The notes beneath the pieces are model-generated. The model was not told the origin of the DNA. It saw only the letters and a program-made list of their open reading frames with translations, and made no database searches. Below, in pieces: positions 1 through 64,000 of a DNA stretch of 64,000 nt. This DNA is from Sphingomonas sp. ATCC 31555 (lineage in GTDB: Bacteria; Pseudomonadota; Alphaproteobacteria; Sphingomonadales; Sphingomonadaceae): the NCBI RefSeq assembly GCF_000282895.1, contig NZ_ALBQ01000005.1:1-64000 (forward strand). Reading direction: 5' to 3'. A program made the position numbers and the translations under genes. Position 1 is the first letter of the stretch; each line of letters opens with the position of its first letter.

Positions 1-25
1 GGGGGGAGCCGCAGCATGGGGGTAA

Positions 26-60
26 ACAAAAAGGGCCGGGGATCGCTCCCCGGCCCTTTT
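26..60 (-). terminator. Rho-independent terminator after rplA
   Basis: A 10-bp perfect stem (33-42 with 47-56, GGGCCGGGGA/TCCCCGGCCC) and a 4-nt loop are followed on the minus strand by a T-rich tail (TTTTTGTTT, 32-24). It lies directly downstream of the rplA stop. The plus-strand side also has TTTT, so it may work in both directions. It implies that rplK-rplA transcription ends before any downstream rplJ-rplL. Confidence 0.9.
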
Positions 61-82
61 CGTGTTCGTGGTCCCGAAAGGA

Positions 83-775
83 TCAGACGGTGGCGACTTC
101 GGCCACGTCCACCTTCACGCCCGGGCCCATCGACGAGGACAGCGCGACCTTGCGGAGGTACTTGCCCTTCGCACCGGCCGGCTTCGCCTTGACGACGGCA
201 TCGACCAGCGCATCGAAGTTGCGGCGCAGGTCTTCGTTCGAGAAGCTCACCTTGCCGATGCCCGAGTGGATGATGCCGGCCTTTTCGACGCGGTACTCCA
301 CCTGACCGCCCTTGGCGGCCTTCACGGCCTCGCCGACGTTCATGGTCACGGTGCCGAGCTTCGGGTTCGGCATCAGGCCCTTGGGGCCCAGCACCTTACC
401 GAGACGGCCGACCAGGCCCATCATGTCCGGGGTGGCGATGCAGCGATCGAAATCGATCTTGCCGCCCTGGATGGCTTCCATCAGGTCTTCGGCGCCGACG
501 ACGTCCGCGCCAGCGGCCAGGGCTTCCTCTGCCTTGGCGCCGCGGGCGAACACGCCCACGCGCACCGTCTTGCCGGTGCCGGCGGGCAGGGTGACGACGC
601 CGCGGACCATCTGGTCGGCGTGGCGCGGATCGACGCCGAGGTTCAGCGCGACTTCGATCGTCTCGTCGAACTTGGCGGTCGCATGCTGCTTCACGAGGGC
701 GATCGCCTCGTCAACGGCGTGCAGCTTCTCGGCCGGAACGGTCCATGCCTTCTGCTTCTTGGTCAGCTTTGCCAT
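83..775 (-). CDS. rplA: 50S ribosomal protein L1
   Basis: Large-subunit ribosomal protein of the mobile L1 stalk; it binds 23S rRNA, helps release E-site tRNA, and in many bacteria represses its own operon. The 230 residues match the family length. The typical N-terminus [11 protein letters not shown], the central [20 protein letters not shown] segment and the [17 protein letters not shown] signature are all visible. The start has a GGAGGG Shine-Dalgarno inside the end of rplK, and only 4 nt separate the two genes, so they form one transcription unit. A strong terminator follows the stop. Confidence 0.98.
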
Positions 776-779
776 GGAA

Positions 780-1211
780 TCAGCCCTCCACCACTTCGAG
801 GCCCATCGCGCGGGCCGAACCTTCGATGATCTTGGTCGCCGCTTCGATGTCGTTGGCGTTCAGATCCTTCATCTTCACCTGGGCGATTTCGGCCAGCTGC
901 GAGCGCTTGATCTTGCCTGCGACCGTCTTGCCCGGCTCCTTCGAACCCGACTTCAGGTTGACGGCCTTCTTCAGCAGATAGGTCGCCGGCGGCGTCTTCG
1001 TGACGAACGAGAACGAACGATCGGCGTAGACGGTGATGACGGTCGGCAGGGGGGTGCCCTTTTCAACGTCGCCGGTCTGCGCGTTGAAGGTCTTGCAGAA
1101 TTCCATGATGTTCACGCCGCGCTGACCCAGGGCAGGGCCGATCGGCGGCGAGGGATTTGCGGCGCCGGCGGGCACCTGCAGCTTGATATAGCCGGTAATC
1201 TTCTTTGCCAT
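780..1211 (-). CDS. rplK: 50S ribosomal protein L11
   Basis: L11 binds the GTPase-associated region of 23S rRNA and is needed for factor-dependent GTP hydrolysis and for RelA activation. The protein is 143 residues from [12 protein letters not shown], the standard family length. The proline-rich N-terminal segment ([27 protein letters not shown]) and the C-terminal RNA-binding domain ending in [13 protein letters not shown] are present. An upstream in-frame ATG would add only five residues (MKESD) that the family lacks, so I chose the inner start, which has AAAGAGAG before it. It is first in the rplK-rplA pair. Confidence 0.97.
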
Positions 1212-1386
1212 GTCACTCTCTTTCAAGTCGAGCGGTACAAGCGACGGCCACCGGCCGCCTCCCGCATGGTTCCACCACGGTTGCGTTGGAAGCGGCGGCC
1301 CTTAGCCGAAAGCGGGGCGGGAGGCAAGGGGATGGGCGACGACGCCAGCGATCGGGCCGATCGGGGAAATCCGAACGCCTGCGATA

Positions 1387-1412
1387 TGAACTAACAAGTC
1401 TTTCAACGGTTT
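1387..1412 (+). promoter_or_regulatory. Possible EcfG-type stress promoter
   Basis: TGAAC (1387-1391), 16 nt, then GGTTT (1408-1412) resembles the alphaproteobacterial general-stress sigma EcfG pattern GGAAC-N16/17-CGTT with one mismatch in each half. It sits about 70 bp before a PepSY-like gene and a general stress protein gene, which fits the idea, but the match is imperfect and this is a weak call. Confidence 0.3.
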
Positions 1413-1479
1413 AGAAGATCTGCGTCTGGCCAGCAAGCATGCTGGGGCAGGCGTGCACAAGAGCATGAGAGGAACACCC

Positions 1480-1785
1480 ATGAAACGCATCCTTCTGGTG
1501 GCCGCCGCCGCGTTCGCGATGTCTGGCGCCGCCGTCGCGCAGGATCACGCCGGTTCGCACAACCCGGCGGTGAAGGACAGCAGCGTCCAAACCGTGAAGG
1601 CGCCGGCCGAGGGCCGCAGCTCGTTCACGCAAGATCAGGCCAAGGGCCGGATCATGAAGGCCGGCTACACCAATGTCAGCGACCTGACCGGCACCGAGCA
1701 GGGCGCGTGGCGCGGCACCGCGATGAAGAACGGCAAGCGCGTTACCGTGACGCTGGACTATAAAGGCAACGTCACCGCGCGCTGA
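1480..1785 (+). CDS. Small secreted PepSY-like protein
   Basis: This 101-residue protein has a clear Sec signal peptide (MKRILLVAAAAFAMSGAAVAQ, cut after AVA/Q). The mature part is short and polar. Its C-terminal half, from SFTQDQAKGRIMKAGY to VTLDYKGNVTAR, looks like a single PepSY-type repeat: an amphipathic helix followed by a beta hairpin. Such proteins are periplasmic; the molecular role is unknown. I chose the ATG at 1480 because GAGAGGA precedes it and the signal peptide begins there; an ATG nine codons upstream adds MHKSMRGTP. It is followed after 41 bp by a stress protein gene on the same strand, probably in one transcript. Confidence 0.75.
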   Translation: MKRILLVAAAAFAMSGAAVAQDHAGSHNPAVKDSSVQTVKAPAEGRSSFTQDQAKGRIMKAGYTNVSDLTGTEQGAWRGTAMKNGKRVTVTLDYKGNVTAR

Positions 1786-1826
1786 TCGCCCAGCACCTCG
1801 ACCAACCCCGTAGCAGGAGCAAGAGC

Positions 1827-2447
1827 ATGAGCCGGACCATCACGCGACTTTTCGACGACTATTCGGATGCCAAGACGGCGGTGAACGCGCTGGAGCAGCG
1901 CGGCGTGCCGCACGACGACCTGAGCATCGTCGCCAACAACGCGCACGGCGAGCATGGCGACCATGACGTGACCGACGTGAACGAGCATGGCGATGTGACC
2001 CGCGGTGCCTCCACCGGCGCGGCGCTGGGCGGCGTTGGCGGCCTGCTGGCCGGGCTGGGCCTGCTGGCGATCCCGGGCCTAGGCCCGATCGTGGCGGCCG
2101 GCTGGCTGGCATCGACGGCGGCAGGCGCCGCGATCGGCGGCATCGGCGGCGCGGCCACCGGCAGCCTTGTCGGCGCGCTGAAGAATGCCGGGCATAGCGA
2201 GGACGAGGCCAACGTCTATTCCGAAGGCGTGCGCCGCGGCGGCACGCTGGTGAGCGCGCGCGTGCCCGACGACATGGTCGGCGAGGCCGAGGCGATCCTG
2301 GACGGCAATCGCGGCGTCGACGCTGCAACGCGCGGCGCGGCTTATCGCCAATCGGGCTGGAGCCGCTTCGACAGCGACGCGCCGGCCTATACCCGCGAGG
2401 ACATCGAGCGGGAGCGCAGCGCCTATCGCGAGCCGACGGTAATTTGA
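1827..2447 (+). CDS. General stress protein 17M-like membrane-associated protein
   Basis: A 206-residue protein. The N-terminus (MSRTITRLFDDYSDAKTAVNALEQRGVPHDDLSIV) is the beta-alpha-beta start of the YflT/general-stress-protein-17M domain. The middle (about 55-125) is a glycine/alanine-rich hydrophobic hairpin (GGVGGLLAGLGLLAIPGLGPIVAAGWL and a second segment), and then a second ferredoxin-like half ends in VSARVPDDMVGEAEAILDGN. Members occur in stress regulons of soil bacteria; no enzymatic activity is known. AGGAG precedes the ATG. A strong terminator follows, so it ends the short operon with the PepSY-like gene. Confidence 0.8.
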   Translation: MSRTITRLFDDYSDAKTAVNALEQRGVPHDDLSIVANNAHGEHGDHDVTDVNEHGDVTRGASTGAALGGVGGLLAGLGLLAIPGLGPIVAAGWLASTAAGAAIGGIGGAATGSLVGALKNAGHSEDEANVYSEGVRRGGTLVSARVPDDMVGEAEAILDGNRGVDAATRGAAYRQSGWSRFDSDAPAYTREDIERERSAYREPTVI

Positions 2448-2476
2448 TCGACGGCGCAAAAGGCGCGCAAAACAAG

Positions 2477-2506
2477 AAAGCCGGGGTCGAGGCCCCGGCT
2501 TTTTTG
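2477..2506 (+). terminator. Rho-independent terminator after stress protein gene
   Basis: AAAGCCGGGG (2477-2486) pairs with CCCCGGCTTT (2493-2502) and is followed by more T residues (TTTTGTT). It lies 30 bp after the stop of the general stress protein gene. Confidence 0.9.
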
Positions 2507-2853
2507 TTGGTTTCGTGGGCTGCATGGGTGGCGGTGGCGTGGAGGGCCGGTTTGGCCAGACCGAGTGGTTCGCCGGCCGTGCGCCGGGCGGCAGCTTCTC
2601 GCAGAACGTACCGCTGGCTCAGCGCAAAACCGGTTGATAGCCCCTTGCCCCTGAGGCGATCAGTGGCCGCGATGCGTCTCACTCAGGCGGCCACGCTCCC
2701 CCGGTTCGGAGCGGCTGATGGTTCCCGCCCGCCGTCTACGGCTGCTCCGCGACAGAGCATCTTCCAACGCGCGCGTACGGACGCCGTCGCCGCCTGATCG
2801 CCCGCGCTGGATCTGTGCCTTGTGAAGATACGCGTGCGCGGCGATGAAGCTGC
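2507..2853. other. Intergenic stretch without a recognisable gene
   Basis: About 350 bp between the stress-operon terminator and the LysR gene. Open frames here have low-complexity, arginine/alanine-rich translations with no recognisable start or family. It presumably carries the LysR promoter; no convincing -35/-10 pair or operator was found. Confidence 0.5.
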
Positions 2854-3744
2854 ATGGCTGCCGAACCGACGCTCCGTCTCGACTGGGATGATCTCAAGCT
2901 GTTCGTCGAGATCGCCCATACCGGTACGCTGACCGCGGCCGCCGAGCGTCTGCGGCTCAGCCAGCCCACGGCAGGCCGTCGGCTGCGCAGCCTGGAGGAG
3001 TCGGTCGGCGCGGCGTTGTTCCAGCGCACGCCTGGCGGCTTCCGCCTGACCGACGAGGGCGAGGCGATACTTGTCCATGCCGAGCAGATGGCGGAGGAGG
3101 CGGCCGCCCTGCAGCGCAAGCTCATCGGCGGCGCACGCGGGCTGGAAGGGGTGCTGCGGCTCTCTGCCTCGGATTGGGTCTCGTCACGCGTGCTGGCGGC
3201 GCCGCTGGCCGGCTTCGCGATCGAGCATCCCGGACTGGTGGTGGAAGTACTGGCCGACTCCCGGCTCTATGATCTCCAGCGGCGCGAGGCGGATTTGGTG
3301 CTCCGCTTCGTGCCGTTCTCCGGCAGCGACATCGTCCAGCGCCGGTTCTTGCGCATTCGCTATGCGCTGTACGCCGCGCCCGCCTATCTGGAGCGCTGCG
3401 GCGACCCTCGCGCGAGCGGAGACGGCAACGGCCACCGGCTCGTGACGATGAACAGCGCGCTCGATCAACTTCCCGACGTTGCCTGGCTGCGTGGCCGCTG
3501 GCCCGCCGCCATGCCTGCCTTCCGCAGCAACAATCGCGAGGCACAGGGGGCCGCCTGCGTCGTCGGCGCCGGGCTGGCAGTGCTGCCCCGCGTGATCGGC
3601 GACCAGTTGCCGCTCGCACGGCTGGAGGGTGAGGAGCCGCCGCCGCGCGACCTGTGGCTCGGCTACCACCAGGATCTGCGGCGGTTGCGTCGGCTTCGTA
3701 TGCTCATCGACGCACTGGCTGCCATATTGCCGGCCGAACTCTGA
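2854..3744 (+). CDS. LysR-family transcriptional regulator
   Basis: A 296-residue LysR-type regulator. The N-terminal winged helix-turn-helix (about 13-72) reads LKLFVEIAHTGTLTAAAERL, then LSQPTAGRRLRSLEESVGAALFQRT and RLTDEGE, the classical LTTR pattern. The rest is the periplasmic-binding-protein-like effector domain (about 95-290). The next gene on the same strand, 99 bp downstream, is a quinone-oxidoreductase-like dehydrogenase. LysR regulators usually control an adjacent gene, so that dehydrogenase is the likely target, although LTTR targets are more often divergent. The effector is unknown. Confidence 0.92.
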   Translation: MAAEPTLRLDWDDLKLFVEIAHTGTLTAAAERLRLSQPTAGRRLRSLEESVGAALFQRTPGGFRLTDEGEAILVHAEQMAEEAAALQRKLIGGARGLEGVLRLSASDWVSSRVLAAPLAGFAIEHPGLVVEVLADSRLYDLQRREADLVLRFVPFSGSDIVQRRFLRIRYALYAAPAYLERCGDPRASGDGNGHRLVTMNSALDQLPDVAWLRGRWPAAMPAFRSNNREAQGAACVVGAGLAVLPRVIGDQLPLARLEGEEPPPRDLWLGYHQDLRRLRRLRMLIDALAAILPAEL

Positions 3745-3843
3745 ACGGCATGCGTCACCGCATGGACGCCGTGCGGAACTGGCCGTGGCAAACCGCATTC
3801 GCATGGGTGATCTGAACCGCGAACGATCATCAGGAGGTTCGAC

Positions 3844-4857
3844 ATGAAAGCCATCGGTTACCACCAGCCCGGCAGCATCGACCGCGAAGACGCATTGCTC
3901 GACCTGGATGTCCCCGCACCCACGCCGGGGCCGCACGACCTGCTCGTCCGGGTGAAAGCAGTTTCCGTTAATCCGGTGGACGTGAAGATCCGCAGCGGCA
4001 GCCCGGCGCCCGAAGGCGGGCCCAAGATCCTCGGCTGGGATGCGTCCGGCATCGTCGAAGCGGTAGGGGACGCCGTCACGCTGTTCCGCCCAGGCGACGA
4101 GGTCTTCTACGCTGGCGATATTACCCGCCCTGGCACCAATGCCGAGCTACACACGGTCGACGAGCGCATCGTCGGCCCCAAGCCGACCAGCCTCGACTGG
4201 GCCGAGGCCGCCGCGCTGCCGCTCACGGCGATCACCGCTTGGGAACTGCTCTTTGACCGGCTGAACCTGCCGCACGGCCGCAAGCGGGCACAGGGCAGCC
4301 TTCTCGTGATCAATGGGGCGGGGGGCGTCGGCTCGATCCTGATTCAGATGGCGCGCCGCCTGACCGGCCTCACGGTCATCGCCACCGCCTCGCGCCCGGA
4401 GACGATCGCCTGGGTGGAGCAGATGGGCGCGCATCATGTTATCGATCACCACAAGCCGCTGGACGAGGAGCTTGCCCGGATCGGCCATCCGGAAGTCAAC
4501 TATGTCGCCGGCCTCACCGCCTCGGACCGCTACCTGCCGCTGTTTCCCAAGATCGTCGCAGCGCAGGGTCATATCGCGCTCATCGATGATCCCGCGCACT
4601 TCGACATCGTGCCGCTGAAGCGCAAGTCGATCACCGTCGCTTGGGAGCTGATGTTCACCCGTGCGATGTTGCACACGCCCGACATGATCGAGCAGCATCG
4701 GTTGCTGGAGGAAGTGTCGCACCTCGTCGACGCCGGTGTGCTGCGGACGACGTTACGGGCGCGAGTGGCCGGCATCGACGCAGCCAATCTGAAGCAGGTG
4801 CATGCGTTGCTGGAAAGCGGCCGCGCGATCGGCAAGACGGTATTGGAAGCGCTGTAA
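3844..4857 (+). CDS. Zinc-independent alcohol dehydrogenase / quinone oxidoreductase family protein
   Basis: A 337-residue medium-chain dehydrogenase/reductase. The GroES-like N-terminal domain begins MKAIGYHQPG and contains VSVNPVDVKIR and ILGWDASGIVEAVGDAVTLFRPGDEVFY. The NAD(P)-binding Rossmann part has LLVINGAGGVGSILIQMARRLTGLTVIATASRPE. The cysteine/histidine zinc ligands of classical alcohol dehydrogenases are absent, as in quinone oxidoreductase-type members, so it probably reduces a quinone or enone with NADPH in the cytoplasm. A near-perfect AGGAGG lies before the ATG. It may be co-transcribed with or controlled by the LysR gene upstream. Confidence 0.9.
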   Translation: MKAIGYHQPGSIDREDALLDLDVPAPTPGPHDLLVRVKAVSVNPVDVKIRSGSPAPEGGPKILGWDASGIVEAVGDAVTLFRPGDEVFYAGDITRPGTNAELHTVDERIVGPKPTSLDWAEAAALPLTAITAWELLFDRLNLPHGRKRAQGSLLVINGAGGVGSILIQMARRLTGLTVIATASRPETIAWVEQMGAHHVIDHHKPLDEELARIGHPEVNYVAGLTASDRYLPLFPKIVAAQGHIALIDDPAHFDIVPLKRKSITVAWELMFTRAMLHTPDMIEQHRLLEEVSHLVDAGVLRTTLRARVAGIDAANLKQVHALLESGRAIGKTVLEAL

Positions 4858-5222
4858 TCGACCTGACCGCCGGCCTGGCAGCAGGACGAATGCAGGTCGT
4901 GCGGGCCGATGGTAACTGAGATGACCCCGCTGCATTTCGGCGAATCAGGTTCGTATCGAGCGTGACCGTTCGATAGAATCGCGCGACGGAATAGTAGGTG
5001 CCTTTTCCTGCACAGGCGGTTTTCCGGTGGGTGAGGCGAGCCTGTCGAGATCCCATGGTGCTTATGACGAAACCCGCCCTTTCGGGGGCAGGCGAACAAC
5101 GACCGCTTCGTCTCACGCCCTGCTGTAAACCTCATTGGCGGGAATGAGGCCAGTGTTGTACCGGCCCTCCACGGCGGCATGCGGTTAGGTCGCCGGAGGC
5201 AGTCCGGTGGAGCGCAGCCAAC
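4858..5222. other. Intergenic stretch without a recognisable gene
   Basis: About 365 bp between the dehydrogenase stop and the nusG terminator. Several overlapping frames are open on the minus strand, but their translations (rich in R, P, H and C) resemble no family I recognise and none has a good ribosome binding site. It could be a decayed remnant; I see no repeat or RNA gene. Confidence 0.4.
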
Positions 5223-5254
5223 AAAAAAGGCCAGGGCGTCCGCCCCGGCCTTTT
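5223..5254 (-). terminator. Rho-independent terminator after nusG
   Basis: GGCCAGGGC (5229-5237) pairs with GCCCCGGCC (5242-5250) with one internal mismatch, flanked by AAAAAA/TTTT. On the minus strand the stem is followed by a run of six T. It lies 39 bp after the nusG stop, so secE-nusG form a closed transcription unit separate from rplK. Confidence 0.85.
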
Positions 5255-5292
5255 CGTGTTTCGATGTCCCGGCGTCAGCGGCCGGCGCGGGA

Positions 5293-5832
5293 TCACTTGA
5301 CCCGTTCGACGTCCTCGAAGCCCAGCTCCAGCGGAGTCGCGCGGCCGAAGATCGAGATCGAGACCTTCACGCGATTCTTGTCGTAATCCAGCTCTTCCAC
5401 CACGCCCGAGAAAGTGGCGAAGTTGCCGCTGATCACCTTGACCGTGTCGCCAATGTCGTAATCGACCTTGAGCTTGGCCTTGGGCGCCGCGGTGGCCGCT
5501 TCTTCCTTGGTGTTGAGGATTCGGGCGGCTTCCGCCTCGCTGATCGGTTGGGGCTTGCCCGAGCTGCCGAGGAAGCCCGTTACCTTCGGCGTGTTCTTCA
5601 CCAGATGGTAGACGTCGTCGTTCATTTCGAGCTTGGCGAGGACATAGCCGGGGAAGAACTTGCGCTCCGATTGGATCTTCTTGCCGCGGCGAACCTCGGT
5701 GACGGTTTCGGTGGGCACTTCCACCGCTTCGACGAGGCGATCCAGGCCCAGGCGGGTGGCGTCCGACAGGATCTGATCGCGGACCTTGCCCTCGAAACCG
5801 GAATAGGCGTGGATGATGTACCAGCGCGACAT
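5293..5832 (-). CDS. nusG: Transcription termination/antitermination protein NusG
   Basis: A 179-residue NusG that binds the RNA polymerase clamp, suppresses pausing and links polymerase to Rho or ribosomal protein S10. The N-terminal NGN domain starts MSRWYIIHAYSGFEGKVRDQI and contains RKFFPGYVLAKLEMNDDVYHLVKNTPKVTGFLG. A linker rich in A and E (about 103-125) leads to the KOW domain, VDYDIGDTVKVISGNFATFSGVVEELDYDKNRVKVSISIFGRATPLEL. It lies 17 bp downstream of secE and ends at its own terminator. Confidence 0.98.
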   Translation of the reverse strand: MSRWYIIHAYSGFEGKVRDQILSDATRLGLDRLVEAVEVPTETVTEVRRGKKIQSERKFFPGYVLAKLEMNDDVYHLVKNTPKVTGFLGSSGKPQPISEAEAARILNTKEEAATAAPKAKLKVDYDIGDTVKVISGNFATFSGVVEELDYDKNRVKVSISIFGRATPLELGFEDVERVK

Positions 5833-5849
5833 GATTGTTGCTGTGTCCC

Positions 5850-6056
5850 TTACTGCGCGAGGCGGAGGAGGCTGTTGACGAGCAGGTCAAACGCCGAGTC
5901 GATGCCGAGGAAGAACAGCCCGAGCAACGACGTCATGATCATCACCATCACGCCGGTCATGATCGTTTCCCGGCGCGTGGGCCAGCTGATCTTGCGGGTC
6001 TCGGTCTGGACCTGCTTCACGAATTCGACGGGACTGGTCTTCGCCACGGGCGGCAT
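5850..6056 (-). CDS. secE: Preprotein translocase subunit SecE
   Basis: A 68-residue SecE of the short, single-helix alphaproteobacterial type; it clamps the two halves of SecY in the inner membrane. The amphipathic helix PVEFVKQVQTETRKISWPTRRET carries the conserved KISWP motif. One transmembrane helix follows (about 33-58, TGVMVMIMTSLLGLFFLGIDSAF). It is first in the secE-nusG unit, with a sigma-70-type promoter about 100 bp upstream. Confidence 0.97.
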   Translation of the reverse strand: MPPVAKTSPVEFVKQVQTETRKISWPTRRETIMTGVMVMIMTSLLGLFFLGIDSAFDLLVNSLLRLAQ

Positions 6057-6154
6057 CCTCGCTTGAAACTGTCAATCGCCGCCAGACATGGGTCCGCTGC
6101 CCGATCCATCGAGGAACCGGTGCAGACCCACCCACGCTGTTGGCTAGGGGATCG

Positions 6155-6183
6155 TATCTAGAGGATCGCGGCCGCTTGTGCAA
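6155..6183 (-). promoter_or_regulatory. Sigma-70-type promoter for secE-nusG
   Basis: On the minus strand, TTGCAC (6183-6178) and TAGATA (6160-6155) are separated by exactly 17 bp. This gives a good housekeeping promoter about 100 bp upstream of the secE start and pointing at it. It lies in the gap between DedA and secE. Confidence 0.7.
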
Positions 6184-6202
6184 GCCGCGCCCGGATGTGC
6201 GC

Positions 6203-6907
6203 TCAGCCGCGCTTCAGCCCGCGCGTGCGATGCCAGATATAGAAGGCGATCAGCGCCACCAGCACCACGCCGATCAGCGCATCGGCGCTGTGGAAGGCGG
6301 CCTTTACGCGCGGATCGCTGTTCCACTTGTCACCCAGTACCATGCCCACCCAGGCAAGGCCGAAGCACCACGGCCAGCTGCCGATAAAGGTGTAGAGGTG
6401 GAACGGCACCAGCTTCATCCGCGCGACGCCTGCAGGGAAGGCGATGAACGAGCGGATCACGGGAAGGAGACGGCCGATCAGCACCGCGATGCTGCCATAG
6501 CGGGCGAAGAAGCGATCCGCCGCGTCGATCTCGCCCGGGCCGATCAGCACATATTTGCCCCAGCGCAGCGCCAGCGGACGGCCGCCGCGCTTGCCGACCT
6601 CATAGGCGACGATCGAGCCGAGATTGCAGCCGATCGCGCCAGCAGTGGCGGCGAGGTAAAGATCGAACCGGCCGGTAGAGACCAAATAGCCGGCGAACGG
6701 CATGATGATTTCCGACGGCAGCGGAATGCAGGCGGATTCGATCGCCATCAGCAGCGCAATGCCGAGATAGCCGCCGCTCGAAATGACGCCGATGGTGAAG
6801 GTGGCAAGGATGCCCAGGATGCGTTCGACCATGCGCGTTCGTTGCGCGAGGATCGCCGCGTTGGGAAGAGGCTTTTTTGCGGGGCCGCGGCGCGGGCGGC
6901 GGGTCAT
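6203..6907 (-). CDS. DedA-family inner-membrane protein
   Basis: About 234 residues with several hydrophobic helices. The DedA/SNARE-associated signatures are visible: GYLGIALLMAIESACIPLPSEIIMPFAGYLV with the acidic residue in the re-entrant loop, then GAIGCNLGSIVAYEVGKRGG, and FFARYGSIAVLIGRLLPVIRSFIAFPAGVARM with the conserved arginines. DedA proteins are proposed proton-coupled lipid (undecaprenyl-phosphate or phospholipid) transporters that support envelope homeostasis. I chose the ATG at 6907 (MTRRPRRG) because GGAGA precedes it. An ATG at 6832 (MVERILG) would give the more usual length of about 209 residues, and a frame up to 6937 also exists. The start is uncertain. Confidence 0.9.
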   Translation of the reverse strand: MTRRPRRGPAKKPLPNAAILAQRTRMVERILGILATFTIGVISSGGYLGIALLMAIESACIPLPSEIIMPFAGYLVSTGRFDLYLAATAGAIGCNLGSIVAYEVGKRGGRPLALRWGKYVLIGPGEIDAADRFFARYGSIAVLIGRLLPVIRSFIAFPAGVARMKLVPFHLYTFIGSWPWCFGLAWVGMVLGDKWNSDPRVKAAFHSADALIGVVLVALIAFYIWHRTRGLKRG

Positions 6908-7034
6908 GCCGTCTCCGAACAAAACGCCCCACAGCACGACGAACCTTGTGTGCGGTGCGGCAAACGGTAAGCAACCGTGGAACCAACCGGGTGCGATGGC
7001 CTTTTGAACGCGTATCCAGCCGGCTGGGGAGCAC

Positions 7035-7060
7035 CTAAGTAGAAAAACTAAGTGTAAGAA
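7035..7060. repeat. Short direct repeats left of the recombinase palindrome
   Basis: CTAAGT occurs at 7035-7040 and 7048-7053, 13 bp apart, followed by TAAG. The segment is notably A/T-rich compared with its surroundings and lies just outside the left palindrome. It could be an accessory binding site or simply AT-rich foreign DNA. Confidence 0.35.
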
Positions 7061-7075
7061 TTATCGGTATTTTTA

Positions 7076-7104
7076 CTGTTACGGTTTAGCCAAAAGTGTA
7101 TCAC
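7076..7104. repeat. Left palindromic end of the recombinase element
   Basis: A 29-bp imperfect palindrome with outer arms CTGTTAC (7076-7082) and GTATCAC (7098-7104), inner TTT/AAA arms and an AGCCA centre. It matches the 29-bp sequence at 7986-8014 at 24 of 29 positions as an inverted repeat, or 22 of 29 in direct orientation. Tyrosine-recombinase crossover sites are typically two inverted recombinase-binding arms around a short spacer, which is how this looks. Confidence 0.7.
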
Positions 7105-7183
7105 GCACACCGGCTTTAGCGGTTTCAGTAATGCCTTCAGCCGCCTCGGTTAGCTGGGAAGCGTTTTTCGTAGGATGTGCGTA

Positions 7184-8011
7184 ATGGATTTGATGGTTTT
7201 CACTACAGGCGGTCACCGCAAGTATCTCACTAGCAAAGAGCTTAGCTGCTTTGCTGAAACGGCGCGTTGCGCCCCGCTGGATGTACAAACATTCTGCCTG
7301 ACCATCGCCCATACCGGGTGCCGCATCTCCGAAGCGCTTGCTCTAACGGCCGATAATATCGACTTCGAAGCGCAGACGCTGATTATCAAGTGCCTGAAGA
7401 AGCGGGGAAAGATCGTCTATCGCGCCATCCCGCTGCCTCGGGGCCTGCTCGATCAGCTACGCAGCCTGATCGAACAGATCGGCGACAGCTCGGCGCGGCT
7501 GTGGCCCTGGTCGCGGATGACTGGGTATCGCCGCATCTGCGAAGTGATGGAGGAGGCCGGCATCGCCGGCGAACATGCCAGCCCGAAGGGCCTTCGCCAC
7601 GGCTTCGCCGTGCAGGCAATACAGGCAAACGTGCCGCTCACCCTGGTCCAGCGGTGGCTGGGCCACGCCAACTTGAAGACGACGGCGATCTATACTGCGG
7701 CCATGGGAGCGGAGGAGCGCAAGCTGGCCGAGCGCATGTGGGGTGAAGAAGAGGCCGCCGATTCAAACACTTCGCGCGCGCCTGCCACCGCGCGGCCGAT
7801 ACCGGCAGTGACAGTGCGGTGCGGATCGGTGGCGCAGGACGTTACCCTGCACGTTCGCCCGAACTATCGTTCTCAGTATTCCCGGCTCTATTGTGACGGG
7901 GGACCAGCGCGGCGGCATCGCCAAGCCGATGGAAACTGGCGCGTTGCCCAAAAAATCGCTGTTAAGCCATTTGCTCGATTGCGCGCTGTTACGCTTTTGG
8001 CTAAAGGGTAA
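7184..8011 (+). CDS. Tyrosine recombinase / integrase (catalytic domain only)
   Basis: A 275-residue site-specific recombinase of the phage-integrase fold. Catalytic residues visible: Arg47 (TGCRISEAL), a lysine in KKRGK (about 72-76), Lys135-x-x-Arg138 (SPKGLRHGFA, with Lys in place of the usual His), His161 (WLGHANLKTT) and the nucleophile Tyr170 (TAIYTAA). The N-terminal SAM-like core-binding domain is missing or reduced to about 15 residues, so DNA contact may differ from Xer enzymes. After about residue 185 there is an unrecognised tail of 90 residues, and the last codons lie inside the right-hand palindrome. AGGA at 7172-7175 supports the ATG at 7184. It stands alone between dedA and an EAL gene. 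Confidence 0.88.
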   Translation: MDLMVFTTGGHRKYLTSKELSCFAETARCAPLDVQTFCLTIAHTGCRISEALALTADNIDFEAQTLIIKCLKKRGKIVYRAIPLPRGLLDQLRSLIEQIGDSSARLWPWSRMTGYRRICEVMEEAGIAGEHASPKGLRHGFAVQAIQANVPLTLVQRWLGHANLKTTAIYTAAMGAEERKLAERMWGEEEAADSNTSRAPATARPIPAVTVRCGSVAQDVTLHVRPNYRSQYSRLYCDGGPARRHRQADGNWRVAQKIAVKPFARLRAVTLLAKG

Positions 8012-8014
8012 CAG
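7986..8014. repeat. Right palindromic end of the recombinase element
   Basis: A 29-bp near-perfect palindrome: CTGTTAC-G-CTTT (7986-7997), TGGCT centre, AAAG-G-GTAACAG (8003-8014), with 11 of 12 arm positions pairing. It contains the recombinase stop codon (8009-8011). It is the partner of the palindrome at 7076-7104. No T-run follows it, so a transcription terminator is less likely. Confidence 0.75.
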
Positions 8015-8052
8015 GGCGGCGAGTCAAGTTCGTCCGGCGTTGGATAGGGACG

Positions 8053-9363
8053 ATGTGCGTCGTGCAGACAGCGGGATATACATCAAATACGGACGGAGGT
8101 GGCGCCTTTCTGGCCGATCATCTGTTCCGCTATCCTGACGCCATTAACGGAAAATTTACCCTGAGCCTGGGAAATAGTGACGCAATATCATGCGCCTTCG
8201 GCCCTTCCAGCATGCAGCAGGTGGTCGCGGCGATGTGCGCGATCCTGCAGCGGCTGGGGGAAGGGCGGGCGAACGTCCTCGCAGAGGAGGGCGGTCGCCG
8301 CATTTCGGTGACCTTCCTGGAAGCGCCGGGCGAGGCGCGCGCGCAGCCGGCAGGCGCCGGGGAGGACTGGATCCGGCTGGTCTGCCGGTCGATTCCGCTG
8401 ATTCCGATCTGGACCGACCAGGGCGTAGTGCATGTGCGCCTCTCCTGTCGGACCGGACGCGATGACGGTGCGGGTCCTGCCGGGGGCATGGACTTCGCCC
8501 CGGGCATCGGCGCGGTGCCGCTGCCGAACGCCGCGCGCTATCGCCGGGACATGGCGCTGGCATCGCCGCTGCTGTGCCAGCTCGCCGGCGCGGACGGGGC
8601 GGCAAGCTCGGGCGGTTCGCTGCGGACGCTGTGGCGCCCGGTGGTGTCGCGCGGTTCGGGCGAGATCCTCTATTACCAGTCGCTGTCTGAGGGGGATGCC
8701 GACGGGCCGGATCCGCACCGGGCCCGCGAGGGGCTGGCGGCGATCGAGCGGATCGGGTTCGGCGACCTGCTCGACGAAATCGCCGTGAACGCCGCGATCG
8801 CCGAACTCGATGCCGAGCCGCAGTTGGTGCTTTCCGCCGCGATCTCCTCGGTAGGCGTCGTGCGCAGCTGGTGGTGGCAGCAACTGGCTGCGCGGCTGGA
8901 ACGGCGCCCCGATCTCGCCGTGCGACTGATTCTGGAAGTGAGCGAGGGCGCGGCGATGGTGAAGCAGGCCGAACTGGTCGGCTTCTGCAACGAAGTGCGG
9001 CGGCTGGGCTGCACGATCGCGATCGCCGCGTTCGGCGCCGGCTTCGCTTCGGTCCGGCAACTCGTCACCATCGCGCCGGACATCGTCAAAATCGACAGCG
9101 GCTTCATCCGCCGCTCCACCACCTCGCCGCGCGACGCCGCGATCCTGGCCCGGCTGGCGCAACTCGCCGCGGCCGTGGGCGCCACCGTGGTGGCGGACGG
9201 CATCGACACCGGCGCGCAGGCGGACCTGGCCGCGGAACTCGGCTTGGACTGGCAGCAAGGGCATTTCTGGGGCGCCGCATCGGCGTGCCGGCCGTGGCGC
9301 GGTCGCAGCGACCCGCGTGCGGGCGGTGCGACCGCGATGCGGCTGGCGCCGCTGCCCGGCTGA
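8053..9363 (+). CDS. Degenerate EAL-domain protein (probably catalytically inactive)
   Basis: A 436-residue protein whose C-terminal half (about 195-415) has the EAL phosphodiesterase fold: LWRPVVSRGSGEILYYQSL at the EAL position, LVLSAAISSVGV, RLILEVSEGAAMV, AIAAFGAGFASVRQL, PDIVKIDSGFIR, VVADGID and LGLDWQQGHFWG. Several metal/catalytic positions are changed: EAL is QSL, the DDFG pair is AAFG and the late EG is DG. KID and the final QG are kept. Hydrolysis of cyclic di-GMP is therefore unlikely; binding or a protein-interaction role is possible. The N-terminal about 190 residues match nothing I recognise. A small membrane protein gene follows after 33 bp. Confidence 0.8.
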   Translation: MCVVQTAGYTSNTDGGGAFLADHLFRYPDAINGKFTLSLGNSDAISCAFGPSSMQQVVAAMCAILQRLGEGRANVLAEEGGRRISVTFLEAPGEARAQPAGAGEDWIRLVCRSIPLIPIWTDQGVVHVRLSCRTGRDDGAGPAGGMDFAPGIGAVPLPNAARYRRDMALASPLLCQLAGADGAASSGGSLRTLWRPVVSRGSGEILYYQSLSEGDADGPDPHRAREGLAAIERIGFGDLLDEIAVNAAIAELDAEPQLVLSAAISSVGVVRSWWWQQLAARLERRPDLAVRLILEVSEGAAMVKQAELVGFCNEVRRLGCTIAIAAFGAGFASVRQLVTIAPDIVKIDSGFIRRSTTSPRDAAILARLAQLAAAVGATVVADGIDTGAQADLAAELGLDWQQGHFWGAASACRPWRGRSDPRAGGATAMRLAPLPG

Positions 9364-9396
9364 GATTTTCGTGGACCATGCAGGAAGGGGTACATC

Positions 9397-9597
9397 GTGG
9401 ATTATGCAGCCGAAAAAATCGATCGCCGCCACGTGCGGATGGCCGATGCGAACGCGATGATCGAGGCAGTGGGCACCGGGGCCCAGCCGGCCGCGCAGCA
9501 ACAGGCTTCGGAGCCGCTGAAGGGCGTGCTGGTCGGCCTGGTGCTGAGCGTGCCGATCTGGGCGGCGGCCGCGTTCCTGGCGGTCAAGCTGTTCTGA
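9397..9597 (+). CDS. Small tail-anchored membrane protein, unknown function
   Basis: A 66-residue protein starting at GTG 9397, supported by AGGAAGGGG eight bases upstream. The N-terminal 42 residues are polar (MDYAAEKIDRRHVRMADANA...). The C-terminal segment LKGVLVGLVLSVPIWAAAAFLAVKLF is one transmembrane helix ending almost at the C-terminus, so it should be anchored in the inner membrane with its N-terminus in the cytoplasm. I do not recognise a family. It is 33 bp after the degenerate EAL gene on the same strand and likely co-transcribed. Confidence 0.65.
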   Translation: MDYAAEKIDRRHVRMADANAMIEAVGTGAQPAAQQQASEPLKGVLVGLVLSVPIWAAAAFLAVKLF

Positions 9598-9611
9598 ACT
9601 GCCGCCCGGTT

Positions 9612-9621
9612 GGGGGGGGGG
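9612..9621. repeat. Homopolymeric G10 tract
   Basis: Ten consecutive G residues, 15 bp after the small membrane protein gene and 100 bp before the winged-helix gene. Tracts of this length can slip during replication; here a change would alter spacing within the upstream region rather than a reading frame. Confidence 0.6.
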
Positions 9622-9720
9622 CGATCGGCGGGGTAGGGCCGGCGTGGATGCACGCGGGACATGCCTGGGCGCTGCGGCAGCGGTTTGCCGATTGCGGACA
9701 TGGAATGAGGTTATGGATTC

Positions 9721-10236
9721 ATGATGTATTCGTCGCTGGCGGATGTCGTTCAGCAAAGCGCGGTCGCCACGATGGCGCTGCCACGGGACACTCTCCCGTC
9801 GCTGGCCCCGGCCTTTCGCGAAACGCGCGAGATCGCGCGCCGCTTGCTGGAGGAGGCCGGGCAGGAAGCCGGGAGCGCGGCGCTGCTGCGCGAGGCGGCC
9901 CATGAGCTGCTGAAGCTGGACATGCTGCTGGGGCCTGTGCCGGAATCACAGCTCTGCGCCGATTATGTGCGCACCAAGCTGGGGCTCCGCCACCGGGGCA
10001 GTGCGCTGCTGCTGCTCGAGCTGCTCGCCCGCCCCGGCGTGCCGCGCCGCGCCCGCGACCTGGCGCCGCTGGTGTGCACCAAATCGGTCAATACATCGAG
10101 CGTGAAGGTGTTCGTGCACGAGCTGCGCGGCGTGGTTGCGCGCTTCGGCATCGAAGACGCCATCGGGCTGAAGGTGCGGGAAGGCTATTACCTCGCCGAA
10201 GAGGCCGCGCCGAAGATCATGGCGCTGCTGCACTGA
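9721..10236 (+). CDS. Winged-helix DNA-binding protein (OmpR/PhoB-like C-domain without receiver)
   Basis: A 171-residue protein. Residues about 85-165 (LRHRGSALLLLELLARPGVPRRARDLAPLV, then SVKVFVHELRGVVARFGIEDAIGLKVREGYYL) follow the OmpR-type pattern, with the recognition helix around VFVHELR and the wing ending in GYYL. The N-terminal 80 residues are helical and contain no receiver-domain aspartate. It is probably a transcription factor not controlled by ordinary phosphorylation. It follows the EAL and small membrane protein genes, so the three may form a signalling set, but targets are unknown. ATG at 9721 is preceded by GGAATGAGG. Confidence 0.7.
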   Translation: MMYSSLADVVQQSAVATMALPRDTLPSLAPAFRETREIARRLLEEAGQEAGSAALLREAAHELLKLDMLLGPVPESQLCADYVRTKLGLRHRGSALLLLELLARPGVPRRARDLAPLVCTKSVNTSSVKVFVHELRGVVARFGIEDAIGLKVREGYYLAEEAAPKIMALLH

Positions 10237-10314
10237 ACCTAGTGTCGCCGCTGCTCCGCGGCCGGGGGAGAGGCGAAGCGGCCCCCGCCCCCGGATCCGG
10301 AAGGCAGCCGAAGG

Positions 10315-10836
10315 TCAATCCCGCTGGCGCCGCCGACCGTTGCGTGCTCCCGTACCGCTGCTATTACCGGTACCGCTACCATTTCCGCGAGCACGTGCGG
10401 CGCGGCCCCGCTGGCCAAGACCGATTTCCTGCGCCAGCACGCGGCGGCGTTCCGAATAGCTTTCGGCGACCATCGGATAATCGGCGCGCAAATTGTAGCG
10501 CTCGCGATAACTTTCCGGCGTGAGGCCATGCGCCGCCAGGTGGCGCCGCAGCGTGCGATAGGGCTTGCCGTCGATCATCGAGATGATGTGATCGCGCGAG
10601 GCGAGCGACTTGCGTACCGAAACAGCCGGCTGATGGCCGGTATGGACAACGTCCGCATCTTCTTCCGGATCTGCGAGCGCACCACCTTCATCCGACAGAT
10701 CGTTCAGCGTTGCGTGCATGCTGCGCAAAAAGGCGGGAACCTCATCGGCTGCCACGCGATTATTCTCGTTGCCCAGCCACGCGATGGTGAGCTGCGCCGC
10801 CAACTCTACCGAACCCGTCTTGATTTCATTATTCAT
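10315..10836 (-). CDS. MucR/Ros-family transcriptional regulator
   Basis: A 173-residue regulator of the MucR family. The core IISMIDGKPYRTLRRHLAAHGLTPESYRERYNLRADYPMVAESYSERRRVLAQEIGLG matches the family signature. The first zinc-ligand cysteine of Ros (VCLEDGK) is Ser here, while the two histidines (HLAAH) remain, a substitution seen in other MucR-type proteins. The C-terminal about 25 residues are a low-complexity G/S/N/R tail. MucR proteins bind AT-rich DNA and often control exopolysaccharide, motility and cell-cycle genes in alphaproteobacteria. It converges on the winged-helix gene; the AT-rich region upstream would suit autoregulation. Confidence 0.9.
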   Translation of the reverse strand: MNNEIKTGSVELAAQLTIAWLGNENNRVAADEVPAFLRSMHATLNDLSDEGGALADPEEDADVVHTGHQPAVSVRKSLASRDHIISMIDGKPYRTLRRHLAAHGLTPESYRERYNLRADYPMVAESYSERRRVLAQEIGLGQRGRAARARGNGSGTGNSSGTGARNGRRRQRD

Positions 10837-11643
10837 CCAACGACTCCAACCGCGCCAATATAGATTGACCGTAAAACCAGTATCACCGATGGTTGATCCG
10901 TATAGGCTCCCTTATCATAGAGCGAATTTTCAGAGAAGGGGGGTATTTTTGCCTAAACTATAGATTTGTTAGGGTGTCCGTAGCGACATCTTCGGAATGT
11001 ACGGAGTTGACCACGCAGCACGGCGGCGGGGTGGCTGCAATCATGACTTTGCGGTTCCGGTTTATTTCATTTAATGCGCCAGTAGTTCTGCTGAACATCC
11101 GCGCTATTCTATGAAATAGTGCAGAGGCGTCATGTTTGTGCCCATCGCGCGAGCAGCAAGCGCAAGAAACCAGGGCATCGCACATCTATCATTTTGCCGT
11201 TGCACGCTGCTGAACGGCGATGCTGCACATGCGTTTTCCGTATTCTAGACTGGCATAGGGCCCGAAAACAGGCGACGTATCCAAGTCGAAGCAAACGTAT
11301 CCAGCGCGACGATACTAGACCCGGTTTGCTGCTCAAAACGGGAGAAATCGATATGATAATCGTATAGTTACGGAGACAGCGAAGGGCGCGACGGGTGCGC
11401 GCCGCGGTGTCACAGCGGGCGAGTTTGTCCGATTTTGGGACGGTGCGAGCGTGCTACGAGACGCACGTGGTCGGAGCGCCGCACACCTTACCGGCAGACA
11501 TTGGAAGGCGGCTGGGATCGTCGGTCGCTCGCCCGATCCTTGATACGGGCGCACAAGCAGCACCCCCCTTCCTGCAGGCAGAAAGGGGGGGCGACCGTGC
11601 GTTCGAGCCCTCCCCCAGCGGGACAGGGCCGATCTTCGCAGCG
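10837..11643. other. Long AT-richer intergenic region without a recognisable gene
   Basis: About 800 bp between the MucR start and the end of the next TonB receptor gene. It contains visibly A/T-richer stretches (for example around 10900-11120). Short open frames on both strands have no convincing ribosome binding site, signal peptide or family similarity. The left part must hold the MucR promoter. Near the right end CCCCCCTT (11562-11569) and AAGGGGGG (11583-11590) form an 8-bp stem that may help end the receptor transcript. No tRNA or repeat array was seen. Confidence 0.5.
11562..11590 (-). terminator. Possible hairpin terminator after TonB receptor gene
   Basis: CCCCCCTT (11562-11569) and AAGGGGGG (11583-11590) form an 8-bp perfect stem about 55 bp past the receptor stop. 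No clear T-run follows on the minus strand, so a classical intrinsic terminator is uncertain. Confidence 0.4.
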
Positions 11644-13806
11644 TTACTGGGCGTTCATGCGGAAGGTGAGGCCGATCGTGCGCGGACGCGGGCCGGCCAG
11701 CAAGGTAGGACCATTGGCTGCGGTGGGCCCGCGCTCGTCGGACAGATTGTCGCCGAACAGTCGTACTTCGTAGCGATCGAAGCGCACGCCGATGCTTGCC
11801 TGATAGAGCTGATAGGGGTTGAGCGTGTTGACCGTCGCATCGCCGTTGCGCGCGCGGCCGACCGCGGTGGCCGAAGCGGTGGCGAACAAATCAACATTGC
11901 CGACCTTGCGATCATAGTTCGCATCAAGCCGGAAATTGTGGGGCGGCGTGTTGAGCAGACGCGTGCCGTTCGCAATGCGCCGATCGCTGGCCGTGTAGGC
12001 CGGGATCACATCGGTATAGGTAGAATCGTTGATGTTCCCCACCAGCGACAGCGCCAAGCCCTTGAGCGGCGTGCGCCACGTCGTCTCGATATCGATACCC
12101 TGGCTCTTGCCGTCGCCCAGATTCGCGAAGGCGGACAGCCCTATCGAGGTGTTGAAGGCACTTTGGATGTTCGTGTATTTGATGTCGTAAAGGCTGACCG
12201 CGACGCGCAGTGCGCCGTCGAACATCGAACCCTTCATGCCGAGCTCAAGGTTGCGCAGCTTGTCTGGCGAGAGAGAGAGCGCGCTGGGCACGCCATCGGC
12301 GATCACCGCATCCGCCTGCGCCTTCGACTGGAGAATGCCGCTGCGGAAGCCGGTGCCGCTGTTGAAGAAGACCATCCAGTCCTGCGCCGGATAATAAGCG
12401 ACGTTTGCGCGCCAGGTGAGCGCATCCGGCGTCGCCCGGCTGAACACCCGATCGCCGTTCGACAGCGAGTCAGACGAGCGCGTATCTTTGAAATAGCGCA
12501 GGCCGATTAGCGGCACGAGCTTGCCGCCGAACAATTCGTAGCTGGCTTCGGAGAAGAGTGCGGCGTTTTCGGTGCGGGTGATCGTATTGCCGTTGAGCGA
12601 CAGGCTCGGGAAATCGAGGCTGAAGGTATAGAGGCCCTTCGCCTTCTGGTAGAAGACGCCGGCAACGCCGTGGAAGGGGCCGGTCTTGGATGTGGCAATG
12701 CGCAGTTCGTTGACGAAGTTGTTCGCGTCGCCCCCGTTGATCAGCGTGCCGATACCGAGCGGTGCTCCCAGGTTCAGGCCGACCGCAAAGCCGCCGGGCA
12801 GCGAGCGCTGGAACGAGGTGGCATTAGTGATAGTGAACTGGCCGACATCACGGGTGATGGTGTTCGAGATATAATAGGCGCGGCGCTTGTCGTAGCCGAC
12901 CACATCGCCCTGATAGGAAGCGAAAGGCGGGTTCACCGAGTTGAGCACGTTCAGATAATCCTGATCAGTGCTGAAGTACCAACCGCGCAGGCGAACGGTG
13001 GTGAGCGCATCAGGCTGCCACAGCAACACGGCCTGGATATCCTTGGCGCGGACTTCGTTCGCGTTGCGCTCGCGCGGGGTGCCGGTGGGGGCGCCGCTGT
13101 AGATATCGGCGGTGCCAGCGCGGCGATCATAGCCGCCGCTCACCCGTAGGCCGAGGCTGCCCGGCACCAGCGGCACCGAAACGGCGCCGGCCGCGCGATA
13201 GTTGAGTTCGCTGGTATCGCGGGTGGTGGAGATTTCGGTCTCCGCCGCTGTGGTGACGCGTTCCAGATCGGGATTCTTGGTGTGATAGATGATCGTGCCG
13301 CCCGACGAGCCGAGACCGTAAAGCGTCCCCTGCGGCCCACGCAGCACCTCTACCCGATCAATGTCGAAATACTGCACCGGCGGTGCGGCCTGGTTGTTCG
13401 GTACGCCGAAGGGTGTCTCGTCGAGATAATAGCCGATCAAGCCGTCGCCGATCGGTCCGCCGGCGCCCGAGCCGCGAAACGAGAAGATCCTGTAGCCGGC
13501 GCCGATTTCCTGCGCCTGCGACGCGCCGGGGATGAGCTGGATCAGATCGGCACCGTCGCGGACGTTGCGGCGCTTGAGCGTGTCGCCGGTGAAGGCCTGG
13601 ATCGCGAGCGGCACGCGATCGAGCCGGGCGGCGCCGGATTTGAGCGCGGTGACGACGATCTCGCCATCGTCCTGGACCGCAGGATCGGCGGCGGGGGTCG
13701 ACGTGGGCGTGGGCGATTCGGCCTGCTGCGCGAGCGCGGGCATCGTCATCAGCATCGCCACGGATGCCGAGAGCACGGCCTTCCAGCTGCTGTTCGAACG
13801 GGTCAT
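11644..13806 (-). CDS. TonB-dependent outer-membrane receptor (LacI/GH68 locus)
   Basis: A 720-residue outer-membrane transporter from the ATG at 13806, which has GGGGAGG before it and starts a Sec signal peptide (cleavage after PALA/Q). The TonB box is EIVVTA. The plug domain has VPLAIQAFTGDTLKRRNVRDGADLIQLIPG and IDRVEVLRGPQGTLYG, and the rest is a 22-strand-type barrel ending in IGLTFRMNAQ with a terminal aromatic nearby. It is of the general carbohydrate/secondary-metabolite class rather than an evident siderophore receptor. A candidate LacI operator lies 38 bp upstream and links it to the esterase/GH68 genes that follow. Substrate unknown; an acylated sugar is inferred. Confidence 0.92.
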   Translation of the reverse strand: MTRSNSSWKAVLSASVAMLMTMPALAQQAESPTPTSTPAADPAVQDDGEIVVTALKSGAARLDRVPLAIQAFTGDTLKRRNVRDGADLIQLIPGASQAQEIGAGYRIFSFRGSGAGGPIGDGLIGYYLDETPFGVPNNQAAPPVQYFDIDRVEVLRGPQGTLYGLGSSGGTIIYHTKNPDLERVTTAAETEISTTRDTSELNYRAAGAVSVPLVPGSLGLRVSGGYDRRAGTADIYSGAPTGTPRERNANEVRAKDIQAVLLWQPDALTTVRLRGWYFSTDQDYLNVLNSVNPPFASYQGDVVGYDKRRAYYISNTITRDVGQFTITNATSFQRSLPGGFAVGLNLGAPLGIGTLINGGDANNFVNELRIATSKTGPFHGVAGVFYQKAKGLYTFSLDFPSLSLNGNTITRTENAALFSEASYELFGGKLVPLIGLRYFKDTRSSDSLSNGDRVFSRATPDALTWRANVAYYPAQDWMVFFNSGTGFRSGILQSKAQADAVIADGVPSALSLSPDKLRNLELGMKGSMFDGALRVAVSLYDIKYTNIQSAFNTSIGLSAFANLGDGKSQGIDIETTWRTPLKGLALSLVGNINDSTYTDVIPAYTASDRRIANGTRLLNTPPHNFRLDANYDRKVGNVDLFATASATAVGRARNGDATVNTLNPYQLYQASIGVRFDRYEVRLFGDNLSDERGPTAANGPTLLAGPRPRTIGLTFRMNAQ

Positions 13807-13843
13807 GTCCAATCCTCCCCTCATAGTGCGACCTTGTTGGTCG

Positions 13844-13857
13844 TGTAATCGATTGCG
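13844..13857. promoter_or_regulatory. Candidate LacI-family operator O1 (TonB receptor)
   Basis: TGTAATC|GATTGCG is a near-palindrome centred on 13850/13851, 38 bp upstream of the TonB receptor start. It shares the AATC|GATT core with sites at 14980, 15013, 18214 and 20547. Confidence 0.6.
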
Positions 13858-13922
13858 CATTGCGTATCATTCCATCCCCGTGCCCGCAACCGCTTTCGCA
13901 AGCGGGCGGGTGACGGCGGCGG

Positions 13923-14933
13923 TCAAACGGCGAAGGCGGTGCGGAGCATGTGCTGCCAGGCGGCGGTAAAGGCGATCGACGCCTGGGAGCGGGGCGCGAT
14001 GAAATCGAAGCCGTGATAGGCACCGGGCACCACGCGCAGATTGGTGGGCACGCCGGCGGCGATCAGGCGCTGTGCATAGGCGATGTCTTCGTCAACGAAG
14101 AGGTCAATCGCACCAACTCCGATAAAGGTGGGCGGCAGGCCTGCTAGCGACGTCGTACGGGCGGGAACGGCACCGGCTGGCACCTGGGCGCTGCCAGCCG
14201 GCACGCCAAGAAAGGCCGACCAACCATCGGCGTTTGACGGCGCGTTCCAGCCAATCGTGCCGATGAACGGCGGCACGGCGCGGGTGCTGCCGGTGCGATC
14301 ATCGAGCATCGGATAGATCAGGATCTGGCAGCAGAGCGGCACGCTGCGCCGATCGCGCGCGGCGATAGCCAGCATCGCGGCGAGGCCGCCGCCGGCGCTT
14401 TCACCCATCACCGCGATCCGTCGCGGATCGACCCCTAGCCGAAGGGCATTGGCATGGAGCCAGACCAGGGCCGCGTGACAATCCTCGAGCGGGCCAGGGA
14501 AGGATGTTTCCGGCGCGAGGCGATATTCGGCCTCGACCACGACGCAATCGAGCGCGTCAGCCATGCGTTGTGAGGCGGCGTAGGTATCCTGCGCGCGCCC
14601 GACGACGAAGCCGCCGCCATGAATATGCAGCACCGCCGGGCGCAGCGCAGTGCCGGGACGCGCCCCGATCACCGCGATGCTGGACGCCGGACGTCCGCCA
14701 GCGCCGGGCAGGGGGTGGTGGACGATTTCGGGCGCCGGCAGCGGCGCGGCCGGCGGCGGCGCGGCGGCACGCATGGCCTGCACGGCGGCAGAGGTAAGCG
14801 GCGCGGGCAAGGGGTGGGCCAGGATCTGTCGGGCACCCTCGCGCAGTTCGGGATCGACGCGAGCGAGGATCAGGTCGCTATCGACCGGGGCTGCCGCAGG
14901 GGCGACCCCCATCTCAAGAAGGATCCGCTGCAT
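13923..14933 (-). CDS. Alpha/beta hydrolase, hormone-sensitive-lipase type (cytoplasmic)
   Basis: A 336-residue esterase. The oxyanion-hole motif HIHGGGFVVG, nucleophile motif GESAGGGLAA, the aspartate region FVDEDIAYAQRLIAAGVPT and the histidine in GAYHGFDF are all in family order (HSL/acetyl-hydrolase type). No signal peptide is visible from the chosen ATG (MQRILLEMG), which has GGGAGAG upstream; a longer frame exists but adds an unlikely basic, cysteine-rich N-terminus. It is a close paralogue of the exported esterase at 17095-18162. It is divergent from the exported hydrolase at 15056 across a region with two candidate LacI operators. Confidence 0.9.
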   Translation of the reverse strand: MQRILLEMGVAPAAAPVDSDLILARVDPELREGARQILAHPLPAPLTSAAVQAMRAAAPPPAAPLPAPEIVHHPLPGAGGRPASSIAVIGARPGTALRPAVLHIHGGGFVVGRAQDTYAASQRMADALDCVVVEAEYRLAPETSFPGPLEDCHAALVWLHANALRLGVDPRRIAVMGESAGGGLAAMLAIAARDRRSVPLCCQILIYPMLDDRTGSTRAVPPFIGTIGWNAPSNADGWSAFLGVPAGSAQVPAGAVPARTTSLAGLPPTFIGVGAIDLFVDEDIAYAQRLIAAGVPTNLRVVPGAYHGFDFIAPRSQASIAFTAAWQHMLRTAFAV

Positions 14934-14979
14934 CGCACTCTCCCTGATCGCCGCGCGGGCGCTGTTGTAACGCGGATTG

Positions 14980-14993
14980 CGTAATCGGTTGCC
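14980..14993. promoter_or_regulatory. Candidate LacI-family operator O2
   Basis: CGTAATC|GGTTGCC, centred on 14986/14987, in the 122-bp divergent region between two esterase genes. It differs from the consensus at one core position (GGTT for GATT). Confidence 0.5.
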
Positions 14994-15012
14994 ACATAGT
15001 TGTCGACAGAAG

Positions 15013-15026
15013 AGTAATCGATTACG
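15013..15026. promoter_or_regulatory. Candidate LacI-family operator O3
   Basis: AGTAATC|GATTACG contains the perfect 12-bp palindrome GTAATCGATTAC (15014-15025) and lies 29 bp upstream of the ATG at 15056. This is the best copy of the shared motif and the natural reference for a LacI-type dimer site. Confidence 0.65.
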
Positions 15027-15055
15027 CTTAACAGGAGTGCGTTGGGAGAGGAACG

Positions 15056-16147
15056 ATGCGGACGAGCAGGGCAACCATCGGAGCGGCGATGCTGCTCGCC
15101 TGGGCAGCGGGCGGCGCGGCTGTCAACGCGCAGACTGCGGCGCCAGCGGTGAAGGTCGAAGCCGACGGGACGGTGCAGGTGCCTGCCATGGCCGTACCGG
15201 TGTCGCCGATGCTGAGCCTCGAGGCGCAACGCTATGTCGCCGAGCATTTGAAGGCGATGCAGACGCCCGCACTGCTGGAACAGAAGAACGGCGTGCCAGT
15301 GTTCCTGGCACCCTATATCGCGCGGCAGAAGCAGATCTATACGACGGTGCGGACAGAGCGGAAGATCGGCGGCGTGCAGGTATACGACTATGCGCCGAGC
15401 CAGGGGATCGCGCTGGCCAATCGCAACCGGGTGCTGATCAACCTGCATGGCGGCGGGTTCATGGGCTGCTTCCCCGGCTGCGCGGAGCTGGAGTCGATGC
15501 CGATTGCGGCGCTGGGCAGGATCCGAGTCGTCTCGATCGACTATCGCCAGGGACCTGCGCACCGCTTTCCGGCGGCGAGCGAGGATGTGGCGAGCGTGTA
15601 CCGCGCGCTGCTCAAACGCTACCCGGCGGCGAATATCGGCATCTATGGCTGTTCGGCCGGCGGCATGCTGACCGGGATGGCGACGGCCTGGTTTCAGCGC
15701 CACGCGTTGCCGCGTCCGGGCGCAATCGGCGTGTTCTGCGCCGGGCTGACCAGTTCAACGAACGGCTTTGGCGGCGATGCCGATTATCTGACGGCGGCGG
15801 TGGGCGAAGCGCGCGCCGCACCGGAATGGCCTCGCGGGGCGTCAAAGCCAGGATCGGCGCTACCGTATCTCGCTGGCACCGATCCTGAAGACCCGCTGGT
15901 TGCTCCGGCCGTGTCGGAGGCGGTGCTCAAGGCCTTTCCGCCGACGCTGATCCTGACCGCGACGCGCGGCTTCGAACTTAGTTCGGCGGTGAAGACCCAT
16001 GCGGAACTGACCCGACTGGGCGTGCCGGCCGAGCTGCACGTGTGGGAAGGGCTGTTCCACGGCTTCTTCTACAACCCCGACGTGCCGGAATCGCGCGACG
16101 CCTATGCGGTGATCCTGCGCTTCTTCGATCGCCAGCTTAAACGCTGA
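15056..16147 (+). CDS. Exported alpha/beta hydrolase (esterase)
   Basis: A 363-residue protein with an N-terminal Sec signal (MRTSRATIGAAMLLAWAAGGAAVNAQ). The hydrolase core has NLHGGGFMGCFPG (oxyanion hole), SIDYRQGPAHRFPAASED, the nucleophile GCSAGGMLTG, and a late WEGLFHGFF histidine. The nucleophile motif has Cys in the second position (GCSAGG) but keeps the serine. It should act in the periplasm, removing acyl groups from substrates taken up by the TonB receptor nearby. Its stop directly abuts the stop of the convergent esterase at 16148, with no intergenic base. Confidence 0.9.
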   Translation: MRTSRATIGAAMLLAWAAGGAAVNAQTAAPAVKVEADGTVQVPAMAVPVSPMLSLEAQRYVAEHLKAMQTPALLEQKNGVPVFLAPYIARQKQIYTTVRTERKIGGVQVYDYAPSQGIALANRNRVLINLHGGGFMGCFPGCAELESMPIAALGRIRVVSIDYRQGPAHRFPAASEDVASVYRALLKRYPAANIGIYGCSAGGMLTGMATAWFQRHALPRPGAIGVFCAGLTSSTNGFGGDADYLTAAVGEARAAPEWPRGASKPGSALPYLAGTDPEDPLVAPAVSEAVLKAFPPTLILTATRGFELSSAVKTHAELTRLGVPAELHVWEGLFHGFFYNPDVPESRDAYAVILRFFDRQLKR

Positions 16148-17092
16148 TCAGAGCGCGCGCAGCCAGCGATCGAACAGTTCCGGCCAGTCGGCACTTGGCT
16201 GGCCGGGCGAGCCCAGGCCAAAGCCATGGCCGCCCCGCTGGAATAGGTGCGCTTCGGCCGGCACTTTTGCGGCACGCAGGGCGGCGAGCATCCCTAAGCT
16301 GTTTTCCACGGGCACGGCGGCATCATCGAGCGCGTGCACCAGGAAGCAGGGTGGCGTTTTCGCATCCACTTGCCGATCGGGCGAGCGCCGCGCCAGCGAG
16401 GCGGCATCGGGCGCGGGCCCCAATAGTTGCGCGACCGAGCCGGCATGGGTGAAGGCCGGATCGCTGGTAATGACCGGATAGATCAGCCCGGCGGCATCGG
16501 GCCGTGCCGACAGACGATCGGCGGCGTCGCGCGGCGCATAGAGGCTTTCGGCATAGCCGGTGGTGAGACTGGCTGCGAGATGCCCGCCCGCCGAATAGCC
16601 GAGCGCGACGACCCGCTGGGACGTTTCGCGCGCCCGGATCAACCTGATGGCGCGCTGCGCATCCTGAAGCGGCACATCCTGCCGGTGCGTCCAGCCTTCG
16701 CCCGGCAGGCGATAGATCAGCACGTAACAGGTATAGCCACGCGCCGCGAGCGCTTCGGCGGTGTCAGTGCCTTCATGCGTGCCGACGATGATGCTGTAGC
16801 CGCCGCCGGGCGTGAGCAGCACGCTCGTGCCGTTGGGCTTTGCCGCCGGGAAACGGTGCAGCGTCGGCCGGGCGACATTGCGGAAAAAGCCTGGCGGCGA
16901 ATCCGCCGGGACCGGCTTGGGCGCGAAGCCCTTCTCGGGGAGCAACGTGCCCCAGAGATCGATCACCTCTGCCTGATGCCAACTCGGGGGTAGCGGACCG
17001 AGCGGATCGCGGGCGGTCTGCGCCATGGCCAGCACGGGCGTGACCGCAGCGGCGCCAAGCAGGGTACGGCGCGTGAATTCGAGTGCGGCCAT
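16148..17092 (-). CDS. Exported alpha/beta hydrolase (BD-FAE/acetyl-xylan-esterase-like)
   Basis: A 314-residue esterase with a Tat-like or Sec signal (EFTRRTLLGAAAVTPVLAMAQ). Core motifs: LTPGGGYSIIVGTHEG (oxyanion), YVLIYRLPGEGWTHRQDVPLQDAQRAIRLIRAR, nucleophile GYSAGGHLAAS, HALDDAAVPVENS and the histidine in FQRGGHGFG. The order and the RLPGEGW...D(V)PLQDAQRA block are typical of bifunctional feruloyl/acetyl esterase-like proteins. It is a clear paralogue of the gene at 20638-21555, which lacks a signal. It sits 2 bp behind the esterase at 17095-18162, so both are one operon. Confidence 0.9.
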   Translation of the reverse strand: MAALEFTRRTLLGAAAVTPVLAMAQTARDPLGPLPPSWHQAEVIDLWGTLLPEKGFAPKPVPADSPPGFFRNVARPTLHRFPAAKPNGTSVLLTPGGGYSIIVGTHEGTDTAEALAARGYTCYVLIYRLPGEGWTHRQDVPLQDAQRAIRLIRARETSQRVVALGYSAGGHLAASLTTGYAESLYAPRDAADRLSARPDAAGLIYPVITSDPAFTHAGSVAQLLGPAPDAASLARRSPDRQVDAKTPPCFLVHALDDAAVPVENSLGMLAALRAAKVPAEAHLFQRGGHGFGLGSPGQPSADWPELFDRWLRAL

Positions 17093-17094
17093 GA

Positions 17095-18162
17095 TCAGGC
17101 TACCTTAGCGAAGGCGGTGCGGAGTGCGGCTTTCCACGCCTGGGTGAATGCCTTGGATACCGCAGCGTCGGGCACGACGAAATCGAAGGCATGGAAGGCA
17201 CCGGGAGAGACATGCAAGGCGGTTGGCACGCCGGCCTCGATCAGGCGACGGCCGAAATCCAGGTCCTCGTCGACGAACAGATCGAGCGCGCCGACGCCAA
17301 TGAAGCTGGGTGGCAGGCCGGAAAGGTTAGGGGCGCGCGCCGGCACCGCTCCGGCGGGGACCTTGGCCGAACCCGCCGGCACGCCGAGAAACGCACTCCA
17401 GCCGAACGCATTCGCCTCCGCCGACCAGCCCACCGGCGCCAGATGCGGCGCAGGCTTGCGCGTGCTGCCAGTGCGATCGTCGAGCATCGGGTAGAGCAGG
17501 ATCTGCTGGCACGGCTGCACGCCGCCGCGATCGCGCGCCAGCATCGTCACCATCGCGGCGAGCCCGCCCCCGGCGCTGCCGCCGAGCACGGCAATGCGGC
17601 TGGGATCGACGCCTAGTTCGGCGGCATTTTCCACCAGCCACGCAAAGACGGCGTAATTATCCTCCACCGGACCGGGGAAACGTGTTTCCGGTGAGAGGCG
17701 ATAATCGACATTGACGACGACGCAGTCGAATTCGGCGGCGATCGTCTGGCAGAAGGCTGTCATGTTGCGGGCACGACCCGAGATCATGCCGCCGCCATGG
17801 ATATGGAGGATCGCCGGGCAACGCGCGGGACGCGCGCGGACGCCGATCAGTTCGACGGAAACGTCGGGCGCACCCTTGGGACCGCGAACCGAGCGGATCT
17901 CGGCCGGTGGCGCGGGCGCGGGCAGGGGCGGCGGGGCCACCCACGCCGCCCGCAGGGCCGGCAGGCCTGCGCGGGTGAGTGGCGGGAAGCTCTGTCCCAG
18001 CATCGCCTGGGCGGCGGCGCGCAGTTCCGGATCGACCAAGTGCAACGGATCGCCTTTGCCCGCAGCCCGGGCGAGCAGCCCGCTGGGGGCACCGAGGGCC
18101 GTGGCGGCGCCAAGGCCGAGCAACCACCGATGAAGATCCCGCCGATCCAACTGCATCCTCAT
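17095..18162 (-). CDS. Exported alpha/beta hydrolase, hormone-sensitive-lipase type
   Basis: A 355-residue esterase beginning MRMQLDRRDLHRWLLGLGAATALGAPSGLLARAA, a Tat-like twin-arginine signal (DRRDLHRWLLGLG). Core motifs: HIHGGGMISG, nucleophile GGSAGGGLAAM, FVDEDLDFGRRLIEAGVPT and the histidine in GAFHAFDF. It is about as long as and closely similar to the cytoplasmic-looking esterase at 13923-14933, so one copy appears exported and one not. GAGGGAAG lies before the ATG; the ATG at 18156 is an alternative. A candidate LacI operator is 52 bp upstream, in the region divergent from the lacI-type gene. Confidence 0.9.
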   Translation of the reverse strand: MRMQLDRRDLHRWLLGLGAATALGAPSGLLARAAGKGDPLHLVDPELRAAAQAMLGQSFPPLTRAGLPALRAAWVAPPPLPAPAPPAEIRSVRGPKGAPDVSVELIGVRARPARCPAILHIHGGGMISGRARNMTAFCQTIAAEFDCVVVNVDYRLSPETRFPGPVEDNYAVFAWLVENAAELGVDPSRIAVLGGSAGGGLAAMVTMLARDRGGVQPCQQILLYPMLDDRTGSTRKPAPHLAPVGWSAEANAFGWSAFLGVPAGSAKVPAGAVPARAPNLSGLPPSFIGVGALDLFVDEDLDFGRRLIEAGVPTALHVSPGAFHAFDFVVPDAAVSKAFTQAWKAALRTAFAKVA

Positions 18163-18213
18163 CCTCTTCCCTCGTGTGCCGCATCGTGCAACGTTTGTTT
18201 GCTGGGCGACTTG

Positions 18214-18227
18214 TGGAATCGATTGTG
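18214..18227. promoter_or_regulatory. Candidate LacI-family operator O4
   Basis: TGGAATC|GATTGTG, centred on 18220/18221, in the divergent region between the exported esterase operon and the LacI-family gene. A further half-site-like GCAATCGC is at 18235-18242. It could serve both the esterase promoter and autoregulation. Confidence 0.6.
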
Positions 18228-18349
18228 CATTGCTGCAATCGCTTTTTTCACCGATAGACTATCCGGCATGCGCCTGCTCTGGGCGGCGGGTTCCGGTGGT
18301 TGCATCGGCACGGTATCATGCCGAAATCACGAGTGCGAGCGGCGGGGGC

Positions 18350-19354
18350 ATGTCGAACATCAAGAATTTGAAGGAATTCGCTCAACTGGCCGGGGTATCG
18401 ACGGCGACGATCTCGCGCGCGCTGTCCGGCACGGGCCGGGTGAGCGAGGAGACGCGGCAACGGATCGCCACGTTGGCCGATCGGCTCGGCTATCAGCCGA
18501 ACGTCACCGCCCGCAATTTGCGGACCCAGCGCACGATGACGATCGGCGTGCTGGTGCCGCTGGGCCATGAGGCGGCGCAGCATCTTTCCGACCCATTCTT
18601 CAATACGATGACTGGCTTCCTCGCCGATGCGCTGAGCGACCACGGCTATGACTTGCTGCTATCCCGCGTGCTGCCCAAAAGCGACCGGTGGCTGGACCGC
18701 TATATCGGGTCGGGCAAGGTGGACGGGATCATCGTGATCGGCCAGTCGACCGAGTTCGCGGTGATCGAGACGGTGTCGCGGCGGTATTTGCCGATGGTCG
18801 TGTGGGGTGGGCAAGTTTATGGGCAACATCATTGTTCCGTGGGATCGGACAATCGCGCGGGCGGTGCGCTGGCGGTACGCCATCTGATCGAGCGCGGTTG
18901 CCGCCGAATCGCCTTCGCCGGGCCGACGCGCGGACCGGAATTCGGCGAGCGCCTGCAGGGCGTGAAGCAGGTGCTGAACGAAGGCGGGCTGAGCGAGACG
19001 CTGATCGAGCTGCCGTCGCATTTCGAGCCCGAGGCGGCCTATGAAGACATTCTGCAGCAGCTGCGCGGCATCGCCGAGCTGCCGGACGGCATCGTCGCCG
19101 GATCGGACGTGACCGCGATCGGCGTGCTCCGCGCGCTGCACGAGCTGGACATCGACGTGCCGGGACGGGTGAAAGTGATCGGCTATGACGGGCTGCCGGT
19201 GGGCGCGCAGGTCTCGCCGCCGCTCACCACGGTGGACCAGCAGCTGCGACGCGGCGCCGGGATGATGGTGGAGCTGCTGCTGCGGCGGCTGGCCGGCGAG
19301 GCAACCGAAAGCCGGATGATCGAGCCCCAGCTGATCCTGCGCAGCTCCACCTGA
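18350..19354 (+). CDS. LacI-family transcriptional regulator
   Basis: A 334-residue LacI/GalR regulator. The N-terminal DNA-binding domain reads LKEFAQLAGVSTATISRALSGTGRVSEETRQRIATLADRLGYQPNVTARNLRTQRT, with the helix-turn-helix and hinge helix. The periplasmic-binding-protein-like sensor follows (IGVLVPLG..., GIIVIGQ, GSDNRAGGALAVRHLIERGCRRIAFAGP, GSDVTAIGVLRALHELDIDVPGRVKVIGYDG). I chose the ATG at 18350, preceded by a G-rich region, because upstream sequence in frame is not LacI-like. It is flanked by esterase, TonB receptor and GH68 genes whose promoters share an AATC|GATT palindrome. The inducer is probably a sugar, perhaps sucrose- or fructose-derived (inference). Confidence 0.95.
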   Translation: MSNIKNLKEFAQLAGVSTATISRALSGTGRVSEETRQRIATLADRLGYQPNVTARNLRTQRTMTIGVLVPLGHEAAQHLSDPFFNTMTGFLADALSDHGYDLLLSRVLPKSDRWLDRYIGSGKVDGIIVIGQSTEFAVIETVSRRYLPMVVWGGQVYGQHHCSVGSDNRAGGALAVRHLIERGCRRIAFAGPTRGPEFGERLQGVKQVLNEGGLSETLIELPSHFEPEAAYEDILQQLRGIAELPDGIVAGSDVTAIGVLRALHELDIDVPGRVKVIGYDGLPVGAQVSPPLTTVDQQLRRGAGMMVELLLRRLAGEATESRMIEPQLILRSST

Positions 19355-19360
19355 GCGCCC

Positions 19361-20524
19361 TCACACGATCCGCGTGCGAGATCCCTCGAGGTTGAGACGG
19401 AAGAAGGGGGCGGGATAGCCCCCGAAGCGGGCGCGGCGCGCTGCCGTTTCGGCCACCGCGTCCATCCGTTGGACCTGTGGCAGATCGACGAAGCTGGTGA
19501 CCCGCAGATCGCCCAGCACCCACCAGCTATAGGCCTGGAACGGCGCTTCCACAGGATTGGCGGCGACCAGGCCGGTGCCGTTCAGCGGCACGAACGGCCC
19601 GAGCGGCCCAGCGCCGACCATGCCGTACAGGCCCGTGGGGCCGACCGGTCCATCGGGCGCGAATACCTTCGCCTGGGTGGACCAGAACAGATAATAGCGC
19701 CCGCCGATGAAGCGCATATGCGGGCGTTCGAGTTCGTTGTTATAGCCATCGGCCGAGACGACGGGCGGCAGCAGGCGCCAGGAGTCGAGCGTCTCGTCGA
19801 CCGCTTCGGCGACGCCGATCACGCCGTTCCAGGGAGAGGCGGACGCGGCGAGCGAGCCGGTGAAGAACAGGAACGATCGGCCGCTGGCGGGATCGCGGAA
19901 CAGCGCGGGATCGCGCAGCGCCTTGATCGTGCCGGCCGCGCCTTCGCGCTGATCGACCCGCAGATACCAGCTGCCATCGGCGACGATGCTTTCGCAATGA
20001 TCGCGATGCTCGCTGGCGACAAGCGTGTCACCGGCAAGCGACAGGCGGAAGCGCAGCTGGAACAGCCGCTGTTCGAAGCTGGTGCCGGTTTCGCCGCGAC
20101 GGCCGGCGGCGGTGTAGAAGAGCGTGACGACCGACGTCGCCGGATCGAACAGCGCGCAGCCGGACCATTCGCGGCTGCCGGCGGACAGGCCGTCGGGCAT
20201 AGCGGGGCCGTCGACATGCCACTGGTTTCCCTGTTCGCGCACCAGCCGAATGCGAGCGACGGCGTGGCGCGCTTCCGGATCGGGGTGCCACGGCGCGGTG
20301 AGCGCGAGCCATAGCCGGGCGCCGCCGAGCACGACCTGGCTACCGTCTTCGTGCTCGATCGGCCACATGTCCCACAGATCGAGTCCGTCGATCCGCCGCG
20401 TGGGCGCCAGCGCGAAGCGCGGGATGGCCAGCCCGGCGGGAATGGAATCCCTGTCCAGGCCCTGGCCCGTCCAGCGGGTGGGAACGACGGCCGTGGCATC
20501 CGGGCCCGGCGGCGATCGAAGCAT
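19361..20524 (-). CDS. GH68 levansucrase/fructosyltransferase-type enzyme
   Basis: A 387-residue glycoside hydrolase family 68 enzyme, which cleaves sucrose and transfers fructose to water (invertase) or to a growing levan or inulin chain. All three catalytic carboxylates are identifiable: nucleophile Asp52 in LDLWDMWP, transition-state Asp205 in ALRDPALF and acid/base Glu266 in NNELERPH. Other family blocks are REWSGCALFDP, SWRLLPPVVSADG, GPTGLYGMV and PFVPLNGTGLVAANP. There is no cleavable signal peptide; short levansucrases of Zymomonas and relatives also lack one but can be secreted. It converges on the lacI-type gene 6 bp away. A degenerate copy of the shared operator motif is 23-36 bp upstream. 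Confidence 0.95.
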   Translation of the reverse strand: MLRSPPGPDATAVVPTRWTGQGLDRDSIPAGLAIPRFALAPTRRIDGLDLWDMWPIEHEDGSQVVLGGARLWLALTAPWHPDPEARHAVARIRLVREQGNQWHVDGPAMPDGLSAGSREWSGCALFDPATSVVTLFYTAAGRRGETGTSFEQRLFQLRFRLSLAGDTLVASEHRDHCESIVADGSWYLRVDQREGAAGTIKALRDPALFRDPASGRSFLFFTGSLAASASPWNGVIGVAEAVDETLDSWRLLPPVVSADGYNNELERPHMRFIGGRYYLFWSTQAKVFAPDGPVGPTGLYGMVGAGPLGPFVPLNGTGLVAANPVEAPFQAYSWWVLGDLRVTSFVDLPQVQRMDAVAETAARRARFGGYPAPFFRLNLEGSRTRIV

Positions 20525-20546
20525 GCGGCCTCCGCTGACGACTTGA

Positions 20547-20560
20547 ACAAACGATTACGC
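20547..20560. promoter_or_regulatory. Degenerate LacI-family operator O5
   Basis: AACAAAC|GATTACG, centred on 20553/20554, in the divergent region between the GH68 gene and the esterase at 20638. The right half matches the shared motif exactly; the left half has AAAC instead of AATC. Confidence 0.4.
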
Positions 20561-20591
20561 AGACTATGCGCAGCTAAAGCGTTTGACGTCG

Positions 20592-20614
20592 CCCGGCAAG
20601 CGCCCTTTGCCGGG
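20592..20614 (+). promoter_or_regulatory. Leader hairpin before the esterase gene
   Basis: CCCGGCAA (20592-20599) and TTGCCGGG (20607-20614) form a perfect 8-bp stem with a 7-nt loop, ending 23 bp before the ATG of the esterase gene. No T-run follows. It might be an mRNA stability or translation element, or a remnant terminator. Confidence 0.4.
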
Positions 20615-20637
20615 GGCGAGCAATACAAGGAACTGCG

Positions 20638-21555
20638 ATGGCCCTGCAGCCGGTACCCGAGCCCCTGGATATCCCCGCCTCGCGCGTGCCGATCCCGGCG
20701 GGGTGGCATGAAGGCGAAGCGATCGGACTGTGGCCGGGCGTGCCGCCGGGCGGCAGCTTCGCCCAGGCACCACGCGCGCCCGAACTGCCGGAAAGCTTCC
20801 GCACCGGCATCGCCCGGCCGGAACTGCGGCTGTTTCGCCCGGCATCGCCCAATGGTGCGGCGCTGCTGGTGCTGCCCGGCGGCGGCTATGGCTTCGTGTC
20901 GATCCGCAACGAGGGGCTGGACATCGCCGAGGCGTTCTGCGCGCGCGGCTATGCCGTGTTCGTGCTCACCTATCGCCTCCCGGGCGAGGGCTGGTCGGCG
21001 CGTGCAGACGTGCCGCTACAGGATGCGCAGCGAGCGATGCGGCTGATCCGCGCGCGGGCCACAGCCGAGCGATTCGACCCGCAGACGGTGGCGGTGCTGG
21101 GCTTTTCGGCCGGCGGGCACCTGGCCGCCTCGTTGCTGACCGGCGCGGAGGAGGCGCTGTATGCGCCGGTGGATGCGGCGGACGCACTGTCGCCGCTGCC
21201 GATGGCCGGCGGGCTGCTGTATCCCGTGGTGGCCATGGCAGGCCCGGCCGCGCATCCCGGTTCGCGCGCGGCGCTGCTGGGCCCCATGCCCGAAGCGGCG
21301 CTGATCGCCCGCCGATCGCCGGCCGACCGAATCAGCGCGGCGACCCCGCCGATGTTCGTGGCGCACGCGATGGACGACGCGCTGGTGCCCTATGGCAACG
21401 CCCTGCTGCTGGCCGAGGCGATGCAACGTGCCGGGCGGCCGGTGGAACTGCACCTGTTCCAGGAAGGCGGGCACGGCTTCGGCACGGGGCCGCGCAACGC
21501 CGGCGCTGGGCAATGGACCGCGCTGTTCGATGCATGGCTGCGGCGGATGCGCTGA
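20638..21555 (+). CDS. Cytoplasmic alpha/beta hydrolase (BD-FAE/acetyl-xylan-esterase-like)
   Basis: A 305-residue esterase, paralogous to the exported one at 16148-17092: the two share GGGY, YRLPGEGW, DVPLQDAQRA-MRLIRARA, FSAGGHLAAS, ALYAPVDAADAL, HAMDDALVPYGN and the GGHGFG histidine block, with the same length and order. Here no signal peptide is present (MALQPVPEPLDIPASRVPIPAGW). The nucleophile is the serine of GFSAGG. AAGGAA precedes the ATG. It is divergent from the GH68 gene and probably part of the same regulon. A cytoplasmic partner to a periplasmic esterase suggests substrate is deacylated in both compartments. Confidence 0.9.
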   Translation: MALQPVPEPLDIPASRVPIPAGWHEGEAIGLWPGVPPGGSFAQAPRAPELPESFRTGIARPELRLFRPASPNGAALLVLPGGGYGFVSIRNEGLDIAEAFCARGYAVFVLTYRLPGEGWSARADVPLQDAQRAMRLIRARATAERFDPQTVAVLGFSAGGHLAASLLTGAEEALYAPVDAADALSPLPMAGGLLYPVVAMAGPAAHPGSRAALLGPMPEAALIARRSPADRISAATPPMFVAHAMDDALVPYGNALLLAEAMQRAGRPVELHLFQEGGHGFGTGPRNAGAGQWTALFDAWLRRMR

Positions 21556-21648
21556 TACCGCACCGCACGGTTGGCGGCGCGTTTGTTATCGAATATAACT
21601 TTCTTGCCACGATGCCGCCACCAAGGCGGCCGGGACGGAGAGGGTGCC

Positions 21649-22797
21649 ATGGAACGCGATTTCGCGACGCGAATTCTGCCTGCGCTGTACGGTTGTTGCG
21701 AGCATCCCGAGGGCTGGCGATCGGTGCTCGACGAGATTTGCAAGGGGGCGGGCGCGCGCAGCGCCGCGGTGCAAATCTATTCCCGTCGCGGCAATTGCTT
21801 GATCCATGGCTGGCAGGAGCGCGATTCCTATTCGCACGAGCATGCCGCCCTGCATGCCCGCTGGATCAACAACCCGGACAATCCCCGGCTGACCATCGAC
21901 CCGAGCCGCCTGCCGAGCACCGCCATGAGCGTCCTGACAGATCGGCAGCGGTTCGCGCAGGGTTCGCCGCAACTGGCCGAAACGCGGCGGCGGCTGGCGC
22001 AGATCGGGCTGCGCGGCGGAGCGGGCCTGCTGCTGGAGTTCGCGCCGCACCGCTATCTGAGCCTGATCCTGCACCGGCGGATCGAGGACGCCGACGCGCT
22101 GGAAACCTGCGACGTGCAACTGCTGGAAGCGCTGGGACCGCATCTGCACATGATGGCGCGGCTTTCGATGACGGTGCAGGCGGCGCAGGCGGCGGAAGCG
22201 GCGCTGGCCTGCGTGCTGGATCGGCTGCGCGCCGCGATCCTGCTGTGCACCGCCGATGGCGATGTGCGCTGGCACAACCGCGCCGCAGTGCGGATGACCG
22301 GCCAAGGCGCGCCGCTGCGGATCGTCGAAGGGCGGCTGCGCGCCCTCAGCCCCGAAGGCCGGGCGGGCCTGCGGCGGCTGCTCGCGACGGCGCAGGGCGC
22401 GGAGATCGCCTCCGCGACGATCGGCTGCGACGCGGGCGGGCAGGTGCAGGCGGTGGCGCTGCCGATCGACGCACTCGCCGCGAGCACCCCCTCTGGCATG
22501 TCGGGCAGCGGCAGCGAGGTTGCGCTGCTGCTGGTCGATCCAGCGCGGCCGCCGATCTTCTCCACGACGGCGGTAATGTCGCTGTTCGGGCTGACACCGG
22601 CCGAGGCGCAGCTGGCGATCGCGCTGTCGCACGGCCTGTCGCTGACCGAATATGCGGCGCGGCGCGGCGTTTCGGTGGGCACGGTACGCATCCAGAGCAA
22701 ACGCATTCTCGACAAGACGGGCAGCCGTCGCCAGTCCGATCTGGTGGGCAAGCTCTATGCCTCTGCGCTGGGCCCGTTGCAGGGGCAGATCCACTAA
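21649..22797 (+). CDS. LuxR-type helix-turn-helix regulator with PAS/GAF-like sensor
   Basis: A 382-residue regulator. The C-terminal about 60 residues form a LuxR/FixJ-type helix-turn-helix: GLTPAEAQLAIALSHGLSLTEYAARRGVSVGTVRIQSKRILDKTGSRRQSDLV. The N-terminal part (about 1-300) contains a sensor-like stretch, including CVLDRLRAAILLCTADGDVRWHNRAAVRMTG, which resembles a PAS core; no ligand residues can be assigned. There is no receiver domain or autoinducer-domain signature. I chose ATG 21649 (MERDFATRIL) for its GGAGAGGG site. It is the first gene of a same-strand series leading to a serine hydrolase and two TonB receptors and is a plausible activator of them. Confidence 0.88.
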   Translation: MERDFATRILPALYGCCEHPEGWRSVLDEICKGAGARSAAVQIYSRRGNCLIHGWQERDSYSHEHAALHARWINNPDNPRLTIDPSRLPSTAMSVLTDRQRFAQGSPQLAETRRRLAQIGLRGGAGLLLEFAPHRYLSLILHRRIEDADALETCDVQLLEALGPHLHMMARLSMTVQAAQAAEAALACVLDRLRAAILLCTADGDVRWHNRAAVRMTGQGAPLRIVEGRLRALSPEGRAGLRRLLATAQGAEIASATIGCDAGGQVQAVALPIDALAASTPSGMSGSGSEVALLLVDPARPPIFSTTAVMSLFGLTPAEAQLAIALSHGLSLTEYAARRGVSVGTVRIQSKRILDKTGSRRQSDLVGKLYASALGPLQGQIH

Positions 22798-22911
22798 CGA
22801 TCCGACGCCCGCATATCCCATTTGGGAGCCGCGGGCGGCGGGCCGCGCCGCCATCTTCACGCCTCTGACGAGTCGGCGACCGGCCGACCACAGCGAGGGG
22901 AGAGGTTGCGC

Positions 22912-24180
22912 GTGCGCAAGCCAGCAGGAGTTTTCACGTCGTTCGTTCTAGGTGCGCTGTGCCTGGCAGCACCGGTCATGGCCCAGCAGCGCCTGCCACC
23001 GGAATTGCAGGGCGAACCCGCTTCCGCCGTGCCGGTGGCGGTGCAGATCGCGCGCTGGCATATGCTGGACGGCGACATCAATGCGCTGACCTTCCGCAGC
23101 CTCGATCGGCTGTTCACGACGCGCACCGTCGCCCATGCCGGCATGCCCTGGCGGCTGCCGCGCGCCGATTCGCCGCTGGATTTCACCTACAGCTTCGGCG
23201 GGAAGACCTATCGCGCCGACGATTTCCTCGAGCGGACCTACACCAACGCCCTGCTGGTGATGAAGGACGGCAAGATCGTCAGCGAGATCTATCGCAACAA
23301 CAGCGACGAAAGCTCCCGCTTCATCGCCTGGTCGATGACCAAGTCGATCACCTCGCTGCTGATCGGCTGCGCACTGGGTGAGGGGCGGATCAAGTCAATC
23401 GACGATCCCGTCACCGCCTATCTGCCCGAGCTGAAGGGCGGCGGCTATGACGGGGTGACGATCCGCCAGATCCTGGAGATGCGATCGGGCGTCGACTATG
23501 AAGAGCGCTATGATTTTGCGCATCCGGGCGCCGCGGCGCGCAATCATATCGATGCGCTCGTCAAGAATGTCGTCCGCTTTGCCGATGCCGCGCGTACGAT
23601 CAAGCGGGCCCACGCGCCGGGCAGCACCTTCCAGTACAAGACGCTGGATACCGCGGTGCTCGGCTGGCTGATCGAGCGGGTGAGCGGCACCACCGTCGCC
23701 GGCTATACCAGCCAGAAGCTGTGGGAGCCGATCGGCGCAGAGCACGATGCCTTCTACATCATGGACGGTCAGCCGGGCGCCGGCCGCGAGTTCAGCGGTG
23801 CCGGCTTCAACGCCACGCTGCGCGATTTCGCCAGGATCGGCCAGATGATGCTCGACGGCGGCAAGGCCGATGGCCGGCAGGTGATCCCGGCGGAATGGGT
23901 GCGGACCTCGACCGCGGCTTCCACCCCGGCCGACCCGAAGGCGCCGGGCCTTCCAACCGGCTATGCCATGCAGTGGTGGCTGCTCGACAATAGCGGTGCC
24001 TACGCCGCGCTGGGGCTGCAGGGCCAGTATATCTATGTCGACCCGCGCTCACGCACGGTGGTCGTCAAGATCAGCTATTTCCCGCCCGGACAGGAGATGG
24101 ATGCGACGGCCGAGACCGGCGCCTTCCTGCAGGCGGCGGCCGCATGGAAGCCGCAACAAGCAGCAGAAATTACGAAATAA
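22912..24180 (+). CDS. Exported serine hydrolase, class C beta-lactamase fold
   Basis: A 422-residue protein of the beta-lactamase/DD-peptidase/esterase superfamily. A Sec signal (MRKPAGVFTSFVLGALCLAAPVMAQ) begins at GTG 22912, six bases after GGGGAGAGG; there is no in-frame ATG that fits the signal. The active-site Ser141-x-x-Lys144 lies in WSMTKSITSLLIG, followed by DDPVTAYLPELKG and GVTIRQILEMRSGVDYEE, as in EstB/6-aminohexanoate-dimer-hydrolase-like members. It is more likely an esterase or peptidase than a resistance enzyme. It ends 22 bp before a TonB receptor gene, so it should process that receptor's substrate in the periplasm. Confidence 0.88.
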   Translation: MRKPAGVFTSFVLGALCLAAPVMAQQRLPPELQGEPASAVPVAVQIARWHMLDGDINALTFRSLDRLFTTRTVAHAGMPWRLPRADSPLDFTYSFGGKTYRADDFLERTYTNALLVMKDGKIVSEIYRNNSDESSRFIAWSMTKSITSLLIGCALGEGRIKSIDDPVTAYLPELKGGGYDGVTIRQILEMRSGVDYEERYDFAHPGAAARNHIDALVKNVVRFADAARTIKRAHAPGSTFQYKTLDTAVLGWLIERVSGTTVAGYTSQKLWEPIGAEHDAFYIMDGQPGAGREFSGAGFNATLRDFARIGQMMLDGGKADGRQVIPAEWVRTSTAASTPADPKAPGLPTGYAMQWWLLDNSGAYAALGLQGQYIYVDPRSRTVVVKISYFPPGQEMDATAETGAFLQAAAAWKPQQAAEITK

Positions 24181-24202
24181 CCATAATCGTGGGAGAGGGA
24201 AA

Positions 24203-26410
24203 ATGAAGCACGTGTTGCTTGTCGGCGCGGCCGTGATCGGCTGCGCCGCGGGGATGCCTGCCGCTGCGCAGGAATCCGCCGCTCCGGCCGAGCCGGTGCT
24301 GCAGGCGGAGTCCGCGGGGCAGCTGGGCGAGATCGTCGTCACAGCCCAACGCCGCACCGAGAACCTTCAGAAGGTGCCGATTGCGGCGACGGCGCTCGAT
24401 TCGGGCGAACTCAAAGCCAATGCGGTGGTCCGGCTAAACGATCTGCAGAACGCAACCCCCGCGCTGTCGATCACCGATGCCGGCATCACGTCTGCGATCA
24501 ACATCCGCGGCATCGGCCTGGCCAGCAACTCGCCGAACGTGACGGCGGGCGTCGCCACCTATGTCGACGGGCTGTTCCAGCCGCCGATCGTGCAGGCCAA
24601 CAGCTTTTACGATCTGGCGAGCGTGGAGGTGCTGCGCGGGCCGCAGGGCACGCTGGTGGGTAGCAACTCCACCGGTGGCGCGATCTTCATCAATTCGCGC
24701 AATCCCGACCTGAAGGACGTCAACGGCTATGTCGAGGGAAGCGGCGGCAACTGGGGCAATTACGGTGTGGAGGGCGCGCTCAACCTGCCGCTGGCGAGCA
24801 ACCTGGCGGTGCGCGGCGCCGGTTTCTATCGCGGCCATGACAGCTATTTCACCGATGTCGGTCCGTTCGCCAACCAGGCCGGCAAGCTGGACGAGAAGGG
24901 CGGCCGCATCGGTGTGTTGTGGGAGCCCGGCAGCTTCCGCGCGCTGCTCAAGACGCAGATCAACGATCGCGATATCGGCGGCTATGCCTATCGCCCGATC
25001 GCCGGCACCGAATTCGGCGCCTTCCGGGAGGGGGACATCTATACGCTGAGCTTCGACACGCCGGTGGCGATCCGCGAAAAGGCGTTCATCGCCAGCCTGG
25101 AACTGCGCAAGGAATTTGCCGGCGGCGTGGTTCTGCGATCGATCAGCGGCTATCAGAACAAGAAGATCGAAGGCGTCAACGACATCGATGCCTCCCAGGC
25201 TCCGGTGAGCGCCGGCGGGGGCATTCGCGAGGATTATTATGCGCGGGAACGCCAGTACAGCCAGGAATTGAACCTGATCTCGCCAGGCGGCGGGCAGTTC
25301 GAATGGATCCTGGGCGGCTATTTCCAGCGCAACAAGATCGATGTGCGCATCCGCCAGACCCAGGCCGGCTTCCCCACAGACATCGACCCGGAGAACCGCC
25401 GCACCACGCTGGGCGTGTTCGCGCAGGCGAGCTATCGGATCGTGCCGGACGTGCAGGTCCAACTGGGCGGACGCTATTCGCACTACAGGGCAAGCGGCGA
25501 GGGCGCGGTGCGGATCGGCGCGGGCATTCCCGGATTTCCGGCGGGCGGCCTGGCCGTGGCGGACCTGGCTGGATCCCATGAGGACGGGCGCGTGACCGGC
25601 AAGGCGGCGATCAACTGGACGGTCAATCCCGACCATCTGCTCTATGCTTTTGTCGCGCGAGGCTACAAGCCGGGCGGGTTCAACACCGTGAATTCGAGGT
25701 TCCGGCCCGAAATGGTGTGGAACTACGAGGTCGGCTGGAAGGCGAGCCTGCTCGACCGGCATGTGCGTACCCAGCTATCGGCCTTCTACAACCGCTATGC
25801 GGACTTCCAGTTCGAGATCGTCGAGCCGAGCACCGGCTTCAACGGGGTGCAGAACCTGTCCAAGGGCACGATCAAGGGCGTCGAGGCGCAGCTGCAGAGC
25901 AAGTTCGGCGGGCTCAGTCTGGACGGCAACGTCGCCTATGTGCACTCGAACCTCGCGGGCTTGTCCTTCGTCAACACGCGGCGGATCCCATCGGGCACGT
26001 TGGGGCCGCAATGCCCGGCCGGCACGCCTTCCAGTCCGCCGCTGTGTTTCGACTATCGGCCGGCGATCATCACCACCGCGGGGGGCCCGAACCTCTATTC
26101 GCCCGAATGGACCTTTGGCGGCAGCATCGCCTATGCCTTCGCGCTGCCGGGCGAGCGGACGCTGACCCCGCGGATCAACTACAGCTATGTCGGGCCGCGC
26201 TTCACCTATCTGGCCTATTCGCCGGTTTCCGATCGCATCGCAGGCTATGGCCTGATGTCGGCGCTCGTCACGCTGCGCAGCGGCCGGTTTCACCTCGAAG
26301 CCTATGGCACCAATCTGACCGGAGAGCGCTATGTCAGCGGCCAGTTCGGCCTGCGCGAATTTTACGGCGCACCCCGCGAATATGGCCTCCGCGCGGGGTT
26401 CACCTTCTAG
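24203..26410 (+). CDS. TonB-dependent outer-membrane receptor
   Basis: A 735-residue receptor with a signal peptide (MKHVLLVGAAVIGCAAGMPAAAQ), TonB box GEIVVTAQRR, plug motifs VPIAATALDSGELKANAVVRLNDLQNATPALSI, NIRGIG and LASVEVLRGPQGTLVGSNSTGGAI, and a C-terminal strand ending YGLRAGFTF (terminal Phe, as needed for barrel assembly). GGGAGAGGGA precedes ATG 24203. It follows the serine hydrolase by 22 bp, so the pair is probably translated from one mRNA. The substrate is not deducible; the AQRRTENLQKVPIA type is common in sphingomonads for aromatic or plant-derived compounds. Confidence 0.92.
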   Translation: MKHVLLVGAAVIGCAAGMPAAAQESAAPAEPVLQAESAGQLGEIVVTAQRRTENLQKVPIAATALDSGELKANAVVRLNDLQNATPALSITDAGITSAINIRGIGLASNSPNVTAGVATYVDGLFQPPIVQANSFYDLASVEVLRGPQGTLVGSNSTGGAIFINSRNPDLKDVNGYVEGSGGNWGNYGVEGALNLPLASNLAVRGAGFYRGHDSYFTDVGPFANQAGKLDEKGGRIGVLWEPGSFRALLKTQINDRDIGGYAYRPIAGTEFGAFREGDIYTLSFDTPVAIREKAFIASLELRKEFAGGVVLRSISGYQNKKIEGVNDIDASQAPVSAGGGIREDYYARERQYSQELNLISPGGGQFEWILGGYFQRNKIDVRIRQTQAGFPTDIDPENRRTTLGVFAQASYRIVPDVQVQLGGRYSHYRASGEGAVRIGAGIPGFPAGGLAVADLAGSHEDGRVTGKAAINWTVNPDHLLYAFVARGYKPGGFNTVNSRFRPEMVWNYEVGWKASLLDRHVRTQLSAFYNRYADFQFEIVEPSTGFNGVQNLSKGTIKGVEAQLQSKFGGLSLDGNVAYVHSNLAGLSFVNTRRIPSGTLGPQCPAGTPSSPPLCFDYRPAIITTAGGPNLYSPEWTFGGSIAYAFALPGERTLTPRINYSYVGPRFTYLAYSPVSDRIAGYGLMSALVTLRSGRFHLEAYGTNLTGERYVSGQFGLREFYGAPREYGLRAGFTF

Positions 26411-26423
26411 CAGTCGCGCGTAC

Positions 26424-26442
26424 TTGGTATTGTATTGGTATT
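26424..26442. repeat. Two TTGGTATT copies one helical turn apart
   Basis: TTGGTATT occurs at 26424-26431 and 26435-26442, 11 bp apart, in the 139-bp gap between two TonB receptor genes. Spacing of one DNA turn places both copies on the same face, as for a regulator that binds direct repeats. Confidence 0.45.
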
Positions 26443-26549
26443 TTCATCGATCCGTCTTGGTCGTGTAGCCGGGGCGTCATGGCGGGCGCCTAGCGACCCG
26501 GCTTGAGAAGCGTCCCCACAGGACGCCCCGCCATCCAAGGGGACCATCG

Positions 26550-28928
26550 ATGCATTTCCGCACCGGCAGCGCGCTCGTCGCGCTCCAGCTTTTCGCCATG
26601 CCTGCGGCGTTCGCACAGGCGCAGACCGACACTGCCGAGGCGGCCGCCGGCACGAGCGAGCAGATCGTGGTGACCGGCACACGCGATCGCGGGCGCACCC
26701 AGTTCGATACGCTGGCGCCCGTGGACGTGCTGTCAAACGCGATGCTGGAATCGAGCGTGTCGGGCGACCTGAACGATACGCTGGCGCAGCTGCTGCCCTC
26801 GTTCAACGTCCAGCGCCTGCCGGCCGCAGACGGGCAGGCCTTCGTCCGCCCCGCCAGCCTGCGCGGGCTTTCGGCCGACCAGACGCTCGTGCTCGTCAAC
26901 GGCAAGCGATACCATCGCTCGGCGCTGCTCGGCACGCGCGGCGCACAGGCGCCCGATCTCGCCGGCATTCCAGGCCACGCGATCGGCCGCGTCGAAGTGC
27001 TGCGCGACGGCGCTTCGGCGCAATATGGATCGGATGCAATCGCCGGCGTGATCAACCTGCTGCTCGACGACAAGCCGGGCATGTCCGCTTTCGGCCAGGC
27101 ATCGCGCTACTATGCCGGCGATGGCAACGAATATCAGTGGGGGTTGCGCGGCGGCCTGGCGCTGGGCGCGCGCGGCAGCATCGTCGTCACCGGGCAATAT
27201 GATCATGCGGAGGCGACCTCGCGCACCCGCCAGCGCCCCGACGCGATCGCCTTCCAGGCGGCAAACCCGCAGCTGTCGGTGCCCAATCCGGTGCAGCGCT
27301 GGGGCCAACCCGACCAGGAGCGTGTCGGCGGATCGGTGAACGCGCATTATGACCTGGTGGACGACGCGACGCTCTATGCGTTCGGGACGCTGCAGAGCGG
27401 CGAGGGCGTGACCGACTTCAACTGGCGCAACCCGTCGAACACTGGTTCGGTGTACAATGCCAGCACCGCCTTTCCCGGCTTTTCGTTCGCCAAGCTGTAT
27501 CCGGTGGGCTTTACCCCGCGATTCGGCACCCGTTTCGCTGATTATCAGGGCGTAACCGGGGTGCGCGGCGATGCCAGCGACCGTTTCCACTACGACCTGA
27601 GCGCATCGCAGGGGCAGAGCCGGATCGACTATACGCTGAACGAGAGTCTCAACGCGTCGCTTGGGCCGAACAGCCCGACCAGCTTCTATCTCGGCCGGCT
27701 CACGCAGCGCGAGTTCAACCTCAACGCCGACTTTGTCTATCGCCTGCCGGTGGGCATGGGCGCGCCGGTGAACGTCGCATTCGGCGGCGAGCGGCGCGTG
27801 GAAATCTATCGCGTCGGCGCCGGCGATCCGGCGTCTTATGCGGTCGGGCCCGGCGCAGCGACGGGCCTGGCGCCCAATGCCAACGGCTTTCCCGGATTCA
27901 GCCCCGCTCAGGCGGGCGAATGGAGCCAGCGCAGCTATGCCGGCTATGTCGATCTGGAATGGGCGCCGGTGCAGGCGCTGACGCTGGGCGCGGCCGGCCG
28001 CTACGAGGATTTCTCGGCATTCGGCGACACCTTTACCTACAAGCTGGCCGGCCGGTTCGAGCCAGTGCACGGGCTGGCGGCGCGGCTGACCTATTCCACC
28101 GGCTTCCGCGCGCCCACCCCGGCGCAGCTCAACACGCGGCAGGTGACGCAGGGGCTGGATACCCGCACGTTGCAGGTGTTCAACCAAGGCCGGCTTTCCC
28201 CCAGCGATCCGATCGCGGTGGCGCTGGGCGCCAAGCCGCTGACCCCGGAAAAGTCGCGCACCCTGACGGCAGGGCTGGTGGGCCAGACCGATTTCGGCCT
28301 GGGCGCGACGATCGACCTCTATCAGATCGACCTGGACGATCGGTTCGGCCAATCGGCCACCTTCGCGGTACCGGCGAGCTTCGCCAATCCCGATCGATTC
28401 ACCTCGGTGAGCTATTTCACCAACGACTTCGATACGCGCACGCGCGGCATCGATGCGGTGCTGAGCTATGCCCGCCCGGTGGGGCCGGGCCGGGCGAATG
28501 TGAGCCTGGCCTATAACTACAACCAGACGCGGGTGCGCAGCGGCACGACCGCGGCGATCGCCAATGCCACCCAGCGCCGCATCTTCCAGGAGCGGCTGCC
28601 CCAGCACAATGCGACGGGCACGCTATCCTATGATGTCGGGCCCGTCGGCGTGATGCTGCGCGGCCGCTATTATGGCGCCTGGACCGACGTGACCGGCAAC
28701 GCCACCGGCGAGCTGTTCCAGCGCTTCGGCAGCATCGCGCTGTTCGACGCATCGGTGAGCGTGCGCGTCGCCAAGGCGCTGACGCTGCGGGCGGGCGCGG
28801 AGAATCTGTTCGATACCTATCCGGCGGAGGCGACGAACCAGGCCAATCGCGGCCTGATCTACTCGCGCAACGCTCCCTATGATACCGATGGCGGCCAATA
28901 TTATGGCCGGTTGGAGCTGCGCTTCTGA
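26550..28928 (+). CDS. TonB-dependent outer-membrane receptor coupled to a PLP enzyme
   Basis: A 792-residue receptor with a signal peptide (cleavage near AFAQA), TonB box EQIVVTGTRDR, and plug motifs VDVLSNAMLESSVSGDLNDTLAQLLPSFNVQR, SLRGLSADQTLVLVNGKRYHRSALL and IGRVEVLRDGASAQYGSDAIAGVINLLL. The barrel ends in YYGRLELRF with terminal Phe. This plug type (short TxRDRGRTQFD, ADQTLVLVNGKR) differs from the receptor just upstream. The stop overlaps the next gene start (TGATG, one base shared), so translation of the receptor and the PLP enzyme is coupled. Confidence 0.92.
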   Translation: MHFRTGSALVALQLFAMPAAFAQAQTDTAEAAAGTSEQIVVTGTRDRGRTQFDTLAPVDVLSNAMLESSVSGDLNDTLAQLLPSFNVQRLPAADGQAFVRPASLRGLSADQTLVLVNGKRYHRSALLGTRGAQAPDLAGIPGHAIGRVEVLRDGASAQYGSDAIAGVINLLLDDKPGMSAFGQASRYYAGDGNEYQWGLRGGLALGARGSIVVTGQYDHAEATSRTRQRPDAIAFQAANPQLSVPNPVQRWGQPDQERVGGSVNAHYDLVDDATLYAFGTLQSGEGVTDFNWRNPSNTGSVYNASTAFPGFSFAKLYPVGFTPRFGTRFADYQGVTGVRGDASDRFHYDLSASQGQSRIDYTLNESLNASLGPNSPTSFYLGRLTQREFNLNADFVYRLPVGMGAPVNVAFGGERRVEIYRVGAGDPASYAVGPGAATGLAPNANGFPGFSPAQAGEWSQRSYAGYVDLEWAPVQALTLGAAGRYEDFSAFGDTFTYKLAGRFEPVHGLAARLTYSTGFRAPTPAQLNTRQVTQGLDTRTLQVFNQGRLSPSDPIAVALGAKPLTPEKSRTLTAGLVGQTDFGLGATIDLYQIDLDDRFGQSATFAVPASFANPDRFTSVSYFTNDFDTRTRGIDAVLSYARPVGPGRANVSLAYNYNQTRVRSGTTAAIANATQRRIFQERLPQHNATGTLSYDVGPVGVMLRGRYYGAWTDVTGNATGELFQRFGSIALFDASVSVRVAKALTLRAGAENLFDTYPAEATNQANRGLIYSRNAPYDTDGGQYYGRLELRF

Positions 28929-30202
28929 TGACGGAACTGGATCGTCGTTCGCTGCTGGCGGGCGGGCTGGCGCTGCCGGCGCTTGGGCTTGGCACCGCGG
29001 CTGAGGCGGCGGACGACGATCGCTACTGGCGCGAGATCGCCGGCCAGTTCACGCCGCCCGCTGATGTGGTGCAGCTGGAGAACGGCAATTGGGGCATGAT
29101 GCCGCGCCCGGTGTTCGAAGCCTATCAGGCGCAGCTGGCGCGCGTGAACCGCGACACCAGCTTCTATGCCCGGCGCGGCATGAACCGCGACCTGATCGCG
29201 GCGCGCGACGCGGCGGCGGCGGCGATGGGCGTCGGCGCGGACGAACTGGTGCTCACCCGCAACGCCACCGAGGCGCTGGAGACGCTGATTCTGGGTTATA
29301 ACCGGCTGCAGCCCGGCGATGCGGTGCTCTATGCCGACCTGGATTACGACAGCGCGCAGGCGTGCATGGCGAGCCTCGCCCACCGACGGGGCGTGCAGGT
29401 GGTGAAGATCGACCTGCCCGAGCCTGCCACGCGCGCGGCGGTGATCGACGCCTATGCGGCGGCGCTGGCCGCCAACCCGCGGCTCAAGCTGATCCTGCTC
29501 ACCCATCTCACCCATCGCACCGGACTGGTGCTGCCCGTGCGGGAGATCGCCGCGCTGGCGCGGGCACGTGGAGCCGACGTGATCGTCGATGCGGCGCACA
29601 GCTGGTGCCAGATCGATGTCGCCATCCCCGATCTCGACTGCGACTTCGTGGCGATCAACGGGCATAAATGGCTGGGTGCCCCGCTGGGCGTCGGCTTTCT
29701 GCACGTCCGCCGGGCCGCGCTGGGCAGAATCGACCGCCATCCCGCCAACGCGGCGGGCGGGCCGGATACGCTGTTCGCGCGGGTGCATCTCGGCACCTAT
29801 GACTTCGCTGCGAGCCTGACCGTGCCGGCGGCGCTCGCCTTTCAGCAGGCGATCGGCAGCGCCCGGCGTGCCGCACGGCTGCGCGCGCTGCGTGACCGCT
29901 GGGTGGCGCGGGCGCGGCAGGTGCAGGGAATCGAGGTGCTGACGCCCGACGATCCGGCGGCACATGGCGCGATCACCGCGTTTCGGGTGCAGGGCGTTAC
30001 CGCCAGTGGCGCCAATGCGGCGCTCGCCGGCCGGCTGCTCGAGCGGCATCGCATCTTCACTGTGCACCGCGACGGCATCGCGCGTGGTGCCTGTGTGCGG
30101 GTGACGCCTGCGCTGTTCAACACGCCCGCGGACATGGACCGGCTGGCCGCGGCGCTGCCCGATCTGGTGCAGTTCGCCCGCGACCGGGCGTCGCCAAACT
30201 GA
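28928..30202 (+). CDS. Tat-exported class V aminotransferase-fold PLP enzyme (CefD/PvdN-like)
   Basis: A 424-residue fold-type I PLP enzyme of the isopenicillin N epimerase-like class V family. Asp221 in VIVDAAHSW and the Schiff-base Lys247 in AINGHKWLGAPLG are in place, with RNATEALETLILGY upstream for phosphate binding. The N-terminus MTELDRRSLLAGGLALPALGLGTAAEA carries a twin-arginine signal, so the enzyme would be exported with bound cofactor. Tat-exported relatives are known (PvdN of Pseudomonas modifies pyoverdine in the periplasm). Its start overlaps the TonB receptor stop by one base, suggesting that it acts on the receptor's cargo, perhaps a peptide or amino-acid conjugate. Confidence 0.88.
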   Translation: MTELDRRSLLAGGLALPALGLGTAAEAADDDRYWREIAGQFTPPADVVQLENGNWGMMPRPVFEAYQAQLARVNRDTSFYARRGMNRDLIAARDAAAAAMGVGADELVLTRNATEALETLILGYNRLQPGDAVLYADLDYDSAQACMASLAHRRGVQVVKIDLPEPATRAAVIDAYAAALAANPRLKLILLTHLTHRTGLVLPVREIAALARARGADVIVDAAHSWCQIDVAIPDLDCDFVAINGHKWLGAPLGVGFLHVRRAALGRIDRHPANAAGGPDTLFARVHLGTYDFAASLTVPAALAFQQAIGSARRAARLRALRDRWVARARQVQGIEVLTPDDPAAHGAITAFRVQGVTASGANAALAGRLLERHRIFTVHRDGIARGACVRVTPALFNTPADMDRLAAALPDLVQFARDRASPN

Positions 30203-30257
30203 CATGTCGACGGCATAGGAGCGGCCATCCCGCCCCGCTCCCCAAACGCCGAGAAAG

Positions 30258-31742
30258 ATGCCGCAAATCGCGACGCCCGCAACAGAAGGCCGATTGCTGG
30301 CCTATGCTACCGGCAATTTCGGCAAGGCGCTGGTGTTCGGCGGCGCGGATCTGACGATCCTGTTCCTGTTGACCGATGTGCTCGGCCTGGGTGGCGGCGA
30401 AGCGGCGGCGCTGATGCTGTTCGCCATCGCCGGCGACCTGATCTTCGACCTGCTCGCGGCGCGGCTGGTGATCCGCTGGCGGGCGGCCGGCAGAGGTTAT
30501 TCCTGGGTCGTCGGCATCGCCGCGATGCCGTGCGGCGGCGCCTTCGCGCTGATCTATGCGATGCCGGCGCTGGGCATGCACCGCGCGGCGATGCTGGCGG
30601 TTGCGATCCTGGTGTTTCGCGGCGCCTATGCGCTGGTCGACGTGCCGCACAACGCGCTGATGGCGCAGGTGACCAGCGACAGCCGGGCGCGTGGGCGCGT
30701 ATCGGGGTATCGGCTGTTGTTCAGCACCGCGGCCGCGCTTGCCATCGCGACGCTGCTGACGCCGCTGGTGCAGCAGGCGGGCCATAGCCGGCATTTTGGC
30801 GGGCTGGCGCTGACCGGACTAGCCGCCGGCCTGGCCTTTGCCCTGACCATGCTGCTGTGCGCCTGGGCATCGGGCGGGCAGGGACGTGGCGATCGCGGCC
30901 CGGCCGCGCTGCGCGGAGACGGCATCGCCGTGCCGCTGCGCGACCCGATGGTGCTCGCGATGGGCGCGCTGGCGCTGCTGACCGGCTTTGCCGCGCCGGC
31001 ATTCGGGCGGATGCTGCTGTATCTGGGCACCTATGTCGTCGATCGTCCCGGCGCGGTGACGCTGCTGCTGGGGGCGCTGACGATCGGGCAGTTCGGCGGG
31101 GTGCTCGGCTGGACGGCGCTGACTCATCGGTTCAGCAAGAGCGGCCTGCTCGGCGCCGGCCATGCGGTGAGCGTGGTCGGCCTGGCGGGCTTCGGGCTGT
31201 GCCTGGGCTGGCCCGCCGGGCAGATGGCCGCCGCGGCCGTGATCGGCTTCGGCTTTGCCAGCGTGTTCATGCTGCCCTGGGGACTGCTGGCCGACGCGGT
31301 GGACGTGGTCGAATGGCGGCACGGGCGGCGGTTCGAGACCGGGCTGTTCGCCTTCTACCTGGTGCTGGTGAAGGCGAGCGGGGCGGCATCGACGGCGGCG
31401 ATCGGCGGGGTGCTGAACGCCATAGGCTACACGCCCGGCGCGGCGCAGCCGATCGCGGTGCAGATCGGGATGCTGGGCCTGGGCCTGGGCCTGCCGCTGG
31501 TAGGCGGCGTGCTTGCGGTGCTGCTGCTCCGCCGGTTCACGCTCGATCACGGACGGCACGCGCGGCTGGTGCGGGCGTTGCGCCGGCGTCAGGCGGGTGC
31601 GGACCCGGTTTCCGGATTGAAGCGGGGATTGGAGAAATCGAGCGGGGAGGGCGTGACCTTGGCGGGCGCTACCGCGCTTTCCGCCCAGGCGCGGCAGAGC
31701 ATGTCGCGCAGCATCGCAGCGCCTGCCGCCGTGCGTTCGTAG
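30258..31742 (+). CDS. GPH-family (MFS-type) sugar transporter
   Basis: A 494-residue polytopic inner-membrane protein with about 12 hydrophobic segments up to residue about 430. The glycoside-pentoside-hexuronide:cation symporter pattern is visible: YATGNFGKALVFGGADLTILFLLTDVLGL at the start, VDVPHNALMAQVTSDSRARGRVSGYR in the first loop and LPWGLLADAVDVVEWRHGRRFETGLFAFYLVLVKASGA in the later part. It would import a small glycoside or peptide-sugar with a cation. It follows the PLP enzyme by 55 bp and may complete the uptake route. The last 50 residues are unlike the family and are encoded where the gene overlaps the 3' end of the opposite-strand nuclease gene by 154 bp. Confidence 0.85.
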   Translation: MPQIATPATEGRLLAYATGNFGKALVFGGADLTILFLLTDVLGLGGGEAAALMLFAIAGDLIFDLLAARLVIRWRAAGRGYSWVVGIAAMPCGGAFALIYAMPALGMHRAAMLAVAILVFRGAYALVDVPHNALMAQVTSDSRARGRVSGYRLLFSTAAALAIATLLTPLVQQAGHSRHFGGLALTGLAAGLAFALTMLLCAWASGGQGRGDRGPAALRGDGIAVPLRDPMVLAMGALALLTGFAAPAFGRMLLYLGTYVVDRPGAVTLLLGALTIGQFGGVLGWTALTHRFSKSGLLGAGHAVSVVGLAGFGLCLGWPAGQMAAAAVIGFGFASVFMLPWGLLADAVDVVEWRHGRRFETGLFAFYLVLVKASGAASTAAIGGVLNAIGYTPGAAQPIAVQIGMLGLGLGLPLVGGVLAVLLLRRFTLDHGRHARLVRALRRRQAGADPVSGLKRGLEKSSGEGVTLAGATALSAQARQSMSRSIAAPAAVRS

Positions 31743-32566
31743 ATCAGGCCGCGCACGTCGCGATCGGCGGGGTTGCCGAAGCCGTCGCGCTTTTCGAGTT
31801 GATAGACGGTCTCCAGCTTGTCGCCGGCGCGATCGAGAAAGGCGAGCACGGCATCGAACATGTCCCCCTCCCGGTGCGCCAGAGCGCCGATACGCGGCGC
31901 GACATCGGCGACGCTGAGGCCGATGGCATCGACAAAGCGGCTTTCGAACCGGCCATGGATGCTGCGGTCGCGGGTATAGCCATGGGGATTGGGCCCGATC
32001 CAGCCATCCGAATGGATCGAATCGTGCAGCGGTTGCGAACCGTCGCCGATATAATGGCCCAGCCGGATCACCTGGAAGGCGCAATGCTGTTCGGGCACCG
32101 CGGCATCCTCGCCCTTGGCCTGCGCGGCGCGCACCGCCCGCATGCAGACGATCAGCCGATCATAAGCTTCCATCGCCGCGTAGGGCAGCGTGCCGGTCCA
32201 GCGGACGTTGGTGCGCGCGGCGGCGGCCGGATCGCTGGCCTTGATCGTTTCGCGATGCTTGTAGAGCGCCAGGATGAACTCGAAGCGCGAGCGGGGGATC
32301 GGCTTCAGGAAGGCGAATTGCTCGCGGAACCAGCCATGGTTCGGATCCTCATCGATCTTCGAGAAGGATTCCGCATCGCCGCGCCAGGTATCCGGCAGCG
32401 AGGCCGAGGCGGCGATATAGTCGGCATAACGCTGCAGAAAGACCGGGCCGTCCTCGGGGATCGCCTGGAGCGCCGCGCGATCGATCACTGCATGGGCGGT
32501 GTTGCCCCAGGCATGGGCGATTGCGGGGCACAGCAGCAGGGCGGCGGCCAAAGCGAAGCGGCGCAC
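31589..32566 (-). CDS. S1/P1-nuclease / zinc phospholipase C-fold secreted protein
   Basis: A 325-residue exported protein. From GTG 32566 (AAGGA six bases upstream) the signal peptide ends AIAHA, so the mature protein begins Trp-Gly-Asn-Thr-Ala-His. Trp1 and His6 are exactly the first zinc ligands of P1 nuclease and phospholipase C. Further ligands fit HYIGDGSQPLHDSIH (HxxxD...PLH) and the early DEDPNHGWF region. Family members hydrolyse single-stranded nucleic acids and 3'-nucleotides, or phospholipids; the sequence alone does not decide. It is last in the TonB receptor-YdcF-nuclease operon, 19 bp after ydcF, and overlaps the transporter gene tail on the other strand. Confidence 0.85.
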   Translation of the reverse strand: MRRFALAAALLLCPAIAHAWGNTAHAVIDRAALQAIPEDGPVFLQRYADYIAASASLPDTWRGDAESFSKIDEDPNHGWFREQFAFLKPIPRSRFEFILALYKHRETIKASDPAAAARTNVRWTGTLPYAAMEAYDRLIVCMRAVRAAQAKGEDAAVPEQHCAFQVIRLGHYIGDGSQPLHDSIHSDGWIGPNPHGYTRDRSIHGRFESRFVDAIGLSVADVAPRIGALAHREGDMFDAVLAFLDRAGDKLETVYQLEKRDGFGNPADRDVRGLIYERTAAGAAMLRDMLCRAWAESAVAPAKVTPSPLDFSNPRFNPETGSAPA

Positions 32567-32585
32567 GGCGGTTCCTTTCCGGCGA

Positions 32586-33761
32586 TCAGGGATCGAGGGG
32601 ATCGCGCGGATCGACGCGCTCCGAGGTGCGCGAGGGCACAAACACGAGTTCGGTGGGCGAGACCCGGCGGACGACGCGGCCGGGCTGGTAGCCGAGTTCG
32701 TCGGCGTTGCGATCGGTGAAGCGCTTGCTTTCGATATAGGCGCTTTGCAGCGGGTTGCAGACGATCACCGTCTCCATCGCCATCGGCGCGCCCATCCGCG
32801 CGAGCAGGCGGCTGGCGTTGCGCAGGTTGGTGGTGGTGTGGCGCGCATAGGGTTCGCTGACGATCGCCTCGGCCGGCACACCATAGCGTTCGATCAGCGC
32901 CTTGCGCATCTCGTCCGCCTCGGTGAACGGCGTCGCGCGCGGATGCGCGCGGCCGCCGGTGACGAGGATGAAGGCGATGTCGCCCTGGGCGAAGCGCTGC
33001 GCGGCGAGGCGCAGATGGTAGCGGCCGAACGGGCTGAGCGGTTCGCCTTCGATCTCCGGGCCGACGCCGGTGACGATCATTGCGCTGTAGCGATAGCGTC
33101 GCCAGTCGATCTTCTTCGCCCGCGCCAGCGCCGCGGTATTGGCGCCGGCCGCCAGCGGCTCATGGCCGATGGCATCGGTGCGCCCGCTGATGTCGAGCAG
33201 GGCGAGCGCATAGTCGATGCTGGGGTCGAGGCGCTGGGCCGAGCCGGTGCGCGGCGTATCGGTCAGCCAGTCGGCCGCCTGCAGCCGGGCGTTCTGATCC
33301 TGGGGACCGATCGGACCCGGCCCGTCGATCGCCGTGGTCGGGCGCCCGCCCAGCGCATAGGTGCGCACGATTTCGTTGATGCCGGCGATCTCGCGATTCG
33401 CCTGGCCGCCGATTCCGTCATCGGCCGCGGGGAGCGTGGCCACCGACGCAGCAGCCAGCCGCAGCGCCTGTGCCTCCTGCTCGTTCCACAGCAGTGCCTG
33501 GGCGCGGCAGGCCAGATCCCTGCCGCAGGCGGCGCGGCGTTCGCGCCGGGCGCGCAGCACCGCCTCTATGCCCGGGCCGCGCGCGATCCGCTCCAGCACC
33601 GCCGGGTCGTGCCCGGCGGCGTGGAACAGCGGAAAGAGCCGGGCGGACAGTGCCGCCAGCACCCGATCCCCCACCGGGGCGGCCGCAGCCGGGCCGGTGG
33701 CGAACAGGGCGACGGCAACCGCCACGACGGAAAGCAGCGCGCGCGCCGAGCGGGGTACCAT
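32586..33761 (-). CDS. YdcF/DUF218-family exported protein
   Basis: A 391-residue protein with a signal peptide (MVPRSARALLSVVAVAVALFATGPAAA) at ATG 33761. The C-terminal about 190 residues are a DUF218/YdcF domain: YSAMIVTGVGPEIEGEPLSPFGRYHLRLAAQRFAQGDIAFILVTGGRAHPRATPFTEADEMRKALIERYGVPAEAIVSEPYARHTTTNLRNASRLL. The N-terminal about 190 residues are alanine-rich and unassigned. DUF218 proteins have a Rossmann-like fold and bind nucleotide-type ligands; enzymatic role is unsettled. The ATG overlaps the stop of the TonB receptor by one base, so translation is coupled, and the S1/P1-nuclease-like gene follows. Confidence 0.8.
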   Translation of the reverse strand: MVPRSARALLSVVAVAVALFATGPAAAAPVGDRVLAALSARLFPLFHAAGHDPAVLERIARGPGIEAVLRARRERRAACGRDLACRAQALLWNEQEAQALRLAAASVATLPAADDGIGGQANREIAGINEIVRTYALGGRPTTAIDGPGPIGPQDQNARLQAADWLTDTPRTGSAQRLDPSIDYALALLDISGRTDAIGHEPLAAGANTAALARAKKIDWRRYRYSAMIVTGVGPEIEGEPLSPFGRYHLRLAAQRFAQGDIAFILVTGGRAHPRATPFTEADEMRKALIERYGVPAEAIVSEPYARHTTTNLRNASRLLARMGAPMAMETVIVCNPLQSAYIESKRFTDRNADELGYQPGRVVRRVSPTELVFVPSRTSERVDPRDPLDP

Positions 33762-36262
33762 CACCAGCTCCGGCTGACGATCAGGCGGAAGTTGCGGCCG
33801 AACAGCGGGCGGCCGTAGATCGCCTCGCGCGATCCCTGGCCGTCGAACTGATCGGTGCGCGTATTGCCTTCGGTGAGGCCATGGGCGTTGAACAGATTGT
33901 CGCCCACCACCTGGACGCGCCACGCGCCCCAATCGAGCGACGCGCCCGCGCCGGTCGTTTGATAGCCCGGCATGGCGGTGCGGTTGAACAGATCGACATA
34001 GCGGCGGCCGACCCATTCGAAGCGGCCGAACAGCGACACGCGCTTGTCGCCCAGATCGAAGTCGAAGCTCGGCCGCAGATTGCCGAAGAACTTGGCCTCG
34101 CGGATGATCTGGTTGCCGTTCACCGCGCTGGGATCTGCCCCGGAGGTGTTCTGCAGATTGGCATATTCCGGGTTCTGCCAGGTGACCGAGCCGTTCAGCG
34201 AGAACCAGCGAACCGGCACGACGCGGCCATCGACCTCGACGCCCTTGACCGAGGCTTCGCCGATGAACGGCAGCACCTGATCGTTCCGGCCAGTGACCGG
34301 GTTGAACGCCGCGAACGAGGCGTTGAACGGGTTGAACTTGGTGTAGAAGCCGGTCGCGTAGAGATAGTGCGGGCCGAAGCTGGCCTTCACCCCCGCTTCG
34401 AACTGGCGTGCCTTGGTCTTGACGATCGTGGGGTTGATGCCGCTGACCACGCCCATCTGCGGCGGCACTTCCAGCGTGGAGATGCGGCCATAGGCGCCGA
34501 GATTGCCGTTGAAATCGTAGTTCGCGCCGACGGTCCAGTTCGTCGCCTTGGGGCTGAGGCGCTGATCGAGCACCGCGCCGGTGAAGGCGCGCGTGGTATC
34601 GTCGGCGAGCGTGGTCGTGTCGCCCAGATTGACCTGGGTGGTCGGCATGGCGATGCCGCGATAGCGATAGCGCTCGGTGCGGATGCCGGCGTCGATCCGC
34701 AGGCCGGGTGCGACGTCCCAGGTGTCGTTGGCGTAGAAGGCGATCATCCGCGCATCGGCTTTGCCCTGGTTGAGCGTGGTGGTGTAGCGCAGGACGCCGT
34801 TCTGCGTGACCGAGCCGAGCACCGCACCGCTGGCCGAATAGGCGACCAGATCGAGCGTGCGTGGCTGGCCGCGGACTTCGATCAGCATGTCCTGATAGGC
34901 CTGTAGCAGCGTGTTGCCGTAGAAGGAGCCGTAGACGCCCACCCGCACGTCGTGCGTGCCGATACCGGTTTCGAACTTGCGGGTGACGCTGAGATCGCCC
35001 TGCACCGAATAGAAATCGGATTCGGACGCGCGATACTGACCCGACATGATAAGGCCGGACGCGCTGGACGGATCATATGGCGTCGCGCCGTTGGTGCCGG
35101 CAAAGGCATAGCCGAGCCGGGCGACGTTCGGGCCGAAGGCGGTGCGCGCCGCGGTGAGATAGCCGGCGGCGAAGCTGGTCGCATCGGCAGGGTTGGTGGT
35201 GGAGTAGAAGGCGTCGAAGCTCGACTTGCCCTTGGTGCCGCCCGCCTTGGCGGAGACCTGCCAGCCGTTGAAATCGGCCTCGTAATCGATCGCGGCGTTG
35301 AAGAAGCGCATGTGGCGACCGTCGGAAAGGTCGCGGTTCATGCCCTGCAGTACGCCGGCACCGTCGCGATACTTGATGTTGACGTTGCGCAGCGACGGCG
35401 AGTTCATCGTGCCGGTGAAGTAATCGATATAGCGATCGAGCGACACGGCGGGGTTGCGCGGATCGGCGATCGGAATCGGCAGATAGAAGACGTTGTGGTC
35501 GTTGACATATTCGGCCGAGACTTTGACGAAACCATTGTCCAGATCACGCTTCAGATTGGCGCGGATCTGGCCGCCCTTGTCGCTGGGGAAACCATTGTCG
35601 CGATAGCCGTCGTGCTGACGGACGAAGCCGCCGATCGCGAAATAGGTGCGATCGCCGAGCGGACCGGATTGCATCGCATCGAGCCGGAACAGGCCCGTGT
35701 CACCAAGCGTGACCTGCGCCTTGCCGCGCGCCTGCGGGCCACCGGACACGGTGATGTTGTTGGCGATCGCCGCGGCGCTGCTGGCGTAGATCGGCGCCGG
35801 GCCGCCGCGCACGATTTCGACTCGCTCCGTCATCAGATCGTAGCGATTCATGCCTTCGCCGGAATTGAAGAAGACGCCGTCGATCTCGTGATAGAGCGGC
35901 AGGCCATCCTGCTGGAAGATGAGATAGCCGCGATCGGTTGGGATGCCGCGAACGCGGGTGATGTTCTGCACCTCGCCGCCCGTCGCTTCGACCTGGATGC
36001 CGGGCACCGTGCCGAGCAGATCGGCGAAGCTCTTCGGCGCGATCTTCTGCACGTCTTCCTGGCTGAGCGAATTGATCGCGTAGGAAACGTCGAAGCGGCG
36101 CTGCGCACGGGCGGAGCCGGTGACGATAATGTCCGCGCCAGCTTCTTCCGCCGCCGGGGCGGGATCGCTGGCCGCGCTGCCACCGTCTTGGGCGAAGGAA
36201 GGTGCCGCAAGGATGCTGAGCGCGACGACCGCGCAGCCGAACGCGAGATGCTGCTTGTTCAT
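33761..36262 (-). CDS. TonB-dependent outer-membrane receptor (ROK-controlled operon)
   Basis: An 833-residue receptor with a signal peptide (MNKQHLAFGCAVVALSILAAPSFAQ), a TonB box DIIVTGSARAQRR, plug motifs VSYAINSLSQEDVQKIAPKSFADLLGTVPGIQVEATGGEVQNITRVRGIPTDRGYLIFQQDGLPLYHEIDGVFFN and MTERVEIVRGGPAPIYASSAAAIANNITV, and a barrel ending FRLIVSRSW with terminal Trp. It heads an operon: its stop overlaps the YdcF start, and an S1/P1-nuclease-like gene follows. A ROK-type regulator is divergent, with a 28-bp palindrome between them. The substrate is unknown; a nucleotide- or sugar-containing compound is inferred from the partners. Confidence 0.92.
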   Translation of the reverse strand: MNKQHLAFGCAVVALSILAAPSFAQDGGSAASDPAPAAEEAGADIIVTGSARAQRRFDVSYAINSLSQEDVQKIAPKSFADLLGTVPGIQVEATGGEVQNITRVRGIPTDRGYLIFQQDGLPLYHEIDGVFFNSGEGMNRYDLMTERVEIVRGGPAPIYASSAAAIANNITVSGGPQARGKAQVTLGDTGLFRLDAMQSGPLGDRTYFAIGGFVRQHDGYRDNGFPSDKGGQIRANLKRDLDNGFVKVSAEYVNDHNVFYLPIPIADPRNPAVSLDRYIDYFTGTMNSPSLRNVNIKYRDGAGVLQGMNRDLSDGRHMRFFNAAIDYEADFNGWQVSAKAGGTKGKSSFDAFYSTTNPADATSFAAGYLTAARTAFGPNVARLGYAFAGTNGATPYDPSSASGLIMSGQYRASESDFYSVQGDLSVTRKFETGIGTHDVRVGVYGSFYGNTLLQAYQDMLIEVRGQPRTLDLVAYSASGAVLGSVTQNGVLRYTTTLNQGKADARMIAFYANDTWDVAPGLRIDAGIRTERYRYRGIAMPTTQVNLGDTTTLADDTTRAFTGAVLDQRLSPKATNWTVGANYDFNGNLGAYGRISTLEVPPQMGVVSGINPTIVKTKARQFEAGVKASFGPHYLYATGFYTKFNPFNASFAAFNPVTGRNDQVLPFIGEASVKGVEVDGRVVPVRWFSLNGSVTWQNPEYANLQNTSGADPSAVNGNQIIREAKFFGNLRPSFDFDLGDKRVSLFGRFEWVGRRYVDLFNRTAMPGYQTTGAGASLDWGAWRVQVVGDNLFNAHGLTEGNTRTDQFDGQGSREAIYGRPLFGRNFRLIVSRSW

Positions 36263-36319
36263 GGAATTGCTCCCCCTGATTCTGTGAACCTGCGCCGCCG
36301 ATGCGAGCCATGAATGACA

Positions 36320-36347
36320 GATTTATTTATTCCTGAGAAAATAAATC
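36320..36347. promoter_or_regulatory. Palindromic operator candidate for the ROK regulator
   Basis: GATTTATTTA (36320-36329) and AAAATAAATC (36338-36347) are inverted repeats matching at 9 of 10 positions around an 8-bp centre, in the 119-bp divergent region between the TonB receptor operon and the ROK gene. The TTATTT...AAATAA form resembles operators of NagC/Mlc-type ROK repressors. Confidence 0.65.
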
Positions 36348-36381
36348 GCTGCGTTCGAGCCGCGCTGGTATAGGGCCACCG

Positions 36382-37515
36382 ATGCGAACCCCCCCCTTCG
36401 TGCTGCTCGACGAGGAAAAGCGGCTGCTGTGGCAGTTGCGCACCGCCGGCCCGGAATCCCGCTCGGCGCTGGCGGACACGCTGCAGATCAGCAACAGTGC
36501 CATTTCGAAGCTGACCAAGACATTGGTGGGGCAGGGGCTGATCGAGGAACTACCGGCCGAGGCGGCGCCCGGGCGCGGGCGACCGACCGTGCCGCTGCGG
36601 ATCTCGCCGGCGGGCGGCTATGCCGTCGGCCTGGCGATCCATGCCGGCATCCTGGAGATCGCGCTGGTCGATTATGCCGGCGGCGTGGTTTCACTGACCA
36701 CCGAGAAGATCGAGCCGATCGACCCCGAACGCTTTGCCGGGCATGTCGATCGCCGGATCCACGAATTGGCAATCGAGCACCGGCTGCTCGGCAGCCGCAT
36801 CTACGGCGTGGGCTTCAGCGTCCCCGGGCCAGCGCTTTCGCGTGACGGCAATCGCTGGCACATCGTGCGCAATCTGCCGGGCTGGAAGAACGCGCCGCTG
36901 CGCGACATCCTGGAAGACACGCTGCGGCTACCGGTGTGGATCGAAAATGACGCGACGGCGGCAGCGCTCGCCGAATATTATCTCGGTGGCCTGATCCGGC
37001 GCTGCACCACGGCGGTGGTGATCCTGCTGGGCCATGGCGTCGGGGCGGGGATCGTGCATGAGGGGCGGCTGATGCGCGGCGAATCGGGATGCGCCGGCGA
37101 GATCGGCATGTTCTATCCCGCGGCGGCCCCGCGGCCGACGACCCTGGACCTGATCGCCACGCTGCAGGCCGACGGATGCGACGTGCACTCGCTCGCCGAT
37201 TTCGCCGAGGCGGCCGCCGGATATGAAGCGACGATCGCGCATTGGCAGGATCGGGCCGCCGATCAGCTGCTCCACACCATCAATTCGGCATTGGCGTGGC
37301 TTGATCCGGGGGCGATCCGCCTGATGAGCCCGCTGCCCGGGCCTATCCTGGACGGGCTGGCGGATCGGCTGAACTGCCGCGCGATCACCTGGGGCGACCA
37401 TATCGCAGAGAGCGAGAAGGGGCGTTTCCGAATCGAGATATCGGCGCTGGGTGGAGCGGGATCGGCGCTGGGCGCGGCGCTGCTGCCCATCCATGCGTCG
37501 ATCGCGCGGTGGTGA
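36382..37515 (+). CDS. ROK-family transcriptional regulator
   Basis: A 377-residue NagC/XylR-type ROK protein. The N-terminal winged helix (LLWQLRTAGPESRSALADTLQISNSAISKLTKTLVGQGLIEE, then GRGRPTVPLRI) is followed by the ROK kinase-like domain: GYAVGLAIHAGILEIALVDYAG, GVGFSVPGPALS, WIENDATAAALAEYYLGG and LLGHGVGAGIVHEGRLMRGESGCAGEIG. The cysteine cluster CxCGxxGC, which binds zinc in most ROK proteins, is missing: after GEIGMFYPA the sequence goes straight to the C-terminal helices. It presumably represses the divergent TonB receptor operon through the palindrome at 36320. Confidence 0.9.
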   Translation: MRTPPFVLLDEEKRLLWQLRTAGPESRSALADTLQISNSAISKLTKTLVGQGLIEELPAEAAPGRGRPTVPLRISPAGGYAVGLAIHAGILEIALVDYAGGVVSLTTEKIEPIDPERFAGHVDRRIHELAIEHRLLGSRIYGVGFSVPGPALSRDGNRWHIVRNLPGWKNAPLRDILEDTLRLPVWIENDATAAALAEYYLGGLIRRCTTAVVILLGHGVGAGIVHEGRLMRGESGCAGEIGMFYPAAAPRPTTLDLIATLQADGCDVHSLADFAEAAAGYEATIAHWQDRAADQLLHTINSALAWLDPGAIRLMSPLPGPILDGLADRLNCRAITWGDHIAESEKGRFRIEISALGGAGSALGAALLPIHASIARW

Positions 37516-37536
37516 GGCGCTCGGTCCCGCCAGGCG

Positions 37537-37566
37537 GCGGCGCCGGTCACGGGGATCCGGCGCCGC
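37537..37566. terminator. Strong hairpin between convergent genes
   Basis: GCGGCGCCGG (37537-37546) and CCGGCGCCGC (37557-37566) form a perfect 10-bp GC stem between the convergent ROK and PEPxxWA-CTERM genes. There is no T-run on either side, so it may be a bidirectional, Rho-assisted or non-classical terminator. Confidence 0.5.
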
Positions 37567-37587
37567 ATCGCGGGCTTGGAAGAGCGC

Positions 37588-38256
37588 TTAGCCGAACGTC
37601 AGCTGCGTGTTCCGGCGCCGATAGCGCATCGTGCCCCCGGCGAGCAGCACGCCGCCGATCAGCAGCGCCCAGCTTTCCGGCTCCGGCGCCGGGCTGGCGG
37701 TGGTGAAGCGGAAGCTGGCATCGCACCGGGCGGGCGTCGCGCGGCAGGTCGCGTCATTGACGTTGCGCTGGAGCAGATAGCCCGAGGCGTAGCCTTCGCC
37801 ATTGCCGAAGGCGAGCGTGACATTGCTGCTGCCGCTGAGCACTACCGTGTAGGGATTGTTGGCGCTGACCGCGAGCGCGCCGGTGAACAGATCGGTGAAG
37901 CTGCCGACGCCGCGAAACACCAGGCCGGACAGCGCATATTGCTGGGTGAACAGCGCCGTCGCCGGCAGCGTCGCGCCCGCCGTCAGGACGCCCGCGTAGA
38001 GCGAAAGCGTTACGTTGCCGGTCGTGGCGCGAGTCGAGGAGCCGAAGCGGAAGCCGAGGCTGGTGAGATAGGATTGGGTGGGGGTGAAGACCTGGCCGAT
38101 CGTGTCCGGCTGAAGGACCGAGGACAACGTGACCGTGCTGCTCGCCGTCGGGTTTACGGTGGTGGTGACCGGGTTGATGGTGACGACCGTAGCCGCCTGC
38201 GCGCCCGAGGCGCAGAGCGAGGCAAACAGAAGCGGCAGAGCCAGGTAACGATTCAT
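37588..38256 (-). CDS. PEPxxWA-CTERM sorting-domain protein
   Basis: A 222-residue exported protein: signal peptide MNRYLALPLLFASLCASGAQA, a threonine/serine-rich beta-strand body (PVTTTVNPTASSTVTLSSVLQPDTIGQVFTPTQSYLTSLGF...) and a C-terminal sorting signal APEPESWALLIGGVLLAGGTMRYRRRN, i.e. PEP-x-x-W-A, a hydrophobic helix and an arginine cluster. Such proteins are cut by exosortase-type enzymes and linked to the surface or exopolysaccharide. AGGGGAA lies before ATG 38256. No exosortase gene is in the window. The body resembles no enzyme I recognise. Confidence 0.88.
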   Translation of the reverse strand: MNRYLALPLLFASLCASGAQAATVVTINPVTTTVNPTASSTVTLSSVLQPDTIGQVFTPTQSYLTSLGFRFGSSTRATTGNVTLSLYAGVLTAGATLPATALFTQQYALSGLVFRGVGSFTDLFTGALAVSANNPYTVVLSGSSNVTLAFGNGEGYASGYLLQRNVNDATCRATPARCDASFRFTTASPAPEPESWALLIGGVLLAGGTMRYRRRNTQLTFG

Positions 38257-38520
38257 CGGCAGTTTCCCCTTGTTCGAATGTCGCGTTCGAGTGACACGCC
38301 TATGTTGCACTACTGCGACGATTGGCGTGCAATTCTCGTTGCTTGCGCCGGCCGCGTGCGCGTGCGCCGAAGCCCCGAGCCTGCCACCGCATCGTTTTCA
38401 TCGCGGTTTCATCCACTTGTCACAACGGCGTGGTTAGCCGAATGTTAACGATAGTCGAGGGGGAGGCCGTTCGCCATCTCCGCTCGCAACATCGGAATTG
38501 CAGGCACAGGGGGAAATTCG

Positions 38521-41313
38521 GTGAGCGCGACATATTGGAATCTGGCAGGCGGCGACCTGGTGCAGGATTGGTCGAGCACCAATCTGCTGAACACCAATGA
38601 TAGCTGGGACAATGTGCCGAGCATCGTCGGCTTCCGCGGCGATGGGCTGACCAGCCGGACCGGTACCGATCCCCGCACGATCACCGCAAGCAGCGGCGTC
38701 GTCGACGTGAACACCAACCAGACCAATCCGCTAACCTTCAATACCGGCGGTGTGACCGAATTCCAGATTTCCAACCCGGTGGTTGCGCTGACCGGATCAG
38801 GCACCGCGACGGCACCCTATCTGGCGTTCTACCTCGACGCGACCGGACGCAGCGACGTTACGCTCTCGTTCCTGCTGCGCGACCTGGAAAGCGGGCCTGA
38901 CAATTCGGTGCAGCAGGTTGCCGTGCAGTATCGCCTGGACGACAGTAGCCCCTGGCAGAATGTTCCCGGCGGCTATGTCGCCGACGCGACCGGCGGACCG
39001 AGCAGCGCCAACCCGCTGCTGGAGACGCCGGTGAGCGTGACGCTTCCGTCGGATGCGAACAACGCCGCGACGCTGCAGGTGCGGATCATCACCACCAATG
39101 CGGCCGGCAATGACGAATGGGTGGGTATCGACGACATCCGCGTGAGCAGCGCCGGATCGGTGGCTGCACCGGGAACGCTGAGCATCGCCGACGCCGCCGT
39201 CACCGAAGGCGATGGCGGGTCGCAGAGCATCGACTTCACGGTGTCGCGAATCGGCGGCGCCGCCGGTGCGGTGGAGGCGACCTATACCATCACGCTGCCC
39301 GGCGGCTCCGGCGGTGCAAGCGGAAGCGATTTCGGCCCGATCACTCTGACCGGAACCGTGCAGTTCGCCAGCGGCCAGACGACCGCCACGATCTCGCTGC
39401 CCGTGCTCGGCGACCTCGCACCCGAGCCCAACGAAACGTTCAGCATCACGCTGTCCAACCCCACCGGCGGCGCGGCGATCGACCGCGCCACGGCGATCGG
39501 CACGATCCTGAACGACGATGTGCTGCCGCTGCTGATCGGCGAAATCCAGGGCGAGGGGCACCGTTCGGCCTATGAGGGCCAGAAGATCATCACCAGCGGG
39601 ATCGTGACCGCGGTGGACAGCAATGGCTTCTACCTGCAGGACCTGGGTGACGACAATGCGCGTACCAGCGACGCCGTATTCGTGTTCACCAGCACCGCAC
39701 CCGACGTGTTCGTCGGCGATTCGGTGGCCGTGCAGGCAACGGTAAGCGAGTATCGCGCCGGCACCGGCGGCCTGACCATCACCGAACTGACCGCGCCCAC
39801 CATCGAACTGCTCGGCTATGGCTATGACCTGCCCGAAGCGGTGCTGATCGGCCAGGGCGGCCTGACCCCGCCCAGCCAAGTGATCGATAACGATGGGCTG
39901 ACAACCTACGATCCCACCACCGACGGAATCGATTTCTGGGAATCGGTGGAAGGGATGCGGGTTACGATCGACAATCCGCTGGTCGTTTCCAACACCACCA
40001 CCGACAGCTTTGCCGAGACGGACGTGGTCGCCTCGCTCGGCCAGGGTGCTACCGGCGTGAACGATCGCGGCAGCATCACCATTTCCAAGGGCGACTTCAA
40101 CCCCGAGAAGATCCAGCTGCAGGGCGACAGCACGATCTTCGACGGCTTCACGGCTGGCTATTCGATCGGCGACCAACTGAGCAGCGTGACCGGCGTCGTG
40201 AACTATGCCGCCGCGCGCTACGAAGTAATCGTCACCGAAGCGGTGACGGTGACCAAGGACGTGACGCTCGCCAAGGAAGTGTCGGCGCTAGCCGGCGGCG
40301 CGAACCAGCTGACGCTGGCGACGTACAATGTCGAGAATCTCGATCCTTCGGATACCAAGTTCGACGTGCTGGCGAGCAACATCGTGTACAATCTGCGCGC
40401 GCCGGACATTCTGGCGCTGCAGGAGATTCAGGACGCCGACGGCGCAGGCCGGGGATCCAACCTGTCGGGCGTCGCCACGGCGCAAGAGCTGATCGACGCG
40501 ATCTACGCGATCAGCGGCGCGCGCTACGGCTATGTGGAGGTCGCACCGGATACCGCGAATTCGACGGGCGGCGAGCCCAACGGCAATATCCGCAACGGCT
40601 ATCTCTACAATCTCGATCGCGTCTCCTATGTCGAGGGCAGCGCCGAGCTGATCACCGGTTCGGCCTATGCCAACAGCCGCAAGCCGCTGGTCGCGCAATT
40701 CGAATTCAACGGCGAAACGATCACGACGATCAACGTCCACTTCACCTCGCGCGGGGGCAGCGATCCGCTGTGGGGCGCAACCCAGCCGCCGGCCGATGCG
40801 GGCGATGCCTCGCGCACAGCCCAGGCGGCGGGCGTGAAAGCCTATATCAACGAGCATCTCGCCGACAATCCGGACCTGAACATCGCGGTGCTGGGCGACT
40901 GGAACGGCTTTGCCTGGGAGGACGCGCAGACCCAGCTGACCGATCCCGCCAAGGGCGGCGTGCTGACCGACCTGGCTACCGCGCTGCTGCCCAGCGAGGA
41001 GCGCTACAGCTATATGTTCGAAGGCAACGCCCAGCAGCTCGACCATATCCTGGTCACGGGCGGGCTGGCGAGCAAGGCAAGCTACGACGCGGTGCACATC
41101 AACGCGCAGTTTGACGGTGATCGCCCGACCGATCACGATCCGCAACTGGCACTGTTCGACTTCGGCGTCGCGACGCCGCAGGTGACGCAGACGATGCTGG
41201 CCGACAGCGACGGTTCGGTTGCGGCGTGGAGCGCATCGCAGCCGGGCATCGATGCCGATGGCGGGCAGTGGATGCACGCGATGATGTTGGCTGATCACGC
41301 GGTGTTCGCCTAA
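38521..41313 (+). CDS. Secreted Calx-beta / OB-fold / EEP-type nuclease, type I secretion substrate
   Basis: A 930-residue protein from GTG 38521 (GGGGGAAA upstream) with no N-terminal signal peptide. In order: a beta-rich N-terminal region (1-215), a Calx-beta domain (about 218-335, LSIADAAVTEGDGGSQSIDFTVSR... to ILNDD), an ExeM-like OB-fold region (about 340-600, LIGEIQGEGHRSAYEGQKIITSGIVTAVDSNGFYLQD) and an endonuclease/exonuclease/phosphatase domain (LTLATYNVENLDP, LALQEIQD, LGDWNGFAWED, DHILVT, PTDHDPQLALFD). The catalytic residues of EEP nucleases fit these motifs. The C-terminal tail (MMLADHAVFA) is short and hydrophobic, like a type I secretion signal. An ABC exporter and membrane-fusion gene follow directly. 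No GGxGxDxxx RTX repeats were seen. Confidence 0.88.
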   Translation: MSATYWNLAGGDLVQDWSSTNLLNTNDSWDNVPSIVGFRGDGLTSRTGTDPRTITASSGVVDVNTNQTNPLTFNTGGVTEFQISNPVVALTGSGTATAPYLAFYLDATGRSDVTLSFLLRDLESGPDNSVQQVAVQYRLDDSSPWQNVPGGYVADATGGPSSANPLLETPVSVTLPSDANNAATLQVRIITTNAAGNDEWVGIDDIRVSSAGSVAAPGTLSIADAAVTEGDGGSQSIDFTVSRIGGAAGAVEATYTITLPGGSGGASGSDFGPITLTGTVQFASGQTTATISLPVLGDLAPEPNETFSITLSNPTGGAAIDRATAIGTILNDDVLPLLIGEIQGEGHRSAYEGQKIITSGIVTAVDSNGFYLQDLGDDNARTSDAVFVFTSTAPDVFVGDSVAVQATVSEYRAGTGGLTITELTAPTIELLGYGYDLPEAVLIGQGGLTPPSQVIDNDGLTTYDPTTDGIDFWESVEGMRVTIDNPLVVSNTTTDSFAETDVVASLGQGATGVNDRGSITISKGDFNPEKIQLQGDSTIFDGFTAGYSIGDQLSSVTGVVNYAAARYEVIVTEAVTVTKDVTLAKEVSALAGGANQLTLATYNVENLDPSDTKFDVLASNIVYNLRAPDILALQEIQDADGAGRGSNLSGVATAQELIDAIYAISGARYGYVEVAPDTANSTGGEPNGNIRNGYLYNLDRVSYVEGSAELITGSAYANSRKPLVAQFEFNGETITTINVHFTSRGGSDPLWGATQPPADAGDASRTAQAAGVKAYINEHLADNPDLNIAVLGDWNGFAWEDAQTQLTDPAKGGVLTDLATALLPSEERYSYMFEGNAQQLDHILVTGGLASKASYDAVHINAQFDGDRPTDHDPQLALFDFGVATPQVTQTMLADSDGSVAAWSASQPGIDADGGQWMHAMMLADHAVFA

Positions 41314-41374
41314 ATCCCCGTCGCCGTCCGGAACCGTTCCGGGCGGCGGCCCGGGCAGAAGGGAAGTGGCGGCG

Positions 41375-43129
41375 ATGGCGAAGCAGCTGGCGGAGGAGCC
41401 GCAACGGGCAGTGGCGCCGATGCGCGCGGCGCTGGCCGCGTGCCGCCGGCACTGGATCGCCGCGGCCGGCTTCAGCGCTCTCGTCAATCTGCTCTACATC
41501 GCGCCTACCTTGTACATGCTCCAGGTTTATGACCGGGTGGTGCCGACCCAGGGCGTGCAGACGCTGGCGTTTCTGACGCTGGTGCTGCTGTTCGCGCTGG
41601 CCTGCCTGTCGCTGCTCGATCGCGTCCGCAGCCGGTTGCTGACCCGTGCCGGGGTGGTGCTGAACGCCGCGCTGGCCCCGATGGTGCTTGATGCGACGAT
41701 CGGCCGACCGGAGCTGCCGGCCGCGCGTTCCGCGGTGCGCGATCTGGATACGATGCGCGCGACGCTCACCGGCCCCGCCATGCTGGCGCTGTTCGATGCC
41801 CCGTGGACGCCGATCTATGTCGGCGTGTGCTTCCTCGTCCACCCGCTGATCGGTGCGCTGGCGCTGGCCGGCGGGCTCATCCTGACGCTGATCGCGTGGC
41901 GCAACGAAAAGGCAACCCGCGCCGGGCTCGATCGGGCGCAGGACGTCGCCAGCCAGACCTATGCCGCGCAGGACGTGATGCTAAGCGCGGCCGACAGCGT
42001 GCGGGCGCTGGGGATGCGGCGTGCCATGGTGGCGCGGCAGCAGCGCAAGCGCGAGGCGATGCTGGCGCTGCAGACCGAGAGCGGCCTGCACGCGGGGGGC
42101 TATTTCACCGCCACCAAGTTCGTGCGGCTGGCGCTGCAATCGCTTGCGCTGGGGCTGGGCGCGTGGCTTGCCGTGGACAATCTGATCTCGGGCGGCGCGA
42201 TCTTTGCCGCTTCCTTCCTGATCGCCCGCGCGCTGGCGCCGATCGAATTGGTGATCGGCAGCTGGAAGACGCTGGCCCAAGCCCGCACCGGCTATCAGGA
42301 GCTAGACCGGCTGCTCGCCTCCGCCGTGGCACGGCCCGAACCTACGCGGCTGCCGGCGCCGCAGGGTGCGTTGACGCTGGAGGGGCTGACCATCTTCAAC
42401 GCGGCGCGCGATGCGGCGGTGCTGAACGGCATTTCCTTCGCCGTGGCGCCTGGCGAGGTGGTGGCGATTGTCGGCCCCTCCGGCGCGGGCAAGTCCACGC
42501 TGCTGCGCGCGATCGTCGGCGCGTTGCCGGTCGATCGCGGTGCGGTGCGGATCGACGCGGCCGAGATCGGCGACTGGGATCCCGAGCGCCTGGCCCGCCA
42601 TATCGGCTATCTGCCACAGGACTCGGTGCTGTTCGAAGGAACGGTGAAGGAAAATATCGCCCGGTTCGAGGGCGAGCTGGGGGCCGCGCCGGAGGCGGTG
42701 GACGCGGCGGTGGTTGCGGCGGCCGACCTGGTGGCCGCACGCGCGCTGATCCTGCGGCTGCCCGGCGGCTTCGATCATCGGCTGGGGCTGAACGGGCGCG
42801 GCGTATCGGCGGGCCAGGCACAGCGGATCGCGCTGGCGCGAGCGGTGTATGGCGACCCGGCGCTCTATGTGCTCGACGAGCCGAACGCGCATCTCGATTC
42901 GGAAGGCGATGTCGCGCTGAACGCTGCGATTACGCAGCTGAAGGCGGCAGGGAAGACGATCCTGGTCGTATCGCACAAACTGGGCGTGCTGCCCGTGGTG
43001 GACAAGATGCTGGTGCTGCGCGACGGGCGGGTGGAGTTGTTCGGCCCGCGGGACGAGGTGCTGGCGAAGATCGCGCCGCCCAATGTCCGCCGGATGGTGC
43101 CGGCGGCACAGGGGGGATCGGCAGCATGA
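41375..43129 (+). CDS. Type I secretion ABC transporter (PrtD/HlyB-like)
   Basis: A 584-residue membrane-ATPase. The N-terminal half has about five to six membrane segments, starting around FSALVNLLYIAPTLYMLQVYDRVVPTQG, the hallmark of PrtD-type exporters. The C-terminal ATPase has Walker A GPSGAGKST, Q-loop LPQDSVLFEGTVKENI, signature VSAGQAQRIALARA, Walker B LYVLDEPNAHLD and switch His in VVSHK. No C39-like N-terminal domain is present. ATG 41375 is ten bases after GAAGGGA; a GTG at 41366 would add three residues. It overlaps the fusion-protein gene by 4 bp (ATGA), and its likely cargo is the nuclease encoded 61 bp upstream. Confidence 0.92.
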   Translation: MAKQLAEEPQRAVAPMRAALAACRRHWIAAAGFSALVNLLYIAPTLYMLQVYDRVVPTQGVQTLAFLTLVLLFALACLSLLDRVRSRLLTRAGVVLNAALAPMVLDATIGRPELPAARSAVRDLDTMRATLTGPAMLALFDAPWTPIYVGVCFLVHPLIGALALAGGLILTLIAWRNEKATRAGLDRAQDVASQTYAAQDVMLSAADSVRALGMRRAMVARQQRKREAMLALQTESGLHAGGYFTATKFVRLALQSLALGLGAWLAVDNLISGGAIFAASFLIARALAPIELVIGSWKTLAQARTGYQELDRLLASAVARPEPTRLPAPQGALTLEGLTIFNAARDAAVLNGISFAVAPGEVVAIVGPSGAGKSTLLRAIVGALPVDRGAVRIDAAEIGDWDPERLARHIGYLPQDSVLFEGTVKENIARFEGELGAAPEAVDAAVVAAADLVAARALILRLPGGFDHRLGLNGRGVSAGQAQRIALARAVYGDPALYVLDEPNAHLDSEGDVALNAAITQLKAAGKTILVVSHKLGVLPVVDKMLVLRDGRVELFGPRDEVLAKIAPPNVRRMVPAAQGGSAA

Positions 43130-44484
43130 ACGGCGCCGTCATCCTGCCCGCCGAGCCTCATCCACCGCTGGCGCAGCGCATGGGCGATCCCCGGCGGGAC
43201 ATTCGCCTGGGGCTGATCGTCGCAGGCCTGTTCTTCGGGCTGTTCCTGGGCTGGGCGGCGTTCGTGCGGCTCGATGCGGCAGCCTATGCGCCCGGCGTGC
43301 TCGCCGTTTCCGGCCAGCGCCAGAGTGTGCAGCATCGCGACGGCGGGGTGGTGGGCGAGATCCGGGTTCGCGAAGGCGACCGCGTGGTGCGCGGCCAGCT
43401 GCTGATGCGCCTGGCCGCGGCCGAGGTGCTGGCGCAGGAGCGCGCGCTGTCGGGCCAGGCGATCCGCCTGCTTGCGCAGCGTGCGAGGCTGGAGGCCGAG
43501 CAGCTGGGGCAGGTGCGGGTGGAAGCGCCGCCCGAATTCGCCACGCTGCGCGCCGAGGATCGCGATGCGGCTGCGCTGGCGCTGCGCTTGCAGCAGCAGG
43601 AACTCGAAGCGCGTCGGGGGACGTTGTTGGCGCAGCGCGGTGCTTTGGGGCAGCGCGCGGTGCAGTCCCAGGCTCAGGGGCAGGGCTATGATACGCAGGT
43701 CGTCTCCACCCAGGAACAACTGAAACTCGTCGACGAGCAGCTGTCGGCGCTTCGTCCGCTGGCCGAGCGAGGCTTCGTCTCGCGGACGCGGGTGCGCGAA
43801 CTGGAACGGGTGCGGGCGGAACTGGTCGGTCGGCGCGGCCAATATGCTGCCAGCGTTGCCCAGACGCGCGGCGCAACGCGAGAGAGCGAACTGACCGCGC
43901 TGGAAGCCGAACGCACCTTTCGCGAGCGCATCGCCGCCGACCTGCGCGACGTGGACAGCCGGCTTGGCGATGTGCTGCCCAAATGGGCGGCGGCGCGCGA
44001 CCAGCTGTCGCGCACCGAGATCCGCGCACCCGCGACCGGCGCGGTGATCGGCCTGAGCGTGTTCACCCCCGGGGGGGTGATCGCACCCGGCCAGAAGCTG
44101 ATGGACATCGTGCCGGAGCGCGCGCCGCTGCGCATCGAGGCGCAGATAGCGGTGGATGACGCCGATGATCTGCGGGTCGGGCAGCAGACGCTGGTGCGTT
44201 TCCCCGGCCTGCACGAGCGCGACCTGCCCAATCTGAAGGGGCGGCTGACTCGCCTTTCCGCCGATGCGCTGGCGGACGAGAAGACCGGCGCGCGCTATTT
44301 CACCGGTGAAGTCGTGGTCGGACCGGATCAGATCGACCTGCTGCGCAAGGTGCGCGGCCAAGGGTTCGAACTTCGGGCAGGCATGCCGGCGCAGGTGCTG
44401 GTGCCGCTGCGCAAACGGACCGCGCTGGAATATGCGCTGGAGCCACTGGTCGGCAGCTTCTGGACGGCGCTGCACGAGCATTGA
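43126..44484 (+). CDS. HlyD/PrtE-type membrane-fusion protein of type I secretion
   Basis: A 452-residue periplasmic adaptor. One N-terminal transmembrane helix (about 29-50, LIVAGLFFGLFLGWAAFVRL) is followed by a lipoyl half (VQHRDGGVVGEIRVREGDRV), a long alpha-helical coiled coil (about 90-280, rich in R, E, Q, A and L), the second half-lipoyl (RTEIRAPATGAVIGLSVFTPGGVIAPGQKLMDIVPE) and a beta-barrel domain ending in RTALEYALEPLVGSFWTALHEH. This order is typical of HlyD/PrtE/LapC-type proteins. The start overlaps the ABC gene by 4 bp. A TolC-like outer-membrane partner is not in the window. Confidence 0.93.
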   Translation: MNGAVILPAEPHPPLAQRMGDPRRDIRLGLIVAGLFFGLFLGWAAFVRLDAAAYAPGVLAVSGQRQSVQHRDGGVVGEIRVREGDRVVRGQLLMRLAAAEVLAQERALSGQAIRLLAQRARLEAEQLGQVRVEAPPEFATLRAEDRDAAALALRLQQQELEARRGTLLAQRGALGQRAVQSQAQGQGYDTQVVSTQEQLKLVDEQLSALRPLAERGFVSRTRVRELERVRAELVGRRGQYAASVAQTRGATRESELTALEAERTFRERIAADLRDVDSRLGDVLPKWAAARDQLSRTEIRAPATGAVIGLSVFTPGGVIAPGQKLMDIVPERAPLRIEAQIAVDDADDLRVGQQTLVRFPGLHERDLPNLKGRLTRLSADALADEKTGARYFTGEVVVGPDQIDLLRKVRGQGFELRAGMPAQVLVPLRKRTALEYALEPLVGSFWTALHEH

Positions 44485-44584
44485 GGCGCGGCCCTAGCTG
44501 CGAAAGCGCCATTGCCGCGATGCCGATCCCGCTGCAAGGAGGCGCCTGCACCGACCCCATCCCCCATCAGCAGAAGGATCTTTC

Positions 44585-46918
44585 GTGCGCCGTTTCTTCG
44601 CCAAGCCGCTCCGTGCCGCCGCCCTGCTGCTTGCCGGCACCGCCACCCTGCCGGCGACGGCGCAGCAATCGGCACGAAGCGAGGCGCTGGTCGATCTGGT
44701 GAATCCGCTGATGGGCACCGATTCCACCTATGCGCTGTCCTATGGTAACACCTATCCCGCGGTGGCCGTGCCCTGGGGCATGAACTCCTGGACGCCGGTC
44801 ACCGGCAAGCCCGGCAGCGGCTGGGGCTATATGTACCACGACAACAAGATCAACGGCATCAAGCAGACCCACCAGCCCAGCCCGTGGATGAACGATTATG
44901 CCGCCTTTGCGCTGATGGCGGAGACCGGCCCGGTACGGATCCGCGAGGCCGAGCGCGCCTCCTGGTACAGCCACAAGGCCGAGGAGAGCCACCCGTACAG
45001 CTACCGAGTCTACCTCGCCGATTATGACGTGACCGCCGAGGTGGCGCCCACCGCGCGCGCCGCGCAGTTCCGCTTCACCTTCCCCAAGGCCGATGACGCG
45101 CACATCGTGCTCGATGCCTTCGCCGGTGGATCGAGCGTCAAGATCGATCGCGCGCGCCGCCGGATCAGCGGCTGGGTGCGCAACAACCATGGCGGCGTGC
45201 CGGGCAATTTCCGCAACTATTTCGTCGCCGAGTTCGACCACGACTTCACCGTCACCCGCAGCTGGGACGACAATTGGCAGCTGACCGCCGATGCGCAGCG
45301 CGAAGGCAACCATGTCGGCGCGGTGGTGAGCTTCGCCACCCGCGCGGGCGAACAGGTGCACGTCAAGGTCGCCTCGTCCTTCATCAGCCCCGAACAGGCC
45401 GAGCGGAACCTCGCCAGCGAGATCGGGGGCGACGGCTTCGAGCAGACCAAGGCCAAGGCCAAGGCGGCGTGGGAAAAGGAGCTCGGTCGCGTCCGCGTGA
45501 CCGACCCCAATCTCGACAACCGCCGCACCTTTTATTCGGCGCTGTACCGCATGCTGCAGTTCCCGCGCATGTTCTACGAGATCGATGCCCAGGGCCGCCA
45601 GGTGCACTACAGCCCCTATGACGGGCAGGTGCATCCCGGCCCGATGTACACCGACAACGGCTTCTGGGACACGTGGCGCGCGGTCTTCCCCTGGTTCGCG
45701 CTGATGGTCCCGGAGCGCGATGCCGAGATTCTGCAAGGGCTGGTCAACACGTACAAGGAAGGCGGCTGGCTGCCCGAATGGGCGAGCCCGGGCTATCGCG
45801 ACGTGATGATCGGCTCCAACTCGGCGAACCTGATTGCCGATGCGTACCTCAACGGCGTGCGCGGCTTCGATATCGAACCGCTCTACGAGGCGATGGTCAA
45901 GAACGCGACGACCAGCCAGGGGCGCCCCAAGGACAAGAACGGCAATGTCGTCGGCGCGGTCGGGCGCGAGGGCGTCGAATATTATAACCAGCTCGGCTAT
46001 GTGCCCTATGACGTCGGCATCAACGAGAATGCCGCGCGCACGCTCGAATATGCCACCGCCGACTTCTCGCTGTCGCGCCTCGCCGCGGCGCTGGGCAAGA
46101 AGGACGATGCCCGCCTCTATGCCGAGCGTGCGCAGAACTTCCGCAAGCTCTACGATCCCGGGAGCGGCTGGATGCGAGGGCGCAACAAGGACGGGTCGTG
46201 GGCGACGCCGTTCAATCCGTACAAATGGGGCGACGCCTTCACCGAGGGCAATGCGCTCCACTATAGCTGGTCGGTGATGCAGGACGTGCAGGGCCTGATC
46301 GATCTGATGGGCGGCGACGCCAAGTTCGTCGACCGGCTGGACTCGGTGTTCGCCACGGCGCCGATCTTCGACGACAGCTATTACGGCCAGGTGATCCACG
46401 AGATCCGCGAGATGCAGATCGTCGACATGGGGCAGTACGCCCATGGCAACCAGCCGATCCAGCACATGATCTATCTCTACGACTGGGCCGGCGCGCCGTG
46501 GAAGACGCAGTTTCATGCGCGTGACGTGATGCGCAAGCTCTATGCCGCGACGCCGGATGGCTATCCGGGCGACGAGGATAACGGCCAGACCTCGGCCTGG
46601 TACGTATTCTCCGCGCTCGGCTTCTATCCGGTGACGCCGACGGTGGGGCAATATGCGATCGGCAGCCCGCTGTTCCGAAACGTCCGGCTCACCATGCCGG
46701 GCGGCAAGGTGCTGACGATCGAGGCGACCAACAACAGCGCCGAGAATGTCTACATCCAGTCCGCCACGCTGAACGGCCGCGCCTACACCAAGCCCTGGCT
46801 GTCGCGCGAGTCGCTGCAGGCGGGCGGCACGCTCCGCTTCGTGATGGGGCCGACGCCGAACAAGGCCTGGGGTGCGCGCAAGGCCGATGCGCCCTTCTCG
46901 ATGAGCGCGGCGCAATAG
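44585..46918 (+). CDS. GH92 alpha-mannosidase
   Basis: A 777-residue exported glycoside hydrolase family 92 enzyme, which removes alpha-linked mannose from glycans using a calcium-dependent inverting mechanism. GTG 44585 follows AAGGA. A signal peptide (MRRFFAKPLRAAALLLAGTATLPATA, cleavage near AQQ) precedes VDLVNPLMGTDSTYALSYGNTYPAVAVPWGMNSWTP. Other family blocks: QTHQPSPWMNDYAAF, TFYSALYRMLQFPRMFYEI, GFWDTWRAVFPWFALMVP, EWASPGYRDVMIGSNSANLIADAYL and a C-terminal QTSAWYVFSALGFYPVTP. It lies between a type I secretion operon and a large TonB receptor and may supply that receptor with mannose-derived substrate. Confidence 0.95.
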   Translation: MRRFFAKPLRAAALLLAGTATLPATAQQSARSEALVDLVNPLMGTDSTYALSYGNTYPAVAVPWGMNSWTPVTGKPGSGWGYMYHDNKINGIKQTHQPSPWMNDYAAFALMAETGPVRIREAERASWYSHKAEESHPYSYRVYLADYDVTAEVAPTARAAQFRFTFPKADDAHIVLDAFAGGSSVKIDRARRRISGWVRNNHGGVPGNFRNYFVAEFDHDFTVTRSWDDNWQLTADAQREGNHVGAVVSFATRAGEQVHVKVASSFISPEQAERNLASEIGGDGFEQTKAKAKAAWEKELGRVRVTDPNLDNRRTFYSALYRMLQFPRMFYEIDAQGRQVHYSPYDGQVHPGPMYTDNGFWDTWRAVFPWFALMVPERDAEILQGLVNTYKEGGWLPEWASPGYRDVMIGSNSANLIADAYLNGVRGFDIEPLYEAMVKNATTSQGRPKDKNGNVVGAVGREGVEYYNQLGYVPYDVGINENAARTLEYATADFSLSRLAAALGKKDDARLYAERAQNFRKLYDPGSGWMRGRNKDGSWATPFNPYKWGDAFTEGNALHYSWSVMQDVQGLIDLMGGDAKFVDRLDSVFATAPIFDDSYYGQVIHEIREMQIVDMGQYAHGNQPIQHMIYLYDWAGAPWKTQFHARDVMRKLYAATPDGYPGDEDNGQTSAWYVFSALGFYPVTPTVGQYAIGSPLFRNVRLTMPGGKVLTIEATNNSAENVYIQSATLNGRAYTKPWLSRESLQAGGTLRFVMGPTPNKAWGARKADAPFSMSAAQ

Positions 46919-47404
46919 CAGCGCGCCAGGGACGCGCGGTTCCCCCGGGGCAGAAGAGATCCACATGTTCCGCGGACGCCATGTGCAGCGCGGGGCGCCG
47001 CGCAACGCTGCTGCGTGAACCGGATTGGTTATACGATATGCCGAACACTGGTCTTTGTGTGGGCTCTGGACCGTTGTGCCGAAGCGCAGGAGGAGCCGGC
47101 AGTTCGGCACCTCCCGCTATGTACCCGAGATGAAAACGTTTCTTCCGCGCGTCCCAGCAGCGGGATTCGTGGAGCATTGTGACCTATCGGTTACGCTTTG
47201 AGAAATATCGCAATCAAATTGCGAAAAAGGGCGGTGCAGTGTTGCCGACATGAAACCAGTATGACACCTTCTGGTAACCAACCCTGGAAAGGTTTGGCGG
47301 GTGCCTGAAATGGCCGTTCGAGCCAGCCGCGCGTCCCTATGCGGGCGCGGCAGTCCCCCGACGAACCGGATTGGCCAGGTTTAGGGTTATCAAAGGGGAC
47401 TGAT
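46919..47404. other. Upstream region of the large TonB receptor gene
   Basis: About 485 bp between the GH92 stop and the receptor start. It holds a 17-bp palindrome at 47208-47224 and AAGGGGA just before the receptor ATG. Other short open frames are not convincing genes. Confidence 0.5.
47208..47224. promoter_or_regulatory. 17-bp palindromic operator candidate
   Basis: TCGCAAT (47208-47214), CAA, ATTGCGA (47218-47224): a perfect 7-bp inverted repeat around 3 bp, about 180 bp upstream of the TonB receptor ATG. It has the size of a LacI- or TetR-type operator and is unlike the AATC|GATT sites near 13.8-20.6 kb in spacing. Confidence 0.5.
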
Positions 47405-50400
47405 ATGTTGTTGAGGGGAGTTTGGGTCACCAGCTGTTGCGTGGCCGCGTTGATGGCAGCGCCCGCCGCTGCGCAGGATAGCGGGCAGTCTACGTCCGCT
47501 TCTGCGGCAACGACGGTGCCGGAGGAAGCGAATCAGGATAGCTCGGGCGGCAATATCGTCGTCACCGGCACGCGAATCGTTCGCCCGAACAACCGTTCGG
47601 CCGCGCCGATCCTGACGACCACGTCCGCCGAGATCGCCGCGCAGGGCGCGACCACGATCGAGGAAGTGCTGAACCGCCTGCCGCAGGTGCAGGTGAATTC
47701 CGAACAGAATTTCAGCGACTCCGAAGGCCGCCAGCGCATCAAGTTGCGCAGCCTGGGCTATGAGCGCACGCTGATGTTGATCGACGGCCTGCGCATCGGC
47801 CTGCCGAACACCGTCGACGTCGGCATCATCCCGAATGCGCTGGTCGAGCGGATCGACGTGCTGACCGGCGGTGCTTCGTCGGTCTATGGTTCGGACGCGG
47901 TTTCGGGCGTCGTCAACTTCATCCTGAAGAAGAACTTCACCGGCATCCGCATCGACGGCAACTACAGCTTCTTCAATCACAACAACCGCCGCAGCGCGGT
48001 TACCGATGCGGCGGCGCGGGCTGGTTTCAATTCCCCGCTGGGCTTGAAGAACGATGGCGGCCGTGCCGACATCAGCGTTGCGGCCGGCGTCGATCTGTTC
48101 GGTGGCCGCGTCAACATCTCGGGCTTCGCCGATTACCGTCAGTCCAGCCTGGTTCGCATGCGCGACCGTGCGAACTCGGTCTGCGAAGTGGTGACGACGA
48201 GCAACACCTCGCCGCTCGCCTGCTCCCGTGCCACCTTCACGCCGGCCGGCACCATCATCCCGCAGTCGGGCGCGTTCGCCGGCCAGGTGCTGGTCAACAA
48301 CCCGAACGGCAACGGCACCTTCATCCCGATCAACAGCGGTCCGGCCGGTACTTCGGCAAACCCGTATGACGATCATGCCTGGCAGCGTCCGTTCGAGCGT
48401 TGGAACGCCGGCGGCTTCCTGACCGCGCAGCTGGACGATCATGTCGAACTGTACAGCAACGTGCTGTGGTACCAGGACAAGTCGTACAACACGCTGCTGA
48501 ACCGTACCTATAACTTCGGCGCCTATGGCACCACGCCGTATCGCACCAACTGCGACAACCCGTTCCTTTCGGCCTCGCAGGCGCAGACGCTGTGCGGCAC
48601 CAACGCAGGCGTGGCAGGCCAGTACGGCACGCTCGATCTGCGCTACCGCTTCGACGGCATGCCGCTGGTGCAACAGAAGTTCACCAATGCGGGCTATCGC
48701 ATCGTCGCCGGCCTGCGTGGCCGCGTGTTCGACGACGTCTGGTCCTATGACGTCGCCGGCATGATTTCGCGTGCACAGCTCGACACGATCGACGTGCCCC
48801 GCGCCGATTTCGCACGAGTCAATCGCGCTCTCGACGTGGTGAACGTCAATGGTCGCCCGACCTGCCGTTCGGTGACCAACGGCACCGACCCGAACTGCGT
48901 GCCGTTCAATGCCTTCCGGCCGTTCAACACCGATGCGGCGCTCAACAACTACATCTATGGTGATGCGTCCGGCGGCGTCAGCACCCGCATTCCTCGCCTG
49001 CTGCAGTTCCTGGGCACCGTCAGCGGCGACCTGGGCAAGTACGGCGTCACCTCGCCGTTCGCCGAGCAGGGTGTCGCGATCGCCTTGGGCGGCGAATATC
49101 GCGAGGAAATGGAACGCACCGTCGTCAACGCGATCTATCAGCAGCTCAACGGCGGCACCAACCAGCGCGTTACCCAGGCCATTCTGGAAGCAAACGCCGA
49201 AATCCAGGCGCCGCTGGTCGAGAATCAGTCCTGGACCAATCTGCTCCAGCTCAACGCCGGCTATCGCCTGTCGAAGTACAACCGTCTGGACAACAACTTC
49301 GGCACCTGGAAGGTCGAGGGCATCTGGTCGCCGGTCGAGGACATCACCTTCCGCGCCTCGTACAACAAGGCGCAAGCAGCACCGGGCGTAGGCGCGGCTG
49401 CAAACGCGGCCAACATCTTCTGGAACCAGGGCTTCTATGCCGACCCCTGCGCGCCGCAGCCGAGTTCGTCCGGCGGCCCGCGCACCGCGCCGTCCTGGAC
49501 CCCCCAGCAGTGCGCGAACACCGGCCTGCCGACAAACCTGTGGAACAGCCCGACGCTGATCTGCCCGGACGATCGCTGCACCGTGCGCGAAGGCGGCTTC
49601 AACCTGGCGCCGGAAACGGCCTACACCAAGACGTTCGGTGTGGTGTTGCGTCCGCGGTTCGTGCCGGGTCTGACGGTTTCGGTCGATCGCTGGCTGATCG
49701 ACCTCGAAGATCAGCTCTCGTTCTTCAACCCGCTCGACTGGATCAACGGCTGCCTTACCACCGGCAATGAATTCTATTGCCGCGGTATCGTACGCGCGCC
49801 GAACGGCACGCTTTCGAGCTCGCCGACGACCAGCCCGTCCAGCGGCTGGGTCTCGCGCGGTTCGGTCAACGGCTATAAGTCGCAGTCGCATGGCTGGGAC
49901 TTCCAGGGGCAGTATAATCTGGGCCTGGGAAGCGTCGGGGCGCTTGACCTGAACTTCAACGGCACGTTGATGACCCGTGTCGGCAGCCAGGATGCTCCCA
50001 CCCTCGATCCGCGTAACTGCGTCGGCTACTTCGGCAGCGGCTGCGGTGAGAGCATGCCCAAGTGGGCGCACCAGTTCCGGACCACCTGGACCGCACCGGG
50101 GCAGGTGGCCAGCGTGTCGCTCAACTGGCGTCACCGTGGTGCGATGCCGATGACCGTCTATGCGCCGGCCAGCACCGGCATCCCGGCGCTGCCGGTTGCG
50201 GACCGTCGCGACCAGTGGCCGGGCATCAAGGCCTATAACTGGTTCGATCTGGCAGTGACGTTCGACATCAACAAGCAGATGACGTTCCGGCTTGCCGCGA
50301 ACAACATCTTCGATCGCGACCCGCCGATCGTGCCGGACAGCCGCAGCCGCATCGGCCTGCTGCGCGGCAACACGATCATGGGCTATGATGCCCTGGGTCG

Positions 50401-50434
50401 TCAGCTCGTCGCAGGTATTTCGCTGCGCATCTGA
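47405..50434 (+). CDS. Large TonB-dependent outer-membrane receptor
   Basis: A 1009-residue receptor from ATG 47405 (AAGGGGA upstream). Signal peptide (MLLRGVWVTSCCVAALMAAPAAA), TonB box GNIVVTGTRIVRPNNRSAAPI, plug blocks EEVLNRLPQVQVNSEQNFSDSEGRQRIKLRSLGYERTLMLIDGLRIGLPN and VERIDVLTGGASSVYGSDAVSGVVNFILKKNFTG, and a long barrel ending GRQLVAGISLRI. The size and the TGTRI..RPN plug are typical of the large Caulobacter/Sphingomonas carbohydrate receptors that work without SusD. The upstream GH92 mannosidase suggests a mannose-containing glycan (inference). A strong terminator follows the gene. Confidence 0.93.
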   Translation: MLLRGVWVTSCCVAALMAAPAAAQDSGQSTSASAATTVPEEANQDSSGGNIVVTGTRIVRPNNRSAAPILTTTSAEIAAQGATTIEEVLNRLPQVQVNSEQNFSDSEGRQRIKLRSLGYERTLMLIDGLRIGLPNTVDVGIIPNALVERIDVLTGGASSVYGSDAVSGVVNFILKKNFTGIRIDGNYSFFNHNNRRSAVTDAAARAGFNSPLGLKNDGGRADISVAAGVDLFGGRVNISGFADYRQSSLVRMRDRANSVCEVVTTSNTSPLACSRATFTPAGTIIPQSGAFAGQVLVNNPNGNGTFIPINSGPAGTSANPYDDHAWQRPFERWNAGGFLTAQLDDHVELYSNVLWYQDKSYNTLLNRTYNFGAYGTTPYRTNCDNPFLSASQAQTLCGTNAGVAGQYGTLDLRYRFDGMPLVQQKFTNAGYRIVAGLRGRVFDDVWSYDVAGMISRAQLDTIDVPRADFARVNRALDVVNVNGRPTCRSVTNGTDPNCVPFNAFRPFNTDAALNNYIYGDASGGVSTRIPRLLQFLGTVSGDLGKYGVTSPFAEQGVAIALGGEYREEMERTVVNAIYQQLNGGTNQRVTQAILEANAEIQAPLVENQSWTNLLQLNAGYRLSKYNRLDNNFGTWKVEGIWSPVEDITFRASYNKAQAAPGVGAAANAANIFWNQGFYADPCAPQPSSSGGPRTAPSWTPQQCANTGLPTNLWNSPTLICPDDRCTVREGGFNLAPETAYTKTFGVVLRPRFVPGLTVSVDRWLIDLEDQLSFFNPLDWINGCLTTGNEFYCRGIVRAPNGTLSSSPTTSPSSGWVSRGSVNGYKSQSHGWDFQGQYNLGLGSVGALDLNFNGTLMTRVGSQDAPTLDPRNCVGYFGSGCGESMPKWAHQFRTTWTAPGQVASVSLNWRHRGAMPMTVYAPASTGIPALPVADRRDQWPGIKAYNWFDLAVTFDINKQMTFRLAANNIFDRDPPIVPDSRSRIGLLRGNTIMGYDALGRQLVAGISLRI

Positions 50435-50441
50435 CGGGAGC

Positions 50442-50480
50442 AACGCCTTCCTCCGGGATTGGTCCTGGGGAAGGCGTTTC
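50442..50480 (+). terminator. Rho-independent terminator between convergent genes
   Basis: AACGCCTTCC (50442-50451) pairs perfectly with GGAAGGCGTT (50469-50478) over 10 bp, followed by TTCCTCT. It lies 8 bp after the TonB receptor stop, between that gene and the convergent carboxylesterase gene. Confidence 0.85.
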
Positions 50481-50550
50481 CTCTGCATTGGCCGGTCACA
50501 TCCGGCACGGCGAAGCCGGGCGGCGCAGGGGCGTCGCCCGGCTTCGTTCG

Positions 50551-52224
50551 TTATGGCTTCTTCACCGGCACCTGCGCCAGATCGGCATCGATCGCCTGCA
50601 GCTTGTCGTCGCTCAACTGGCCGGGGAAATAAGCCTGGATGCCGGCGAGCGTCTGCCCGCGCGCCATGTCGATCCGGGCGTTGCCGGCAACGTCCGGCAC
50701 ATGGCGCATCAGCACCGCGCGGGCCGCGGGATCGTCCAGCATCGTGCCGATCGGCGTGGTGAGGCTGTTGTAATGGCCCGAAGCAAGCGCCGCGCGGGTG
50801 CGGGCCTGGATCGCGTCGATCTCGGCGCCCCATGGATCCCGGCCGGCAACCGCCGTGCCATCTGCCGCGAAGTCGAGCAGTTCATCGCCCTTGGCCGTGT
50901 AGCGGGGCCATGTCGTGAGGCCGGCACCGTTAGGATCGCCGGTCTTCGCGAAGCGGACGAGATAGGCGCTGATCGTCTTGCCGACGCGTTCGTCCCGCGC
51001 GGTAGTCGCAGCACCATATTTGATGCGGGCATTGTCGAAGAAATACGGGATGTCCGTCGCGTGCCCGGCGCCCGGCCGGCCCAGCGAGTCGGCGACGTAC
51101 GAGAACCGATATTCCCACACCGGCACCTGCTGCGCTGCGAGCATCGCGCTGGCTTCGCGTGCGCCGGCGATCATGTACCCGGTCTTGCCGCCAATGTCGG
51201 CGCTGGTGGCGCCGATCAGCATCGGCACGTGCGCGAAGTCGCCGCTGGCATAGGCCTTTTCCTGATCGACCAGCAGCGTGCCATCGACCATGGGACCGCC
51301 ATAGGTGCGCGGCCCCGGTTTGGGTGCGGAGAGCTCGGTGAGGTTAAGGCCGTCGGTCACCTGTTCGGGGCCGAGCGCGCGCAGTTTCGTGAGCACATCG
51401 GGCGCGGCGGGATCGATGCCATGGGCACGGGCGAAGTTCTCGCCGATCGCTTCGGCATCCTTGAGCGTACCGTTGCGCGCCGTCTGCGCATTGCCGCCAG
51501 ACATGACGACGGCCTTGTGAAACAGCCCGCGCGAGAGCGGCGAGGTGACCAGCGCATGGACGGACATGCCGCCCGCACTTTCGCCGATGATGGTAACATT
51601 GGCCGGATCGCCCCCGAAGGCGGCGATGTTCTTGCGCACCCATTTCAACGCAGCGATCTGGTCCATAAAGCCATAGTTGCCGAGCAGCCCGCCATCGGGG
51701 TTCTCGCGGGAAAGCTGGGGCAGGGCGAAGCTGCCGAAGCGGCCGACGCGATAGTTGAAGCTGACGAAGACGATCCCCTGCTTCGCCATGTTGGTGCCGG
51801 CATAGGTGGGTGGAGACGCGCCGCCGTTGACAAAGCCGCCACCATAGATCCACACCATCACCGGCAGCTTGCCCCTGGCGCCGGCAGGCTTCCAGACATT
51901 GAGGTACAGGCAATCCTCGGCGGGGGTGGTGCCGAGCGGCGCGGCGTCGCTGGGGAAAGGCTTCTGCATGCAGTCGCTGCTGTACCGGGTGGCGGCGCGC
52001 ACGCCCTGCCACGCGGTCGCAGGTTGCGGCGCGCGCCAGCGCAAGGCGCCGACCGGCGGCGCGGCGAAGGGAATACCCTTCCAGCTTGCGATGCCTTCCT
52101 CGACACTGCCGCGCACCTTGCCCGTTGCGACGGCGACCACCGGACCCGCGGCTTGCGCCAGCACGGCGGAAGGAAAGGCGCAGGTCGCCACGCCCCCTGC
52201 CAGCATCACCATCCATGCCTTCAT
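50551..52224 (-). CDS. Exported type-B carboxylesterase
   Basis: A 557-residue carboxylesterase/cholinesterase-family enzyme. Signal peptide MKAWMVMLAGGVATCAFPSAVLAQ from ATG 52224 (GGGAGAAG upstream). Family blocks: GKVRGSVEEGIASWKGIPFAAPPVGALRWRAPQP, EDCLYLNVWKP, VWIYGGGFVNGG (oxyanion hole), VSFNYRVGRFGSFALPQL, GLLGNYGFMDQIAALKWVRKNIAAFGGDPANVTIIGESAGG with nucleophile Ser216, and a C-terminal GAGHATDIPYFFDN histidine region. Substrates are esters of broad type, in the periplasm. It is divergent from an alpha-amino-acid ester hydrolase gene; the 194 bp between them hold no clear operator. Confidence 0.93.
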   Translation of the reverse strand: MKAWMVMLAGGVATCAFPSAVLAQAAGPVVAVATGKVRGSVEEGIASWKGIPFAAPPVGALRWRAPQPATAWQGVRAATRYSSDCMQKPFPSDAAPLGTTPAEDCLYLNVWKPAGARGKLPVMVWIYGGGFVNGGASPPTYAGTNMAKQGIVFVSFNYRVGRFGSFALPQLSRENPDGGLLGNYGFMDQIAALKWVRKNIAAFGGDPANVTIIGESAGGMSVHALVTSPLSRGLFHKAVVMSGGNAQTARNGTLKDAEAIGENFARAHGIDPAAPDVLTKLRALGPEQVTDGLNLTELSAPKPGPRTYGGPMVDGTLLVDQEKAYASGDFAHVPMLIGATSADIGGKTGYMIAGAREASAMLAAQQVPVWEYRFSYVADSLGRPGAGHATDIPYFFDNARIKYGAATTARDERVGKTISAYLVRFAKTGDPNGAGLTTWPRYTAKGDELLDFAADGTAVAGRDPWGAEIDAIQARTRAALASGHYNSLTTPIGTMLDDPAARAVLMRHVPDVAGNARIDMARGQTLAGIQAYFPGQLSDDKLQAIDADLAQVPVKKP

Positions 52225-52418
52225 GCTTGCTTCTCCCATTCTACCGTTCTGGTTCAGGTGTTCTTGCTAGCCCGGAAATCGGACGGGCGCGTGAAATTTT
52301 CGCGTTGTCAGCGCCATGGCGGCGGAAGCTCGCCCTTTTGCGATCGTCCATAGCCGCTTCCCATAGCCGCGAGGTGACATTATCACCCGACACGTCGCAA
52401 ATTCCGGGGACTCCCTTC

Positions 52419-54335
52419 ATGCAGCTTCGTTCCGTCTTTCTCGCCGCAAGTGCGGCCGCCGCGCTGTTCGCCCTGCCTGCCGCGCAGGCGCAGCAATCGC
52501 CGTCCGCGTTCAACGATATCCCTGCCAAGTTCGTGCTGCCGGAGGGCGCGAAGGACTATATTCGCCGCGAAGTGATGGTCCCGATGCGCGACGGAACCAA
52601 GCTGTTCACCACGATCGTGATCCCCAAGGGCGCGAAGAATGCCCCGATCCTGCTCACCCGAACGCCGTACGACGCCTATAATCGCGTGCGTCGCACCGAC
52701 AGCAACAAGATGCTCTCCGTGCTCGCTCAGGGCGACGAGGTGTTCACCCAGGCCGGGTATATCCGCGTGTTCCAGGACATCCGCGGCAAGTACCGCTCGG
52801 AGGGCGATTTCGTCGTCACCCGGCCGCCGGTGGGGCCGCTGAACCCGACCAAGATCGACGACACCACCGATGCGTGGGATACTATCGACTGGTTGGTGAA
52901 GAACCTGCCGGAGTCGAACGGCAAGGTCGGCATGCTTGGCTCGTCCTATGAAGGCTGGACAGTGGTGATGGCGCTGCTGAACCCGCATCCCGCGCTGAAG
53001 GTAGCCGCGCCGGAAAGCCCGATGATCGACGGCTGGATGGGCGACGACTGGTTCCACCACGGCGCGTTCCGCCTGCCGAACATCGGCTGGATCTCCGGCA
53101 TCACCGGCTACAAGGCCGGCGGGCCAACTCCACCGGGTGGCGGATGGGACGATTACGACACGTTCCGCAAGGTCGGCTCGGCCGGCGACTGGGCGAAGCA
53201 ATATGGCTATGACCAGCTGCCCTTCTGGCAGAAGCTGACCCAGCATGTTGCCTATGACGCGTTCTGGCAGGGCCAGGCGCTCGACAAGATCCTGGCCGCC
53301 AATCCGTCCAACGTGCCGACGCTCTGGGAACAGGGTCTGTGGGATCACGAGGACATGTATGGCGCCATCCACGCCTGGGAGGAGCTGCAGAAGACCCCAC
53401 AGGCGACCAACAACTTCCTGCTGATGGGTCCGTGGCGGCACTCCGGCTTCAACTATAACGGTTCCAAGCTGGGCGAGCTGAACTTCGAGGGCGACACCGC
53501 GCTGCAGGCCCGCCGCGACATCTTGCTGCCCTTCTTCAACGCGCATCTGAAGGACGGAGCGCCAGCCTACACGCCGCCGCTGGCCAGCATCTACAATACC
53601 GGCGAGAACCGCTGGGATTTCCTGAACAAATGGCCGCTCTCCGGGGCGCTGACGCCGCTTTATCTCGCGTCCGGGGAAGCCGCGGGCTTCGCGAAGCCTG
53701 GGGCGGGGGAGGACAGCTATGTCTCCGATCCGGCCAAGCCGGTGCCGTACCTGCCACGCCCAATCAATTTCAGCGACGGCCGCTGGAGCACCTACCTCGT
53801 CACCGACCAGCGCTTCGTCGATGGCCGTCAGGACGTGCTGACCTATGCTACCCCGGTGCTGAACGAGCCGGTGCGCCTGTCGGGCGCGCCGCTGGCGAAC
53901 ATCTTCGCGAAGACCACCGGCACCGACGGCGACTTCGTGGTTAAGGTGATCGACGTCTATCCGGAGGAAATCGCCTCCGCCAAGGAAATGGGCGGTTTCC
54001 AGCTGCCGATCGCGATGGACATCTTCCGCGGCCGCTATCGCCATTCGTTCGAGCGGCCGACGCCGATCCCCGCCGGCAAGGTGCAGGAATACAAGTTCCG
54101 GCTGCCGACGGTGAACCATACCTTCCTGCCCGGGCACCGCATCATGGTGCAGATCCAGTCCACGCTGTTCCCGGTGTATGACCGCAATCCGCAGACCTAT
54201 GTGGACAACATCTTCTTCGCCAAGCCGAACGATTATCGCAAGGCAACGGTGACGATCCTGTACGGCGGGGCGCAATCGAGCGCCGTGCTGCTCCCCGTCG
54301 TACCGGTAGACCAGAGCGCCGCCAAGGCGCGCTGA
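52419..54335 (+). CDS. Alpha-amino-acid ester hydrolase (CocE/NonD family)
   Basis: A 638-residue exported enzyme of the CocE/NonD serine hydrolase family, best matching alpha-amino-acid ester hydrolases of Xanthomonas/Acetobacter by length and motifs. Signal peptide MQLRSVFLAASAAAALFALPAAQA. The N-terminal beta region has VPMRDGTKLFTTIVIPKGAKNAPILLTRTPYDAYNR. The nucleophile Ser176 is in GSSYEG, the Asp in GLWDHEDMYGA, the His in LMGPWRHSG, and GDDWFHHGAFR matches the AEH acid-rich substrate pocket. A C-terminal jelly-roll domain follows. These enzymes hydrolyse or transfer alpha-amino-acyl esters, including beta-lactams with amino side chains. It ends 7 bp before the convergent glycosyltransferase gene. 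Confidence 0.9.
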   Translation: MQLRSVFLAASAAAALFALPAAQAQQSPSAFNDIPAKFVLPEGAKDYIRREVMVPMRDGTKLFTTIVIPKGAKNAPILLTRTPYDAYNRVRRTDSNKMLSVLAQGDEVFTQAGYIRVFQDIRGKYRSEGDFVVTRPPVGPLNPTKIDDTTDAWDTIDWLVKNLPESNGKVGMLGSSYEGWTVVMALLNPHPALKVAAPESPMIDGWMGDDWFHHGAFRLPNIGWISGITGYKAGGPTPPGGGWDDYDTFRKVGSAGDWAKQYGYDQLPFWQKLTQHVAYDAFWQGQALDKILAANPSNVPTLWEQGLWDHEDMYGAIHAWEELQKTPQATNNFLLMGPWRHSGFNYNGSKLGELNFEGDTALQARRDILLPFFNAHLKDGAPAYTPPLASIYNTGENRWDFLNKWPLSGALTPLYLASGEAAGFAKPGAGEDSYVSDPAKPVPYLPRPINFSDGRWSTYLVTDQRFVDGRQDVLTYATPVLNEPVRLSGAPLANIFAKTTGTDGDFVVKVIDVYPEEIASAKEMGGFQLPIAMDIFRGRYRHSFERPTPIPAGKVQEYKFRLPTVNHTFLPGHRIMVQIQSTLFPVYDRNPQTYVDNIFFAKPNDYRKATVTILYGGAQSSAVLLPVVPVDQSAAKAR

Positions 54336-54342
54336 AGGCGGT

Positions 54343-56796
54343 TCAGCGCGTGCTAGCCGGGGCCACGGCGCCGTGTAGCACGCGCACCAGCTGCTCGACC
54401 CCGGCACGGGCGCGCAACACCGTTGCTGCCCGGGCTTCCTCCGGCACCGGCGCGGCGCGGGCAGCATCCGCCAGCGCCGCCAGCGCCATGGAAGGCGTGG
54501 TCGCAAGGTCGGCGATCTGGTGCTCCAGCGACACCGCTGCGAGGAAGGAATCAAGCTTCGGGTCCCAGCGCAGCCCCACCACCGGCACGCCATAGGCATA
54601 GCCGGCGATGATCGCGTGCAAGCGATGCGCGATCAGAAGATCGAAACCGGCGATGGTAGCGCACAGGCCCGCCGGATCGACAGGCTGTTCGAAGGCGATG
54701 TCGGCAGCATTGTGCAAATCCGCCAGCGGGCGCTTCAGAGTTTCGAGGTAGCGGCGATCTTCCGGCGCACCGTTGGTGAACAGGGTCACGCGATAGCCAC
54801 GATCGAGCATCGCTTCGACCAGCGCAACATAGCGTTCGTCAAACCCCGCGGCGATTTCGGCGGTGGCGTGATAGCGTACCGAAAGCGGGCTGGTGATGCC
54901 GATGCCCACGAGCGGTGCTCCCGTGCGGGGCAGTAGAGATTGCGGCAGCGCCACGCTGGCGAGCAGGCCGGGATCGGCGGCAAGGCTGGCATCGAGCCCC
55001 ACAGCGTTCCGGAACAGCGCCCGCCATAATTGCTGCGAGCGCAGGTCGCGCACCGAAACCGATCGCAACGCCGGGCGCGCCAACGCGCGTGTCATCCGTG
55101 CCAGACCGGCGCGGGTCCAATCACCCGACACGCCGACGGCGTGAAGCGCCACCGGCAGGCCAAGCCACTCGGCTTCCCGCATCACCAAGCCGATCTTGGT
55201 GGGAAAATTCAGATCGATATCGGCGAGCAGATTGCCGCCGCCGATCACGACGCAATTCGCGCCTTCCATCTCGCGCGTATAGTGGGGTCGCCACTTGAGG
55301 GCGCTGGCAAGTGCGAGCGGCGCGCGGATCACCAATTGGCGCGCGGAGGCGGGGAGGGCATCCAGCGTGTTGAGCAGTGCCCCGCGCGCGGGAATATCGT
55401 CACCCAGCGCCTTGCGCGCGGCAAGATCGACCGAGCGCACCTCCGACGACGGTGACGCTTGCTCGATCGCGGATTCCAGACAGGCGGCGATCAGCCCATC
55501 GCCCAGATTGGGGCTGTACTTCACGTTGAACAGACGCGCGCGGAGCGCCGGCTCGCCTGGATCGGTCGGACCCTGGGCGGGGAGCCGTTCCTCGTACAGG
55601 CGAAGATGCGCATCGAGCCAGGACTCGGTCGTGTTGCCGATCGACTGGGTATCATGGAACGCCGCGTGGCTCATCTGCGCAGCCAACGCATCATCCTGGG
55701 CGATCCTGCGCATCGCCTCTGCAAAGGCTTCCACCGAATTGGGCACGGCAAGCCCGGCGCCGGCGGCGGCGATCGCGGGCGCCAGAAAGGCATTGTCAGA
55801 GAGCACGACAGGGATCCCGCTCCACAAGGCTTCCCCCGCAACCAGCCCGTAGGGCTCCGCCCACCGGCTCGGCATTACCAGCATGCGCGCGTTACGGGCG
55901 ATCGCGGCGATGTCCCCCGGTGCCTTCCAGCCGTGGAAGACGGCTTCCGGATAGGCCGCGTCCAGCGCGGGAAGCATCGGCCCTTCACCGACGAAGACGA
56001 TCTTGAGCCCGGCGCGCCGCGCCGCTTCGGCAACGATGTCCGGCCCCTTTTCATGCGCGAGACGGCCGACGAACAGCACCTCTTGGTTCTTCTCTGCCGT
56101 CACCCGCTCGCGCAGAAAGGGGCGGATCGGGTTGGGGATCGGTACCATTTTCTCGATCGGCATTCCGCCCTGGGCGAGCAGCGGCATCATGCTGCGATGA
56201 ATCACCGAAAAGCGAACCGGCGCGTCGTGCAGGCTGAACAGCGTCTGACGCAAGGCGTGGCGGCTGACCCGCCACAGCTTGTCCGCATAGCTTCGCCGAT
56301 CGCAGTTATGCGCGACGCAGGCGGGGCTGTTGGCCCGGCGCGGGCAGGTCCGCGACTCCCGGAAGGAATATTGCGCGCCGTTCGGGCAGGTCAGGAAAAA
56401 ATCATGGGTGGTGATAACCAGCCGCTCTTGCACCGGCCGCAGCGCCGAGAAGATCGCAGGCGACAGAAAATGCGCCCAATTGTGCAGATGATAGACGGTG
56501 CGAGGTGTATCGTGCCGCGCGATCCAGTTGGAGACGACCTCTGCCGCCTTGCTGCGATACAGGCCCTTGGCCACCCCGGACAGCCGATGCTCGGCAGCGA
56601 TCGCATGCCCGCCAATCTGGAGAAGATCGGCACCGCTTTGCGCCAGTTCACTGGCGACCGGCCCCTCACCGGCGACATAAGTGACCGGCATACCACGCGA
56701 TCGAAGGCCGATGGCGCAGGCAAGCGCGAGCGCCGTCGCGCCGCCACGTGCCATGGCGCTGTCGTTGAGCAGCACGACGCGATCGATCGTGCTCAT
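54343..56796 (-). CDS. Bifunctional GT4 glycosyltransferase - polysaccharide pyruvyltransferase fusion
   Basis: An 817-residue cytoplasmic protein in two parts. Residues about 1-420 are a GT-B, GT4-type glycosyltransferase: VVLLNDSAMARGGATALALACAIGLRSRGMPVTYV, VLFVGRLAHEKGPDIV, then MLVMPSRWAEPYGLVAGEALWSGIPVVLSDN (the E-x7-E donor region). Residues about 430-810 are a polysaccharide pyruvyltransferase-type domain: LFNVKYSPNLGDGLIAACLESAIEQ, CVVIGGGNLLADIDLNFPTKIG, VSVRDLRSQQLWR and LLIAHRLHAIIAGYAYGVPVVGLRWDPKLDSFL. So one polypeptide could both add a sugar and add a ketal pyruvate to an exopolysaccharide repeat unit. Its ATG overlaps the stop of a 35-codon leader frame. Confidence 0.88.
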   Translation of the reverse strand: MSTIDRVVLLNDSAMARGGATALALACAIGLRSRGMPVTYVAGEGPVASELAQSGADLLQIGGHAIAAEHRLSGVAKGLYRSKAAEVVSNWIARHDTPRTVYHLHNWAHFLSPAIFSALRPVQERLVITTHDFFLTCPNGAQYSFRESRTCPRRANSPACVAHNCDRRSYADKLWRVSRHALRQTLFSLHDAPVRFSVIHRSMMPLLAQGGMPIEKMVPIPNPIRPFLRERVTAEKNQEVLFVGRLAHEKGPDIVAEAARRAGLKIVFVGEGPMLPALDAAYPEAVFHGWKAPGDIAAIARNARMLVMPSRWAEPYGLVAGEALWSGIPVVLSDNAFLAPAIAAAGAGLAVPNSVEAFAEAMRRIAQDDALAAQMSHAAFHDTQSIGNTTESWLDAHLRLYEERLPAQGPTDPGEPALRARLFNVKYSPNLGDGLIAACLESAIEQASPSSEVRSVDLAARKALGDDIPARGALLNTLDALPASARQLVIRAPLALASALKWRPHYTREMEGANCVVIGGGNLLADIDLNFPTKIGLVMREAEWLGLPVALHAVGVSGDWTRAGLARMTRALARPALRSVSVRDLRSQQLWRALFRNAVGLDASLAADPGLLASVALPQSLLPRTGAPLVGIGITSPLSVRYHATAEIAAGFDERYVALVEAMLDRGYRVTLFTNGAPEDRRYLETLKRPLADLHNAADIAFEQPVDPAGLCATIAGFDLLIAHRLHAIIAGYAYGVPVVGLRWDPKLDSFLAAVSLEHQIADLATTPSMALAALADAARAAPVPEEARAATVLRARAGVEQLVRVLHGAVAPASTR

Positions 56797-56900
56797 GCCG
56801 CGAACTCGCCTGCTGCAACAGTAGCTTGACCACGAAATACGGAAATGGCGGCAGCGCGCACGGAGTAGAATTCACCGTCGAGTGTCAGTGTACGTCGCAT
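56793..56900 (-). CDS. 35-residue leader peptide overlapping the glycosyltransferase start
   Basis: A short frame ATG 56900 to TGA 56793, translating to MRRTLTLDGEFY... and ending GEFAA. GGGGGG is six bases upstream of its ATG, a much stronger ribosome binding site than the fusion gene itself has. Its stop overlaps the next gene start (ATGA). It has no signal peptide or membrane segment. It could be a real small protein or a coupling leader; I do not recognise a family. Confidence 0.5.
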   Translation of the reverse strand: MRRTLTLDGEFYSVRAAAISVFRGQATVAAGEFAA

Positions 56901-56920
56901 TGTCCCCCCGGATCCAGAAC

Positions 56921-56940
56921 AGGTTAGCGGTTGCTAACCT
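56921..56940. promoter_or_regulatory. 20-bp perfect inverted repeat upstream of the polysaccharide genes
   Basis: AGGTTAGC-GGTT-GCTAACCT, an 8-bp perfect inverted repeat around a 4-base centre, in the divergent region between the leader/glycosyltransferase and the GT2 gene. It may be an operator or an RNA hairpin in the leader transcript. A related TAACCT...AGGTTA pair is at 62120-62160. Confidence 0.55.
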
Positions 56941-57143
56941 ATATTCCACGAATTCAAAGCGCATGACTAGGGATCGCTCCGAGTTCGGAACGTTCCTTTC
57001 ACATAGCGCCTCTCCCCGGTGCCGCGTATAGCGAAGCTGTACTTCGTTGTCTTCATCATTATGCTTGCTAAGGGGCAGATACGAATTGAACGCGATTCGT
57101 TCTACGGCGCAGCCATGTGCGCCATACTGAGGGGTTGGGAAGC

Positions 57144-58016
57144 ATGAACATCGCGGTTGTCATCGCAAGTACGCGGCGGCCCACGGAACTGGCGCGCTGG
57201 GCCGATCATATCCGCAACCAGACGCTGGCACCGAGCCGGGTGATCTTCGCCATCGCCCGGCCGGAAGACCTGCCGCCGGGATTCGAAGCGTCGGGGATCG
57301 ACGTGGTGCAGGCGCCGCTGGGGCTGCCCGCGCAACGCAATGTCGGACTGGACATGCTGGATGAGACGACCACCGACCTGGTGGTGTTCTACGACGACGA
57401 CTTCGTCCCGGCTTCGTTCAGCCTGGAGGCGATGGCGCGGTTCTTCGCGGAGCATAGCGACGTCGTGGCTGCCAGCGGCAGCGTGGTGCTGGACGGCATA
57501 GGATCGGCCGGCATCTCGTACGAAGTCGCTTCCGCCATCGTTTCTTCACTCAAGCCGGTGGCCCCGGAGGCCGTGGAACTGGCGCCGATCGACGGCACCT
57601 ATGGGTGCAACATGGCGTTTCGGTTCAGCGCGATCGGCAAGGAGCGGTTTGACGAGCGGCTGCCGCTTTATGGCTGGCTGGAAGACGTGGACTTTTCCAA
57701 TCGCGTCGGGCGCCAGGGCCGGGTCGTGCGGACCAATGCTTTCATGGGCGTGCACCAGGGCGTGAAGCTAGGGCGGGGACCGGGGCGGCAGTTCGGCTAT
57801 TCGCAGATCGCCAATCCTTTGCACCTGCGCGCCAAGCGATCGATCCGTGCGGATCACGCCTATTGGCTCATGACGCGGAACATCCTCATGAACCACGCGC
57901 GACTGCTGTGGCCGGAACCGTGGATCGATCGCAAAGGACGGGCCTATGGCAACTGGCTGGCGCTGTGGCATGGTCTGCGCGGCCGCCTCGCGCCGGAACG
58001 GGTGCTGGACCTCTGA
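57144..58016 (+). CDS. GT2-family glycosyltransferase
   Basis: A 290-residue GT-A, family 2 glycosyltransferase. It starts MNIAVVIASTRRPTELARWADHIRNQT, carries PAQRNVGLDML, a DxD-type metal site in VVFYDDDFVP, GTYGCNMAFRFSAIG and the acceptor-side WLEDVDFSNRVGRQG. No membrane segment is evident. The ATG at 57144 follows GGGAAG; a GTG nine codons upstream is less likely. It should add one sugar to a lipid-linked repeat unit. A flippase gene follows after 49 bp on the same strand, and the pyruvyltransferase fusion gene is divergent. Confidence 0.9.
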   Translation: MNIAVVIASTRRPTELARWADHIRNQTLAPSRVIFAIARPEDLPPGFEASGIDVVQAPLGLPAQRNVGLDMLDETTTDLVVFYDDDFVPASFSLEAMARFFAEHSDVVAASGSVVLDGIGSAGISYEVASAIVSSLKPVAPEAVELAPIDGTYGCNMAFRFSAIGKERFDERLPLYGWLEDVDFSNRVGRQGRVVRTNAFMGVHQGVKLGRGPGRQFGYSQIANPLHLRAKRSIRADHAYWLMTRNILMNHARLLWPEPWIDRKGRAYGNWLALWHGLRGRLAPERVLDL

Positions 58017-58065
58017 TCCTGCCGGGCGCGGCTGCGCTACATAGAATGGTTTGAACGGGGACTGC

Positions 58066-59574
58066 ATGGACATCCAAGGCTCGATGGGCGCGCGCATGGC
58101 GTCGGGAACGATCATGCTCATCGTTTCTCGCCTGTCCGCGCGCTGCTTCGACCTGGCGATGCTGATTCTCTTCGCCCGGCTGCTGCTGCCGCGCGATTTC
58201 GGCACCGTGGCGATCGCACTGACGATCGTGCAGATCGTGGAGGCCGTGCTCGATCTGCCGGTCGCGCAGGTTATCGTCCGCAGCAGCGATCCGAGCCGCG
58301 ACCTGATCGACACGGCGTTCACGATTAGCCTTTTGCGCGGTCTTGCGCTGATGTTCGTGTTGGCCGCGCTCGCCTGGCCGATCGCGCTGCTCTATGGCGA
58401 ACCCTCGCTGGTGCCGATCGTGTGCGCGCTGGGCCTTGCACCGGCGATGCGGGGGATGATGAGCCCGGGGCTGGCGCTCTACGCCCGGTCCATCGATTTC
58501 CGGCGCGACATGCTGGTGGAAATGGTGGGCAAAGTCGCCAGCCTCATCGCCGGATCGATTGCGGCGTTTCTGCTGCGCGACTATCGGGCGATCGTGGTCA
58601 GCACCGTGATGACTCCGCTCGCGATGATGGTGACGTCCTTTCTCGTCGCGCCGCATCGGGTGCGGTTGACGCTGCGGCACGGCAAGCAATTCTACGGCTT
58701 TCTCGGCTGGTTCACTGCCTCGCAAGTGGTATCGGCGCTGAACTGGCGATCAAGCCGTCTGGTGCTCGGCATGTTCGTGCCGAGCAACGTGCTGGGATCG
58801 TTCACGCTGGCCGGCGATCTGGCGGCGGTGCCCGAGCAGGCCCTGATCCAGACGATGGTTCGGCCGCTGGTAGCGGCGTTTTCGCGCGTGCAGGACGACG
58901 CCAAGCGCCTCCGCGCGCTGTATTGCAACAGCGTGGCGACGACGCTGGCCGTCAGCCTGCCGGTAATGTTGGCCGTCGCCGTTTTCGCCGATCCGCTCGT
59001 CCTGCTGCTGCTGGGCTCGAAATGGCATGCCACGCCGCCGATCGTCAGTTGGCTGGCACTGGCCGCGTGCCTCGCCGCGACGACCGCGACCTATATTCCG
59101 CTTTGCGTGGCCTTGGGACGCGCGAATCAGCTTTTCCGGCTGAACCTGATCCAGATGCTGGTGCTGCTGCCAGCCTTGCTGCTGGCGACGCCGCCCTGGG
59201 GCGTCGCTGGCGCGATCGCTGCCCAGTTCCTTACCTTCGGCGTGGGAGCGGTGGTGGTCGTGTTTCGGGTGCGCGCGGTGATCGGTGCCAGCATCGTTCA
59301 ACAGGCGCGCGGAACCGTGCGCGTGGTGGCCGGCGCAATCGTCTATGCGCTGTTCCTGCTGCTGGCCAAGCGCGCTCTGCACGGCGTGTCGCCCGCGATG
59401 CTGCTGGCAGTCCTGCCGGCCGTGGGAGCGGCAGCGCTCGGCCTGTTCTGGGCAACGACCTTCGCGGTGTGGGCCGTAATGGGCCGGCCGGATGGGCTGG
59501 AACGCTTCGTGCTGCGCCAGACGACGCTGATTCTGGAGCGCCTGCGCGGCCGATGGGTCCGCGCGCGCGCCTGA
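58066..59574 (+). CDS. Wzx-type polysaccharide flippase
   Basis: A 502-residue polytopic inner-membrane protein with about 12-14 hydrophobic segments, of the oligosaccharide flippase (MOP) type. Visible traits: the N-terminal IMLIVSRLSARCFDLAMLILFARLLLPRDFGTVAIALTIVQIVEAVLDL, followed by paired helices, VGKVASLIAGSIAAFLL, ALNWRSSRLVLGMFVPSNVLGSFTLAGDLAAVPEQALIQTMVRPLVAAFSRVQDD, and PPWGVAGAIAAQFLTF. It would turn lipid-linked repeat units to the periplasmic face. ATG 58066 follows GGGGA. It converges on the Wzy/ligase-like gene, 12 bp apart. Confidence 0.88.
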   Translation: MDIQGSMGARMASGTIMLIVSRLSARCFDLAMLILFARLLLPRDFGTVAIALTIVQIVEAVLDLPVAQVIVRSSDPSRDLIDTAFTISLLRGLALMFVLAALAWPIALLYGEPSLVPIVCALGLAPAMRGMMSPGLALYARSIDFRRDMLVEMVGKVASLIAGSIAAFLLRDYRAIVVSTVMTPLAMMVTSFLVAPHRVRLTLRHGKQFYGFLGWFTASQVVSALNWRSSRLVLGMFVPSNVLGSFTLAGDLAAVPEQALIQTMVRPLVAAFSRVQDDAKRLRALYCNSVATTLAVSLPVMLAVAVFADPLVLLLLGSKWHATPPIVSWLALAACLAATTATYIPLCVALGRANQLFRLNLIQMLVLLPALLLATPPWGVAGAIAAQFLTFGVGAVVVVFRVRAVIGASIVQQARGTVRVVAGAIVYALFLLLAKRALHGVSPAMLLAVLPAVGAAALGLFWATTFAVWAVMGRPDGLERFVLRQTTLILERLRGRWVRARA

Positions 59575-59586
59575 AGCGTATCAAGG

Positions 59587-61029
59587 TCAGCTGGCCGGAA
59601 GGCGGCCGCGCCGCTCGCTGCCGCCCGCGGGCGCAACTCGCGGCCGCTGGGGTACTGCCGCCGCCGCGCCGCGCCGGGCCCAGAGCTGTAGCGGCAGCGC
59701 GGTAAGCATCGCGAAGGTCAGGGCAAGTGCCGGGCCGAAATCGGGCGTGGTGCCTGCGAGGATGATCGGCACGGCGAGCGTGATCATCGCCCGCTTGGCC
59801 CCGCGGGCCATCAGCCATTCGGGCGAGCCGTCCACGGGGAACGTCGCCAGCAGCCGCGAAAGAATGAAGCCGAGCAGCAGCAATCCGCCAATGATGCCGG
59901 TGCTGGAGACGACCGATACCGCCCAGTTGGACGCGCGCGTTCCGCCGAGGCCGACGCCGAAGCCGTAGCTATGGGCGAGCGCTTCGAGGCTGGTCGCGCT
60001 CCAGCTGGAGCGCTCTTCGAAGGAGCCGCTCTGCGTCTTCTTGAGTACCATCTCGTCAAAGATCGCGAACACCTCGTCGGTCAGCGGCGCGCCGGCGATG
60101 AACACCAGCGCGAGGAGGGAGGCTGCGCCGGCGGCGATCCAGGCTTCGAACAGCAATCCCCCCCGCCGCCTTGCAAAGCCCGTGCTGGTGAGACGGCCGA
60201 CATAATCCGCCGCGGCAATGCCCAGGGCGGCGATTAGCCCGACGATCGCCGAGGAGGAGGTGGAGAGGCACGCGAAGACGAACAGACCCGCGAGGATGCC
60301 GGTCTGCACGGGGGCGGTCCAGGCCGGCAGCAGGGTTGCAGGACGGACGAAATAGATCAGGCCGAGAAAGCTGACCGTCGTAGCGCCGAACACCGACGCT
60401 TCGGCACCGAAGCCGACAACGCGGCGGGTGCCCGCGGCCACGGAGTCGGCCAGATAGGTATAGTCTGCCGTCCGCACCACCTCGAGCGCTGAAGTATTCG
60501 CCAGCGCCATGTCGATCATGCCGGAAAATACCGCCATCGCCCCGCCGATCAGCAGCCCTTCCGCCACATGGCGCCGCCCGGCCTCGGTGAGCAGGATGCA
60601 GTGGAAAGCAAGCACGAGCATGAAGGATGCGAGCAGATAGATGGATTGCGACAGGTGCGCCGATTCATAGGCAAGCGGCACGACGACGGGCTGGTTCATG
60701 CCCAGCACCGGAATGCCCGGGAAAAGGCTGGGCGCCAGCGCGGTGACCACCAGGGCGACAACCATGAACGTCGTCAGCAGCGCCATCTGATTGGGGTTGA
60801 ACAGCGCATCCCACAACATGCTCGATCGCGGCACGGCCAAAATCGCTTTCACAACGATCAGCGGGATGATCATCGACGTGCAGAGAAGCGACAGCGAGGC
60901 CGTCAGCTCTGCCGGGACGACGGCGAAGGAGGAAAAGGACAGGGAAATGAAGAAGAACCAGATGCAGTAGCGCATCGGGAGGAAGGCGATGACGGCGTAA
61001 ATTGCCCAGAAAACCGCAATGGCGATCAT
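59587..61029 (-). CDS. Wzy/O-antigen-ligase-like polymerase membrane protein
   Basis: A 480-residue inner-membrane protein with about 12 hydrophobic helices and a larger periplasmic loop around residues 310-360 (PLTDEVFAIFDEMVLKKTQSGSFEERSSWSATSLEALAHSYGFGVGLGGTRASNW). The loop segment EERSSW...GFGVGLGGTRASN fits the Wzy_C/O-antigen ligase pattern (RxxxW...GxGxG). It probably polymerises or ligates the polysaccharide repeat units that the neighbouring flippase exports. I chose the ATG 61029 (MIAIAVFWAIYAVIAFLP) with a GGGGGAA site; a longer frame upstream has no membrane-protein character. Confidence 0.78.
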   Translation of the reverse strand: MIAIAVFWAIYAVIAFLPMRYCIWFFFISLSFSSFAVVPAELTASLSLLCTSMIIPLIVVKAILAVPRSSMLWDALFNPNQMALLTTFMVVALVVTALAPSLFPGIPVLGMNQPVVVPLAYESAHLSQSIYLLASFMLVLAFHCILLTEAGRRHVAEGLLIGGAMAVFSGMIDMALANTSALEVVRTADYTYLADSVAAGTRRVVGFGAEASVFGATTVSFLGLIYFVRPATLLPAWTAPVQTGILAGLFVFACLSTSSSAIVGLIAALGIAAADYVGRLTSTGFARRRGGLLFEAWIAAGAASLLALVFIAGAPLTDEVFAIFDEMVLKKTQSGSFEERSSWSATSLEALAHSYGFGVGLGGTRASNWAVSVVSSTGIIGGLLLLGFILSRLLATFPVDGSPEWLMARGAKRAMITLAVPIILAGTTPDFGPALALTFAMLTALPLQLWARRGAAAAVPQRPRVAPAGGSERRGRLPAS

Positions 61030-61147
61030 GTAAAACCGTTCCCCCGACGCGATGTCGGCCCGTTCCCGCCCAGGGCCCACACCATCCCGATACGTTAAAC
61101 GCAAGTAACGACACGCGCCCATAAGGTGCCTGTCTTGCGTACGAAGA

Positions 61148-62008
61148 TCAGCTGCCGGCGGCAAGGGCCGGCAGCGATCCTTCGGCAATCGTCAGGGTCC
61201 GGCCGCCGATCCACGCCTGGCCGGTATCCGCCTCGAATTCGACCCGAACGCGCCCGTCGCGGCCGATCGCCGTCCCCTGAGCAGCGACATAGCCGTGGGT
61301 GACGCGGCCGGTTTCGAACAGCCATTGCGCCACCGCGGCGTTGAAGCTGCCGGTAATGGGGTCTTCCACGATCCCGCCGAACGCATCGCTGAACAGCGTA
61401 CGGATTTCCCAATCCACGGCGCCGCCCTGCGGATGCGGGCCGACCAGCCCGATCTCGATGCGCTCGGCATGGTATCGCACCGGGTCCACCGCGAGCACAG
61501 CTTCGGCAGAATCGAGCAGCACCGCGATCCAGCCCGGGCCGTTATCCGCCCAGACGCAATCGACGATCGCCGCTGGATCCAGCCGCAACAGCGCCGCGAC
61601 CTCGGCCCGCGTCTCGGCCGCCACGGGCCCGGTGCGCAGCCGCGGCGGCGCCGCGAAGGCAAGCAACTCGCCCGTGCGACGGATCGGCACTTCGCCTAGG
61701 CCGCATTGCTGGACGATGGTGTCGCCACCGGCAGGAACGCCGCCCGCCGCCAACCAGGCGTGGCAGGCGCCAAGCGTGGGGTGGCCGGCAAAGGGCAGTT
61801 CGCGATCCAGCGTGAAGATGCGCACGCGATAATCGGCGCCCGGCACGGTCGGTGGCAACAGGAACGCCGTTTCGCTGAGGTTGAACCAGCGGGTGATCGC
61901 CTGCATCGCCATTGTATCGAGCGCCTCGCCCCCAAACACGACGGCCAAGGGATTGCCGGTGAACGGCCCATTGTGAAAGACGTCGACCATCGCAAACCCG
62001 TGATCCAT
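61148..62008 (-). CDS. PhzF-family isomerase-like protein
   Basis: A 286-residue protein of the PhzF/diaminopimelate-epimerase-fold family. The N-terminus MDHGFAMVDVFHNGPFTGNPLAVVFGGEALDTMAMQAITRWFNLSETAFLLPP contains the catalytic glutamate in SETAF. RELPFAGHPTLGACHAWL and EDPITGSFNAAVAQWL are the other family motifs. The PhzF enzyme of phenazine synthesis isomerises trans-2,3-dihydro-3-hydroxyanthranilate, but most family members have unknown substrates. No other phenazine gene is here, so its role is open. It lies inside the polysaccharide region and may be an unrelated insertion. Confidence 0.92.
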   Translation of the reverse strand: MDHGFAMVDVFHNGPFTGNPLAVVFGGEALDTMAMQAITRWFNLSETAFLLPPTVPGADYRVRIFTLDRELPFAGHPTLGACHAWLAAGGVPAGGDTIVQQCGLGEVPIRRTGELLAFAAPPRLRTGPVAAETRAEVAALLRLDPAAIVDCVWADNGPGWIAVLLDSAEAVLAVDPVRYHAERIEIGLVGPHPQGGAVDWEIRTLFSDAFGGIVEDPITGSFNAAVAQWLFETGRVTHGYVAAQGTAIGRDGRVRVEFEADTGQAWIGGRTLTIAEGSLPALAAGS

Positions 62009-62119
62009 GCGGAATCTCCCCTGCCGCCAATGCGGCCGCGGAGCGGTCTTAGCGATTCTGTCGCGCGCTGAAAACGACGGGCACCATTGTCGAAATAAGC
62101 GCCGACGACATATTTTGAT

Positions 62120-62160
62120 TAACCTGTATCATGTTAATTTCCAACGTATTTTACAGGTTA
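62120..62160. promoter_or_regulatory. Inverted repeat before the glycosyltransferase-UGM gene
   Basis: TAACCTGTA (62120-62128) and TACAGGTTA (62152-62160) are a perfect 9-bp inverted repeat separated by 23 bp, in an A/T-richer part of the gap between PhzF and the GT-UGM gene. The TAACCT/AGGTTA core also occurs in the inverted repeat at 56921-56940. Confidence 0.5.
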
Positions 62161-62222
62161 TCCGTGGAACGCGCTGCTTGGTGCGTGGGTTGTCTAAGGC
62201 GGCATTAACAGGGAAGCTGTCC

Positions 62223-64000
62223 TTGACCACTCATGCATCCGTCCACCATCGCAGCAGTTTTTCACTGATCTGCTTTTCGCACCTCCGCTGGAACTTCGTT
62301 TTTCAGCGCCCCCAGCATCTGATGACGCGTCTCGCACGCAACATGGACGTGTTGTTCTGGGAAGAGCCCGTTGAGGACGAGGGGCCTACGCCGTGGCTGG
62401 AACTGCGCGATGACGCGTCCGGCGTGACGGTGGCGGTACCGCATCTTCCAATGACGATGCATGCCGAGGATCGGGTCGCTGCGCTGCGGGTACTGCTCGA
62501 CGATCACGTCGCCGGCCAGGAAGGCCGGTTGCTGCGCTGGTACTATACGCCGATGATGCTGCCCTTTTCGCGGCATCTGGATAAGGCCTGCACCGTCTAT
62601 GACTGCATGGACGAGTTGAAGAACTTCCGCTTCGCCCCGCCCGAACTGATGCCGCTGGAGCAGGAGCTGTTCGGGCTGGCTGACCTTGTCTTCACCGGCG
62701 GGTACAGCCTCTACGAAGCGAAGCGGGAAAGCCACGCATCGGTGCACGCGTTCCCGTCGAGCGTAGACACGGCGCATTTCGCGCAGGGTCGGGCGTTGAT
62801 GCAGGATGCGCCCGATCAGGCCGGGCTGCCACGCCCCCGGCTGGGCTTCTATGGCGTGATCGACGAGCGGATGGATCTGGAGTTGATCGCCGCGATCGCC
62901 GATGCGCGGCCGGACTGGACGATCGTCATGGTCGGCCCGGTGGTGAAGATCGACTTGGCCGAACTGCCGCAGCGGGCAAACGTCGCCTGGCTGGGATCGA
63001 AGAGCTATGCCGAGTTGCCGGCCTATGCGGGTGGCTGGGACATTGCGCTGATGCCGTTCGCGATCAATGAGGCGACGCGCTTCATCAGCCCGACCAAAAC
63101 GCCGGAATATCTGGCGGCCGGCTTGCCCGTGGTCTCCACGCCGATCGTCGACGTCATCCGCCATTACGGCGACGTCGCCGGCGTATATGTTGCGGACGGC
63201 GCGGCGGCTTTCCTCGATGCCTGCGAGCAGGCGCTCGCCCTTCGCGGTAGCGGGGATGTCTGGCGCGTCGAGGCGGATGCGCTGCTGGCAGAGCAGAGCT
63301 GGGACCAAGTTGCGGCGCGGATGCTGAGGCTGATCCTGCAGGTCGCCGAGCCCGACCAGCCGCTCCTCAAGCCCGTTCGCAGCGAGCATTACGACTATCT
63401 GGTGGTAGGCGCCGGTTTCGCTGGATCGGTGATGGCCGAGCGGCTCGCCGCCGATGCTGGCAAGCGCGTGCTGGTGATCGACAAGCGGCCGCACATCGCT
63501 GGCAACGCCTTTGATCATCAGGATCAGGCCGGCATCCTGATCCACCAATATGGTCCGCATATCTTCCATACCAACAGCGCCGACATCTTCGACTATCTCT
63601 CGCGGTTCACCGCGTGGCGGCCTTATGAGCATCGCGTGCTGGCGGAAGTGCGCGGGCAGCTGGTGCCGATCCCGATCAACCGGACGACGTTGAACAAGCT
63701 GTTTGGCCTGTCACTCGAAACCGAGGAGGAAGCGGCGGAGTTCCTTGCCGCGCGCGCCGAGCCGGTGACCGTGATCCGCAGTTCGGAGGACGTGGTGATC
63801 TCGGCTGTTGGCCGCGAGCTCTACGAGACCTTTTTCCGCGGCTATACGCGCAAGCAATGGGGGATCGACCCGTCCGAACTCGACAAGAGCGTCACGGCGC
63901 GGGTGCCCACCCGAACGAATACCGACGATCGCTACTTCACGGATCGCTTCCAGGCGATGCCGCGCGACGGCTTCACGGCGATGTTCGCGAAGATGCTCGA
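62223..64000 (+). CDS. glf: Glycosyltransferase - UDP-galactopyranose mutase fusion (cut by window end)
   Basis: An open frame from TTG 62223 (AGGGAAG upstream) runs off the window. Residues about 15-385 form a GT-B glycosyltransferase-like part: LICFSHLRWNFVFQRPQHLMTRLA, YDCMDELKNF, ADLVFTGGYSLYEAKR, IVMVGPVVKI, and TKTPEYLAAGLPVVSTPIVDVIRHYG. From about residue 390 a UDP-galactopyranose mutase begins: YDYLVVGAGFAGSVMAERLAADAGKRVLVIDKRPHIAGNAFDHQDQAGILIHQYGPHIFHTNS (FAD site), then RPYEHRVLAEVRGQLVPIPINRTTLNKL and FFRGYTRKQWGIDPSELDKSV. The mutase would make UDP-galactofuranose and the transferase part could use it. The 3' end is missing. Confidence 0.87.
   Translation, partial: MTTHASVHHRSSFSLICFSHLRWNFVFQRPQHLMTRLARNMDVLFWEEPVEDEGPTPWLELRDDASGVTVAVPHLPMTMHAEDRVAALRVLLDDHVAGQEGRLLRWYYTPMMLPFSRHLDKACTVYDCMDELKNFRFAPPELMPLEQELFGLADLVFTGGYSLYEAKRESHASVHAFPSSVDTAHFAQGRALMQDAPDQAGLPRPRLGFYGVIDERMDLELIAAIADARPDWTIVMVGPVVKIDLAELPQRANVAWLGSKSYAELPAYAGGWDIALMPFAINEATRFISPTKTPEYLAAGLPVVSTPIVDVIRHYGDVAGVYVADGAAAFLDACEQALALRGSGDVWRVEADALLAEQSWDQVAARMLRLILQVAEPDQPLLKPVRSEHYDYLVVGAGFAGSVMAERLAADAGKRVLVIDKRPHIAGNAFDHQDQAGILIHQYGPHIFHTNSADIFDYLSRFTAWRPYEHRVLAEVRGQLVPIPINRTTLNKLFGLSLETEEEAAEFLAARAEPVTVIRSSEDVVISAVGRELYETFFRGYTRKQWGIDPSELDKSVTARVPTRTNTDDRYFTDRFQAMPRDGFTAMFAKML

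Follow-up and report, generated by a model that had tools for sequence, protein, structure and literature searches.

A probable DNA-inversion switch that carries its own tyrosine recombinase in Sphingomonas sp. ATCC 31555

What does a lone tyrosine recombinase gene do when it is enclosed by two related palindromes? The question is raised by positions 7076–8014 of a 64,000-nucleotide stretch of DNA from Sphingomonas sp. ATCC 31555 (the window), for which an initial annotation had proposed a minimal mobile element. We conclude that this 0.9-kb segment is very probably a site-specific DNA-inversion switch carrying its own tyrosine recombinase. Comparison of assembled loci shows that it has flipped at exactly these sites in relatives. 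The window recombinase is predicted to perform the inversion, and gene order and reading frames suggest that a flip may change the expression of an adjacent EAL-domain gene and of the recombinase itself.

In the proposed mechanism, the recombinase would bind the two palindromic sites and pair them, and strands would be exchanged within the shared asymmetric centre, TAGCCAA. Since the two centres are opposed, the segment would flip. The window is in the state in which the stop side faces the EAL gene, with recombinase and EAL gene head to tail; a flip would leave the recombinase pointing away from the EAL gene. The features are as follows.

6203–6937, reverse strand: VTT/DedA membrane-protein gene (PF09335, 1.2e-20), on the other side, reading away from the segment
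7037–7075, forward strand: A/T-rich far flank, similar in S. pokkalii and S. trueperi
7076–7104, forward strand: left crossover site, with outer arm CTGTTACGG, centre TAGCCAA at 7087–7093 and inner arm AAGTGTATCA
7087–8003, no strand: putative inverting segment, bounded by the two centres and found flipped in relatives
7175–8011, forward strand: tyrosine recombinase ORF (PF00589, 6.2e-21; conserved catalytic domain about 7184–7756)
7757–8011, forward strand: C-terminal tail of the ORF, about 85 residues, unconserved in the family and in another frame than in S. pokkalii through indels
7986–8014, reverse strand: right crossover site, with the left-site centre in opposite orientation (TTGGCTA at 7997–8003)
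8053–9363, forward strand: EAL-domain gene of the c-di-GMP phosphodiesterase family (PF00563, 2.3e-39), reading away from the segment

Crossover sites and recombinase of the window

As the initial annotation described, the two 29-nt palindromes are inverted repeats of each other, identical at 24 of 29 positions, and a repeat search ranked the pair first among the inverted repeats of 6500–8600 (28 nt, 86%). The right palindrome is near-perfect, self-pairing at 12 of 14 positions (9 of 14 in the left site), and both have the arm–centre–arm form of tyrosine-recombinase crossover sites. Tyrosine recombinases need matching centres, inverted orientation leading to inversion and direct orientation to excision. 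The opposite orientation of the shared 7-nt centres thus predicts inversion, not excision.

With up to three mismatches, the site pattern occurs in the 64-kb window only at the two sites (0 occurrences in 100 shuffles). Across the 4.05-Mb genome, the 12-nt core TTTAGCCAAAAG is found exactly only at the same two sites; one mismatch adds three further places, fewer than the 12 obtained with the backward control. A 16-nt half-site, allowing two mismatches, is likewise confined genome-wide to the two window sites. When six genomes were searched, the half-site lay at the ends of the recombinase gene, the exceptions being one 2-mismatch place in genome G561 and no occurrence in G054. The surroundings were also as first reported: A+T makes up 77% of the 39 nt preceding the left site (34% for the window), no tRNA gene lies within the 64 kb, and the recombinase stands alone between the two sites, with no cargo.

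The ORF encodes a single recombinase with the catalytic domain only, as annotated, and has no N-terminal core-binding domain. Residues R48, K73, R139, H162 and Y171 (codons at 7322, 7397, 7595, 7664 and 7691) are invariant in an alignment of 21 sequences. Position 136, where His is usual, is Lys in the window recombinase and Lys or Arg across the alignment; given Lys136, activity of the window enzyme is predicted only. The conserved protein ends at about 7741–7756, upstream of the right palindrome. That this palindrome overlaps the stop of the gene is correct, but the tail in which it lies is unconserved and frame-shifted relative to S. pokkalii, so the overlap should not be over-read.

The nearest curated families are XerA, XerD, XerC and integron integrase, followed at lower scores by tyrosine-type DNA invertases, all far below their cut-offs. 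Membership of the curated FimB and FimE invertase families (NCBIfam PRK09871 and PRK09870) was rejected, as the scores of 44.1 and 39.8 bits fall under the respective cut-offs of 222 and 221. By sequence, the nearest solved structures are XerA (5hxy, 5e-16), XerD (1a0p, 1.3e-14) and XerH (5jjv, 6.5e-12), along with XerC-like structures. The dif-type sites of such recombinases, made of arms and a short centre, resemble the arms and centre of the window sites. Unlike XerD, XerA and XerH, the window ORF has no N-terminal core-binding domain, and its gene lies between its own pair of sites.

Site pairs and flipped loci in relatives

A search of 150 relatives located 20 places in 14 genomes in addition to the window, with E values of 2.5e-30 or lower. 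A scan of a species-genome collection found 488 relatives; the 80 best were retained. An inverted site pair with a score of at least 16 brackets the gene in 29 of 97 loci (the 101 rows minus L056, L057, L085 and L112, which have short flanks); cross-locus control pairings reached that score in 0 of 97 and direct-orientation pairs in 3 of 97. In the scored inverted pairs, the distance from the beginning of the left site to the conserved start is mostly 84–117 nt. No convincing pair was found in the majority of the 97 loci, chiefly the more distant ones, which counts against a switch.

A second scan, for palindrome pairs, identified them in 34 of the 101 rows (1 of 101 in the shuffled control), 28 better in inverted and six better in direct orientation. 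In our assessment, five of the six direct pairs are unrelated repeats, and the remaining one, L098, is a site pair whose centre is almost a palindrome; L095, among the inverted pairs, looks like another kind of repeat. The 101 rows are not independent: five loci appear twice (L031a=L054, L037=L077, L038=L072, L039=L080, L040=L084), L096 and L099 do not differ at any of 7774 bases, and L094 and L097 are near copies of each other.

Twenty-five loci, including the window, were tabulated from a set of 27; L057 was left out because a contig end truncates its right site, and L168 because it has the same sites as L052. In each of the 25 pairs, the left and right sites have a common 7-nt centre, inverted in one relative to the other. 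Centre identity is partly built into this count, as the tabulation accepts only shared centres; what is informative is that none of the 25 failed and that eight centre versions occur, among them TAGCCAA, TAACCAA and TAACTAG. Inner arms agree within the 25 pairs at 84% of positions (188/225) and outer arms at 68% (154/225). The proposed link between gene and palindromes withstood these comparisons: in many relatives the gene retains a palindrome pair whose sequence is particular to that relative, and the palindromes do not recur across the genome, though a large share of the distant relatives yielded no pair.

Other architectures were observed alongside. A second group of relatives has both inverted palindromes upstream of the recombinase, 123–172 bp apart, like a classic invertible promoter (L091 3697/3840, L103 3701/3842, L112 3658/3798, L083 1008/1140, L088 3777/3908, L120 3776/3909, L047 2926/3049, L094 and L097 3607/3779, L096 2960/3094, L099 and L109 3735/3869). 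Longer segments of the same build hold extra genes inside the sites: TIR effector-like and nucleoside-phosphorylase-like genes in L124 (3899–6710), DACNV/DAC in L090 (3910–6049), a mannitol-dehydrogenase-like gene in L041 (2986–5497) and a TauD-like gene in L121 (2314–5308); the ORFs inside L107 (3917–5780) and L126 (3930–5737) were scanned and matched no family. Such extra genes could be invertible defence or stress genes. A second tyrosine recombinase lies near the switch and outside the segment in the EAL loci L031 (4702–5328, next to 3247–3819), L064 (2540–3340), L228 and L229 (both about 5480–6060), and L125 (2151–3323) encodes a tyrosine recombinase fused to an HTH_18 domain beside another switch-like locus.

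The first comparison that bears directly on inversion is with S. pokkalii (L050). Relative to the window, BLAST alignment shows the flank order reversed, the segment opposite in sense and the breakpoints at the palindromes. At single-base resolution, each flank keeps its outer arm (TATTTTTACTGTTAC for one flank, GGGTAACAGGGCG for the other) and the gene takes the inner arms along, a pattern that is the product of exchange inside the centre. The same arrangement might be attributed to an old inversion by general or one-off recombination at ordinary inverted repeats, with the recombinase a bystander, since any inverted repeat can support homologous inversion. Imperfect 27-nt repeats are, however, poor substrates for general recombination, the exchange point in S. 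pokkalii lies inside the shared core, and centres differ among elements while matching within each one. Combined with the near-confinement of the site to the ends of the recombinase gene in the six searched genomes, this makes a bystander role hardly credible.

A dedicated switch is also supported by the recombinase tree (27 sequences; orientation of L057 taken from contig FMTU01000008 alone), on which the orientation label needs four changes. Two of these are forced by well supported branches, and the window and L050 form a well supported pair of opposite orientation. Three observations point the other way. The window's own genome is assembled in one orientation, with no inversion seen. Close strains can agree: between SYK-6 and G456 (96% alike), neither of the two loci differs in orientation, and four loci from Sphingosinicella are collinear.

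The second comparison concerns the Sphingobium group. Assembly G650 and S. faniae contig FMTU01000008 are identical over 2388 flank and 902 segment bases, yet the EAL flank is joined to opposite ends of the segment, the stop side in G650 and the start side in S. faniae. Opposite joins in identical flanks mean that the same DNA exists in both orientations. Two S. faniae contigs end with a complete segment at the centre, are identical after the centre and are each joined by the start side; one flank carries the EAL gene, the other a gene read from its sequence as LysR-type. Both flanks meet at one G650 locus, where they are 100% identical over 2388 and 2288 bases with a 914-bp gap. The S. faniae assembly thus looks like a mixture of both orientations; it could instead hold two identical copies of the segment, a lesser possibility, as G650 has one. 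The contig of G054 breaks inside the EAL-side outer arm, which is compatible with inversion and proves nothing.

These loci also bear on the originally proposed minimal mobile element, in which the recombinase would excise and integrate the segment through the palindromes. Several features could be taken in its favor. The recombinase is patchily distributed (24 of 396 order genomes and 19 of 295 genus genomes at E 1e-25) and some genomes hold several copies. Related recombinase genes in Jiella occupy three places in two genomes, and their common sequence begins abruptly at a palindrome of the same type (L082 3708–4519, L101 3939–4752, L108 from 3935), a hint of mobility in some relatives. Against mobility of the window segment, site centres are inverted in 25 of 25 tabulated pairs, an orientation that leads to inversion, and the locus is flipped rather than empty in both S. 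pokkalii and the Sphingobium-group pair. Where genomes hold several copies (G631, G170, G446, SYK-6), the EAL gene outside the sites is repeated as well in all inspected copies but one.

A clean empty site, the check suggested for mobility, was sought in 201 genus and 94 Sphingobium-group genomes and none was found; flipped loci were the only outcome. Besides the genome of origin, the EAL gene gave strong matches in the genus only in G054 and G155, and the two S. faniae flanks matched in 9 of 94 and 2 of 94 genomes. The LysR-side flank occurs in G654, G702 and G649, where the EAL side is wholly absent, so these are not clean empty sites. We therefore regard the mobile-element reading as very unlikely. 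Two related candidates were rejected: direct-orientation att-type sites, as the centres are inverted in the window and 24 related loci, and an integrative element, as the window has no tRNA gene and only the recombinase lies between the sites.

Among plasmids, a nucleotide search gave two weak records and a protein search 40 records at E 1e-20, of which 14 were inspected; no phage record matched at E 1e-12. Ten plasmid stretches from Komagataeibacter and Gluconobacter (L160–L166, L169, L170, L173) all have a WGR-domain gene just before the recombinase, and nine of the ten have a ParA-type or AAA ATPase gene annotated after it.

The EAL gene and the reading frame through the site

If the segment is an inversion switch, the flanking genes become the candidates for its output. 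The initial annotation had recorded no partner, meaning a partner recombinase, and overlooked the EAL gene just outside the segment. Fifteen of the 17 best-scoring loci (L050–L066) have an EAL gene next to the segment; of the other two, L056 represents the S. faniae locus by its far flank, and L065 is truncated at a contig end. Among the best 80 of 488 relatives, 20 have the gene, all of them before L081. So do 11 of 13 distinct loci retrieved later (it is absent in L233 and L241), which were chosen from the stronger matches of the order-genome and genus-genome searches. The total is 34 EAL-adjacent loci, including the window, plasmid loci L167 and L168, and L050 with a fragment only, and the gene reads away from the segment in all 34. 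Because alignment A2 was assembled after the EAL neighbors had been seen, its 23 EAL rows of 25 are not a fair test.

The EAL gene faces the stop side in the window, L051, L053, L064 and L228, and the start side in the other loci. The first codon at which it could start is 38 nt outside the site in the window; in the other listed loci, that codon falls inside the site or no farther than about 60 nt from it. In the stop-side state, recombinase and EAL gene share a strand and are closely spaced (41 nt apart in the window, overlapping by 4 nt in L053); in the start-side state, they are divergent.

E-x-L and DDFG are functional motifs of EAL phosphodiesterases, and both are present in 17 of 22 aligned EAL proteins (alignment A3). 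The window protein has QSL and AAFG in their place and is probably not a working phosphodiesterase, and the S. pokkalii match covers only the first 85 residues of the window protein. With the EAL and DD residues lost in one and a fragment in the other, the output gene may be decaying in this lineage.

A scan of ten proteins encoded beyond the EAL genes left four without a Pfam match; the others were a BapA-type repeat adhesin (L258), a ShlB/POTRA secretion protein (L060), CsgG (L055), a sugar transferase (L064), a regulator-domain protein (L066) and a DUF4019 protein (L080). The L258 protein (2–2884) is a large aspartate–alanine repeat protein with a BapA N-terminus, and L167 has a chaperone-usher operon with spore-coat-U proteins. 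On the other side of the segment, four of the genes scanned for seven EAL loci (L051–L055, L060, L066) matched no family and the rest differ from one another.

The sites themselves may be coding. Eleven of the 25 loci (L052, L054, L055, L058, L062, L063, L064, L231, L232, L236, L238) have an ATG 17–27 nt beyond the far-side site whose frame continues across the site into the recombinase, and the assembled state of G650 also has one; on the EAL side, an in-frame ATG within 30 nt occurs in one of 25 (L080). Because L058, L062 and L063 are closely related, the eleven are not independent. In seven of them (L052, L055, L058, L062, L063, L064, L232) the frame ends immediately in the EAL-side outer arm, and in L236 and L238 it is closed within 8 nt. 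A flip could therefore open or close the recombinase's own frame in the 11 loci, the window not among them. The joined state was observed in L064 and G650 and was built computationally for most of the far-flank-ATG loci. Four findings count against this start-codon idea: the EAL-side frame stays open in L054 and L231 and contains possible start codons; L080 has its in-frame ATG on the EAL side instead; 13 of 25 loci lack an in-frame outside ATG on both sides; and translation in both states could begin at an internal Met close to the conserved start.

The window behaves differently. Its leader frame through the left site has no usual start codon, and the stop at 7182–7184, within TAATG, overlaps the recombinase ATG at 7184. 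With its own ATG, the recombinase could be translated in both states, in which case a flip would act through transcription or coupling. A scan of 6900–8200 for sigma-70-type promoters found none, a point against the switch, and there was one terminator-like stem, at chance level.

These frames also allow a working switch whose flip mainly controls the recombinase or the other-side gene, the EAL gene being merely a frequent neighbor. The far-flank ATG in 11 of 25 loci, with immediate closure by the EAL-side arm in seven, fits such an arrangement, as does a window EAL protein without catalytic residues. EAL adjacency with fixed direction in most close loci, beside an other-side gene that varies, argues against it, and we consider it unlikely, though by no means negligible. 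Returning to a switch with the EAL gene as output, a broader possibility, which we put forward tentatively and hold to be somewhat doubtful, is a family of self-editing cassettes. Here ribosome-binding site, start and first codons would lie outside, the site would be coding and the gene body would be flipped. One state would produce recombinase and EAL protein together; in the other, the frame would be shut, in many cases by a stop codon within the EAL-side arm. With defence-like cargo in related cassettes, the design would be modular across phyla.

Relation to known switches

The proposed switch shares features with several characterized systems. In the fim switch, the recombinase genes lie outside the invertible segment, and FimB and FimE consist of the catalytic domain alone. 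Like the window, fim pairs a tyrosine recombinase with inverted repeats, and its segment lies beside a surface-structure operon; the window recombinase, in contrast, is inside the segment. FimB and FimE, the tyrosine invertases of the E. coli fim switch, are named in PMC11868660.

Hin of Salmonella is, according to one survey, encoded inside its own invertible segment (PMC5903667), as in the window. Unlike the window enzyme, Hin is a serine recombinase (PMC11868660), unrelated in protein and chemistry. A parallel in output is offered by C. difficile pdcB and pdcC, where invertible DNA lies upstream of c-di-GMP phosphodiesterase genes, the transcription start of pdcC was mapped in one switch orientation and the recombinase for pdcB was unidentified (PMC9286219). 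The neighbor in the window belongs to the same phosphodiesterase family; the window differs in that the recombinase sits in the segment. The survey that describes Hin reports no inversion signature in its four Alphaproteobacteria samples (PMC5903667). The open-access literature, searched by titles and the beginnings of abstracts, contained no Sphingomonadales switch of this kind, which leaves novelty unproven.

Together, these comparisons suggest that the segment, if it acts as proposed, would be a tyrosine-recombinase counterpart of Hin in Alphaproteobacteria. It would tie DNA inversion to a c-di-GMP protein family in environmental Sphingomonadales, where several of the loci have genes for adhesins, curli, secretion or pili nearby. 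Compact invertases of this self-contained kind, with their variety of site centres, would be useful as tools, and bistable surface behavior in Sphingomonadales would become testable.
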